A DNA stretch of 34,779 nucleotides, taken from a virus. Position numbers and translations under genes: made by a program. The DNA lies in IMG/VR virus record IMGVR_UViG_3300020054_000004, positions 1-34,779 of that record; one strand, written 5' to 3'. The notes under the pieces are model-generated. The model was not told the DNA's origin. It saw nothing but the letters and a program-made list of their open reading frames with translations, and did no database searches. Below, piece by piece: positions 1 through 34,779 of this stretch (position 1 is the stretch's first letter; every line of letters starts with the position of its first letter).

Positions 1-83
1 CGAGGCGATCAACTGTGACCGCAAACACACCATCACCCGCAGTGATGAGAAACGCTCTGCCAGTGGTGGGGCCAATGAGATAT
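1..83. repeat. 83-bp terminal direct repeat (circular closure), left copy
   Basis: Bases 1-83 are identical to 34697-34779. No other copy was seen. The repeat lies inside a coding sequence that continues without a stop across the joined ends, so it most likely reflects a circular or circularly permuted molecule assembled with overlapping ends. The repeat length may simply be the assembler overlap and not a biological terminal repeat. Unique genome length is then 34,696 bp. Confidence 0.95.
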
Positions 84-286
84 TGGCTGTCATCACCCGC
101 AGTGAGGGTGAGGGTGCGCCTATCCCCACCCAGAGCTGTCACAGTGCGCGCAGCCCTCACTGCGCTCATGCTGGTGGGTGCCTGCACTGTGCCCGCTGGG
201 GTGGTGTAGCCAATGCTGGGTGCAGCCTGCAGAGGGCTGGGGGCCTCCCAGTAGAGGGCATAGTCTAGATTCTGCGTAGCTTTCAT
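1..286 (-). CDS. Head-completion/adaptor-like protein, N-terminal part (continues at 34696)
   Basis: The reading frame of the minus-strand gene ending at 34002 stays open when the window ends are joined. It reaches an ATG at 286-284, just where the upstream MuF-like gene stops (TGA 285-283), giving an ATGA overlap. The protein begins MKATQNLDYALYWEAP and the whole product is 326 residues. The N-terminal part is rich in Thr, Gly and Ala and looks beta-structured; it resembles no enzyme I recognise. Without the join, a GTG at 34724 would be taken as the start and 86 residues would be lost. The position between the MuF-like gene and the head-tail joining gene suggests a head-completion or connector role, which is inference from gene order. 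Confidence 0.85.
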   Translation of the reverse strand, partial: MKATQNLDYALYWEAPSPLQAAPSIGYTTPAGTVQAPTSMSAVRAARTVTALGGDRRTLTLTAGDDSQYLIGPTTGRAFLITAGDGVFAVTVDRL

Positions 287-1206
287 CTCTCGGCCCTCGC
301 TGCCTGATTGGCTCTGCGCACATCTGCATTGGTGCCCCTCGAGAGATCAGCGCTCTCAATCAGCTCCTCTGAGACCGGCGCCCAGGTGTGCCTGCAGTTG
401 TACCCACCACCCCGCACTAAGGGGGGCTCAATTTGATAATTGCGCAGATCTTGCACCTGAGCTTTGGTGAACACCCTACCCACCAGCTGCCTGCAAAATG
501 GGCGGGTGATCCCATCTATCGGCCCTGTGTAGAGATAGTGATCAATCCCCACGCTCTCTGCTGCCACCGCAGTGAGCTCACGCCCAAATGAGGTGATGCG
601 CGTGCGAGCTTCTGTGATCTGCCTGCCCTCTGCAGAGCGCAGTGCGGCATCCAAAGAGCCGATCACCTCTGCAGGATCTGCAGTGAATTGTGCGCCAGCT
701 AACGCATCACGCACTGCCCGCTGCACATCTGGGATCACTACATCATCAATGATCCCAGAGATGGTGTCATCAGCCAGCGCCTGCCCCACTCCCTCAATCG
801 CATTGACATCAAAGCCATCAGAGGAGGCCAGTAGGAGCTGCTCAACATTTGCGAGGGTATCTCGCTCTGCCGCTGTGATGTCTAGCACCAGATCACCTAG
901 GCCAACATCTAAAAGCCAGCGCTCAAGATCAGTGCGATCTAGATTGCGCAGCGTTTGCAGATTGCCGCTATCAGCTGCCCCCTGCACTGCATCACTGATT
1001 GCGCTCTTTGCAGCTCGCAGAGAGCGCCTCAATTTTTTGTCGAGGCTAGCCTCTAGGCGCAGTTGCGCCCGGGTAGCTCTCAATATGTCCCGCTGTCTGG
1101 CTGTATTGGCCTCTCTGATCTGAGAGGCGAGATCAGCCAGCGCGCGCTCATCACCATTCTCTGCTAGATGGTGGTGATGGCGCTGTGAGCACAGCGGGCA
1201 ACTCAC
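283..1206 (-). CDS. MuF-like minor head protein (SPP1 gp7 / Mu F family)
   Basis: A 307-residue protein with a GTG start (1206-1204), 9 bp after the major capsid stop and preceded by AAGG. The N-terminus carries CPLC followed by a His cluster (CxxC plus HHHH). The middle is helical and Arg-rich. The C-terminal region, about residues 210-285, has the MuF signature: YTGPIDGITRPFC, later GGGYNCRHTWAPV, with conserved Asp, Arg-Pro, Cys and Cys-Arg-His-Trp positions. Family members are minor capsid proteins bound near the portal and may be injected. The gene lies between capsid and head-completion genes, as in Mu- and SPP1-like head modules. The metal-ligand-like Cys/His N-terminus is unusual. Confidence 0.85.
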   Translation of the reverse strand: MSCPLCSQRHHHHLAENGDERALADLASQIREANTARQRDILRATRAQLRLEASLDKKLRRSLRAAKSAISDAVQGAADSGNLQTLRNLDRTDLERWLLDVGLGDLVLDITAAERDTLANVEQLLLASSDGFDVNAIEGVGQALADDTISGIIDDVVIPDVQRAVRDALAGAQFTADPAEVIGSLDAALRSAEGRQITEARTRITSFGRELTAVAAESVGIDHYLYTGPIDGITRPFCRQLVGRVFTKAQVQDLRNYQIEPPLVRGGGYNCRHTWAPVSEELIESADLSRGTNADVRRANQAARAER

Positions 1207-1215
1207 AGAAGCGCC

Positions 1216-2208
1216 TTATGCGAGGCAGTTAGTGATCAGGCGCCCGCGGGTGGCGTCGATCACCTTGAACTGCTGAACGTGCTCGCCATAAACATGCTTA
1301 CGCACCATATCCTGAGAGTCGTACTCGCCAGCGATGTAGCCCTTATAGCGGAGATCAACAGCGCAGAGAGGCATGATCTTGAGGTTACCGCTGCGGCCCA
1401 CCTGTGGATCTCCCCCATGCATGGAATAGAGGCCAATGGTCTCTGCCTCCCAGATCTGCGCCTCGCTAGAGGTGGCGCCAGCCACTGCAGTCTCGCGCCG
1501 CGCAGCACCCACCAAAATGTTCTGGATGCCAAGGTTATCGCGCAACACCTCGAGGATCACATCATTCTGCAGAAGGCGATTGCCAGATGCGACACCACCA
1601 GCGCCCGTGGTGATGTAGCCACGCATCTCAGGATTGCGGCCCAGTGCGCGGAAAACATCATAACCCAAGATCATGGTGTCAGGCATGATCCCGTGGTTAG
1701 CAGCCCGGAGCACATCAATCTGCTCTGAGAGGTAGGTGAGGGGCTCACCACCTGCTGCGTTGAATTTGGTGGCTGGGCTGGCATTAGCGAACGTGCCCGT
1801 ATCGAAGAGTAGATCAGCTGCCCGCTTCTCCTGAGCCAGCAGGAGGGCTCGCTTGACGCGCCGCGCACTACGCATCTGCTCTGCCATTGGATACTGGCTG
1901 TCCTCGATATCCTCCATTGGGATGCTATCCGCAAAAGAGTAAATCTCGCACTTGTAGGTGGTGCTCGAGCGGGTGAAGTGAGAGAGCGCTTGTCGGCTGG
2001 CGCCGGGCGCCCGCTGGGGATCAGCGCCTGCCTCACCCATAAACGCTCGGCTCTCCTCAATGAGAATGGTGCCGCTGCGATCCTGCACCTCGATAGGCTC
2101 AAACGCCTGCGGGGCGATCAGCTGGCTGTCACTGGGGATCGCCTCGTTGACCACACCAGTGAGGATCTCATTTACTGGGTGAATACTGCTATAGCCGCCA
2201 GATGCCAT
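1216..2208 (-). CDS. Major capsid protein (HK97-fold, probable)
   Basis: A 330-residue protein, about the usual size for an HK97-fold or Mu gpT-like capsid subunit. The start ATG at 2208 has GGGAG about 10 nt upstream, and the gene follows the decoration gene directly. The sequence has an acidic N-arm, a central helix-rich stretch with QMRSARRVKRALLLAQEKRA (spine-helix-like), and a beta-rich C-terminal half. Position after protease/scaffold and decoration genes is the classical head order. I recognise the fold only by context and overall composition, not by a diagnostic motif. Confidence 0.8.
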   Translation of the reverse strand: MASGGYSSIHPVNEILTGVVNEAIPSDSQLIAPQAFEPIEVQDRSGTILIEESRAFMGEAGADPQRAPGASRQALSHFTRSSTTYKCEIYSFADSIPMEDIEDSQYPMAEQMRSARRVKRALLLAQEKRAADLLFDTGTFANASPATKFNAAGGEPLTYLSEQIDVLRAANHGIMPDTMILGYDVFRALGRNPEMRGYITTGAGGVASGNRLLQNDVILEVLRDNLGIQNILVGAARRETAVAGATSSEAQIWEAETIGLYSMHGGDPQVGRSGNLKIMPLCAVDLRYKGYIAGEYDSQDMVRKHVYGEHVQQFKVIDATRGRLITNCLA

Positions 2209-2211
2209 AAA

Positions 2212-2595
2212 TTATGCTCCCTGCTCAGAGGCGCCATCAAAGATCACAAAGACCTCTTGAGCGTCTGCAGTGGTGGTGTGATTGATGTTGGGGATCCAAG
2301 ATGCAACGCTGTACTTCCCAGCGCCTGCTGCGAAGTCGATCACCTTGCCCGCGGCGCTGACCATGAGAAGGCCCTGCTCGGAGAGGTCTGCCCCGGCGAT
2401 GGCCTTAGTGAGCCCGCGCACGCAAACCTCGACCACCTCACCCGCTGCTGCTGGGCGCTGGGCAATGCCGCAGGCGATCTCACCCTCAACAGTGCAGGGA
2501 GTGACCTTGCCAGCGGCGTCAAACTTGACCGCCTGTAGCGCAGTGATGGTGGCAGCCGCCACGCATGAGATGATGGTGCTGTTGTTATCGCTCAT
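2212..2595 (-). CDS. Capsid decoration/cement protein
   Basis: A 127-residue beta-rich protein with the pattern of capsid cement proteins (lambda gpD/DUF2190-like). It has an N-terminal stretch ALQAVKFDAAGKVTPCTVEG, then GIAQRPAAAGEVVEVCVRG, then a GKYSVASW segment. Such proteins sit on the capsid surface at symmetry axes and stabilise the expanded shell. The start has GGAGG 6 nt upstream, and its ATG overlaps the protease/scaffold stop (TGATG). It precedes the major capsid gene, as in many siphovirus heads. Confidence 0.75.
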   Translation of the reverse strand: MSDNNSTIISCVAAATITALQAVKFDAAGKVTPCTVEGEIACGIAQRPAAAGEVVEVCVRGLTKAIAGADLSEQGLLMVSAAGKVIDFAAGAGKYSVASWIPNINHTTTADAQEVFVIFDGASEQGA

Positions 2596-3218
2596 CAGAA
2601 TCCTCCAAACGCGCTCTTGATGAGAGCGGGCTCAGTGCGTGCGAGGCGCTCATATGCCTCAGAGAAAGTGATGCTCTCAGAGCTGGCGAGCTCCTGAGCG
2701 CGCTGGGCGATCGTCGCCTGGGAGATCTCCTCCCCGCTGGCGCCATGGCCAATCTCAGAGAGAGAGACTGCGTGCTCTGCGGCGCGCCGCGAAAACATCT
2801 CCCAGAAAAGGCTATCACCCCGCTCTGCGAGCGCCCAGGCGTGCTCTGCCACATCACGCTCTGCGGGGCTGATGCGTCCGCTTCGGAGCAATGCACCCAC
2901 CTCTGCCTCACGGCGCGTGGTGGCCTCTTTCTCTGCGAGCGCCTGCACCTGCTCAGTGAGAGCTTGGATCTGGGCAGCCTGTGCGGTGTTGGCCTGCGTG
3001 AGTTGCTCACTCATGCGCTTATATTCGCCCATCTGCTCTTTCTCCTCAGCATCAGAGCTGGCCTCTGCCATCTCCTCTGCATCATCCTCATCCTCTGCCA
3101 TCTCCTCGCGGCTGGCCTTTAGACGGGCCTCGAGCTCACGCACCAGCGCATCCTTTTGCTTCAGGAGGGCCTTAGCCTGCTCGAGGTCTGCGATAGCCTC
3201 AATCTCTGCTACATCCAT
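2595..3218 (-). CDS. Possible separate scaffold protein from an internal in-frame start
   Basis: Within the protease/scaffold gene, GAGGAG (3233-3228) precedes an in-frame ATG at 3218 by 9 nt. The start is exactly where the protease domain ends and the acidic coiled coil begins (MDVAEIEAIADLEQ). The product would be 207 residues. Lambda C/Nu3 and Mu I/Z make scaffold by the same internal initiation, so the arrangement is expected. Expression is inferred. An alternative ATG at 3227 touches the ribosome site directly and is less likely. Confidence 0.55.
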   Translation of the reverse strand: MDVAEIEAIADLEQAKALLKQKDALVRELEARLKASREEMAEDEDDAEEMAEASSDAEEKEQMGEYKRMSEQLTQANTAQAAQIQALTEQVQALAEKEATTRREAEVGALLRSGRISPAERDVAEHAWALAERGDSLFWEMFSRRAAEHAVSLSEIGHGASGEEISQATIAQRAQELASSESITFSEAYERLARTEPALIKSAFGGF

Positions 3219-4580
3219 CAGATTCATCTCCTCTGATAGGGTGACCCGCTCGAGTGCAGACGCTGCCTGCTGTGGGCGGGGGGTGAGGGTGACTGCCAAC
3301 AGCTGAGCAGAGCCAGTGCGTTCACCGCTCTCTCTGGCGTAGACGTCACCTAGGAAAAACTCGGGGGAGCTCCAGAGGGTGCCACCAGCAGCAGCCACCA
3401 CCTCAGCTCCCCGTTGATTGTAGACGGGCACAGCAATCAATTGGCGCCCATCTTCTGAGAGCCGCAGCTCTGCAATCTCACCCAGTGCGCCACTCTCCTC
3501 AGGGGTGCTTTGTCCCCCGGGGGCGCTCTGATGATTCCAATCAATGATCACAGGGTCTGCGTTTTTGCGAGCATCAAAGACCCGCTTGATCTCTGCTAGG
3601 TGCTCTGGCGTCACATCACAGATTAGATCACCTGATAGGCGCGAGGAGACCTTGCCAGCGCTCAGGGTGACAAATGGGCGGCCCATGGTTTGGCCATCAT
3701 CCACCACCACCACCAGCCCATCTACCTCTGCCAGTGCTATCTCATTGAAGGCTGCTCGATAGGTGGGGCGCTCTGCGAGCCTCTGATCTGCTGCATCCAT
3801 TTGTCTCACCAGCTTTCTGGCCCATGAATATCCAGCATCCCCACCCCAGCCCTGCCAGGCCTGCCACCCTTTGCCCTGCTCTGGCCAGCTGGAGCCCTCT
3901 TTGTCCACCTCATGCCGGGTGAAATACGCCAGCATCCTGCGGGCCGTCTCGGGGCTGATGGTTTTGCCGTTGGATAGATCACGCGCACGCGCGAGGCCCA
4001 CAGCTGTCATGCCACGCTGCGAGGGGGGCTTCTCTGCCCTCACCTCGAGCGCTCGAGCTGCTGCCTTGCGCACCCCATCAGGGGGAGAGAAATCAATGTG
4101 CGCATAGCGCTCTGCCAGCTGCTCTGTGGCCTGCTCTTTGGCTTTGTAGCTGGGGTGTTCTTTAGGCAGCAGATCATCATCTGTGGTGTAGGATTTTTTG
4201 CGCTCGCCTGTGCCCACTAAGCGGAGGAAGGCCTTCACCCTGCCCAGCGCCCACTGATTGCGGCTGGTGACGCTGGGCCTGTGGCTCACAGAGAAAGCGC
4301 CTGCGCCCCTGCGATAGACAGCCCGCAGCATCCCCAGATCAACCCTGCGCCCGGGGGCAGAGTATCGCTCATTGTGCTCATCTCTGAGCCCCTCGAGCGC
4401 AGCCTCTGCAGCATCAGAGATTTTGATGCCGCCGCGGGTAGATGATGCAGAGCCCGGGCGATTGCGGGTAGAGCCAGTGCGTTGATCGCGCGCGGGCGCT
4501 GGCGTCTTAGGATCATCCTCTGCCAACCGGCGCCGCAGTGTGGATGAGATCCTGCGCCTCAGTTTGCGCTTAGCGCTCAT
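2595..4580 (-). CDS. Fused prohead protease and scaffold, Mu gpI-like
   Basis: A 661-residue protein with three parts. Residues about 1-260 form a basic N-terminal region. It includes a segment with SPETARRMLAYFTRHEVDK and GWGGDAGYSWARKLV, a domain I recall from other phage protease-adjacent proteins. Residues about 270-450 resemble Mu gpI-type prohead protease (VIIDWNHQSA, EIAELRLSEDG, LWSSPEFF). Residues about 455-661 are acidic coiled coil (Glu/Ala/Gln-rich) typical of scaffolds. The protease matures the prohead and removes scaffold. An internal ATG with its own ribosome site at 3218 may yield free scaffold. The start overlaps the upstream stop (ATGA). Confidence 0.8.
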   Translation of the reverse strand: MSAKRKLRRRISSTLRRRLAEDDPKTPAPARDQRTGSTRNRPGSASSTRGGIKISDAAEAALEGLRDEHNERYSAPGRRVDLGMLRAVYRRGAGAFSVSHRPSVTSRNQWALGRVKAFLRLVGTGERKKSYTTDDDLLPKEHPSYKAKEQATEQLAERYAHIDFSPPDGVRKAAARALEVRAEKPPSQRGMTAVGLARARDLSNGKTISPETARRMLAYFTRHEVDKEGSSWPEQGKGWQAWQGWGGDAGYSWARKLVRQMDAADQRLAERPTYRAAFNEIALAEVDGLVVVVDDGQTMGRPFVTLSAGKVSSRLSGDLICDVTPEHLAEIKRVFDARKNADPVIIDWNHQSAPGGQSTPEESGALGEIAELRLSEDGRQLIAVPVYNQRGAEVVAAAGGTLWSSPEFFLGDVYARESGERTGSAQLLAVTLTPRPQQAASALERVTLSEEMNLMDVAEIEAIADLEQAKALLKQKDALVRELEARLKASREEMAEDEDDAEEMAEASSDAEEKEQMGEYKRMSEQLTQANTAQAAQIQALTEQVQALAEKEATTRREAEVGALLRSGRISPAERDVAEHAWALAERGDSLFWEMFSRRAAEHAVSLSEIGHGASGEEISQATIAQRAQELASSESITFSEAYERLARTEPALIKSAFGGF

Positions 4581-4867
4581 ATTGCCCTACCTACTCTAGC
4601 TGCCCGCGCACGCTGGGTGGGGGTGTGTGGGCTGTCTGCATAGCCGCTAAAAACCAGCAGTTGTGCAGTAGAAACGGCGCGATTGAGCGCCTCACTGAGC
4701 CGGATATGACTCTCCTGCTGCCATCTCTCTGGGGTCGCATATGGGGCAAATGAGACCACCCATTTATGGGTCGAGCCACGCTCTGGGCTGTGCGTCTCCA
4801 GACGATTGATCGCCACCCGCTGATCGCATAGCGCCAGCAGAGCCTCGAATGAGCCGCCTAGCGTCAT
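4577..4867 (-). CDS. Small unknown protein between portal and protease
   Basis: A 96-residue protein, not recognised. It starts with an ATGA overlap on the portal stop and ends with an ATGA overlap on the protease/scaffold start, so it is translationally coupled on both sides. It has no signal peptide or membrane segment. The middle (HKWVVSFAPYATPERWQQE) looks like a compact folded domain. The place in the operon suggests a role in head assembly, but nothing in the sequence shows which. Confidence 0.7.
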   Translation of the reverse strand: MTLGGSFEALLALCDQRVAINRLETHSPERGSTHKWVVSFAPYATPERWQQESHIRLSEALNRAVSTAQLLVFSGYADSPHTPTQRARAARVGRAI

Positions 4868-6285
4868 TTGCCTGCCCCCTTCATGAGCTTGCGGTAGCGC
4901 TCAGCCAGCGCCAGCCCACCACCACCCGCAGGTGCAGTGGCGCTGATCCGGTCAAAGAATGAGCGCGAGGCCTCATCGGGGAGCTCCCCAGCACCAATGC
5001 GCTGCCTGATGCTGCGCTCGAGATCATCCTCTGGCGTGAGCAAGCCAAACTGCACCAGCGTGCTCAGGCTAGAGAGGCTCTCTGCGAGCTCATCAGCATC
5101 TAAGCCAGAGTGCCTGAGCACTGGCAGCTGTGCTGGGTTGACCTCTCCGAAATTCCAACGAATGAGGCGCCCAATAGTGCCCGCTGCGCGACGATCAACC
5201 CCACCCACCCTCGAGGCAACCATATCGCATAGGTTGAGAGCGCTGCGCCTAAACACTGAGAGGTGAACTTCACCAACACTGCGAGCGCCTGTATCTGTGA
5301 TCCCTAGGTGCAAGAATTGCGCTAGGAAGCTCTGAGCAATCTGGTTATCGCACTCCCTGATAATGCTGAGCGCGTGGGTGGAGTCGAGCTTCTGCTCACC
5401 GTAGGTCTGGAATGAGACCACAGGGTTATCAACCAGATAGCTCTGCTCTTGCGCCACATATGCCTGCGCCTGAGCTGCCGCCCGATCAATCATGGTGTCT
5501 ATATCATGATCAGTGAGCCCCATCTCCTCTGCCATAGCTCGATTCACGCTGATGCGAGGGGTGGCCACTGCCCAGCGCTCAACACCTACCCCGATCAGGT
5601 TGCTGGTGCGCTGCTTGAAACGCCACCACCACCAGGCTGGCCTCAACAGCCCGCGCCCCTCGAAGTTGCTGCCCGTCTGATTGAGGGTGAGCAGGAGTAG
5701 CTTATCTGCTGGGATTGGTAGGGGCTGGCGATTGCCCCGGGTGGCCTGCAGCACTGCGTCTAGATTCTGCCCGTCTGCACTCTCCCAGCGCAGGTGCGCT
5801 GAGGGCTCACGGTCTGCGAACCTATCGAGCCAGACGCGCATCTGCCCAGAGGCGCAGGGGGCCACCCGGTAGAGCTCCTCAAAATAGCGGTAGCCTATGG
5901 GTGCAAACTCCCACATATAGGCAAGCTGATCTTCCCATGGGATGGTGATTTGCCCCGGGTAGCCATCAAACCCAAATGCCTCATTGGCGTATTCGCACAG
6001 GCGCTTTGAGAGCTCATCGCTCTCATCGCCGGGCTCCCAGCGCCATTTGGCCTCGAGGAGGGTTTGCTTGAGCACGCGCCAGCTGGCAGCCACGCTGGCA
6101 TCAGTGGCGAGCATCTCCTCAGCCTCACGCACCCACGCAGAGCCAGTGAGTCTGTGATTTTGCTCTTTGCCGCTAATGTAGCCAGATTGCAGATAGGTGC
6201 CCGAAATCCCCATCACCCGCAGATCAGGTGTTGGTGATTGGCCTCTATACGGCAAATCCCGATTAACGTAGCCTAGTTTGTGCAT
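4864..6285 (-). CDS. Portal protein, Mu gp29-like
   Basis: A 473-residue protein with the features of the Mu gp29/DUF935 portal family. These are an N-terminal alpha/beta region with AEEMLATDASVAASWRVLKQ, a central RPAWWWWRFKQ segment, the motif LTLNQTGSNFEGRGLLRPAW, and a helical C-terminal stem (about residues 270-360). Portal dodecamers form the DNA channel at one capsid vertex and bind the terminase. The start has GGGGG 5 nt upstream. It is the first gene of the minus-strand late operon, divergent from terminase large subunit across a 56-bp gap. Confidence 0.85.
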   Translation of the reverse strand: MHKLGYVNRDLPYRGQSPTPDLRVMGISGTYLQSGYISGKEQNHRLTGSAWVREAEEMLATDASVAASWRVLKQTLLEAKWRWEPGDESDELSKRLCEYANEAFGFDGYPGQITIPWEDQLAYMWEFAPIGYRYFEELYRVAPCASGQMRVWLDRFADREPSAHLRWESADGQNLDAVLQATRGNRQPLPIPADKLLLLTLNQTGSNFEGRGLLRPAWWWWRFKQRTSNLIGVGVERWAVATPRISVNRAMAEEMGLTDHDIDTMIDRAAAQAQAYVAQEQSYLVDNPVVSFQTYGEQKLDSTHALSIIRECDNQIAQSFLAQFLHLGITDTGARSVGEVHLSVFRRSALNLCDMVASRVGGVDRRAAGTIGRLIRWNFGEVNPAQLPVLRHSGLDADELAESLSSLSTLVQFGLLTPEDDLERSIRQRIGAGELPDEASRSFFDRISATAPAGGGGLALAERYRKLMKGAGK

Positions 6286-6341
6286 CAGTCCCCCTGTGTG
6301 ACTAATATCACAATCTAAAGCAGTGTGCAGATTTTCGCCAA
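6286..6341. promoter_or_regulatory. Divergent portal/terL intergenic control region
   Basis: Only 56 bp separate the two divergent start codons, so promoters for the 23-kb late operon and for terL/methyltransferase must lie here or inside the coding ends. It contains the palindrome described separately. No convincing TTGACA/TATAAT pair is visible on either strand, which fits promoters needing an activator. Confidence 0.5.
6297..6312. promoter_or_regulatory. Perfect TGTGA-N6-TCACA palindrome (CRP-site-like)
   Basis: The sequence TGTGACTAATATCACA has both conserved half-sites of the CRP/FNR-type consensus with the exact 6-bp spacer. It lies between the divergent portal and terL genes. A phage-encoded dimeric regulator could use the same geometry, so the binding protein is unknown. 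Confidence 0.6.
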
Positions 6342-7709
6342 ATGATCAAACTGAACCCACTACAGCTCGAGCTCCTCGAGGCCATCACCCGCCAGCAAAC
6401 CATGGTGGCAGTGCGTGCTGGCTGGGGCTCAGGTAAAACCTCAGCGCTGGTGTTTGCCCTCGCATGGGTGAGCAATATGCGCCCGGGCACCAGCAGCCTC
6501 CTTATCACCGATACAGCGCAGCGCTACCGCACAGTGCTACAGCCAGAGATCGAGAAATGGCTAGGGCCTCTAGGCTGGAGCTACTCTCAAACGCAGGGCA
6601 TCTGGAGCGATCCCGCCACGGGCTCATCTGTGTGGTGTCGCAGCTATTTCCGCCCGGGCACCAGAGACGCCAGCCACAATCCCCTCGAGGGCATCAATGC
6701 CACTAGCGGGGTGGCGCTCATTGATGAGGCCCAAACAATGACGCAAGAGGTGGCCTTTAAAGCGCTGGGGCGCCTGCGTAGCGGGCCATCTCCAATGCTG
6801 GTGATGTGCGGCCTGCCAGTGATGGGCGCCTGGTGGGTTGATCTCGCAGAGGATGCTGGCTGCACCCCTCTGCTACACACCTCATATAGCAACAGAGAGA
6901 ATCTCTCTGAGGAGTGGTTTAGAGCCACAGAACAGCTGCCGCCAGAGGAGCGAGCAGCAATGATCCTAAACCAACCTGCACCACCCAGCGGGCTGGTTTA
7001 CTCGGAGTTTTCAGAGGCAGAGAATATTGTGCAGGGCTGGCAATATCGGGAGGATATGACAGCCCGCATTGCAGTGGATTGGGGATTTAGAAAGCCCAGC
7101 GTGCTGATCATCGCGCATGATGAGGAGCTAGACGCAGACATCATCTGCGCTGAGCTCAATCCCAAAGAGGTGAGCCTGCAGGAGCTCTGCCGCATGATCC
7201 TCTCGGTTGCGTGGCCGCGCGCCCACAGAGCCAGCGCGCCTGGCCCCCGCATTTGGCTGGATGCTGGCTGTGGCGATAAGGCTGGCGCCGCGCGCAGCGA
7301 CCGTACCGCACAGAGCACATTTAAGGAGCTGCGCTACCCTCCCCCGCATGGGCTGGGCCTGAAGCTGCGCTGGTCAACTTCCCCCGTGAAAACTGACATC
7401 ATGAATGGAGTGCAGCGCCTCAAGAGAGCAATATGGGAGCGCAAATACCGCATCACGCAAGAGGTTTGGGATACAGGGCGCAATGCCCCGGGCAACAGCC
7501 TGCGCAAGGCAATTGCAGGATATGCATGGGATAAGCGCAGAGAGCAACCTGTGAAATCAGGCATTGAGGATCCTCTTGACGCCCTGCGCTATGACCTGAT
7601 CTGCTGGCGCTGGGATGATGGGCAGGCGCTCGAGCGCAGGGCTGCTGGAGCTCCAGCGCGCCCGTCAACGCCACAGATAAAGCCATGGGAGAAGCGGGGC
7701 AGATTTTGA
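6342..7709 (+). CDS. terL: Terminase large subunit
   Basis: A 455-residue DNA-packaging motor with an N-terminal ATPase and C-terminal nuclease. Walker A is GWGSGKTS at residues 27-34 and Walker B is GVALIDEAQ at about 124-132. The RNase H-like nuclease begins at IAVDWGFRKPSV (about 247), with a later acidic site in WLDAGCGDK. It cuts concatemeric DNA and drives it through the portal. It is divergent from the portal gene. No clear Shine-Dalgarno sequence precedes the ATG at 6342. Unusually, the small-subunit candidate is 6-7 kb away on the other strand. The 3' end overlaps the methyltransferase start by 25 nt. Confidence 0.93.
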   Translation: MIKLNPLQLELLEAITRQQTMVAVRAGWGSGKTSALVFALAWVSNMRPGTSSLLITDTAQRYRTVLQPEIEKWLGPLGWSYSQTQGIWSDPATGSSVWCRSYFRPGTRDASHNPLEGINATSGVALIDEAQTMTQEVAFKALGRLRSGPSPMLVMCGLPVMGAWWVDLAEDAGCTPLLHTSYSNRENLSEEWFRATEQLPPEERAAMILNQPAPPSGLVYSEFSEAENIVQGWQYREDMTARIAVDWGFRKPSVLIIAHDEELDADIICAELNPKEVSLQELCRMILSVAWPRAHRASAPGPRIWLDAGCGDKAGAARSDRTAQSTFKELRYPPPHGLGLKLRWSTSPVKTDIMNGVQRLKRAIWERKYRITQEVWDTGRNAPGNSLRKAIAGYAWDKRREQPVKSGIEDPLDALRYDLICWRWDDGQALERRAAGAPARPSTPQIKPWEKRGRF

Positions 7710-8947
7710 GCGCCACAGTCATCAATGCAGACTCAATAGATCACCTCAAAACGCTGCCAGACTCTAGCATTGATGCAGTGGTCACTGATCCCCCATATGG
7801 GCTGGGCAATTGCTCCCCCCGGGCAGTGAGCGCAGCGCTCACAGCGTGGCTGGCGGGTGAAGAGTATCAGCCCAGCGGGGCAGGCTTTATGGGTAAAAGC
7901 TGGGACGCATTTGTGCCCGGGCCAGAGCTCTGGCGTGAGGTATATCGAGTGCTCAAGCCAGGGGGCCATGCTGTGATCTTCGCTGGCTCACGCACTGTAG
8001 ACCTGATGGGGGTCGCAGTGAGGCTGGCTGGGTTTGAGGTGAGAGATATGCTTCACTGGCTTTATGGCAGTGGCTTCCCAAAATCTCATGATGTGAGCAA
8101 GGCGCTCGATAAGCGGGCAGGGGCTGAGCGTGAGGTGATTGGTGCAGGTGTCAGTGGGTCCACTCGCCTTATTTACTCTGGGGGTATGGGTGCCTTTGAT
8201 ATTACAGCCCCCGCCTCCCCTCTAGCGCAGCAGTGGTCTGGCTGGGGCACAGCCCTCAAGCCAGCGCATGAGCCGATCCTGCTCTGCCGCAAGCCACTGG
8301 CTGGCTCTGTGGCAGAGAATGTTGAGCAGTGGGGGGTGGGGGGGCTCAACATTGATGGGTGTAGGATTGAGACTGATGAATATATTTTTACAACTCCTAG
8401 AACCCAGCAATCTCATATTTATGGGAAGTATGCTCAGCAAGATCCAATGCAAAGCACAGGTCAAGAAATAGGCCGCTGGCCAGCCAATATCCTCCTAGAT
8501 CCTAGCGCAGGCGCAGCTCTTGATCTGCAGGCAGGTTTTGAGGCCAGCCGCTTCTTTTATGAGGGTAAGGCCAGCAGAGAGGAGCGTGAGGCAGGGCTGG
8601 TGGGGCTCGAGGCCCGCGCAGTGGGTGATGGCAGAGGGACGCCGATAGATAACCCTTATCAACGGGGTGAGACTAAGCGGCAGAATGTGCACCCCACCGT
8701 AAAGCCGATCGCAGTGATGCGCTGGCTCTGCAAGCTGATCACCCCGCCGGGGGGCGTGATCCTTGACCCGTTCTGCGGCAGCGGCACCACTGGCTGCGCT
8801 GCCACCCAGCTAGGGTTTGAGTTTGTGGGTATCGAGCGCGAGCCAGAGTATGCGGAGATTGCTCGAGCCAGGATCGCGCATTGGGGCTGCCTACCACCAG
8901 AGGAGCTGGGGGCGCGTAAGCCAGCTAAGCAGCCTACGCTGTTCTAA
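7685..8947 (+). CDS. DNA methyltransferase, beta class, probable N6-adenine
   Basis: A 420-residue protein. Motif IV DPPY is at residues 35-38 near the N-terminus, and the SAM-binding motif DPFCGSGTTG is at about 361-370 near the C-terminus. That order defines beta-class amino-methyltransferases. DPPY is typical of N6-adenine enzymes, though N4-cytosine is not excluded. The middle part (about 150-300) would hold target recognition. It overlaps terL by 25 nt and converges on the deaminase gene with a 4-bp overlap. No restriction enzyme is adjacent, so it is likely a solitary phage enzyme protecting or marking DNA. The N-terminal start is uncertain because the ribosome site is weak. Confidence 0.9.
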   Translation: MGEAGQILSATVINADSIDHLKTLPDSSIDAVVTDPPYGLGNCSPRAVSAALTAWLAGEEYQPSGAGFMGKSWDAFVPGPELWREVYRVLKPGGHAVIFAGSRTVDLMGVAVRLAGFEVRDMLHWLYGSGFPKSHDVSKALDKRAGAEREVIGAGVSGSTRLIYSGGMGAFDITAPASPLAQQWSGWGTALKPAHEPILLCRKPLAGSVAENVEQWGVGGLNIDGCRIETDEYIFTTPRTQQSHIYGKYAQQDPMQSTGQEIGRWPANILLDPSAGAALDLQAGFEASRFFYEGKASREEREAGLVGLEARAVGDGRGTPIDNPYQRGETKRQNVHPTVKPIAVMRWLCKLITPPGGVILDPFCGSGTTGCAATQLGFEFVGIEREPEYAEIARARIAHWGCLPPEELGARKPAKQPTLF

Positions 8948-9411
8948 ACTACGCAGTGCACCCTCACCCCGTGCTCTGAGAGATACCTCAGCCCCTCATC
9001 ATCCCTGCCTGCGAGCTCGCACCACACCACAGCCACCCCGGCGTGATGAGCCAGCTTGGCACACTGCAGGCAGGGCGCCCCGCTCACAATCAGCCAGGCA
9101 CCATTCACTGCGGCGCCGCGTCGGGCAGCATTGGCGATTGCATTGGCCTCAGCATGATGGCAGCCCACCTCACAGCGCTGCCCTGATGGGATGGCGAGCT
9201 GATCACGCAGGCAGCCATCAGGCCCGCAGCTGATCGCTGGCCCTCGAGGTGGGCCATTCCAGCCCTCAGCGATGATGGTGTTGGTTTGTGCGTCTACCAG
9301 CAGCGCACCATACTGCGCCCGGTCACAGGGTGAGAGCTGCGCCAGCGTGCGGCAGTAGCTGAGGCGCGCAGCTAGGTGTCGCGGGTTCAATGGTTGCGCT
9401 CTCTGCGCCAT
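8944..9411 (-). CDS. dCMP deaminase-like zinc enzyme
   Basis: A 155-residue member of the cytidine/deoxycytidylate deaminase fold. The zinc ligands and catalytic Glu are HAE at residues 86-88 and PCLQC at 113-117 (Cys114 and Cys117). A second Cys/His cluster (CGPDGC...GQRCEVGCHH, about 62-86) is typical of ComE-type dCMP deaminases. It would turn dCMP into dUMP. The gene overlaps the ThyX 3' end by 25 nt, and ThyX would methylate that dUMP to dTMP. RNA- or other base-deaminating relatives cannot be fully excluded. Confidence 0.88.
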   Translation of the reverse strand: MAQRAQPLNPRHLAARLSYCRTLAQLSPCDRAQYGALLVDAQTNTIIAEGWNGPPRGPAISCGPDGCLRDQLAIPSGQRCEVGCHHAEANAIANAARRGAAVNGAWLIVSGAPCLQCAKLAHHAGVAVVWCELAGRDDEGLRYLSEHGVRVHCVV

Positions 9412-10037
9412 GCCCCCAGCGTCACAGGCCAGAGGTCAAACACAATGCGCTCAACTTGCTGCGCGTACGCTCTGATCTCCTGCTGGGCATCTGGTGCTAG
9501 GCGCAGGTCTAGGAAATGAAGTAGCGCTTGAAGAGAGGCTGTCCAGATCACCTCACTCTGTACAGCCTGTGGCAGTATTGCCCGCGCCTGCTCTCGACAA
9601 ACGCCAGCATCTATCAGCTTCTGATAGGCCGCGGCTGCTGCCTCGCAGCCCTCCACATATGCTTTCTCTGCCTCTAGGGTGAGATCAGCTGGGAGCTGCC
9701 CCCCGCTGCCTTGTTTGGTACCAGGCGCAGCCTCACGCCAGATCTCTGGCTTCCAGACGCCTGCGCGCTCCGCATCAAACTGCACATAGCGATAGCTGAT
9801 CTCATTCCAGCTGCAGCCTATCTGATGTTTGCCCCACTGCCTCAAAACAAAGATGGGCGCCACTACATGAAATGACGCATAGCAATGGCGCAGCGGGCTG
9901 GTGTGCTGGTGCCGGATCAAGTAGTCGATCAAGCTCTGCTCTGACGGCCCAATCTCTGTGACGGTGCGGCCCAGTGAAACGCGAGCAACATTGGCCACCG
10001 TTACATCAGAGCCCATTTTGTCGATTAATTTTATCAT
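9387..10037 (-). CDS. thyX: FAD-dependent thymidylate synthase ThyX
   Basis: A 216-residue protein, the usual ThyX length. It has RHQHTSPLRHCYASFHV (about 42-58) and the core RQWGKHQIGCSWNEISYRY (66-84), which aligns with the ThyX signature RQW-RHR-x-S-x-NE-S-RY. The usual RHR is KHQ here, and there is one extra residue before SWNE. It makes dTMP from dUMP using methylene-tetrahydrofolate and reduced FAD. It heads a two-gene minus operon with the deaminase and is divergent from the gene at 10094. Confidence 0.9.
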   Translation of the reverse strand: MIKLIDKMGSDVTVANVARVSLGRTVTEIGPSEQSLIDYLIRHQHTSPLRHCYASFHVVAPIFVLRQWGKHQIGCSWNEISYRYVQFDAERAGVWKPEIWREAAPGTKQGSGGQLPADLTLEAEKAYVEGCEAAAAAYQKLIDAGVCREQARAILPQAVQSEVIWTASLQALLHFLDLRLAPDAQQEIRAYAQQVERIVFDLWPVTLGAWRRERNH

Positions 10038-10093
10038 GCCATATCCGAATATTTGGCGCCTCTGCGTTCTTATGACTGCAGAGAGGAGATTGT
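10038..10093. promoter_or_regulatory. Divergent thyX / unknown-gene intergenic region
   Basis: A 56-bp gap between divergent start codons. It holds a GGAG ribosome site for the plus gene and a nearly symmetric AT-rich core, CCGAATATTTGG, with one mismatched pair. Promoters are expected here, but no clear -35/-10 pair is visible. Confidence 0.4.
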
Positions 10094-10741
10094 ATGGACA
10101 CTACAAAGAACATTGACGCGCTCTGTGAATTTCTCGGGCAGCCTTACCGCGCACCAGACGGCTCTGGCCTGTGGGGATACCTGCGCCAGAAAGAGCGTGA
10201 GTTTCAGGGGTGGGATCAGGATGGCTTGCTGGGGCTGCTGATTGAGCGGGTGGGGCTCTGGCGCCCCGTCGCAGAGATCCTCGAGACCGTAAATGAGTAT
10301 ACCCCAATCTATGGCGGGGCCCCCCTCGAGGAGCGCGAGATCCACCGCGCGCGGCTGGGGCTCAACACCCTCGGGCGCCGCCATATGTGGCGACATCAGC
10401 ACTATCTGCACCACCGCGCACTCTCTGCGCGCAATGCGGCGCCAGCCGCAGGGGAGGAGCGCTGGCTGGCTGCTGTGCTGCCTGATATGGCGCGCGGTGA
10501 GGTGGGCGTGATCTTAACGCAGTGCATTTGTGCGGCCTGCGAGCCAGAAGATTGGCGGCTGTTTGATCTGTTTGCCCCTGAGGGAGAGGCGCCAGATCTC
10601 ATGCGGGCCGATTGTGGCGGGTATACCCCAGTGGCGCTCGAGGCCCTCGCGGAGCCCGATAGGGCGATCGTAGAAAGCAGCGTCTATATGTGGGTTGATC
10701 AGTTGCGCCTCGAGGCAGAGCGCAGAGCGGCCTGCCGCTGA
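10094..10741 (+). CDS. Unrecognised 215-residue protein
   Basis: Not recognised. The start is supported by GAGAGGAG 5-6 nt upstream. The protein is soluble, rich in Trp, Leu, Glu and Arg, and probably helical. It has a CICAACEPEDW motif near residue 147 (Cys-x-Cys-x2-Cys), which could bind metal, and an HMWRHQHYLHHR His cluster at about residue 97. It is a single-gene plus-strand island between two minus-strand blocks and converges with the next gene with a 43-bp overlap. The setting suggests early or regulatory expression, but the function is unknown. Confidence 0.75.
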   Translation: MDTTKNIDALCEFLGQPYRAPDGSGLWGYLRQKEREFQGWDQDGLLGLLIERVGLWRPVAEILETVNEYTPIYGGAPLEEREIHRARLGLNTLGRRHMWRHQHYLHHRALSARNAAPAAGEERWLAAVLPDMARGEVGVILTQCICAACEPEDWRLFDLFAPEGEAPDLMRADCGGYTPVALEALAEPDRAIVESSVYMWVDQLRLEAERRAACR

Positions 10742-10914
10742 AGCATCCAGGCCTCCTCTGCCTCATCCTCAGAGAGGGGGCGCGCGTCTTCTGCCTCGAG
10801 CTGCCAGGTTTGCCCAGCTGCCTTGCACCGCCGGCAAGCGCAGCGGGCGAATACCACCCCGCGGCCTGAGGAGAGGGTGAGCAGCAGCTCCTCAACTGCC
10901 TGCCAGTGGCTCAT
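10699..10914 (-). CDS. Small protein with CxC-x2-C zinc-ribbon-like motif
   Basis: A 71-residue protein starting MSHWQAVEELLL. I chose the start at 10914 because it makes an ATGA overlap with the upstream stop; a longer frame to 10980 lies inside that gene. It contains FARCACRRCKAAG, a Cys-x-Cys-x2-Cys knuckle that could hold metal. It is the last gene of the ssb operon. Its 3' end overlaps the plus-strand gene 10094-10741 by 43 bp. Function unknown. Confidence 0.65.
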   Translation of the reverse strand: MSHWQAVEELLLTLSSGRGVVFARCACRRCKAAGQTWQLEAEDARPLSEDEAEEAWMLQRQAALRSASRRN

Positions 10915-11192
10915 CCCTCCCCCTCGCCTGCGAGGATCTGGTGGAGCTTGTCTCGCAGATAAGTGGTGCGTTTCTGCCATGCATGCGTGATCGCTTCTGA
11001 GGTCTGGATGAGCTGAGGCAAAGAGCTATCCAACCCACCACGCTGATCAGCGCGCGCCTCCTCGAGGGCCCGCGCGAGCTGCGCGAGGGCCACCTCTTCA
11101 TGGGGGGTGTTACCGCGGCGCAGGATCTCTGCGGCGATCTGGTGGATCAGCTCGAGGTTATGCACCGCGACCTGAAGATCGTCGGCGCTCAT
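10911..11192 (-). CDS. Small helical unknown protein
   Basis: A 93-residue, mostly helical, Leu/Ala/Glu-rich protein, not recognised. It starts in an ATGA overlap with the preceding stop at 11189 and ends in an ATGA overlap with the next gene. It has no membrane segment. Its composition suggests a coiled-coil or small helical-bundle factor co-expressed with SSB. Confidence 0.65.
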   Translation of the reverse strand: MSADDLQVAVHNLELIHQIAAEILRRGNTPHEEVALAQLARALEEARADQRGGLDSSLPQLIQTSEAITHAWQKRTTYLRDKLHQILAGEGEG

Positions 11193-11503
11193 GCCTCTAC
11201 CTCCACCAATACCTCCACTAATACCGGCGTGAGATCTGCTGGGCTGTAAACCGCAGTGTTTGGCGCCAGCAGCACAAGCGCCTGGTCACCCGGGCGCAGC
11301 TTACCCAGTCTGGGTGGCTTATCCTCGAGCGGGGCGAATGAGCGCGAGATCTCAGCGACCTTATTCCGTTTGGGGACGCAATTGATGCATGGCTGGGTGT
11401 GCGCCCACATCATGGCGCGGGGCACGGGCAGCCTTTTGATCTTCAGCTGTGCCTCATCCGGCAGCGCCTTTAGAGGCAGCTGGTGCAAGATATATACGCT
11501 CAT
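11189..11503 (-). CDS. Unknown 104-residue protein
   Basis: Not recognised. The N-terminal half has MMWAHTQPCINCVPKRNKVAEI with a CxxC. The C-terminal half is beta-rich (LGKLRPGDQALVLLAPNTAV, then a run of Val/Leu/Glu), resembling a small beta barrel or OB-like strand set. It is coupled by ATGA overlaps on both sides within the ssb operon. A nucleic-acid role is possible from context only. Confidence 0.65.
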   Translation of the reverse strand: MSVYILHQLPLKALPDEAQLKIKRLPVPRAMMWAHTQPCINCVPKRNKVAEISRSFAPLEDKPPRLGKLRPGDQALVLLAPNTAVYSPADLTPVLVEVLVEVEA

Positions 11504-12201
11504 TTGGAAACTCCTAGGTGATCTAGCAGGCGCTGCATCATAAGCCTCAGCTCTGCCAGCTCATCCTCGATTGCGGGGGGCTCGGGCTCGGGCTCGGGCT
11601 CGGGCTCAGGCTCGGGCTCAGAGAGCTCTGCTGAGGGCAGGAAGTGTTTTGACGCCCAATCGAGCGCCGCCTTGGAGCCCGCTAGGTTTAGTTGCTGTTG
11701 CGGGGTGTAGGTGGCCCAGGCGGCCCGCACCTGTGCGCCGCTGAGCCCGCGTGGGCGCGCGGGCTCCGCCCAGTAGAGCTGCCAGATGCGGTCTGGGTTG
11801 AGCAGGCGCATGCTGAGCTCTGCCGCTGTGCGCCCACCGGGGCCTGAGAAGAGCTCACCCTCGAGGACGCCAAACTGCAGACACACTGCCAGCAGGGTTT
11901 TGACACGCCCCTGATAAAACGTCTTATCCCTGCTCTTCTTAGTGCGCCCGAAATGGGCTGCCTTGAAGGCCCGGCAGAGCTGCACATAAGTGCAACGCAC
12001 CCCGCGCCCCTGATGCGCGCTCGCCAGCAGCCAATGCAGGGAGAGGGCCATATCTTGCGCTGCTGCGGGCTGAGTGGCGCCACTGTGCTGCTGCCTGATC
12101 TTGAAGCCGCACGCCAGCGCCAGAGCTACTGGCTCTCTCAGCTGGTAGCTGCCCAGATCCTCGATCCGTGGGCGCGTGCCTGAAAATAACGGTTGTTGCA
12201 T
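11500..12201 (-). CDS. Unknown 233-residue replication-region protein with Glu-Pro linker
   Basis: The start at 12201 is chosen for AAGGA 8 nt upstream; a longer frame to 12282 would run back into the ssb gene. The N-terminal two thirds are helical and basic, with CRAFKAAHFGRTKKSRDKTF resembling a DNA-contacting segment. A run of Glu-Pro dipeptides at about residues 192-208 links to a C-terminal helix (ELAELRLMMQRLLDHLG) that could mediate oligomer or partner binding. I do not recognise a family. It is immediately downstream of ssb and separated from it by two tandem hairpins. Confidence 0.7.
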   Translation of the reverse strand: MQQPLFSGTRPRIEDLGSYQLREPVALALACGFKIRQQHSGATQPAAAQDMALSLHWLLASAHQGRGVRCTYVQLCRAFKAAHFGRTKKSRDKTFYQGRVKTLLAVCLQFGVLEGELFSGPGGRTAAELSMRLLNPDRIWQLYWAEPARPRGLSGAQVRAAWATYTPQQQLNLAGSKAALDWASKHFLPSAELSEPEPEPEPEPEPEPPAIEDELAELRLMMQRLLDHLGVSK

Positions 12202-12217
12202 ATATGTTGTCCTTAGC

Positions 12218-12252
12218 GGGTGGGGCAGAGCCCCGGGGTGGGGCAGAGCCCC
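12218..12252. repeat. Two 17-bp direct repeats, each a hairpin, between ssb and the next gene
   Basis: GGGTGGGGCAGAGCCCC occurs at 12218-12234 and again at 12236-12252. Each copy contains the palindrome GGGGC-AGA-GCCCC. Between them lies CCCCGGGG. On the minus-strand transcript they would form two adjacent GC hairpins just after the ssb stop and before the next gene's ribosome site. There is no U-tract, so they are more likely mRNA processing/stability or attenuation elements than intrinsic terminators. Confidence 0.6.
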
Positions 12253-12263
12253 AATCAACTCAT

Positions 12264-12704
12264 CTAGCGCCAATCCCCCCACGCACCTGGGTGTTGCTGT
12301 GGCTGAGGCTGAGGTTGTGGCTGCGGCTGCCCCCAGCTGTTGGCTGGCTCATTGGGGGCTGGGGTAGACTCTGGTGCAGAGTCTCTCTTACTCAGGAAAA
12401 CGACATCACTGGCCACCACATCCCAAAATTTGCGCCCCTGATCATCCTCCCTGCTCGAGAGGCGCCCCTCGACATACACCTTGGCACCCTTGCGCAAATA
12501 TTGCTGGCAGAGCGCTGCGAGCCCTCCCCAACATTTGATGCTGTGCCACTCAGTGCGCTCCTGCTGCTGCCCCGCCTTGTCTGTCCAGCGCTCTGAGGTG
12601 GCCAGAGAAAATCGGCACAGCGTTTTGCCGCTGGTGGTTGTCTTTGCCTCTGGGTCGCGGCCCAGATTGCCCACCAACGTAACCTTATTAATGCTGCCTG
12701 CCAT
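12264..12704 (-). CDS. ssb: Single-stranded DNA-binding protein
   Basis: A 146-residue protein with the classic SSB OB-fold (residues 1-108). It has INKVTLVGNLGRDPEAK, FSLATSERW, RTEWHSIKCWGGLA, YLRKGAKVYVEGRL and FWDVVASDVVFL. The C-terminal tail is Pro/Gln-rich with Gln-Pro dipeptides and ends PGAWGDWR. It lacks the acidic DDDIPF-type tip that most bacterial SSBs use to bind partner proteins. The ribosome site AGGAT is 7 nt upstream. A duplicated 29-bp element lies upstream. It protects single strands during phage replication and recombination. Confidence 0.93.
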   Translation of the reverse strand: MAGSINKVTLVGNLGRDPEAKTTTSGKTLCRFSLATSERWTDKAGQQQERTEWHSIKCWGGLAALCQQYLRKGAKVYVEGRLSSREDDQGRKFWDVVASDVVFLSKRDSAPESTPAPNEPANSWGQPQPQPQPQPQQHPGAWGDWR

Positions 12705-12719
12705 ATTCTATCCTGATTT

Positions 12720-12748
12720 AATGGGGCCACGCTCGGGGGCGCGGAAAT
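12720..12748. repeat. 29-bp repeat upstream of ssb, copy 1
   Basis: It matches copy 2 (12791-12819) at 28 of 29 positions, the difference being T at 12733 versus C at 12804. It lies 15 bp upstream of the ssb start codon, so on the minus strand it precedes the ribosome site. The pair looks like an operator or promoter-linked element. Confidence 0.7.
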
Positions 12749-12790
12749 AGGCTCTCTGGCGCTCCACCGACACAAGGGAGCTGATGCTTC

Positions 12791-12819
12791 AATGGGGCCA
12801 CGCCCGGGGGCGCGGAAAT
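12791..12819. repeat. 29-bp repeat upstream of ssb, copy 2
   Basis: Same unit as copy 1, 71 bp away start to start. The core CGCCC-GG-GGGCG is a perfect dyad here; copy 1 has one mismatch in it. It begins just after the stop of the 12824-13045 gene. Confidence 0.7.
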
Positions 12820-12823
12820 GGCA

Positions 12824-13045
12824 TTAGCGTGAGAATGAGATGGGGGGCGCCGGTATTCCCAGCCGCTCTCTCAGGTCCACCAGGGCGATCTCGATCCTAC
12901 TTAGCTGCTCTGGTGGGCACCACAGGGAGATATGGGCCTGCAGGTGCTGGAGCTCCAGCCGCACCTGCGCCAGACGGGCAGCCTCGTCAGGAGTTACCAC
13001 GCGCGTGGCGCCGTGGGCTGCGTCTGCCATTGGCTCACTGCTCAT
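12824..13045 (-). CDS. Small unknown protein after the TerS-like gene
   Basis: A 73-residue soluble helical protein with TPDEAARLAQVRLELQHLQAH and an Arg/Glu-rich helical end. The start is at 13045 (or 13048) because GGAGG lies 3-6 nt upstream; the ATG overlaps the 3' end of the TerS-like gene. Not recognised. Its place suggests a partner in packaging or replication, but there is no direct evidence. Confidence 0.6.
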   Translation of the reverse strand: MSSEPMADAAHGATRVVTPDEAARLAQVRLELQHLQAHISLWCPPEQLSRIEIALVDLRERLGIPAPPISFSR

Positions 13046-13469
13046 CATCTGCCTCCCCTGCCTCTGCGGTGACACCTAGATGCGCCTGTACCTGCGCAAA
13101 AAGCCCCTGCACCATTTGGGTGCTCGTTTGCTCAGGTCCGCTTACTTGGAGCTGCCGCTTTTCACTCCAGCGCTCTGGCCAGCGGCGCGCCAACAGCCAC
13201 GCAGCTGCGCGCCATTCCCCTGCGCTGCCCTCTACTGCGGCCTGCCTCATGAGCGCAACTAGGTTGGCCTCGCTGATCGCGCGCGCCTCCTCTACCTCTG
13301 CTCGAAATGAGGCAAATGGGGCCTCACCCTCTGCGCCCCTGCGCATCCAATTGTTGAGCGTCTGATAGGTGACGCCCCCTGCTCGGGCTGCTGTCTCGAG
13401 GGGCACCCCCTGCGCCACCATCTGACAGATTCGCTCTTGCACTTCTGGATTTAATTTTAAGGCAGGCAT
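13035..13469 (-). CDS. Terminase small subunit-like HTH protein
   Basis: A 144-residue protein. The N-terminal helix-turn-helix is PEVQERICQMVAQGVPLETAARAGGVTYQTLNNWMRRG (about 8-45). A helical middle (EEARAISEANLVALMRQAA) follows, then WRAAAWLLARRWPERWSEK. This order is typical of a common phage small-terminase family. It would recognise the phage packaging site and form a ring feeding DNA to TerL. It is far from terL and on the opposite strand. There is no clear ribosome site, and a terminator hairpin ends 23 bp upstream of its ATG, so it may be expressed weakly or by read-through. A transcription-regulator role is the alternative. Confidence 0.7.
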   Translation of the reverse strand: MPALKLNPEVQERICQMVAQGVPLETAARAGGVTYQTLNNWMRRGAEGEAPFASFRAEVEEARAISEANLVALMRQAAVEGSAGEWRAAAWLLARRWPERWSEKRQLQVSGPEQTSTQMVQGLFAQVQAHLGVTAEAGEADDEQ

Positions 13470-13491
13470 ACATCACGCGCGCGTTGATCAT

Positions 13492-13541
13492 AAAAAACCC
13501 ACCCGCAGAGACCTCTCTCCAGATCACCAACCGCGGGTGGG
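13492..13541 (-). terminator. Intrinsic terminator just upstream of the TerS-like gene
   Basis: On the minus strand, CCCACCCGC pairs perfectly with GCGGGTGGG (13541-13533 with 13506-13498) and is followed by TTTTTT (13497-13492). The 26-nt loop contains a smaller AGAGA/TCTCT hairpin. It would stop transcription 22 bp before the TerS start. Confidence 0.75.
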
Positions 13542-13608
13542 CCGCTTCTGCTCAAACTTGACGAAACGACCCGCGTGGCGCAATGCTTTTGTGCTGGTCT
13601 TGCAGCGC

Positions 13609-13634
13609 TGGGCGCATGAGGGGTTATGCGCCCA
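13609..13634. repeat. Perfect 9-bp inverted repeat with 8-nt loop
   Basis: TGGGCGCAT (13609-13617) and ATGCGCCCA (13626-13634) are exact reverse complements around GAGGGGTT. There is no adjacent T-tract, so it is more likely a structured RNA element or protein-binding dyad than a terminator. Confidence 0.65.
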
Positions 13635-13636
13635 CC

Positions 13637-13669
13637 CCCCCCGGTAATTCTGCTGGGGGGTTTTTTTTT
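13637..13669 (+). terminator. Plus-strand hairpin with T9 tract
   Basis: CCCCCC (13637-13642) can pair with GGGGGG (13655-13660) and is followed directly by nine Ts (13661-13669). It has the form of an intrinsic terminator, although no plus-strand gene lies upstream. It could guard against antisense transcription into the replication genes. Confidence 0.55.
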
Positions 13670-13675
13670 GAGCAT

Positions 13676-13711
13676 AAAAAAACGCCAGAGAGGGCCCATC
13701 CCCCTCTGGCG
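13676..13711 (-). terminator. Intrinsic terminator after the helicase-loader gene
   Basis: On the minus strand, CGCCAGAG...CTCTGGCG forms an 8-bp perfect stem extended by GGG/CCC, followed by TTTTTTT (13682-13676). It lies about 55 bp after the stop of the DnaC-like gene and should end the initiator/loader operon. Confidence 0.85.
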
Positions 13712-13765
13712 CGGTGAGAGCCGCATCGCGGACAAAAGAGCATAGGCTGGTGCGCCGCATTTTGT

Positions 13766-14650
13766 CTAGCGGCGGCTGGGGCCCCCCATATGATAGTGCA
13801 GCTCCCCATTGCGGCAGGCGCCCCTGAGGCGATCAGCCACGGGCGCCGTGAGATAGCCTGCGCCAAAAAATCCCAACTCAGCAGGCGTGAGGTTAGAGCT
13901 GATCATCACGGGCAGCGCAGCTGCGTGCGCCTCATGCAGCAAGCGACAAATCTCTCTGCGCTCGAGCTCCCCCCGCTGCATCCCCACCTCATCAATGAAG
14001 AGTGCGCGGGCACCCTTGATGCTGGCGCCCGCATCGATCTGCTCATGCCCCTCCACCTTATCCATCTGGTTTGAGAGCAATGAGCGGTAGTGGTGCGCCT
14101 CGATATAGGCAGCCCTGCGCCCGGATAGGGTGGCCCTCAGCGCAGCCCCCACCATGAAGTGGGTTTTGCCTGTGCCAGGGGGCCCCGTGAGGATGAGCGC
14201 GGGGGCCTCGCCTGCGTCTGCCAGCTCAAACCAGCGCTCGAGGATCGCGCCCAGCCCCTCTGGCATCTCATAGTTTTCGAGCGTGAGGCGCTGGGCACCC
14301 GCGGGCAGGCGCATCTTCTGCACAGCCCTGAGCTGCCTATTCATCACCCCACACGGGCAGAGCTTGAAGCGACGGCGCCCAGCGTCATCTGTAGTGCTGC
14401 GCCCATGCCCCCCACCCGCGCAGGGCAGACAATTGAGGTTGCAGCGCCCCAGCTGCCGCGCCACCACCACCCTGCGCCGCTGGGTGGGGTCTACCTCTGC
14501 GCTCTCCTCGAGGCGCTCGAGCAGTGAGGTGGGGGGCTGCTCGAGCGCCTCTGCCTCTGCGGCCTCTTTTCGGTGTGCGCCTGCGCGGAAACCCTCGAGC
14601 ACAGCAGCGAGGCGATCAACTGCGCCCCCGATATGCACTAGCTCACTCAT
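13766..14650 (-). CDS. DnaC/IstB-like helicase loader ATPase
   Basis: A 294-residue AAA+ protein. Walker A is GPPGTGKT (156-163) and Walker B is ALFIDEVG (216-223). A sensor-like SSN follows at about 251, and an arginine-rich end at about 276. The N-terminal third has a cysteine cluster, C70-x3-C74-x2-C77 and C98-x-C100, resembling a zinc-binding domain. Proteins of this type load the host replicative helicase, the role of lambda P. It overlaps the initiator-like gene by 8 bp, with AGGAGAG ahead of its ATG, and is followed by a strong terminator. Confidence 0.88.
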   Translation of the reverse strand: MSELVHIGGAVDRLAAVLEGFRAGAHRKEAAEAEALEQPPTSLLERLEESAEVDPTQRRRVVVARQLGRCNLNCLPCAGGGHGRSTTDDAGRRRFKLCPCGVMNRQLRAVQKMRLPAGAQRLTLENYEMPEGLGAILERWFELADAGEAPALILTGPPGTGKTHFMVGAALRATLSGRRAAYIEAHHYRSLLSNQMDKVEGHEQIDAGASIKGARALFIDEVGMQRGELERREICRLLHEAHAAALPVMISSNLTPAELGFFGAGYLTAPVADRLRGACRNGELHYHMGGPSRR

Positions 14651-15305
14651 GGCTCTCTCCTCTGAATTGTTGGTGGTAGGCCTCGATTGATGAGGCTAGG
14701 CGCGAGAAGTAGGGGGTGACCTCTCCCTCTGGCTCTGGCTGTGGCTCGGGCTCGGGCTCTGGCTGGGGTGCTGGCGAGCTCCACCAATCCCAACCAGAGG
14801 CAGGGGGAGAGTTGACTGGCGCCTCTGGCTTACCCTGCTGCTGGGCGCCAGCGCCTGCGCGCTCAGTCTGCTCAACAGATTCTCTGCTGTTGGTAGATGT
14901 TGGTAGAGGTTGGTATGGGGGGAAAGAAACTGCACATTTGGTGTGCACTATCTTGCCCATTTCCGGTGCACTATCCTGCACCCCAAACTGTGCACTATCT
15001 TGCACAGGTGCACTATTCTGCACCTGTGCACTATCTTGCACAGTTTGGGGGATGATGAGGCGGCGCCCTTGCACATATCCTTGGCGCTTGAGCTCTTGAA
15101 GCAAATTGCTCGCCTGCCTCTCCGAGTACCCCAGCTGCGCGACGATACGCGCGCGGGGGCCACGCCCCAGCTGCCCCGTCTGATAATCCAGATAGCTGGT
15201 GAGCTCGAGCAGAGCCAACCTTGCACCCGGGCTCAGGTCTGCTGCCTGCCAGATGGCGCGCAGGTCAGCGAATGATGGGGCGTGAGGCCCCGGCTTACAG
15301 CCCAT
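14643..15305 (-). CDS. Replication initiator-like winged-helix protein carrying iterons (lambda O-like)
   Basis: A 220-residue protein. Residues about 24-85 form a winged helix-turn-helix (LSPGARLALLELTSYLD, ARIVAQLGYSERQASNLLQELKRQGYV). The middle (about 88-125) is encoded by the iterons and reads as VQDSAQ-type repeats. The C-terminal part is a Glu-Pro/Gln-Pro linker followed by a terminal helix (YFSRLASSIEAYHQQFRG) that could contact the loader. Gene layout matches lambda O, where the origin lies inside the gene and the loader follows. The ribosome site GGAGGAGGG precedes the ATG at 15305. I infer an initiator role from this layout; sequence identity to O is not obvious. Confidence 0.75.
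   Translation of the reverse strand: MGCKPGPHAPSFADLRAIWQAADLSPGARLALLELTSYLDYQTGQLGRGPRARIVAQLGYSERQASNLLQELKRQGYVQGRRLIIPQTVQDSAQVQNSAPVQDSAQFGVQDSAPEMGKIVHTKCAVSFPPYQPLPTSTNSRESVEQTERAGAGAQQQGKPEAPVNSPPASGWDWWSSPAPQPEPEPEPQPEPEGEVTPYFSRLASSIEAYHQQFRGESHE
14727..14765. repeat. Hexamer-type repeat coding a Glu-Pro/Gln-Pro linker
   Basis: Imperfect GGCTCG/GGCTCT/GGCTGT hexamers encode the PEPEPEPQPEPE stretch of the initiator-like protein. Similar tracts occur in the genes at 11500 and 12264. It is probably a flexible linker region prone to length change. Confidence 0.6.
14889..14918. repeat. Three tandem 10-bp repeats beside the iterons
   Basis: GTTGGTAGAT, GTTGGTAGAG and GTTGGTATGG lie end to end, one per helical turn, 24 bp from iteron 1 and inside the initiator-like gene. 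They may be an unwinding or accessory protein-binding element of the origin. Confidence 0.6.
14943..15041. repeat. Five 16-bp dyad-symmetric iterons, probable replication origin
   Basis: The units are at 14943-14958 (arm altered, TGCCC), 14966-14981, 14990-15005, 15008-15023 and 15026-15041, with consensus GTGCACTATCTTGCAC. Each is itself an inverted repeat (GTGCA-N6-TGCAC). Start-to-start spacing is 23, 24, 18 and 18 bp. Unit 1 is out of coding phase with the others, yet its DNA is conserved, so selection is on DNA and not on the peptide. Five such sites inside an initiator-like gene next to a helicase-loader gene is the lambda ori layout. Confidence 0.8.
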
Positions 15306-15318
15306 CTCTCTCCCTCCT

Positions 15319-15390
15319 CCTCATTGGGTCACAATAATGTATTGACAACCTCTTTGCGTGTTGTCAATAATGTTGACACTCCCAATGAGG
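15319..15390. promoter_or_regulatory. Nested-dyad divergent promoter/operator of the replication switch
   Basis: Two inverted repeats share one axis (15354.5). The inner arms are TATTGACAAC (15340-15349) and GTTGTCAATA (15360-15369); the outer arms are CCTCATTGGG (15319-15328) and CCCAATGAGG (15381-15390). The inner arms place TTGACA on both strands. On the plus strand TTGACA (15342-15347) is followed after 18 bp by AATAAT (15366-15371). CAATAATGT also recurs directly at 15332 and 15365. It sits between the initiator-like operon and the RHH regulator gene, so autoregulation by the RHH protein is likely but inferred. Confidence 0.75.
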
Positions 15391-15459
15391 GGAGGGGGGG
15401 GATCTGTATACGGGGCCATGGGGCCAGAGGGCCAGAGGCCGAAGAGAAGAGGAGAGAGA

Positions 15460-15633
15460 ATGAGCCAGATGATCACCTACAACCAGCGCCTGCCGCGCGA
15501 GCTCCTCGAGCAACTCGACGCAGAGCTGGCGCACGCCCGCGCCGCCACCCCTCGGCTCAGCCGCTCTGCGCTGGTGCGCGAGATGCTGGAGGCTGAGATC
15601 CTGCGCCGGCAGGCGCAGCGGGGGCAGCAGTGA
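15460..15633 (+). CDS. Ribbon-helix-helix (Arc/CopG-like) regulator
   Basis: A 57-residue protein with the RHH layout: a short strand (MITYNQRLP), helix 1 (RELLEQLDAELAHARAA), and helix 2 (SRSALVREMLEAEILRRQAQ). RHH dimers insert the strand into the major groove at paired short operators. The start at 15460 is set by GGAGAGAGA; a longer in-frame stretch from 15358 overlaps the promoter. It is the first gene of the plus-strand operon next to the nested-dyad operator, its probable target. The stop overlaps the next gene's GTG. Confidence 0.85.
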   Translation: MSQMITYNQRLPRELLEQLDAELAHARAATPRLSRSALVREMLEAEILRRQAQRGQQ

Positions 15634-15860
15634 AGGTCATCTGCCGCCCCACCACCCGCCACATCTACTCCACCCGGGGGCATTTCCCAGCCCGCGTGAG
15701 GGATATTGACGATATCACCATCACTGCCCGCTGCGCTTGCTGCGGCGCTCTGGGCCAGTGGGGCATCGAGCTCCTGGACTACCACAGCGAGGATGGCCTC
15801 ATCCTCACCTGCGATCCCTGCGCGGCGCTGCATGATCTGCGCGCCACCACACAGAAATAA
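15630..15860 (+). CDS. Small zinc-ribbon-like protein
   Basis: A 76-residue protein with a GTG start overlapping the RHH stop (GTGA). Two cysteine pairs, CACC at about residues 35-38 and CDPC at about 61-64, sit about 23 residues apart. This is the spacing of a treble-clef or zinc-ribbon fold. The N-terminus has a basic VICRPTTRHIY segment. Function unknown; nucleic-acid or protein binding is plausible. Confidence 0.7.
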   Translation: MKVICRPTTRHIYSTRGHFPARVRDIDDITITARCACCGALGQWGIELLDYHSEDGLILTCDPCAALHDLRATTQK

Positions 15861-15871
15861 AAGGAGAGAGA

Positions 15872-16114
15872 ATGGACTACATCAGAGCCAACCAAGACCA
15901 CCCCGCGGACCCTGACACCCCGTGGATCGCGTCCCCTGAGTTCATCGCAGCCTATCACTGGCTCGCGTGTTGTCCCCCCAGCTGGGGGGAGGCGGTCTGC
16001 TCCAACGCGCGCTGTGAGTGCGGTGGCGACTTCGAGATCCTTATCTTCAGCGACTATTCCAGCGCCCGCTTCTCCTGCGAGCGCTGCGCTGAGCGGAGCA
16101 TCAATAATGCCTGA
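15872..16114 (+). CDS. Small cysteine-rich protein
   Basis: An 80-residue protein with AAAGGAGAGAGA ahead of its ATG. The cysteines are CC at about 33-34, C43, the CEC group at about 48-50, and a final CERC at about 69-72, in two clusters that could bind one or two metals. It is not recognised. It overlaps the next gene by 8 nt. Confidence 0.7.
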   Translation: MDYIRANQDHPADPDTPWIASPEFIAAYHWLACCPPSWGEAVCSNARCECGGDFEILIFSDYSSARFSCERCAERSINNA

Positions 16115-16331
16115 CTGCCAGCAGATCTGCCGCAGAGAGTATGAGGAGTATAAGCGGCGCTATCACGAGGAGCAGCAGCTCCTCGAGGAGCGGTCGCTCA
16201 CCACGCCCGCCACGCCCGCCACGCCCGCCACGCGCCGCACGCTGCCCAGCTGGGTGGTGTGGGGGCTGATCCATCTCGCGGCGGGGCTCACGCTTCTCGA
16301 GATCCTCAACTGGGCCGCGCGCCCACACTAA
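16107..16331 (+). CDS. Small membrane protein with cytoplasmic coiled coil
   Basis: A 74-residue protein. I took the ATG at 16107, which overlaps the preceding stop by 8 nt (ATGCCTGA). Residues 1-32 are charged and helical (CRREYEEYKRRYHEEQQLLEER). A Thr/Pro/Ala spacer with three TPA repeats follows, then one hydrophobic segment (WVVWGLIHLAAGLTLLEILNW, about 50-70) at the C-terminus. It could be tail-anchored. Lysis, membrane anchoring of replication, or superinfection roles are all open. Confidence 0.65.
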   Translation: MPDCQQICRREYEEYKRRYHEEQQLLEERSLTTPATPATPATRRTLPSWVVWGLIHLAAGLTLLEILNWAARPH

Positions 16332-16340
16332 CACTAACAC

Positions 16341-16376
16341 TGCGCCCCACCCACCCAACACAATGGGCGGGGCGCA
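16341..16376. repeat. 8-bp GC hairpin before the RecT-like gene
   Basis: TGCGCCCC (16341-16348) pairs exactly with GGGGCGCA (16369-16376), with further CCCA/TGGG pairing in the loop. There is no T-tract. It lies between the small membrane gene and the ribosome site at about 16380, so it may modulate translation or stability of the downstream message. Confidence 0.6.
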
Positions 16377-16393
16377 AGAGGGGAGACGTAAAG

Positions 16394-17386
16394 ATGAACA
16401 TGCTCACCAATGAAGCGCAAGTGGAGCTCCTCGAGCGGCAGGCTGCTGCGCGCATGATGCTGGCGCAGGCGAGGCAGCTGGAGCTCCAGAATGAGCTCAC
16501 CCAGCTGGAGCTGGAGGAGAAGCGGGCCGCGCTCAAGATGCAGGAGGCTGAGCGCATCAGCGCCTCGACCTATGCCAAGCAGAGCCCGCCAGATGTCTAT
16601 TATGCTTGGCGAGCTATGGGGGAGCCCCGGGGCCTCAACATGGCGCAGACCCTGCAGTCTGCCCACACCATGCGCGGGGGCAAGCTCTCAGAGCACGCTG
16701 CCCTGCAGTGGGGGGATGTGGAGCGCAGCGGGCTGTTGGAAGATCTGCGCGTTGTCGAGCGCTCCCCCAATGCGGTGGTGCTCGATATCAAGCGGCGCGG
16801 GCGCTCACCCCAGCGCATCTCTTGGACTATGGAGGATGCCCAGCGCGCAGGCATCGCAAACAGCAACACCTGGCGCCAGTATCCTGCCCGGATGCTGGAG
16901 GCGCGCGCAAAAACTGAGGCCGCCACGCTGATCTTCAGCGACATCACCACTGGCGCAGGCGGCAGCGGCGCCAACACCTACAGCACTGAAGAGGCAGCGT
17001 TCTTTCAGGGTGAGGATCGCGAAGCCCTCGCCGCTGTGGTGGGCGTGCCAGAGCTGCCACCCAGCGAGACGCCTGCCCCCTCTGCGCCCCCGCGCCCCAG
17101 CGCTGCCTCTGCGCCCCCGCGCCCCTCTGCGCCCCCGCGCCCCTCTGCGCCCCCCGCGCCTGCTGGGCCGCCCGCCCATATCAAGCTGCGCTTTGAGCAA
17201 ATCCTCGAGCAGCGCAATATCCCCTCAGAGACTGCCATGCTGTATCTGCGCGGAGCCGCTGTCGCGCCGCCTCGAACGTATCAGGAGTTGGGCAGGCTGG
17301 TGGATGAGCACTTTTCTCTGGATGGCCCCTTTTACGCAGCCCACCCGCTGCTGCTGCCAGAGGAGATCAGCGGGAGCGAGCAGTGA
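16394..17386 (+). CDS. RecT-like single-strand annealing protein
   Basis: A 330-residue protein; the start at 16394 follows GGGGAG. The core (about 65-215) matches the phage RecT-type pattern: SAHTMRGGKLSEHAALQWGD, RSGLLEDLRVV, then RISWTMEDAQRAGIANSNTWRQYPARMLEARAKTEA. An N-terminal coiled coil (about 8-55) is extra. After about residue 240 come Pro/Ala/Arg/Ser repeats (APPRPS), then a C-terminal helical domain of about 70 residues. RecT-like proteins anneal ssDNA; the exonuclease partner is not seen here. It ends in TGATG with the 23-residue gene. Confidence 0.75.
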   Translation: MNMLTNEAQVELLERQAAARMMLAQARQLELQNELTQLELEEKRAALKMQEAERISASTYAKQSPPDVYYAWRAMGEPRGLNMAQTLQSAHTMRGGKLSEHAALQWGDVERSGLLEDLRVVERSPNAVVLDIKRRGRSPQRISWTMEDAQRAGIANSNTWRQYPARMLEARAKTEAATLIFSDITTGAGGSGANTYSTEEAAFFQGEDREALAAVVGVPELPPSETPAPSAPPRPSAASAPPRPSAPPRPSAPPAPAGPPAHIKLRFEQILEQRNIPSETAMLYLRGAAVAPPRTYQELGRLVDEHFSLDGPFYAAHPLLLPEEISGSEQ

Positions 17387-17457
17387 TGGGCTCTGCCCTG
17401 ATTGTGCTGATTGCCTATCTGGCGATCAGCCTGCTCTTTAGTCGACGCAGACGCTAG
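17386..17457 (+). CDS. 23-residue membrane microprotein
   Basis: The ATG at 17386 shares its A with the RecT-like stop (TGATG). The frame reads MGSALIVLIAYLAISLLFS followed by four arginines and TAG. About 17 hydrophobic residues with a basic tail make a single-pass membrane peptide with the tail probably in the cytoplasm. It is the last plus-strand gene before the convergent inverted repeat. Tiny holin/antiholin-like or membrane-stress peptides have this form, but the role is unknown and expression is inferred. Confidence 0.55.
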   Translation: MGSALIVLIAYLAISLLFSRRRR

Positions 17458-17462
17458 AGCGC

Positions 17463-17499
17463 GGGGGTGTCAATCCCACGCGCTGGGATTGACACCCCC
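17463..17499. terminator. 16-bp perfect inverted repeat between converging operons
   Basis: GGGGGTGTCAATCCCA (17463-17478) and TGGGATTGACACCCCC (17484-17499) are exact reverse complements around a 5-nt CGCGC loop. It lies 5 bp after the plus-strand microprotein stop and 1 bp before the stop of the minus-strand late operon. The position suggests a bidirectional terminator. Neither strand has a U-tract, so it may need a factor or may serve another purpose. Confidence 0.7.
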
Positions 17500-17500
17500 C

Positions 17501-17746
17501 TCAGCGCGGGGCAGGGGTGCGCTTGAAGTGCCCCTCAAGCCGCGCCATCATCTCGCGCAATTGCTGGAGCTCTGCGCGGATCAACTCCAGCGTGGTGTCG
17601 ACAGATTTGGCCCGCGCCTCGAGGCTGACAACCCGCTGCTCTAGCACTGCCATGCGGGCTGCGTGCTCTGCCTTGACCCGGGCAAACTGCCACGCCAGCC
17701 CCAGCGCTGTGAACACTGCGGCGCCGCTGATCGTGATGCTATCCAT
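17501..17746 (-). CDS. Small membrane protein with coiled coil (lysis accessory-like)
   Basis: An 81-residue protein starting at 17746 with AGGAGG 4 nt upstream. An N-terminal hydrophobic segment (ISGAAVFTALGLAWQFA, about 6-22) is followed by a long heptad-like helix (MAVLEQRVVSLEARAKSVDTTLELIRAELQQLREMMARLE). One N-terminal membrane span plus coiled coil resembles DUF2730/XhlA-like or i-spanin-like proteins. It is the last gene of the late operon and follows two other membrane/coiled-coil genes, suggesting a lysis cassette. Confidence 0.65.
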   Translation of the reverse strand: MDSITISGAAVFTALGLAWQFARVKAEHAARMAVLEQRVVSLEARAKSVDTTLELIRAELQQLREMMARLEGHFKRTPAPR

Positions 17747-17754
17747 GGGGCCTC

Positions 17755-18198
17755 CTATCGAGCCAGTGAGAGGGTGAGCGCAGTGAGGAGCACGCCACCA
17801 CCAGCTGCGGTGCCGACCTTCCACCACCAGAGCTCTCTGCGCTGCTGGGAGAGACGCTCTGTGAGCTGATCCTCAATCCCCTGCAGCTCATCAATTCTGG
17901 TGGCGAGGGGGGCCAGCCGCTCATCACAGCGGGCTGTGTTGGCTGCCAGCTCACGCATACAAAGCTGCTGCTGATCGCGCACGCGCCCCTCGCACGCTCT
18001 GGCCTCTGTCTGGAGCTCCCCGATAAGGCGCGCGAGCTCCACCCGGCGCACCAGGAAGCCCGGGCGCGGGGCGCGCTCCCCCTGCTCCAGCCAGTGCGCC
18101 TCCACCTCGAGGCGCTGTGAAAGCTCTGGCTGTAGGCCGCTCTGCGGGGCAGGGGCTGCGAGCAATCCAGAGAGGGTGAGGATTAGCGCGCTATTCAT
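17755..18198 (-). CDS. Exported coiled-coil protein with C-terminal membrane span (spanin-like)
   Basis: A 147-residue protein. The N-terminus MNSALILTLSGLLAAPAPQ looks like a signal peptide. A long helical, Arg/Glu/Leu-rich region with three cysteines (ACEG, LCMR, RCDER) follows, then a C-terminal hydrophobic segment (GTAAGGGVLLTALTLSLA). That layout recalls one-component spanins, but there is no lipobox cysteine, so the assignment is tentative. The start overlaps the preceding stop (ATGA). Confidence 0.6.
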   Translation of the reverse strand: MNSALILTLSGLLAAPAPQSGLQPELSQRLEVEAHWLEQGERAPRPGFLVRRVELARLIGELQTEARACEGRVRDQQQLCMRELAANTARCDERLAPLATRIDELQGIEDQLTERLSQQRRELWWWKVGTAAGGGVLLTALTLSLAR

Positions 18199-18521
18199 GG
18201 GATCGCACCATCGGGGCAGCGCTGCCGGCAGATGATGCAGTCCAGGTGGCTGGCGGCATCTTCTGTGGCCCGGATGCGTTCTTCACAGCTCTGGCGCTCA
18301 CGGGCAACGCAGCGCTCGAGGCCGCGCCCCTCAGCGCCCAGCTGCGCCCGCTCGAGCTGCGCGATCTGCTCACCGCTCTCCTCGAGCGCAGCGATCTCAG
18401 GCGCGCACTCTTCAATGTGGCTGGGTGGCGTGCCCACGCTCCAGCGCCCCAGCAGCAGCGAGGAGAGCCCGATAGCGGCGCAGATGAGGTGGTGCTGATA
18501 TTTCCTTAACTGCTCATTCAT
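18195..18521 (-). CDS. N-anchored cysteine-rich coiled-coil protein (i-spanin-like)
   Basis: A 108-residue protein. The hydrophobic segment LICAAIGLSSLLLGRW (about 12-27) follows a basic N-terminus. Then comes a Glu/Arg-rich helix with a CAPE cysteine and further cysteines near the end (RCVAR, SCEER, CIICRQRC). N-in, one span, periplasmic coiled coil is the Rz-type layout. It pairs with the next gene. A lysis role is inferred from layout and from sitting in the late operon. Confidence 0.55.
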   Translation of the reverse strand: MNEQLRKYQHHLICAAIGLSSLLLGRWSVGTPPSHIEECAPEIAALEESGEQIAQLERAQLGAEGRGLERCVARERQSCEERIRATEDAASHLDCIICRQRCPDGAIP

Positions 18522-18531
18522 GCTGGTGCCC

Positions 18532-19047
18532 TTAAGGTTGATACTCTGTAATGATCATCCGGGTGCCTGTTTTGTAGTAGGTGGATACAGATGGGTTGGG
18601 GTCAAACGTAACGCCACCCGTCTGGTCAGAGGCCACTAGCTCGAGGCGGACAGCTCCAACGGAGCCGCCATCCACCACTGCCATTGCCATCTCATCGCCA
18701 GTGGCAGAGTAGGTGCCGTAATAGTCTGCCTCACCGTAATATTTAGAGACTGCGCGATACCCGTCTGCTACCTCTGCATTGCTGGCATTGTTTACAATCG
18801 CATATTGCGCATTGGCGATCACAACACTACTGGTGCGGAATAAACACTCTGCCTCAAAAACATAGGTACAGCTGGAGTTTAGGCTAAAGACACCTGTGCC
18901 GCTGTTGTAGGTCCACAGGTGCGGTTTGCCACGGTAGGTGAAGGATTGAAATTTGATCACCCCACCAACTGAAATGAAGCCAGCAGTGGGGTTGGTGCAT
19001 TTGGTGGTGGAGCAGCGGGAGGCTACAGCTATGGGAATTGCGGTCAA
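18532..19047 (-). CDS. Beta-rich tail tip/fibre-associated protein
   Basis: A 171-residue protein, mainly beta strands with many Ser, Thr, Tyr and Gly. Two early cysteines (CSTTKC) sit near residue 12. Segments FVFEAECLFRTSSVVIANAQYAIV and MAMAVVDGGSVGAVRLELVA suggest a jelly-roll or C1q-like sandwich, common in receptor-binding tips. It starts in an ATGA overlap with the previous gene. The exact virion role is unknown. Confidence 0.6.
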   Translation of the reverse strand: MTAIPIAVASRCSTTKCTNPTAGFISVGGVIKFQSFTYRGKPHLWTYNSGTGVFSLNSSCTYVFEAECLFRTSSVVIANAQYAIVNNASNAEVADGYRAVSKYYGEADYYGTYSATGDEMAMAVVDGGSVGAVRLELVASDQTGGVTFDPNPSVSTYYKTGTRMIITEYQP

Positions 19048-19472
19048 TTGAGCCTCCTGATAATCATGCCAGAGTAGGTGGCAGTGATCGAGTTGGTGCC
19101 TGCCGAAGAGTTGATTTTAACTCGCAGGTTAGTGCTCACTGCTATCTCGAATACATACTCTGTGTACTCGGTTGAGACCCTATGAGCTGATGAGGTGTCA
19201 AATCCCCCCTCATTGCCAACTAAAACACCACCCAACTCTAGTTGATAGGCTAGGTCAGAGCTGCCGCCAGTTTTTGTGCCCCCGATATTGCAGCGCACAA
19301 AATACTGCCCAGCGGGCAGTGAGATTGTTGTGGTGCCAGAGCCTGTGACGCTCGCCTGGTTAATGGTCCCCGCGGTGAGCGTCACATAGCTGCCTGCTGT
19401 TGGATTGCCGCTAAAGCTGGGCTCAAAATAGGACACCTGCACTGGCTTATCTAACACCTGCAGAAAGGTCAC
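19044..19472 (-). CDS. Beta-rich virion protein, possible C1q/TNF-like tip domain
   Basis: A 142-residue protein. SLPAGQYFVRCNIGGTK, LAYQLELGGVLVGNEGGF and YTEYVFEIAVSTNLRVKINSSAG follow the strand spacing of small jelly-roll domains. It starts in ATGA overlap with the upstream gene. Its place downstream of the tail fibre supports a fibre or tip component. Not recognised at family level. Confidence 0.6.
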   Translation of the reverse strand: MTFLQVLDKPVQVSYFEPSFSGNPTAGSYVTLTAGTINQASVTGSGTTTISLPAGQYFVRCNIGGTKTGGSSDLAYQLELGGVLVGNEGGFDTSSAHRVSTEYTEYVFEIAVSTNLRVKINSSAGTNSITATYSGMIIRRLN

Positions 19473-19885
19473 AGCACCACCTCCACCAGTGTGGACCAGC
19501 GGTCAAATGCGCCAAACCTAACCTCACGGCCAAAGATTGTAGCCTCTCTGATCAGCCCCGCATGATTCTCTCCCACCCTGATCAGATCCTCGGGCCCTAG
19601 GGGGATGCCAGAGGTCTGATACTCATGGAATTGCCCATACTCATCCACAGGGCTGGATGCGCTTGGGTACCAAGCATTGAGCCCAAACGGGCTCACACCA
19701 TTATTTTCTAGGGTGGGATTGATGCGCCAATTTCCCTTGAGGCCGCTCGCCAGGGTGGCTGTGAAATTGCTCGCAGAATCATAGGAAATGAGATCTGTTG
19801 TCCACACACCTTGCAGGGCAGTGCCCGCAGTGGTGAGACCTTGAAACCATGGCCCATCTGCATCCTGTGTGCCCGGGTAACTCAT
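19469..19885 (-). CDS. Unknown tail fibre-region protein
   Basis: A 138-residue protein starting at 19885. I chose this ATG because AAGGGGG lies 6 nt upstream and it is 10 bp after the fibre stop; the longer frame to 20011 would lie inside the fibre gene. Aromatic/Gly-rich (DADGPWFQGL, NWRINPTLENNGV, NAWYPSASSPVDEYGQF), it looks like a compact beta domain. A small fibre tip or adhesin role is inferred from position. Confidence 0.6.
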   Translation of the reverse strand: MSYPGTQDADGPWFQGLTTAGTALQGVWTTDLISYDSASNFTATLASGLKGNWRINPTLENNGVSPFGLNAWYPSASSPVDEYGQFHEYQTSGIPLGPEDLIRVGENHAGLIREATIFGREVRFGAFDRWSTLVEVVL

Positions 19886-19895
19886 GCGCGCCCCC

Positions 19896-21320
19896 TTAAA
19901 TGATGTACCAACCAACACCAGCCCCAGCGCATACCAAGGTAAAGCTTGAATATTGCACTGAGAGGGTTTGATTGGTTGCCTGATCGTCGATGTCCTCACT
20001 GTTGCGATCAATTGTCACTGCTGCAGTGCCCAGCCGCTTGATCTGCAGCTTGAACCCAGCGCCCACATTGCCGCTGATCGCTGGCAGGGTCACAGTGACT
20101 GCAGAGGCCCCATTGTTGATCAGATAGACGCGCTCGAGCTCTGCCGCGGTCACTGCGCCAGGATCGGTGCCTGTGCCATCACCAATGGTGAATGAGGCGC
20201 TCTGGGTGTAGACGTTAGGGCGTGAGCCGCCACCAGATGCTGCTGGCTCTGCACGCCAGCCGCCTGCAGCGTGATCATAGGTCAGCACATAGTTATCAAT
20301 CCCTGCGCCTGCCGTATAACTGACATCTGCCAGAGCCGTCATGTTAGACGCTGCAATGCGAGCATCTGCGCGGGCGTCGGCGCGGGCGTCTGTGTAGTAG
20401 AGGTTAGCTGCTCCCTCTGCCACATCATCTGAATCGAGCACCACCACACCTGTGGCACCGTTCACACTGTCAACTGGCGCAGATGCTGCTGCCTCTGCAC
20501 GCCAGCCACCTGCAGCGTGATCATAGGTCAGCACATAGTTATCGATCCCTGCGCCTGCCGTATAGCTGACATCTGCCAGAGCCGTCATGTTGGACGCTGC
20601 AATGCGAGCATCTGCGCGGGCGTCAGCGCGGGCGTCTGTGTAGTAGAGGTTGGCTGCTCCCTCTGCCACATCATCTGAATCGAGCACCACCACACCTGTG
20701 GCACCGTTCACACTATCAACTGGCGCAGATGCTGCTGCCTCTGCACGCCAGCCACCTGCAGCGTGATCATAAGTCAGTACATAGTTATCGATCCCTGCGC
20801 CTGCCGTATAGCTGACATCTGCCAGAGCCGTCATGTTGGATGCCGCAATGCGAGCATCTGCGCGGGCGTCGGCGCGGGCGTCTGTGTAGTAGAGGTTAGC
20901 TGCTCCCTCTGCCACATCATCTGAATCGAGCACCACCACACCTGTGGCACCATTCACTGAGCTTACTGCGTCTGTATTGTCGATCTTGTCGATCTTGCTG
21001 TTGTCGATCACCCCACCCATATCTGCATTTACAATGAGGTGATCGCCGATTGCCCAATCACGCCCAAACTGGGTGCCAGCCACGCTCACCACATAGAAAT
21101 CACCCTTGAGCGCATTGCTGAGCGCAGGGGTGCCCGTGCTCGCGTCAAATGAGCCCTGATAGGTAAGCTGCCCCGTGAGGGCTGTATTTTCCCACTGCCC
21201 TGAGCCGCTGTTGTATTGCAGGATCTGGCCATTGGCCAGCAGCCCCAGGGTGACATCAGAGAGCCCGCTGAGCGCAGTTGCGCCACCACCACCACCGCCA
21301 CCAGAAATCATCAATGTCAT
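19896..21320 (-). CDS. Tail fibre protein with three 82-residue repeats
   Basis: A 474-residue protein. After a Gly-rich N-terminus come a strand-rich region and three nearly identical 82-residue units (VNGATGVVVLDSDDVAEG, NLYYTDARADARADAR, AGIDNYVLTYDHAAGGWRAE). The NGxTGxVVLDxDDxxEG...NLYYTDAR motif is common in phage tail fibres, where it forms the trimeric shaft. The C-terminus (about 380-474) is a separate beta domain with Gly/Thr/Val. The start has GGGAG about 10 nt upstream. It probably binds the host surface. Confidence 0.85.
   Translation of the reverse strand: MTLMISGGGGGGGATALSGLSDVTLGLLANGQILQYNSGSGQWENTALTGQLTYQGSFDASTGTPALSNALKGDFYVVSVAGTQFGRDWAIGDHLIVNADMGGVIDNSKIDKIDNTDAVSSVNGATGVVVLDSDDVAEGAANLYYTDARADARADARIAASNMTALADVSYTAGAGIDNYVLTYDHAAGGWRAEAAASAPVDSVNGATGVVVLDSDDVAEGAANLYYTDARADARADARIAASNMTALADVSYTAGAGIDNYVLTYDHAAGGWRAEAAASAPVDSVNGATGVVVLDSDDVAEGAANLYYTDARADARADARIAASNMTALADVSYTAGAGIDNYVLTYDHAAGGWRAEPAASGGGSRPNVYTQSASFTIGDGTGTDPGAVTAAELERVYLINNGASAVTVTLPAISGNVGAGFKLQIKRLGTAAVTIDRNSEDIDDQATNQTLSVQYSSFTLVCAGAGVGWYII
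20236..20959. repeat. Three tandem 246-bp repeats in the tail fibre gene
   Basis: The period is 246 bp (for example TTCACACT at 20461 and 20707). The copies differ at only a few positions, mostly third codon positions. The near identity suggests recent duplication and a site of copy-number change. Confidence 0.85.
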
Positions 21321-21335
21321 TTTTTGTATACTCCC

Positions 21336-21722
21336 TTAAATAGTGGGGTCTGAGAGGCCCAGAAGAAAAATCAGCTCATCTCCAGCGGCAGCCTTTTTGT
21401 AAGCGATTGTAGTGATCACACCACCGACAGTTGCTGCGATTGGGAGAGCGACAGCAGCAGTGGCTGGGATCTCAATCTCTGCCGCCACAGGATCAGCCGC
21501 GCCACCTCGAGCGCGCAGCTTGAGGTAGGCGCTACCTGTAGCTGAGGTGTTGCGCACACCTATGCTGATAAACTGCAGCCCTGCAGGCATGGCGGAGCCG
21601 GTTTTAGAATCCTGCACATCAGTGCTAACCAGATCCGTCCAATCTGTTGAAGCATTGGTGCTGGTATCAATTGAGCCGATATACCCCGCAGATTGCTGGG
21701 GTGGTGTTTTGTTCACCCTCAT
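21336..21722 (-). CDS. Beta-rich virion-type protein
   Basis: A 128-residue protein, not recognised. It has Ser/Thr/Ala-rich strands (GLQFISIGVRNTSATGSAYLKLRARGG, then AAEIEIPATAAVALPI) like a small beta sandwich, and a C-terminal LLGLSDPTI. It starts in an ATGA overlap on the holin-like stop and precedes the fibre gene. A fibre-adaptor or decoration role is possible from position only. Confidence 0.6.
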   Translation of the reverse strand: MRVNKTPPQQSAGYIGSIDTSTNASTDWTDLVSTDVQDSKTGSAMPAGLQFISIGVRNTSATGSAYLKLRARGGAADPVAAEIEIPATAAVALPIAATVGGVITTIAYKKAAAGDELIFLLGLSDPTI

Positions 21723-22069
21723 TGGGCCCTCCCTGAAAATTTATGCTCTGCGGCATTGCCGCCCACAAACACGCCCAGCGCAGTCTGGATAGAGAGCAGC
21801 ACTTCAGTGGTGGCTACACCCATCAGAGCTAGCGCAGAGGTGGCGATCACTGAGACCAGATAGGCAGCCATCTTGCGCCCACCAATCGCCTCAAGCCAGA
21901 TCCTGAGCTTGGGGCCGGTAGACGGCTGCGATTGAGGAGAGAGCACGCTCTCTGGTGCCAACACCCTCTCTGTAGTTTCCGCCGGGCCCGTAGGCTCTGG
22001 CGTTCCCCTCATAGGTGCTGAATTTGCCATCTCCTGCGAGCTCTCTGCAGATGGTGATATGCTGTCCAT
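21719..22069 (-). CDS. Holin-like membrane protein overlapping the endolysin gene
   Basis: A 116-residue protein. The start at 22069 is chosen for GGGAGG 9 nt upstream. The N-terminal 65 residues are polar and Pro/Ser/Glu-rich. The C-terminal half holds a long hydrophobic stretch (MAAYLVSVIATSALALMG, then VLLSIQTALGVFVGG), probably a membrane hairpin, then a short polar tail. Its first 179 nt overlap the endolysin 3' end in another frame, and it ends in ATGA overlap with the next gene. Adjacency to the endolysin supports a holin role. Confidence 0.65.
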   Translation of the reverse strand: MDSISPSAESSQEMANSAPMRGTPEPTGPAETTERVLAPESVLSPQSQPSTGPKLRIWLEAIGGRKMAAYLVSVIATSALALMGVATTEVLLSIQTALGVFVGGNAAEHKFSGRAQ

Positions 22070-22622
22070 ATGGTTTAGCCTCCCTATCTGCTGCGCTGGC
22101 TGAGTCATTAAATACTACCACAATATCACCCGGCTGCATCCCATCTACAGGCACCCTGCGCGCCTGCCAATCTCGCCAGAGCCGATAAGTAGAGGGCAGA
22201 GTTTTTTTGCGGATCTGCGGCAGCAGAGAGGCCCAGCACTGAGCTGCAAATGCGCCGCACCAAGCAAACTGCCCATCGCGCGTATAGGGCTCCTCCCAGC
22301 TCCACTGCAGCCCCTCATCACCTCTGATGTAGGGGTCAATGCGCTGCCAATCTCCACCCAGCCCGGGCTCTGTGACATCACGCTCAAACTCTGCCTGGGC
22401 GCGCTCGAGCGCTACCGCGGCAGCTGCCTGCACTTCTGAGGTGAGCGCGCACTCTCCCATGCGCCCCTCAGCTGCGGGCAGGTCGAGCATCATTGAGGCC
22501 ACCTCTCTGCGTAGGTGCCTGATGTGGGTGGCCTGCGCATCTGCCCCGCCCTGGAGCTCCAGCAGCTGTGCCTCCAACTGCCGCGCTCTCTCGATCAGAT
22601 CTTTGTTTGAGGGTCTCGCCAT
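21891..22622 (-). CDS. CHAP-domain endolysin
   Basis: A 243-residue protein. The C-terminal half is a CHAP amidase/peptidase: catalytic Cys122 in FAWCGAFAAQCW, MQPGDIVVVFND, His188 in GQHITICRE and YEGNA near 204-208. CHAP enzymes cleave peptidoglycan peptide or amide bonds. The N-terminal 80 residues are a coiled coil, possibly a tail or oligomer contact. It lacks a signal peptide, so it needs the holin for export. It starts in a TGATG overlap with the tail-hub gene. A tail-borne lysin is the alternative. Confidence 0.85.
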   Translation of the reverse strand: MARPSNKDLIERARQLEAQLLELQGGADAQATHIRHLRREVASMMLDLPAAEGRMGECALTSEVQAAAAVALERAQAEFERDVTEPGLGGDWQRIDPYIRGDEGLQWSWEEPYTRDGQFAWCGAFAAQCWASLLPQIRKKTLPSTYRLWRDWQARRVPVDGMQPGDIVVVFNDSASAADREAKPYGQHITICRELAGDGKFSTYEGNARAYGPGGNYREGVGTRERALSSIAAVYRPQAQDLA

Positions 22623-25600
22623 CAGAGATACTCCTGCCCATCATTTGCGGCAGCCCCCAGCGTGCCCGCTGCGTCTGCCAGATATGCCCGCGCCTGGTGA
22701 GAGGCCGGGGCTGAGTCATAGGTGGTGGGCTCGATATGCCCCGCGGCGCTGGCTATCCCATGCGCTGCGCTGAACGTGATCTCATTTCCAGTGATACTGG
22801 CAATTGTGTGGGTGGTGGCAGCATCCTCATCACCCGGGGGGATATAGTCGATCACATCACCCACGCTGAAAAACTCTACATCATAGCGGGTGGCGCCCGT
22901 GGGGGACTGCCCACGCCCATAAGTAAGGCTGCTCACTTCGATGGTGGTGGCATTGGTGATGGCTGCCACCTCTGCCGAAACATTCCAGCCAGTGCTGCCA
23001 AATCCATAGTGCAGCACTTCAACCTCCACTCCCTCACCTGTGAGACTTTGACGCACGCTGCGCACCATGCCCACACCTGCGCTTACACCATAGGCATCCC
23101 CATAGCCGCGCAGCTCTGGGGAGCTCACCTGCACATAGGCGCCCACCTCGAGCAAGTGCCCCAGATAAAATCCTACTGTGCCCCGCCAGAGGCGCACGGG
23201 ATCAGAGGCAATCCTGAAAATGCGGGTGAACACAGGGCGCAGCGCTGAGTAAATGTCTGCTGTATTCTGCCCCAGCTCCTCTGCAGTGGCACCGTAGAGG
23301 CTGAGGTCTAAGGAGAGGCGCTCCTGCGAATAGGAATTGATGGCGCGCTCATTGTTGATCGTCGCCTCACCCCTAAACTCTGCCTCATCCTCATCATAAT
23401 CATAGGCTACCTGCAGCTGGTTGACGCTCGCCTCAAAGACGCCCCAGCTAGGTGGCGGATCTGCCAGCCAATCACCAGCGCCCACCGTCTGGCTCACTCT
23501 GGTGGCCACCTCCATACCTACCGGCACCAGCGTGAGCTTGAGGCGCGCATTAGCTGTGCTGGTGCGGCGCAGCACCATGGCTGCACCAATCGAGCGCAAC
23601 ACGCTCTCAAAGATCGCTCTGATCTCTACATCATCACCAGCTAGGCTAAAGGTCATATTTGAGATGCGGGTGCCGCTACCCAATGAGAGAAATGAATCTT
23701 CATCAATAAATGTTGAGGAGATGTTGAGCCCCACACCTGTGGTGTCATAGGTGCCATTGATGCCCCCGCCACCTCCGCTCTCTAACAGCGTGAGCAACAC
23801 CTCTCCCGGGCTGGCATCCTCAAATCTCACAGAGCTGCTGATGATGGCCCTGCTCTCTGCGCCCCGGCTGGCCCAATCGACAACAGGCACCATCCTGGTG
23901 CGCTGGCGTCGGGATAGGTGCAAGCGATAGCCTACAGTGGCCCCGTCATAGGTGACTGCTGTTTGATGGGTGGCGCGCACATACTGCGTGATCTCCTCAT
24001 CTCTGCGCCGATCATAGGAGCGGATAGAAACAAAGAACGTCTGCCCCCCAGCTGCACTAGGGATGCCAGATATTTGCTCACTGATCAGCAGGATGCGCTC
24101 TGATGGCTGCCACCAACCCAGCGCATAATCTCTAAAGCGATAGCTCTGCCGGGAGAGCTCCTGCTGCCGCCATTCTCGAGGGTAGAGGGTGCCCTCATCC
24201 AGAGAGCGCTGATCTGGCCACACCCTAGGATAGGTTTGGGCGCCAGAGGTGGCAGGGTCGATTGGCACCACCATCTGCTGCCCGGGTGCGAGCGGCAGCT
24301 GGGGCCCATTGGCGTCATAGTATTTGGGCAGCTCATCCCCCAACCATGCTGTCCAGCTGCTGTAGGTGTAGACCGCCGCTCGCAGCGGCGCATCTATATG
24401 AGGCGTCAAATCCCAATACAGCAGGCCCCCTGCCTCCCTCATTGCCCACTTCAAAAAACCACCATCCAGCCCAGTCTGATCGGCTGGGCTGGCGGCATTG
24501 TAGCCAGAGATAAACTCTGCAGGCCACAGCCTTACCCCTGATGGGATGGTGTATCTGTGGAGCTCCAGCACAGGGGTGCTGTAGCCATGCTGGAATGGCC
24601 CGAAATTGTAGGTATGCACATTTTGATCGAGCTCATAGCCCTCTAGATCAGCGCCATGATAGTGATAGGCATCTACACGCAGCGTGATCGTTGATGATGT
24701 GCCGTTCGCGTTTCTATAGCGCAGAAAGAGGAGGCCAATGCGCGGGTGCTCAGTGTATGGCTGCCCGTCTGCTGTCTGTAGGGTGATGTCAAAAATCGTA
24801 GGGTGATCATGGCCGCCTGTGTCCACTATGTTATTGGCAGCATGGCTGCTCCAGGTCGCGGCCCCCTCCCCCACAATGTTGGGCATATCCTGTGGATTAA
24901 ATGCACCCCAGCCAATGCCGCAGGCCCATTCAAAGGTGTCGCCAATTCCCTGTTCAAAATCGTGATACCCATGCAGCAGTGTGGTCTGTCTGCTCACCCC
25001 GCCAGTGAGCCCCTCATCTACCATTGCCGTGAGAGGCACCACCTCGAGGGTGATCGCCAGCCCCTCATCTACCTCTGGCGTGCTATCGAGAAAACCCCGC
25101 ATCAGCTCCACCCAGCCACCCCAGCTGCCATCGCTGCGCCCAGAGCTCACCCAGATTGAGGCGCGGCGCCCCCGCCAGTAGACGACCTGATCAGTGAGCT
25201 CTGGCTTATTGCTCCCAGCCAGCCCTAGCTGATGATCCTGAATAGGCGTCTCACCCACCCCGCGCTGATCTAGGGTTATCGTTGGAGAGGCCCCGCCAGT
25301 GGTGCCTGAGACTCTGAATGTCTCAGCATCAATATGGCAGAGGTCTCCTGCAGAGTAGACGCCAGAGAGATCTCGATCTGTGTCTACTGTGATCGGGGTG
25401 GTGTCTGTGTGGCTGATTGGCTCGAGGAGAAACGCATGAGAGGCGCCAGTGGCTCGAGGGCCCAGCCTAGAGAATACAGTGCCAGGCTCTGATGCGCCCC
25501 CTCTGCGGTCTACTGCCAGAGAGATGGTGATGGCCTGATAGCTCGCCACACCTCCAATGGGCTCGAGCTCTGCGCCATAGTCTGAGACTGAGATGATGCT

Positions 25601-25750
25601 CTCAGAAAACGTGCGCGCCACCCCTGCGAGGGTTGAGCCAATCGCACTCACAGATGAGAGGCCAGTGGAGCTGCCAGAATAGTAGACCTGTGGCAGCCCT
25701 GCGATAACGAGAGCAAACCTGCGCCTCTGATTTTGATCAGTGAGACTCAC
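22622..25750 (-). CDS. Large tail hub/tip protein
   Basis: A 1042-residue protein, the largest in the genome. It is mixed alpha/beta with many short beta segments and Tyr/Trp-rich regions. Near the C-terminus are repeated strand motifs (EVGAYVQVSSPELRGYGDAYGV, then YDVEFFSVGDVIDYIPPGDED). Proteins of this size and place, after the tape measure and two or three smaller tail genes, form the tail hub or receptor-binding baseplate core. No clear family motif was found. It starts with ATGA overlap on the previous stop. Confidence 0.75.
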   Translation of the reverse strand: MSLTDQNQRRRFALVIAGLPQVYYSGSSTGLSSVSAIGSTLAGVARTFSESIISVSDYGAELEPIGGVASYQAITISLAVDRRGGASEPGTVFSRLGPRATGASHAFLLEPISHTDTTPITVDTDRDLSGVYSAGDLCHIDAETFRVSGTTGGASPTITLDQRGVGETPIQDHQLGLAGSNKPELTDQVVYWRGRRASIWVSSGRSDGSWGGWVELMRGFLDSTPEVDEGLAITLEVVPLTAMVDEGLTGGVSRQTTLLHGYHDFEQGIGDTFEWACGIGWGAFNPQDMPNIVGEGAATWSSHAANNIVDTGGHDHPTIFDITLQTADGQPYTEHPRIGLLFLRYRNANGTSSTITLRVDAYHYHGADLEGYELDQNVHTYNFGPFQHGYSTPVLELHRYTIPSGVRLWPAEFISGYNAASPADQTGLDGGFLKWAMREAGGLLYWDLTPHIDAPLRAAVYTYSSWTAWLGDELPKYYDANGPQLPLAPGQQMVVPIDPATSGAQTYPRVWPDQRSLDEGTLYPREWRQQELSRQSYRFRDYALGWWQPSERILLISEQISGIPSAAGGQTFFVSIRSYDRRRDEEITQYVRATHQTAVTYDGATVGYRLHLSRRQRTRMVPVVDWASRGAESRAIISSSVRFEDASPGEVLLTLLESGGGGGINGTYDTTGVGLNISSTFIDEDSFLSLGSGTRISNMTFSLAGDDVEIRAIFESVLRSIGAAMVLRRTSTANARLKLTLVPVGMEVATRVSQTVGAGDWLADPPPSWGVFEASVNQLQVAYDYDEDEAEFRGEATINNERAINSYSQERLSLDLSLYGATAEELGQNTADIYSALRPVFTRIFRIASDPVRLWRGTVGFYLGHLLEVGAYVQVSSPELRGYGDAYGVSAGVGMVRSVRQSLTGEGVEVEVLHYGFGSTGWNVSAEVAAITNATTIEVSSLTYGRGQSPTGATRYDVEFFSVGDVIDYIPPGDEDAATTHTIASITGNEITFSAAHGIASAAGHIEPTTYDSAPASHQARAYLADAAGTLGAAANDGQEYL

Positions 25751-26382
25751 GCCCAGCTCTCCTCATACAGCTCGAAAATGTCCACTGCCTCTACATTCAC
25801 CTCAGCGGCTGTGAGGCGCAACATTAGATTATCTCCTCTATTGGCCAGAGGGACCACTAACGGGCGCGGATCATCCACACCGCCGCTGGCAGCTTGCACC
25901 TGAGCCCCTGTGCCAATCACCTGCACAGGATAGGTGACCACTCCTCGCTGCTCGATTGTTGGCGTAAGCCGATTGTTTACTGTGTCCCATTGGCAGCCCG
26001 CATCAATCAGGGTGTGAGGTGAGCCAGTGGTGTCGAGCTTGTAGAGCTCAGCCAGCAGGGAGGGGGTGGTGCCTGATGCCTGGATGGTGAGAAAGAGCAA
26101 CAAGTGCCGCCCAATAGGTGAGCTGAGAAATGGGATCTCTAGCGTCTCTGCGCTGGGGGGAGGGATGATCAGCGGGCGAAATACATCAGTGGGATCATCC
26201 AGATCAGAGAAGGTGCCCTGACCTCTGGTGAAATTTGCATGAATCACGCGACGTGAGCGCCCCACCCCTAGGTGATTGATCAGATCAATCATCTGCGCCA
26301 CTGTGCCCCCCATCACTGGCGCATCCACCATGCACGCTCTAGGTGATGGGGTGGCTGCCTCAAATGCGTTTATCAGTGCCAT
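25747..26382 (-). CDS. Tail tip-region protein
   Basis: A 211-residue protein starting at 26382 (ATGA overlap with the preceding stop). A longer frame to 26409 lacks a ribosome site. It begins with helix, then Pro/Leu-rich strands (FRPLIIPPPSAETLEIPFLSSP), and ends in LRLTAAEVNVEAVDIFELYEESWA. Not recognised. It sits between two other tail proteins, so a baseplate or distal-tail role is inferred. Confidence 0.65.
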   Translation of the reverse strand: MALINAFEAATPSPRACMVDAPVMGGTVAQMIDLINHLGVGRSRRVIHANFTRGQGTFSDLDDPTDVFRPLIIPPPSAETLEIPFLSSPIGRHLLLFLTIQASGTTPSLLAELYKLDTTGSPHTLIDAGCQWDTVNNRLTPTIEQRGVVTYPVQVIGTGAQVQAASGGVDDPRPLVVPLANRGDNLMLRLTAAEVNVEAVDIFELYEESWA

Positions 26383-27416
26383 CAGGGCCCCCAGACTACC
26401 ATTGACCAAATTGGTGATGCGGGCGCGCGCAGCGCAGACTCTCTGGGCAGCGTGGGCCCATCACGCAGGAGTTCCAGATCAGCAGCGGGTGGGCGCTCAT
26501 TCACGCGCTCTGGCTCATCAGTGGTGAGCGTCTGCCATGCTGGCGCAATCTGTGCCGCAGGGATAGTGGCGCGCTGATCTCGCCAGATGATCTCTCTATC
26601 GTCGCCATTGCCGTGGGTGGCGGCGTAGATATGCGCCTCATATTCATGCTCTCGCGCTCTGCTGCCTCCCCATTTGCGGCTCAGTGCAGATTTGGTTTGG
26701 AAATCAGAGGGCAGCATAGATTTAGGCGCGGTAATCGGGGCTGCGTTCTGTAGGCCGCTCCAGGCAAAAAACACCCGGGGGCGCTTTGCCAGCTCTTTTA
26801 AAGAATTCAGCAGCGCCACCCCTCGAGCAGAGGAGAGGGGATAATCAGCCGCGCTCCGATTGGCCCCCATGGGGGTGATGTCAGAGCTGCTGTGTTTGCT
26901 ATCCACCACGCCTGCAGCCAATGGGCTGCTGAGGGGCTGCCACTGCAGGGAGAGATAGCTGATGGTGGTGGTGCCTGCTGTGGCGTCCGCTGTGGCAGTG
27001 ATCTCTAGATAGGTGCCAGCCTGCGCACCCACAGAGAGGGTGCCCTCATACCACCTCGAGGTGGAGGTGAGGTTGATTGTGCTGGTGTTGTTGTTGGTGA
27101 GCTCCTCGAGCGTGATGCTGCCCGCATTGCTGCTGTTGTCTGCTTTAACATGAATGAGCAGGGTTGAGTGGGCATTGGAGGGGATTGGGATACGCCAGCG
27201 AGCATTAGGCGCAGCAGGTGTGCCTATCACGCTAAACACGCCATCAGGCCAGCCCTGTGAAACTACAGGTGAGCAGCCTAGCTGTGCGTGGGCATAGTTG
27301 AGCATATTGCCCAAGCGGCTGATGGTGTCTGCCTGAATGATCTGGCCAGACACCACAGCATCAGGTGAGGGGATCAGCCCTGAGCCGCTGGTGGGTGCAG
27401 TGAATGAGTTAGCCAT
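26382..27416 (-). CDS. Tail protein with central beta-sandwich
   Basis: A 344-residue protein. Residues about 70-160 carry ordered Ser/Thr/Asn-rich strands (RWRIPIPSNAHSTLLIHVKAD, TLEELTNNNTSTINLTSTS, GTYLEITATADATAGTTTISYLS), like a carbohydrate-binding or jelly-roll module. The rest is helical and basic with a Pro-rich end. It starts in a TGATG overlap with the preceding gene. It could be an adsorption or tail-tip component. Confidence 0.65.
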   Translation of the reverse strand: MANSFTAPTSGSGLIPSPDAVVSGQIIQADTISRLGNMLNYAHAQLGCSPVVSQGWPDGVFSVIGTPAAPNARWRIPIPSNAHSTLLIHVKADNSSNAGSITLEELTNNNTSTINLTSTSRWYEGTLSVGAQAGTYLEITATADATAGTTTISYLSLQWQPLSSPLAAGVVDSKHSSSDITPMGANRSAADYPLSSARGVALLNSLKELAKRPRVFFAWSGLQNAAPITAPKSMLPSDFQTKSALSRKWGGSRAREHEYEAHIYAATHGNGDDREIIWRDQRATIPAAQIAPAWQTLTTDEPERVNERPPAADLELLRDGPTLPRESALRAPASPIWSMVVWGP

Positions 27417-28651
27417 CAGCCCACCCCATCATGCTCAATCGTGAGGGAGAGCGGCACCCTGCGCCGCAGCATCCCTGGATAGTTGAGATCAAAATCTGCC
27501 TCGAGGAGACGCCCGATATAGCGCCCCCGCTCTGGCTGGATGGTGTAGAGGGTGCCATATCGTGAGTTGATGTAGGTGCTACCCTGCACAGCCATGGGGG
27601 CTGTGTGGCGCCTCGAGTCTCCCCATTCTCCTACATAGGTGAGACGCTGGCCCGGGCCAGTGTATCGGATAAATCGATCACCCCAATGTTGGTACAGGTC
27701 GCGGCTGTCTGCCTCTGCATCCAGATAAAATGAGATGCGGCTGCTGGTGTAGGTGGCCAGGCGATTGCTCACCATACCTCCACCCAGCAGGCGCCGCGCA
27801 GTGGCCACTGTGTCTGTGCTGAGCTGGTGGCGCTCCACAGGGCGGGTGGGCAGCAGCACCATGGCGCAGGGGTAGCTGGCTCGCAGTCTACTGTAGACGC
27901 TCGAGCCTCCCAGCGCAGTAGGGGCCTCAGAGCCTGTGAAGCCTAGCAGGTTGCGCAGCTTTGTGCTTGACCAGCTTAACGCTGTGACCGCGCTAGGGTA
28001 GCTCACCACTGCGTGCCCCTCCTCATCGATCAGCCACCTAATACTGTTGAGCCCAGCCAGCCCCATCTCTGTGGTGTCTATATGCGAGAGAGAGAGGGTT
28101 GAGTTGGTGGCATCTGCATCTGCTGTGCTGCCTGATGCAGGATCGCGGGTGAGCACGCGCAGATCCTGATATTCCCCATCTACGGTCACAGTAAATGCCG
28201 CGCCCGCTGCCGGGGTGATCGTGATCGACCATGGCCCCAGCACCCTGCCCCTCACCCATGCGTTGGGCATAGTGGCCACCTCATTGGTGCCCACAGTAGC
28301 AGAGCTCACGGTGGCTGCGCCCACTCCGAGATAATCTGTGCCCGCAGCATAATCGACATCAAACGCAGTGCCAGAGTGCGTGATGGTGATCAGATCCTCA
28401 TCACTGATCGCCACGCCCCACCCGCCGGCGGTGGGTGATCCGCCAGCTGTTGCATAGTATTCAATTGTATCAGTGAGGCTCTGTGTTGCTGCATAGCCAT
28501 TCAGAAAATCAATCATATCCTGATAGACGACATCAGCCATGGTGATTTTGATGAATGTGGTGCCCCGCCTATAGAGGTTTACCTCGCTAAGATCTCGCAG
28601 ATCACATTCTGTGAGTAGGGCAAAATTAGGCGCGCTGTCTGGACTAGGCAT
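27416..28651 (-). CDS. Distal tail-region protein
   Basis: A 411-residue protein directly after the tape measure (TGATG overlap). The N-terminal region reads NFALLTECDLRDLSEVNLYRRG, then helix (VVYQDMIDFLNGYAATQSL), and a beta-rich remainder. The C-terminus repeats Tyr/Arg-rich strands (YGTLYTIQPERGRYIGRLLEADFD). In long-tailed phages the first gene after the tape measure often encodes the distal tail protein. That assignment is by position. Confidence 0.7.
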   Translation of the reverse strand: MPSPDSAPNFALLTECDLRDLSEVNLYRRGTTFIKITMADVVYQDMIDFLNGYAATQSLTDTIEYYATAGGSPTAGGWGVAISDEDLITITHSGTAFDVDYAAGTDYLGVGAATVSSATVGTNEVATMPNAWVRGRVLGPWSITITPAAGAAFTVTVDGEYQDLRVLTRDPASGSTADADATNSTLSLSHIDTTEMGLAGLNSIRWLIDEEGHAVVSYPSAVTALSWSSTKLRNLLGFTGSEAPTALGGSSVYSRLRASYPCAMVLLPTRPVERHQLSTDTVATARRLLGGGMVSNRLATYTSSRISFYLDAEADSRDLYQHWGDRFIRYTGPGQRLTYVGEWGDSRRHTAPMAVQGSTYINSRYGTLYTIQPERGRYIGRLLEADFDLNYPGMLRRRVPLSLTIEHDGVG

Positions 28652-30792
28652 CAGCTCCTCCTCAATCGCACAGCGCCTCTGCGCGGGCTGTTGATTGTCC
28701 TGACCACCCTATCAGCAAATGCGCGCTCAGCGGCTGCCTGTGTGTCGTAGATCACAGCATTGCCCATGTTCACGTTGATGGTGATGGGTGCTCTATCCTG
28801 ATCATCACCTCGAGCGCCTCTAGGGGCAGCCTGTGGAGCTCCAGAGGGTGAAGTACCAGAGCGTCTGCCAGCGCCACCACCACCAGAGCTCTCTCCTGGT
28901 GTGAGCGCATGGCCAACACTGCCAGCCACTGCAGCAGCTGTCCCAAACGCCAAAGCAGATTGGAAATAACCAGCAGCTGGGAGGCCCATTGCCAGAGCGA
29001 TGAGCCCGCGGCCTGTGGCCATTAGGCTCTCTACTGTGGCTTGGATGGCCACTGCAGTGAGCGCCTCACCCACAGCAGCCTTCATACTCTCCCCCATGAA
29101 TTTAGCAGTGACTGCAGAGGTTAGGATGCTTTGGCTGAATTGCTCTGCTGCTTGGGTCAATGGGGTAAAATCGAACTCTTCTAGCTGGGCAAATGCTGCA
29201 TTGAGATCATGCATGAGCTCCACATTTTGAACGCTCAGATCTCGCAGTTGCTCGAGGAGCTGCTCTCTCTCTGCTGCGCGCTGGCGCTCAATATCGAGCA
29301 GCTCACGCTGGCGCACTAAGGATGCTGTCTCTCTCTGTGTCTCTGTTTGAGCCAGCGCTTGAGCTGTGTTGTGGCGTAGCTCAATCAGCGCTATGCGCTG
29401 CTGCTCACCCTCAGTGTAGAGCCTTATCCTCGCCTCCTCGAGGCGCGCTAAATCCTGAAGCTCTGCCCGCTCCTGCGCCTCTCTCTGCGCTCGAGCTTGC
29501 TGCGCCATAGCGCGGCGCTTCTCCGCTGCTGCTCTCCTCAAAGCTCTGCGGCGCTGTATCGCGCTCTCAATGATCAGCGTCTCTGCGAGCTCCCGATCAG
29601 ATGCGAATTGTTGCTGCTGTTGAGCACGCTGGGCCTCGAGCTCTGCGCGCCTCTCATTGTATTGGCGTGCAGTGATCGTCTGCAGCTCCAGCTGGCGAGA
29701 GAGCGCAGCTACCTCTCCCTCAAATACTGTATTGATGCGCTGCAGCTGTGCCTGCTCTAGCGCCTTAACCTGTGAGATCCGCTGGTGCTGCTGTATCTGC
29801 AGCTGCCTGCTCTGAAACTGCAGAGTATTCATCCGCGCCTGGGCAGCCTCTGCCTCAGTCTGGATTTGCAGCGCACCTATGCTGCGCAGGGTGTTGGCAT
29901 TTTCCTGTAACAGCTTGGCCCTCTCACGCTCTGCTGCCTCGATTGCCGCGCGCCCCTGCGTCTCAAGCTGGCGCTCTACCTCATTGGTGAGAGCGCGCCT
30001 TGCTCGAGCTGCCTCTTGAATGAGCGGGATCAGCTCTGCCTCTACTCTAGACGTTCGCTCTATAGCTCGATTGTAGCGCACCTGCGCATCATGGCTGAGT
30101 TTACGCACCTCGAGATCTTCAAGCTGGGCGCGTCTAGCTGCTGTGAGTTGACGGTTGCCCTCTAGGCGTAGCCTGATGGTGGTACGCTGCGCCTCTGCCT
30201 CTGCCTGCGCATGCTGCAGCGCTGCAGATGCTCTAGCCATTTCTCGCTGAGCTAACTCAATTCGCTTACCAATGGTGCCATTACCCTCTCTGAGGATTTG
30301 CACATATTCTGTCTGCATCTGCGCATTTGTGCTCAGCTGCATCAGGTTGGCATGCTCGGCAGCTGTTAGCTCAATATTTGCATCTGCGAGCTGCTCTAAA
30401 ACGGTTGTAAACTCAGCCGCGCCTACCCTGATGGCCTCTAGGCGCTCCTCTACATCATTGGTGCTATCAATGTATTTTTTGACCGCAAAAACCACCCCGG
30501 CAAAAGCGGCGCCAACAGCTGCAATTGGGCCTGCGAGCGCCATAAAACCAGCTCCCGCTGTGGCAGTTGCAGCGCCCATTTGAGAGATGCCAGAGGTGAG
30601 CGTGCCCACGCTGGTGGCAATCCCGCCTAGGCTCGCTGTGACTTTGTTTGAGCTGGCCTCTAGGGTAGAGCCCATAGCGCTAAACCCACCCGCGGCGCGC
30701 TCAGCGCCCTTGGATATGTTGTTTAGTGCCTTTTCAGCTTTACCTGCCCCGTCTAGCTCAACCCTGATCTCAACTGCGCCCGCTGCTGCCAT
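28651..30792 (-). CDS. Tape measure protein
   Basis: A 713-residue protein. There is an N-terminal segment with ALNNISKGAERAAGG and a hydrophobic stretch (about 75-105). Residues about 120-540 are almost continuous Gln/Arg/Glu/Ala-rich coiled coil, and a second hydrophobic region lies at about 570-650. It ends in a Gly/Ser linker and a basic tail. This is the standard tape-measure layout that sets tail length. At about 1.5 angstrom per residue, a tail near 100 nm is expected. Its ATG overlaps the chaperone G-T stop by 23 nt. Confidence 0.92.
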   Translation of the reverse strand: MAAAGAVEIRVELDGAGKAEKALNNISKGAERAAGGFSAMGSTLEASSNKVTASLGGIATSVGTLTSGISQMGAATATAGAGFMALAGPIAAVGAAFAGVVFAVKKYIDSTNDVEERLEAIRVGAAEFTTVLEQLADANIELTAAEHANLMQLSTNAQMQTEYVQILREGNGTIGKRIELAQREMARASAALQHAQAEAEAQRTTIRLRLEGNRQLTAARRAQLEDLEVRKLSHDAQVRYNRAIERTSRVEAELIPLIQEAARARRALTNEVERQLETQGRAAIEAAERERAKLLQENANTLRSIGALQIQTEAEAAQARMNTLQFQSRQLQIQQHQRISQVKALEQAQLQRINTVFEGEVAALSRQLELQTITARQYNERRAELEAQRAQQQQQFASDRELAETLIIESAIQRRRALRRAAAEKRRAMAQQARAQREAQERAELQDLARLEEARIRLYTEGEQQRIALIELRHNTAQALAQTETQRETASLVRQRELLDIERQRAAEREQLLEQLRDLSVQNVELMHDLNAAFAQLEEFDFTPLTQAAEQFSQSILTSAVTAKFMGESMKAAVGEALTAVAIQATVESLMATGRGLIALAMGLPAAGYFQSALAFGTAAAVAGSVGHALTPGESSGGGGAGRRSGTSPSGAPQAAPRGARGDDQDRAPITINVNMGNAVIYDTQAAAERAFADRVVRTINSPRRGAVRLRRS

Positions 30793-31713
30793 GGCTAGCC
30801 TCCTCTGCTGCTCTTTGTCTCATCCTAGCCTGCGCTAGGTGTGTTTGCTGGCTGAGCTCTGAAAATAGGTCGAGCACTGCGCAGCTGGGAGCTGTAAACA
30901 GATCAGAGAGAGAGCAGAGCCCAGCCTGCTGCCGCTGATAGGCCTGCAACAGCGGCGCCAGTCTGTTGCCATTGGCCACAGGGCATGAGCGCACCCTCTG
31001 CTCTCCCCAGCTACCATCACAATCTGGCGCAACTCGATATGCCATCACATAGCGCCCCTGATCATCAGAGCGCACCCATGGCAGACCGTCTAGGAATGGC
31101 CCCCCACAGTTGCCCCGGCGCGCACGCAGCCCAGGGGTCGTCTGGCATTGTTCACAGCTCCATGCCCGGGAGCCAGCGTGCTGCAGCCAGACGCTGGCCC
31201 CCGCTGCTATTTTCCCTCTGGGGGCAGGGTGCTTAGCGTCTGGATATGCGCCACTAGCTCAGAGCACAGCAGTTGCCTGTGGTGATCTGGCCGGATGCGA
31301 TCAATCAGCTCGAGCGGATCACCATCATGGCCCACCACCCGCACCAGCCCAGCTCGCATCATCTCACGATAGACGCGCGCCAGATAACCCTCATAAGAGC
31401 CCAGCGCCTCGCGCTCATCCTCTGGCAGTTTGTGCTGCCAGCGGGCCCGCTCTGTGGGGTCATCTGGCTGGCCCAGCCAGAGCTGGCGCCCCAGCTCGCT
31501 GCGCTTGTACACCCCAGCTGCCACCTCTGCCGCCTCACGCTGTGGTGGGGTGAGCGCCCGCACCACAAATCGAGTAGCACCCTCAGTCTGCAGCAGACTC
31601 TCATCACGGGTGCGCAGGTAGCGCGCCTTGTCATCATCACTGCCCTGCACAGCAGGATCAATGGTGGAGACAACCTCAATTTCCTGCGCGGCATCAGTGG
31701 CAAAATGAAACAT
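30770..31713 (-). CDS. Tail assembly chaperone G-T fusion made by -1 frameshift
   Basis: The upstream G frame ends GAG GGA AAA TAG. The heptamer GGGAAAA (31216-31210) is in the correct X-XXY-YYZ phase. Slipping back one base opens a stop-free frame (GGG AAA ATA GCA) that runs into the T frame and ends at 30770, 314 residues in total. The T part has clustered cysteines (SCEQC, GNCGG, PDCDGS, RSC). G and G-T chaperones coat the tape measure during tail assembly, as in lambda. The T frame has no ribosome site of its own, and a GTG at 31075 is only an internal codon. Confidence 0.85.
31207..31713 (-). CDS. Tail assembly chaperone G-like protein
   Basis: A 168-residue acidic, soluble protein. The start at 31713 lies 1 bp after the major tail protein stop, with GGGGA upstream; a longer frame to 31848 would overlap the major tail gene. 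The sequence is helical with Arg/Glu/Leu pattern (EAAEVAAGVYKRSELGRQLW). Position between major tail protein and tape measure, ending in a slippery heptamer, marks it as the G chaperone. It is made in excess over the G-T fusion in known systems. Confidence 0.85.
   Translation of the reverse strand: MFHFATDAAQEIEVVSTIDPAVQGSDDDKARYLRTRDESLLQTEGATRFVVRALTPPQREAAEVAAGVYKRSELGRQLWLGQPDDPTERARWQHKLPEDEREALGSYEGYLARVYREMMRAGLVRVVGHDGDPLELIDRIRPDHHRQLLCSELVAHIQTLSTLPPEGK
31210..31216 (-). other. -1 ribosomal frameshift slippery site GGGAAAA
   Basis: On the minus strand the heptamer reads G GGA AAA in the G frame and is followed at once by TAG. It differs from the lambda site GGGAAAG only in the last base. 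The -1 frame is open from here to 30770. Confidence 0.85.
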
Positions 31714-31714
31714 C

Positions 31715-33016
31715 TTAAATCCCCAGTGCGAGCCTAAACGGGCTGTTGGCTGCATCAGTGCTGCCACCGTCACCACCAAATCTAGAGGCAGAGTAGGTGA
31801 GGCGCTGCTGCACAATCTCACCATCAATCTGCCGGATCTGCGGATCAACCGTGAGATATGCGCCTGGCAGATTAAGGGCCATGCCCTGCCCTGCGCCCAC
31901 AGGCCCAGAGCCGATCAGCAGGGAGCGGATCACACCATCTCTGAAATCGTTGGCGATCACAGTGTTGGGGCTGTCTACCGTGATGTTGCACTCCACCACC
32001 ACATCAGACACCTCCATATCACTCATCGCAATGAGGGAGCTGGAGCTCCCCACAGGGGTGAGGGTGTTGGTGATGGTGAGATCAAACTCGCTCACTGAGA
32101 GGTCAATCTTGTCGAGCTCATCACCCGTGGGCCCAGCCACAGTGGTGCGGCTGGTGCTCGCAGTGGAAGAGAGGCGCAGATAACAGCTGCGGAAATGAGG
32201 CGTGCTGCCAGTGAGGGTGGTGGGCTCGATAGGCCCGCTGGCAGAGCCATGATCATCATAGATATGCGCAGCCTGAAAAACGAAATCACCCATCAGGCGC
32301 CCGCCATCAATGGTGATATTGAGGCTCTCAAGCTTGCATCCAAACGCATAGCTGCGCACCCCAACACCATCCACCCTAAATGCAACAGAGCTGTTGACGC
32401 TGCCGCTGTTGTTGCCTCGAGCAACAAACCAGGTCTCCAGCAGGCGCACCACATCAGGAGCGGTAGTATTGAGCGCCCTGCTGAGCTGGGGGCTGTACCC
32501 AATATCGCCAGCCCCGCCTGCATTGACGCTAGTGATGTGCGCATACTCTGCGCGCCCATCTAGCTCGATACCCATCAGCCCACCTAGCTTGAATGAAGCG
32601 GCAGCGGTAGGGGTGAAGCGATTATCTGAGACAGCAGCTGTCACTGTGTCAGAGGCAGCGCCCGGGATAGTGCGTGAGAATCCAGCACCCAGCAGGAGGC
32701 CCAGAGCAGTGGCGTCATAATTGGCTGCGCTGCTGCCCAGGGTGGTGAAGTCACAGCGCACAGAGAGGGTGCCAGTGCGCCGCTGCTGGCGGGTGCCTCC
32801 CACGCTGGTGGTGTCGAGCTCTGGCGGCAGCCCGTGCGGGCCATCCCTCGCCTCAGTGCGCTCTGACACAGGGGGCTCACCCGGTACAACGATAGGATCG
32901 CGCTCGCAGGGGATGCTGATAAACGTGAGGCCAGAGGGGCTGGGCACACCATCAGCGCCCAATGAGCCAAATGAGCTCTCTCCTACGATTGATAGAGATC
33001 TGTGAGTGACAGCCAT
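31715..33016 (-). CDS. Major tail tube protein
   Basis: A 433-residue protein, longer than many tube proteins. It is beta-rich with alternating Ser/Thr/Val/Leu strands. A central stretch (about 250-330) and the C-terminal half look like added Ig-like or domain-swapped modules. It lies between the tail terminator and the G chaperone, the standard tube position. Its start directly follows the terminator stop (TAAATG). The family is assigned by position and beta composition. Confidence 0.75.
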   Translation of the reverse strand: MAVTHRSLSIVGESSFGSLGADGVPSPSGLTFISIPCERDPIVVPGEPPVSERTEARDGPHGLPPELDTTSVGGTRQQRRTGTLSVRCDFTTLGSSAANYDATALGLLLGAGFSRTIPGAASDTVTAAVSDNRFTPTAAASFKLGGLMGIELDGRAEYAHITSVNAGGAGDIGYSPQLSRALNTTAPDVVRLLETWFVARGNNSGSVNSSVAFRVDGVGVRSYAFGCKLESLNITIDGGRLMGDFVFQAAHIYDDHGSASGPIEPTTLTGSTPHFRSCYLRLSSTASTSRTTVAGPTGDELDKIDLSVSEFDLTITNTLTPVGSSSSLIAMSDMEVSDVVVECNITVDSPNTVIANDFRDGVIRSLLIGSGPVGAGQGMALNLPGAYLTVDPQIRQIDGEIVQQRLTYSASRFGGDGGSTDAANSPFRLALGI

Positions 33017-33484
33017 TTAGAAGGCCTCCTGATAGAGCAGGTCAAACGGGACAGAGAGCAGGATCGCTATAGGGTTTCCATCCTGCCCCAGCACGGGGGT
33101 GGGGAGGGGCTCACCTGTGATGAGGCTGGTGATCCCTGTGTTGGGCAGATCATAGCTAGGATTGCGCAGCGAATTAATGATCTGTGAGGCATCCTCTCCC
33201 ATCATGCGCTCCTGCAGCCCTACATCACGCGGCACATCATAGCGCACCCTCACCTCAATTGTGGCTCTCTTGCGGCCTGTGATGCCAGCCTGCCCATCAT
33301 CATGGGCAGGAGTTGTGATGCGCATCTCAAACAGCCTGAGCGTGTTGGGGCGCCTATCAGTGAGGAGCTCCTGCCCGCCCGCAGCATCCACACACACAAA
33401 CCCTTGCGTAGGATCTGTTTTAGGGGTGAGTGCCTCGAGGCGGCTGATCAGCAGGTCGAGTGCAGATGAGATCCCTTGGCTCAT
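33017..33484 (-). CDS. Tail terminator-like protein
   Basis: A 155-residue alpha/beta protein (LDLLISRLEALTP, NTLRLFEMRITTPAHDD, TIEVRVRYDVPRD, ILLSVPFDLLYQEAF). This pattern resembles lambda gpU/SPP1 gp17.1-type terminators that cap the tail tube and join it to the head. It starts in ATGA overlap. Size and position just before the tube gene support the call; no diagnostic motif is visible. Confidence 0.7.
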   Translation of the reverse strand: MSQGISSALDLLISRLEALTPKTDPTQGFVCVDAAGGQELLTDRRPNTLRLFEMRITTPAHDDGQAGITGRKRATIEVRVRYDVPRDVGLQERMMGEDASQIINSLRNPSYDLPNTGITSLITGEPLPTPVLGQDGNPIAILLSVPFDLLYQEAF

Positions 33485-34002
33485 TTGGGCAGCTTCTTTC
33501 TGATGCGCGCAGCCACAGCAGCGCTCAATATTTTAACGTCATTTGGAGAGAGACCAAGGTATGGGCGCCGCTCATTTACTCGATAGCCATAGCCTCTCAC
33601 TGCTGAGGTGAGCCCTATTATGTAACCAGATTTGCTCACCTGCAGGGGCTGGATATTGTTTACCAGCGCGCCGCTCAGGGTGAGATCCACCTCTGCCGTC
33701 TGATTGGCACCACCCGCCACCCGCCTGCGGGATTTCTCCTTATACTCTGCATAGCCGCCCGCATAATATACGCTGCGCCCCCCGCGCGCCTCACGCCCAC
33801 CTTTAGGTGTTAGGCGCGCTCCCTTCTTAGGGACATAGATGGGGCGCGTGCTATAGCTCAGAAATGGGCGCCCTGTGGAGTCTATGCCTTTATAGATCCG
33901 TCGCTTGATCAGTGCGACGGTGTCTAATGCAGTGACCTGAGAGTCTGCAGCGCTCCACAGAGCTGGCACCTTGAATGACTTAAAGGTGACCTGACTAGGC
34001 AT
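33481..34002 (-). CDS. Head-tail joining protein (HK97 gp10/Z-like)
   Basis: A 173-residue basic protein. RGGRSVYYAGGYAEYKEKSRRRV, DLTLSGALVNNIQPLQV and a C-terminal RRPYLGLSPNDVKIL follow the pattern of phage morphogenesis proteins of the HK97 gp10/minor-tail-Z type. They complete the neck between head and tail. It begins with TGATG overlap on the head-completion stop and ends in ATGA overlap with the terminator gene. Confidence 0.7.
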   Translation of the reverse strand: MPSQVTFKSFKVPALWSAADSQVTALDTVALIKRRIYKGIDSTGRPFLSYSTRPIYVPKKGARLTPKGGREARGGRSVYYAGGYAEYKEKSRRRVAGGANQTAEVDLTLSGALVNNIQPLQVSKSGYIIGLTSAVRGYGYRVNERRPYLGLSPNDVKILSAAVAARIRKKLPK

Positions 34003-34779
34003 CAGTGCTGCATCCCACGCCAGCGAGGGAATTGTTGAGCGATCACCCGCTCTCCCTCTGTTGGCTCGATTGATGGGAGGGAGAATACCCCACGCACATC
34101 AGTGGGGCTGCCCCCTGCCCTGCGCACATCGATCTCATTGGCATCAATGAGGCCATCATCATCAGTATCCAGCACCAACTGCTTTAGAGCGCGCTCGAGC
34201 AGATCAGCTGCGCGCTCTCCAGCCCGATCAGCTAGATCAGATTGAGCGCTCATTTCATAGATCAGCTGGGCTGCCAGGTACCTGTGAGCGGGCGCAAAAA
34301 CGTGAGGGTTGAAAATATCATCCTCTGTCTGCTCTGGCCCAATATGCTCTCTGATGCGCAGCGCCAGCTCCTCGAGTGCAGCTGCCACCTGTGGCTCCAG
34401 ATCTTGCTGCCTGCGCGGGATCATATCTCCCATCTGCGGCATATGCGCAATCAGGGAGCTCGAGCTCAGCCCGGTGGCAAATGGGTGGCGCACAATCTGC
34501 ACTGTGCCCTGTGCACCCACTGGCTCATTGGTAGGGGTGGCAGTGGCTGTGTAGCTGATACGCCACGCGAGCACACCTCTGGTGCCAGTGTGGGCTGCTG
34601 GGATTGTATAGGTGTAGCCTGCCCAGCGGAGCTCCGCTGATGCAGTGAGTGACAGCCCACGGGGGAGCACATCAGCCAGAATCGCAGTGGTGCCCTCGAG
34701 GCGATCAACTGTGACCGCAAACACACCATCACCCGCAGTGATGAGAAACGCTCTGCCAGTGGTGGGGCCAATGAGATAT
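34002..34779 (-). CDS. Head-completion/adaptor-like protein with EF-hand loop, C-terminal part
   Basis: This is the continuation of the gene that starts at 286. Residues about 180-255 look helical, as in gp15/gp6-type adaptor proteins that sit under the portal. Residues about 272-283 (34169-34134) read DTDDDGLIDANE. That is a full canonical EF-hand calcium loop, with Asp at 1, 3 and 5, Gly 6, Ile 8, Asp 9 and Glu 12, and it follows a predicted helix. The stop overlaps the next gene's ATG (TGATG at 34002). The adaptor role comes from position in the operon; the calcium-loop match is direct. Confidence 0.75.
   Translation of the reverse strand, partial: YLIGPTTGRAFLITAGDGVFAVTVDRLEGTTAILADVLPRGLSLTASAELRWAGYTYTIPAAHTGTRGVLAWRISYTATATPTNEPVGAQGTVQIVRHPFATGLSSSSLIAHMPQMGDMIPRRQQDLEPQVAAALEELALRIREHIGPEQTEDDIFNPHVFAPAHRYLAAQLIYEMSAQSDLADRAGERAADLLERALKQLVLDTDDDGLIDANEIDVRRAGGSPTDVRGVFSLPSIEPTEGERVIAQQFPRWRGMQH
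34697..34779. repeat. 83-bp terminal direct repeat, right copy
   Basis: Exact copy of bases 1-83. It encodes part of the junction-spanning head-completion protein. It should be counted once in the genome. Confidence 0.95.

Follow-up and report, generated by a model that had tools for sequence, protein, structure and literature searches.

An iteron array within a phage initiator gene as a probable origin of replication

The DNA analysed here (the window) is a 34,779-base phage contig whose two ends have an exact 83-nt repeat in common, so that the contig is probably complete. Its initiator-loader cluster is encoded on the minus strand and comprises a gene for a single-strand DNA-binding protein (SSB, 12264–12704; PF00436, E 3.5e-31), a gene for a DnaC/IstB-like AAA+ helicase loader (13766–14650) and a replication initiator gene (14643–15305) of 220 codons, the stop of which is overlapped by the start of the loader gene. 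The loader, recognised as DnaC-like and placed after the initiator in a preliminary description of this DNA, is identified concordantly by phrog_50 (E 3.2e-18) and PF01695 (39.7 bits, above the cut-off of 24.1). Profile searches of the main ORFs gave no hit to a DnaB-type helicase, a DNA polymerase, a primase or a transposase, and loading of the host helicase is therefore the natural reading. Transposition as the mode of replication was considered on account of a Mu-type portal and the IstB-like ATPase, and was rejected in view of the missing transposase among these ORFs and of a contig that closes on itself through the 83-nt repeat. Elsewhere in the window, three long, near-identical tandem repeats (about 240–260 nt, 96–97% identical) occupy positions 20234–20957 of a minus-strand gene (19896–21320), whose product is probably a virion or tail-fibre protein.

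The initiator consists of a winged helix (approximately residues 14–81), a linker encoded by DNA repeats (residues 89–121), a Pro/Glu-rich linker and a short C-terminal helix. Residues 14–79 match the ‘replication initiation protein’ family phrog_270 (E 6.4e-6), in agreement with the winged-helix N-terminus proposed earlier, but this match spans only positions 35–98 of the 383 in the profile, leaving the C-terminal part of the family unmatched; the Pfam model HTH_36 scored 20.4 bits on the same N-terminus, under its cut-off of 25. Profile-profile comparison with other initiators gave a weak similarity (E 9e-4, probability 23%), a tblastn search of an annotated phage collection gave no match, a sequence search of the PDB returned nothing useful, and an AlphaFold model built on two sequences was too poor for use (mean pLDDT 42). 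The protein had been described as unrelated to lambda O. This holds with respect to Phage_rep_O (PF04492), which lambda O matches at 5.7e-36 and the window initiator does not match, but has to be softened for the O-like family phrog_345, to which lambda O (5e-17) and, weakly, the window initiator (E 0.007) both show similarity.

Five GTGCANNATNNTGCAC-type dyads lie within the initiator gene at 14943–15041, all of them where they had been reported. They correspond to five copies of GTGCACTATCTTGCAC with at most two mismatches each: unit 1 at 14943–14958 (one mismatch), unit 2 at 14966–14981 (one), unit 3 at 14990–15005 (none), unit 4 at 15008–15023 (two) and unit 5 at 15026–15041 (none), with start-to-start spacings of 23, 24, 18 and 18. 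Units 2–5 have perfect 5-bp arms and the form GTGCA-N6-TGCAC, while unit 1 is an imperfect dyad in which one arm base is changed (GTGCA...TGCCC). Nowhere else in the window does GTGCACTATCTTGCAC find a match, even with up to three mismatches. As 0.46 matches are expected by chance and five were reached in none of 100 shuffles, a tandem array of such near-identical units in the initiator gene is beyond chance.

Four of the five units are read in one shared frame and encode VQ(D/N)SA, which raised the possibility that the repeats serve the protein, as a functional linker peptide that the DNA repeats merely follow. We regard this explanation as scarcely credible. Unit 1 carries the DNA motif one frame off the other four, as the preliminary description had noticed, and yields MGKIVH instead of VQDSA; arrays of mixed frame also occur in other phage initiators (see below); and the choice of codons in the array is far from free. 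When the protein was held fixed and codons were drawn according to the codon usage of the phage, 4 of 200,000 trials gave perfect arms in all four in-phase units, a result that disfavours selection at the peptide level. The serine codon AGT, for example, is used in all four in-phase units and for 6.5% of the serines in this phage.

Comparison with a diverged relative (L002), whose initiator has 88% protein identity to that of the window, pointed in the same direction. Synonymous changes affect 1 of 26 codons in the array (codons 87–113) versus 24 of 76 comparable codons before it (Fisher p 0.003), and none of codons 123–142, which cover an AT-richer segment downstream in the gene; for the array and this segment together (codons 87–142) the depletion has a p value of 7e-4, with block limits that were set after seeing the data. 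A search of viral contigs for further relatives by initiator, loader and capsid found the initiator in this one diverged relative only (contig G009 ends just short of the initiator and in contig G007 just the end of the loader is present), so conservation here rests on a single comparison. In L002 the core of unit 1 is changed from GGGCAAGATAGTGCAC to GGGCAATAAAGTGCAC (coding strand) and the arms alone are kept. The off-phase unit 1 had been put forward as the proof of selection on the DNA; it is indeed off phase, but its sequence is imperfect here and altered in the relative, which makes it the weakest evidence for such selection rather than the strongest. The claim itself stands on the codon simulation and on the rarity of synonymous changes in the array: by these two measures, the second from one relative, the DNA of the units is itself under selection, and not the peptide alone.

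A distinctive detail of the array, absent from the preliminary description, is the fusion of units 3–5 and their flanks into a single 70-bp palindrome (14981–15050), centred on unit 4, with arms of 32 nt that are 88% complementary. It lacks a T-run after it and is thus not a terminator. The symmetry extends beyond the units to the flanks (CCCCAAAC/GTTTGGGG), and as DNA the whole folds into a single, very stable hairpin (-30.8 kcal/mol, z -10.7), as would be expected if the functional element were a cruciform or single-strand hairpin, acting as a structural origin or RNA element, instead of separate dyads. Yet units 1 and 2 lie outside the palindrome, one spacer base differs in L002 and breaks the symmetry there, and hairpins between iterons, each of them an inverted repeat, are also possible in origins of the lambdoid type (PMC7466680). 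We therefore consider a purely structural element very unlikely.

Two further features adjoin the array. The first is a candidate unwinding segment (14872–14954), the AT-richest part of an otherwise GC-rich gene, which reaches 60% AT in its best 30-mers but only about 50% over 60 nt; three TTGGTA repeats in exact 10-bp steps (14890–14915) adjoin the iterons, inside the part without synonymous change relative to L002. The second is a putative divergent control region (15306–15460) that separates the initiator gene from a small ribbon-helix-helix-like gene. It contains nested inverted repeats and, on the plus strand before the small gene, a promoter-like TTGACA-N18-AATAAT (15342–15371). This region may be an early switch.

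A searching of genome contigs with the iteron pattern returned mostly promoter operators, not initiators. In many actinobacteria, pairs of GTGCANNATNNTGCAC dyads lie between genes for an EamA-type transporter and an XRE-cupin regulator (L008, L009, L015, L048, L052 and similar loci), and these pairs are likely a conserved operator. Because dyads of this type thus occur in bacterial genomes as close pairs, for the most part in the promoter region between these two genes, and winged helices also act as repressors, we considered that the dyads of the window might be operators at which a DNA-binding protein, perhaps the initiator, represses or blocks the initiator-loader operon, with the origin elsewhere. 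The five units, however, lie at least 265 bases inside the gene rather than at a promoter, and they come just after the winged helix, the position they hold in proven phage origins. An intragenic array of five units is better explained by an origin than by an operator, the latter being in our estimation quite unlikely; moreover, auto-repression through an origin array is also possible and compatible with the origin role.

To place the array in context, 26 phage initiator genes were surveyed: those of the window and its relative, lambda O, TP901-1 Rep, r1t ORF11, and others found by loader or winged-helix similarity. An array was scored when at least three repeats were reproduced by none of 40 codon shuffles. 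By this criterion 21 of the 26 initiators have an array, which in most cases directly follows the winged helix, and in 15 of them it has at least four repeats; of 47 other genes, taken from these phages and the window, none has one. Some of the initiators are interrelated, and some were chosen for their similarity to PhiR49_2 once the repeats of the latter were known; TP901-1 and ctQRb9 are among the few cases that switched between passing and failing from one run of 40 shuffles to another. About half of the passing arrays have mixed reading phases, among them those of lambda O (2,1,1,0), Skulduggery, mEp021, PVP-XSN and vB_Pae_U7. In many initiators (among L084–L107) the array is immediately followed by codons for an EPVxEPV-like stretch, and neither this stretch nor the in-gene array looks widely annotated. 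In Pseudanabaena phage Pam5 (L102), a region at about 1480–2080 has no annotated gene, shows similarity to winged-helix initiators and carries three GGGGTCA-GAATG-TGACCCC dyads; an initiator gene and its origin were probably overlooked here.

Akin to the window, the ori/O/P region of lambda (and O/P of Stx phages) has inverted-repeat iterons inside the initiator gene, after the DNA-binding domain, with an AT-richer segment beside the array and the loader gene directly downstream. The lambda iterons, imperfect inverted repeats within O, lie beside an AT-rich region and are the sites to which dimers of O bind (PMC7466680). They differ from those of the window in sequence, to which they are unrelated, and in spacing, since lambda has steps of 20–24 bp and mixed frames whereas units 3–5 of the window are set more tightly, at 18 bp. 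The proteins differ as well: the window initiator, with its 220 aa, is shorter than lambda O (299 aa) and without Phage_rep_O, and its loader is an ATPase of the DnaC/IstB type.

Parallels in non-lambda families are established by published in-gene repeats in SPP1, TP901-1 and Tuc2009. In SPP1, gp38 binds the repeats of oriL inside gene 38 and has the loader gp39 as its partner; as in the window, the repeats sit in the initiator gene and a loader is present, and SPP1 has in that gene an AT-rich unwinding region (PMC6316719), to which the candidate segment of the window would correspond. SPP1, which we compared by description, differs in encoding a DnaB-type helicase of its own (gp40) and in having a second origin. 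Among the lactococcal P335 phages, TP901-1 ORF13 and Tuc2009 Rep are reported to bind repeats within their own genes, and r1t to have a homologous organizer with a DnaC-like loader next to it (PMC8965321), as in the window. TP901-1 Rep, like the window initiator, matches HTH_36 and phrog_270, but the P335 organizers have other repeats and a DnaD-like or other C-terminal domain that is absent from the window protein. The phrog_270-type initiators of SfV, PhiR49_2 and PseuP_222 likewise have a winged helix followed by three to four repeats at about residues 89–123, with a GTGCA or TGCA half-site, and PhiR49_2 combines a strong phrog_270 match with a DnaC-like loader in the next gene; unlike the window, SfV and PhiR49_2 have TTCAC as second half-site, and all three proteins are of low identity to the window initiator and have a longer C-terminal region. 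The preliminary description had spoken of a lambda-type origin in a different family. The family does differ; the novelty that this implied does not hold in light of SPP1, TP901-1 and Tuc2009.

Taken together, these results make it highly likely that the phage's origin of replication has its initiator-binding part in this array, within the initiator's own gene, and the five dyads very probably serve as binding sites for the product of that same gene. A lambda-type arrangement, in which the initiator gene carries the iterons and the loader gene follows it, explains the data best and finds good support in the comparisons above. This reading rests on an array that recurs in most of the sampled initiators, including that of lambda, for which binding by O is proven, and in none of the other genes tested; on the excess of units over chance, the biased codon choice and the synonymous depletion; on initiator and loader profiles in a phage without a helicase, polymerase, primase or transposase recognisable by profile in the ORFs scanned; and on the published experiments with SPP1, TP901-1, Tuc2009 and lambda. 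Our confidence is limited by the modest AT content of the candidate unwinding segment, the sub-threshold HTH_36 score, the poor structure model, the spacing tighter than that of lambda, the single diverged relative, and a GC skew that does not mark the array over the window, its extremes at 6.7 and 12.4 kb following gene orientation more than anything.

By analogy with the characterised systems, one initiator dimer would occupy each GTGCA-N6-TGCAC dyad, with the winged helix making the contact, and wrapping of the DNA by four or five such dimers would put the AT-richer segment downstream in the gene (about 14872–14954) under strain until it melts. The DnaC/IstB-like loader from the next gene could then put host DnaB on the opened DNA, and replication would start here. 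An unlikely but conceivable variant is a stripped-down lambda-type origin, in which an initiator with little beyond a winged helix and a short C-terminal helix acts on three dyads fused in the 70-bp palindrome, which would extrude or melt as a structural part of initiation and not serve only as independent sites for dimers.

In the open literature that we searched, we found no statement of a general rule of in-gene arrays in phage initiators, which is not proof of its absence. As individual cases are already known, the gain is modest and practical. The comparison suggests that phage initiators commonly bear a repeat array directly after the winged helix. Such a signature could aid the location of origins in phage genomes when nothing but sequence is available, and it carries the warning that tandem peptide repeats in initiators may be shadows of DNA sites. 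For the uncultivated phage lineage studied here, the analysis provides a predicted origin together with its initiator.

Follow-up and report, generated by a model that had tools for sequence, protein, structure and literature searches.

A nested inverted repeat between two divergent early phage operons: candidate face-to-face promoters flanked by a mirrored element

Gene context of the divergent region

The window analyzed here is the entire 34,779-nt stretch of the IMG/VR virus record IMGVR_UViG_3300020054_000004. Since the same 83 bases stand as a direct repeat at both ends of the record (1-83 = 34697-34779), it probably represents a complete genome of ~34.7 kb, either circular or circularly permuted; in a relative, contig G003, the genes matching the end genes of the window are joined. 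Elsewhere in the window, a deaminase-like gene and a ThyX-like thymidylate synthase gene (both recognised by eye) lie side by side at 8944-10037, and a tail-fibre-like protein encoded at 19896-21320 has long internal repeats (SVNGATGVVVLDSDDVAEGAANLYYTDARADARADARIAASN).

Two operons diverge from an intergenic space bounded by the start of the leftward initiator gene at 15305 and that of the rightward ribbon-helix-helix (RHH) gene at 15460. The leftward operon comprises an O-like initiator, a DnaC-like helicase loader, TerS and SSB, and the rightward operon the RHH protein, small Cys-rich proteins and a RecT-like protein; the term divergent replication operons, used in the initial annotation, therefore fits the former and had to be given up for the latter. 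The region is carried by three distinct genomes, namely the window and its relatives L003 and L136 (a further record, L002, is the same as the window there and adds nothing), all of which have retained the divergent order of the genes as well as the two start codons. L136 is the MAG contig PBDG01000001.1 (Rhodospirillaceae SP354), with the equivalent region at 4130-4253, while contig G003 (L005) stops within the module and therefore lacks the control region. No similar phage was found by DNA comparison with INPHARED, no plasmid relatives of the initiator were found, and a viral scan with the RecT-like protein gave no additional relative. The genes and the repeat block closest to the control region are as follows.

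13766-14650, minus strand: DnaC-like helicase loader (phrog_50, E 3e-18)
14643-15305, minus strand: O-like replication initiator, first leftward gene (phrog_270 replication initiation protein, E 6e-6; phrog_345 O-like, E 0.007)
14981-15050, no strand: iteron-like block of the TGCACTATCTTGCAC type within the initiator gene, by analogy with lambda O a candidate origin
15460-15633, plus strand: RHH-like protein of 57 aa, candidate regulator (Pfam RHH_1; start conserved in L003)
16391-17386, plus strand: RecT-like ssDNA annealing protein (phrog_561, E 3e-7; start set by conservation with L136)

Two small genes between the RHH and RecT-like genes (15630-16114) encode proteins of 76 and 80 aa with several cysteines, which belong to no confident family and have counterparts in L003 and L136.

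As in the lambda O/P module, the initiator gene contains repeats and precedes a helicase loader, and both would be transcribed from an early promoter; the window differs from that module in the weakness of its O-like match, in the DnaC-like nature of its loader and in its promoter pair. The iteron-like block carries a nested dyad of its own, with outer 14-bp arms (CCCCAAACTGTGCA/TGCACAGTTTGGGG) and inner 12-bp arms around the axis 15015.5. In columns 81-140 of the initiator alignment the same codon is used at 51 of 54 conserved residues between the window and L003 and at 46 of 50 between the window and L136, compared with 49/73 and 47/71, respectively, in columns 1-80. This near-total codon retention around the block suggests that the DNA itself is constrained, as it is in lambda O, and by the same analogy the block may be the origin, through which the leftward promoter would transcribe.

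Two dyads on one axis

The intergenic space contains the following elements, in which the promoters and their start sites are predictions.

15319-15328, no strand: outer left arm CCTCATTGGG, which the leftward transcript carries as CCCAATGAGG close to its predicted 5' end
15338-15367, minus strand: predicted leftward promoter TTGACA-18-AATACA, weaker, predicted start ~15329-15331
15340-15349, no strand: inner left arm TATTGACAAC, with the -35 TTGACA (15342-15347) of the rightward promoter, overlapping the predicted leftward -10 AATACA (15343-15338)
15342-15371, plus strand: predicted rightward promoter TTGACA-18-AATAAT, predicted start ~A15378
15350-15359, no strand: asymmetric core CTCTTTGCGT between the inner arms, candidate regulator-specific operator
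15360-15369, no strand: inner right arm GTTGTCAATA, with the -35 TTGACA (minus strand, 15367-15362) of the leftward promoter, overlapping the rightward -10 AATAAT (15366-15371)
15381-15390, no strand: outer right arm CCCAATGAGG, within the predicted rightward transcript at ~+4 to +13

The initial annotation had described two 10-bp inverted repeats centred on 15354.5 and TTGACA in both orientations, and our analysis bears out both statements: all ten positions are paired in the inner as well as in the outer dyad, the two dyads have one common axis at 15354.5, and TTGACA occurs on the plus strand at 15342-15347 and, read as TGTCAA, at 15362-15367, with a further plus-strand copy at 15373-15378. 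Among 20 Markov-shuffled windows, which had on average 1.75 axes with an inverted repeat of at least 10 bp, none had two such repeats on one axis, while the real window has two axes of this kind, 15354.5 and the axis 15015.5 of the iteron-like block within the initiator gene. The shared-axis geometry at 15354.5 is real and far beyond chance. The outer arms continue into GA/G-rich tracts, forming a looser inverted repeat of 22 nt with 77% pairing, and enclose a pocket (15329-15380) with a GC content of 35%, compared with 60% for the genome. The inner and outer arms are without common sequence, and the two dyads are different things, unlike in role and conservation. An additional palindrome, TGTCAATAATGTTGACA (15362-15378), was discarded as it is absent from L003.

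Symmetry of this kind could also reflect a single-strand hairpin or a cruciform acting in replication or transcription. Indeed, the sequence folds far better than its shuffles (z -7.8 and -7.1 as RNA of the two strands, -6.4 as DNA of the plus strand), and that of L003 folds as well (z -7.4). However, both arms occur together in no predicted transcript, the outer arms of L136 do not pair mutually, its right arm pairing within itself, and the candidate origin is at a distance of at least ~270 bp, within the initiator gene. We regard a role as hairpin or cruciform as very unlikely.

The inner arms as candidate opposed promoters

Sequences matching -35/-10 pairs at 16-18 bp spacing are present on both strands of the inner dyad, a strong one rightward and a weaker one leftward in the window. 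With an approximate promoter matrix based on E. coli, the rightward TTGACA-18-AATAAT scored 12.6, the top value on both strands of the 34.8-kb genome (the next being 9.9), and was the sole sigma70 site found within 3 kb, while the leftward match, with its poor -10 AATACA, ranked 19 in the whole window. In both directions the -10 of each promoter overlaps the -35 of its opposite. The 10-bp arms and the 10-bp gap between them would accordingly be set by promoter spacing, since each arm comprises one -35 and overlaps the other -10.

The relatives show the same arrangement. Both TATTGACA of the left inner arm and TGTCAATA of the right inner arm are kept in L003 and L136, and TATTGACA-N13/14-TGTCAATA, which is equivalent to TTGACA-17/18-AATANN in both directions, is kept in the three distinct phages. 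In L136 the identity of the RHH protein falls to 49% and another core sequence lies between the arms, yet both promoters are present with 17-bp spacing and scores of 11.7 and 11.0, the leftward counterpart (TTGACA-17-AATATT) being stronger than that of the window. Retention of the inner arms together with a core that changed alongside a diverged RHH protein is as expected for a promoter pair with a regulator-specific core. From this sequence evidence the inner dyad most likely represents two fully overlapping, face-to-face sigma70-type promoters of a phage early control region, a reading to which we assign a probability of about two in three. The earlier proposal that control of the two divergent early operons is shared at the dyad is well supported by the promoter scores and their conservation.

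Since both promoters are built on one pair of arms, each arm serving one promoter as its -35 and overlapping the -10 of its opposite, RNA polymerase would occupy the shared site in one orientation at a time, so that the promoters would be mutually exclusive, and would drive either the leftward replication operon or the rightward operon of the RHH, small and RecT-like proteins. Both promoters might then be shut or tilted together by a regulator, in all likelihood the RHH product, bound to the core that they share.

Arrangements of opposed, overlapping promoters are already known elsewhere, and this locus adds an example. The E. coli bioA/bioBFCD and Tn10 tetR/tetA promoters overlap face to face and have a common palindromic operator, their regulators belonging to families other than that of the window, and in the immunity region of phage P22 the small RHH repressors Arc and Mnt act at divergent phage promoters, in a gene context other than that of the window, whose RHH protein is weakly Arc-like. 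In the part of the published experimental account drawn on here, the Pc and Pr promoters of the Bacillus subtilis conjugative plasmid pLS20 are likewise opposed and of unequal strength, with the -10/-35 of one being the -35/-10 of the other, such that the boxes of the favoured Pr are exactly those of Pc with their roles exchanged, and the regulator gene is one of the divergent genes (PMC4207663). In contrast to the candidate regulator of the window, that of pLS20 is Rco, not an RHH protein, and acts through many operator motifs and DNA looping, and a flanking outer dyad of the present kind is not described for Pc/Pr in that part of the account (PMC4207663). Warman, Grainger and colleagues reported bidirectional promoters that share one -10 and whose starts are 7-25 bp, usually 18 bp, apart (PMC10268837). 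In these, as in the window, the symmetry of the promoter permits polymerase binding either way; however, the starts predicted in the window (~15378 and 15329-15331) are ~47 bp apart, outside that range, and its overlap is of -35 with -10. For the shared -10 class, polymerase competition was demonstrated when transcription in one direction was strongly raised (PMC12825309), and by analogy such competition is a reasonable expectation for the present pair.

The exact sequence does not appear to be a widespread class, since TATTGACA-N4..30-TGTCAATA was found in only 18 of 398 bacterial genomes, at varied spacings without clear preference and in numbers only slightly above those of a reversed-pattern control. 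A looser dyad pattern in IMG/VR likewise gave no obvious preference for a 10-bp gap among the matches listed. The same 30-bp dyad had one match in IMG/VR beyond the relatives, in the unrelated AT-rich contig L134 with other genes around it, which we judged to be a coincidence. The locus would be a compact natural case in which two early phage operons are made to share one polymerase site. The near-perfect symmetry of the reciprocal -35/-10 overlap could make it a clean system in which to study competition between polymerases and its possible tilting by a small RHH protein; apart from this promoter symmetry, the region looks like ordinary phage early control.

The candidate RHH regulator and the outer arms

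The 57-aa protein matches Pfam RHH_1 with an E value of 0.0012 and 19.1 bits, below the cut-off of 20.5, and two of three homologues also match at E<=0.1 (best 6e-4). Its similarity to Arc is weak (Pfam E 0.04). The model of the protein has two helices (pLDDT 80), with the strand not formed in the monomer, and gave no significant match in Foldseek. At positions 6, 8 and 10, which we take to be the base-contact positions by alignment with Arc, the residues are T/N/R in the window and L003 and T/T/K in L136. The core CTCTTTGCGT is nearly the same in the window and L003, in which these contact residues are alike, and differs in L136 with its diverged RHH protein. Control of both promoters by the RHH protein is plausible from its adjacency and weak homology.

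The outer arms lie at ~+4 to +13 of both predicted transcripts, just inside each. They had been said to form one element before the ribosome sites of both leaders, which is true of the left side, with 13 nt from the end of the arm to the initiator ATG at 15305, and fails on the right, where the arm is 69 nt from the RHH ATG at 15460, which has its own GA-rich ribosome site (AGAGGAGAGAGA). In L003 the outer arms are CTCGATGGG/CCCATCGAG, so that two of ten positions per side differ from the window with pairing retained. The outer axis coincides with the inner one in the window and deviates from it by half a base in L003, and L136 has no perfect outer dyad, from which it follows that the outer arms are not essential to the arrangement. 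They are a mirrored element common to the window and its close relative L003, without a known job. In addition to the opposed promoters, they may have an accessory role, as another pair of protein-binding sites or as a leader element common to both transcripts.

The whole nested dyad might instead be a multi-site RHH operator, in which four 10-bp elements, at ~-31/-10/+10/+31 from the axis and on one helix face, are bound cooperatively to shut both promoters. The element spacings of 20-21 bp are close to two helical turns, the RHH gene is adjacent and the outer arms changed in pairs in L003; moreover, there are RHH repressors, RelB among them, that bind to several 6-bp repeats along one face (PMC2812701). 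On the other hand, no sequence is common to the inner and outer arms, and the inner TATTGACA is kept alongside a diverged RHH protein, as a promoter would be. Furthermore, T6, N8 and R10 are identical in the window and L003 even though 2/10 outer-arm positions changed, and for this reason RHH reading of the changed bases is not favoured. Such an operator is in our view unlikely.

According to a further explanation, the outer arms constitute a shared RNA leader, with both mRNAs starting with nearly the same 20 nt and one RNA-binding protein or small RNA acting on both. Both predicted 5' ends run into CCCAAUGAGG and a purine tract, and the two leaders changed together in L003, but a ribosome site adjoins the arm on the left only, the arms are not retained in L136, and the locus matches no Rfam family (the Rfam scan gave no credible match, and its weak microRNA matches fall on the iteron palindromes). 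We therefore consider a common leader quite improbable. A conserved start codon of the leader within CCCAATGAGG was ruled out, as L003, with CCCATCGAG, has lost the ATG.

The outer arms may also be alike by template switching or inverted duplication and have no function, the start of the right leader being an inverted copy of the left one, with later errors copied from arm to arm. This accounts for the paired change without selection and is consistent with a dyad whose axis is exact in the window and displaced by half a base in L003, and which is imperfect in L136; however, it leaves the strong promoter match and the conserved inner arms unexplained, and as a reading of the locus it seems rather doubtful. 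Independent change yielded such compensated pairing in ~0.03-0.14% of simulated cases, a test that cannot separate selection from copying between the arms, so that either can explain the paired change in L003. The outer arms could also be a co-evolving recognition pair inside both starts for one trans-acting factor, a protein on DNA or RNA, whose specificity shifted between the window and L003. This is a speculative possibility with the odds well against it, under which that factor would balance phage replication against recombination.

In the more distant relative L136, the region at 4130-4253 includes a diverged RHH protein whose tail is rich in Gln/Glu, and the place of the right outer arm is taken by a local hairpin, CCCC-TTAT-GGGG.
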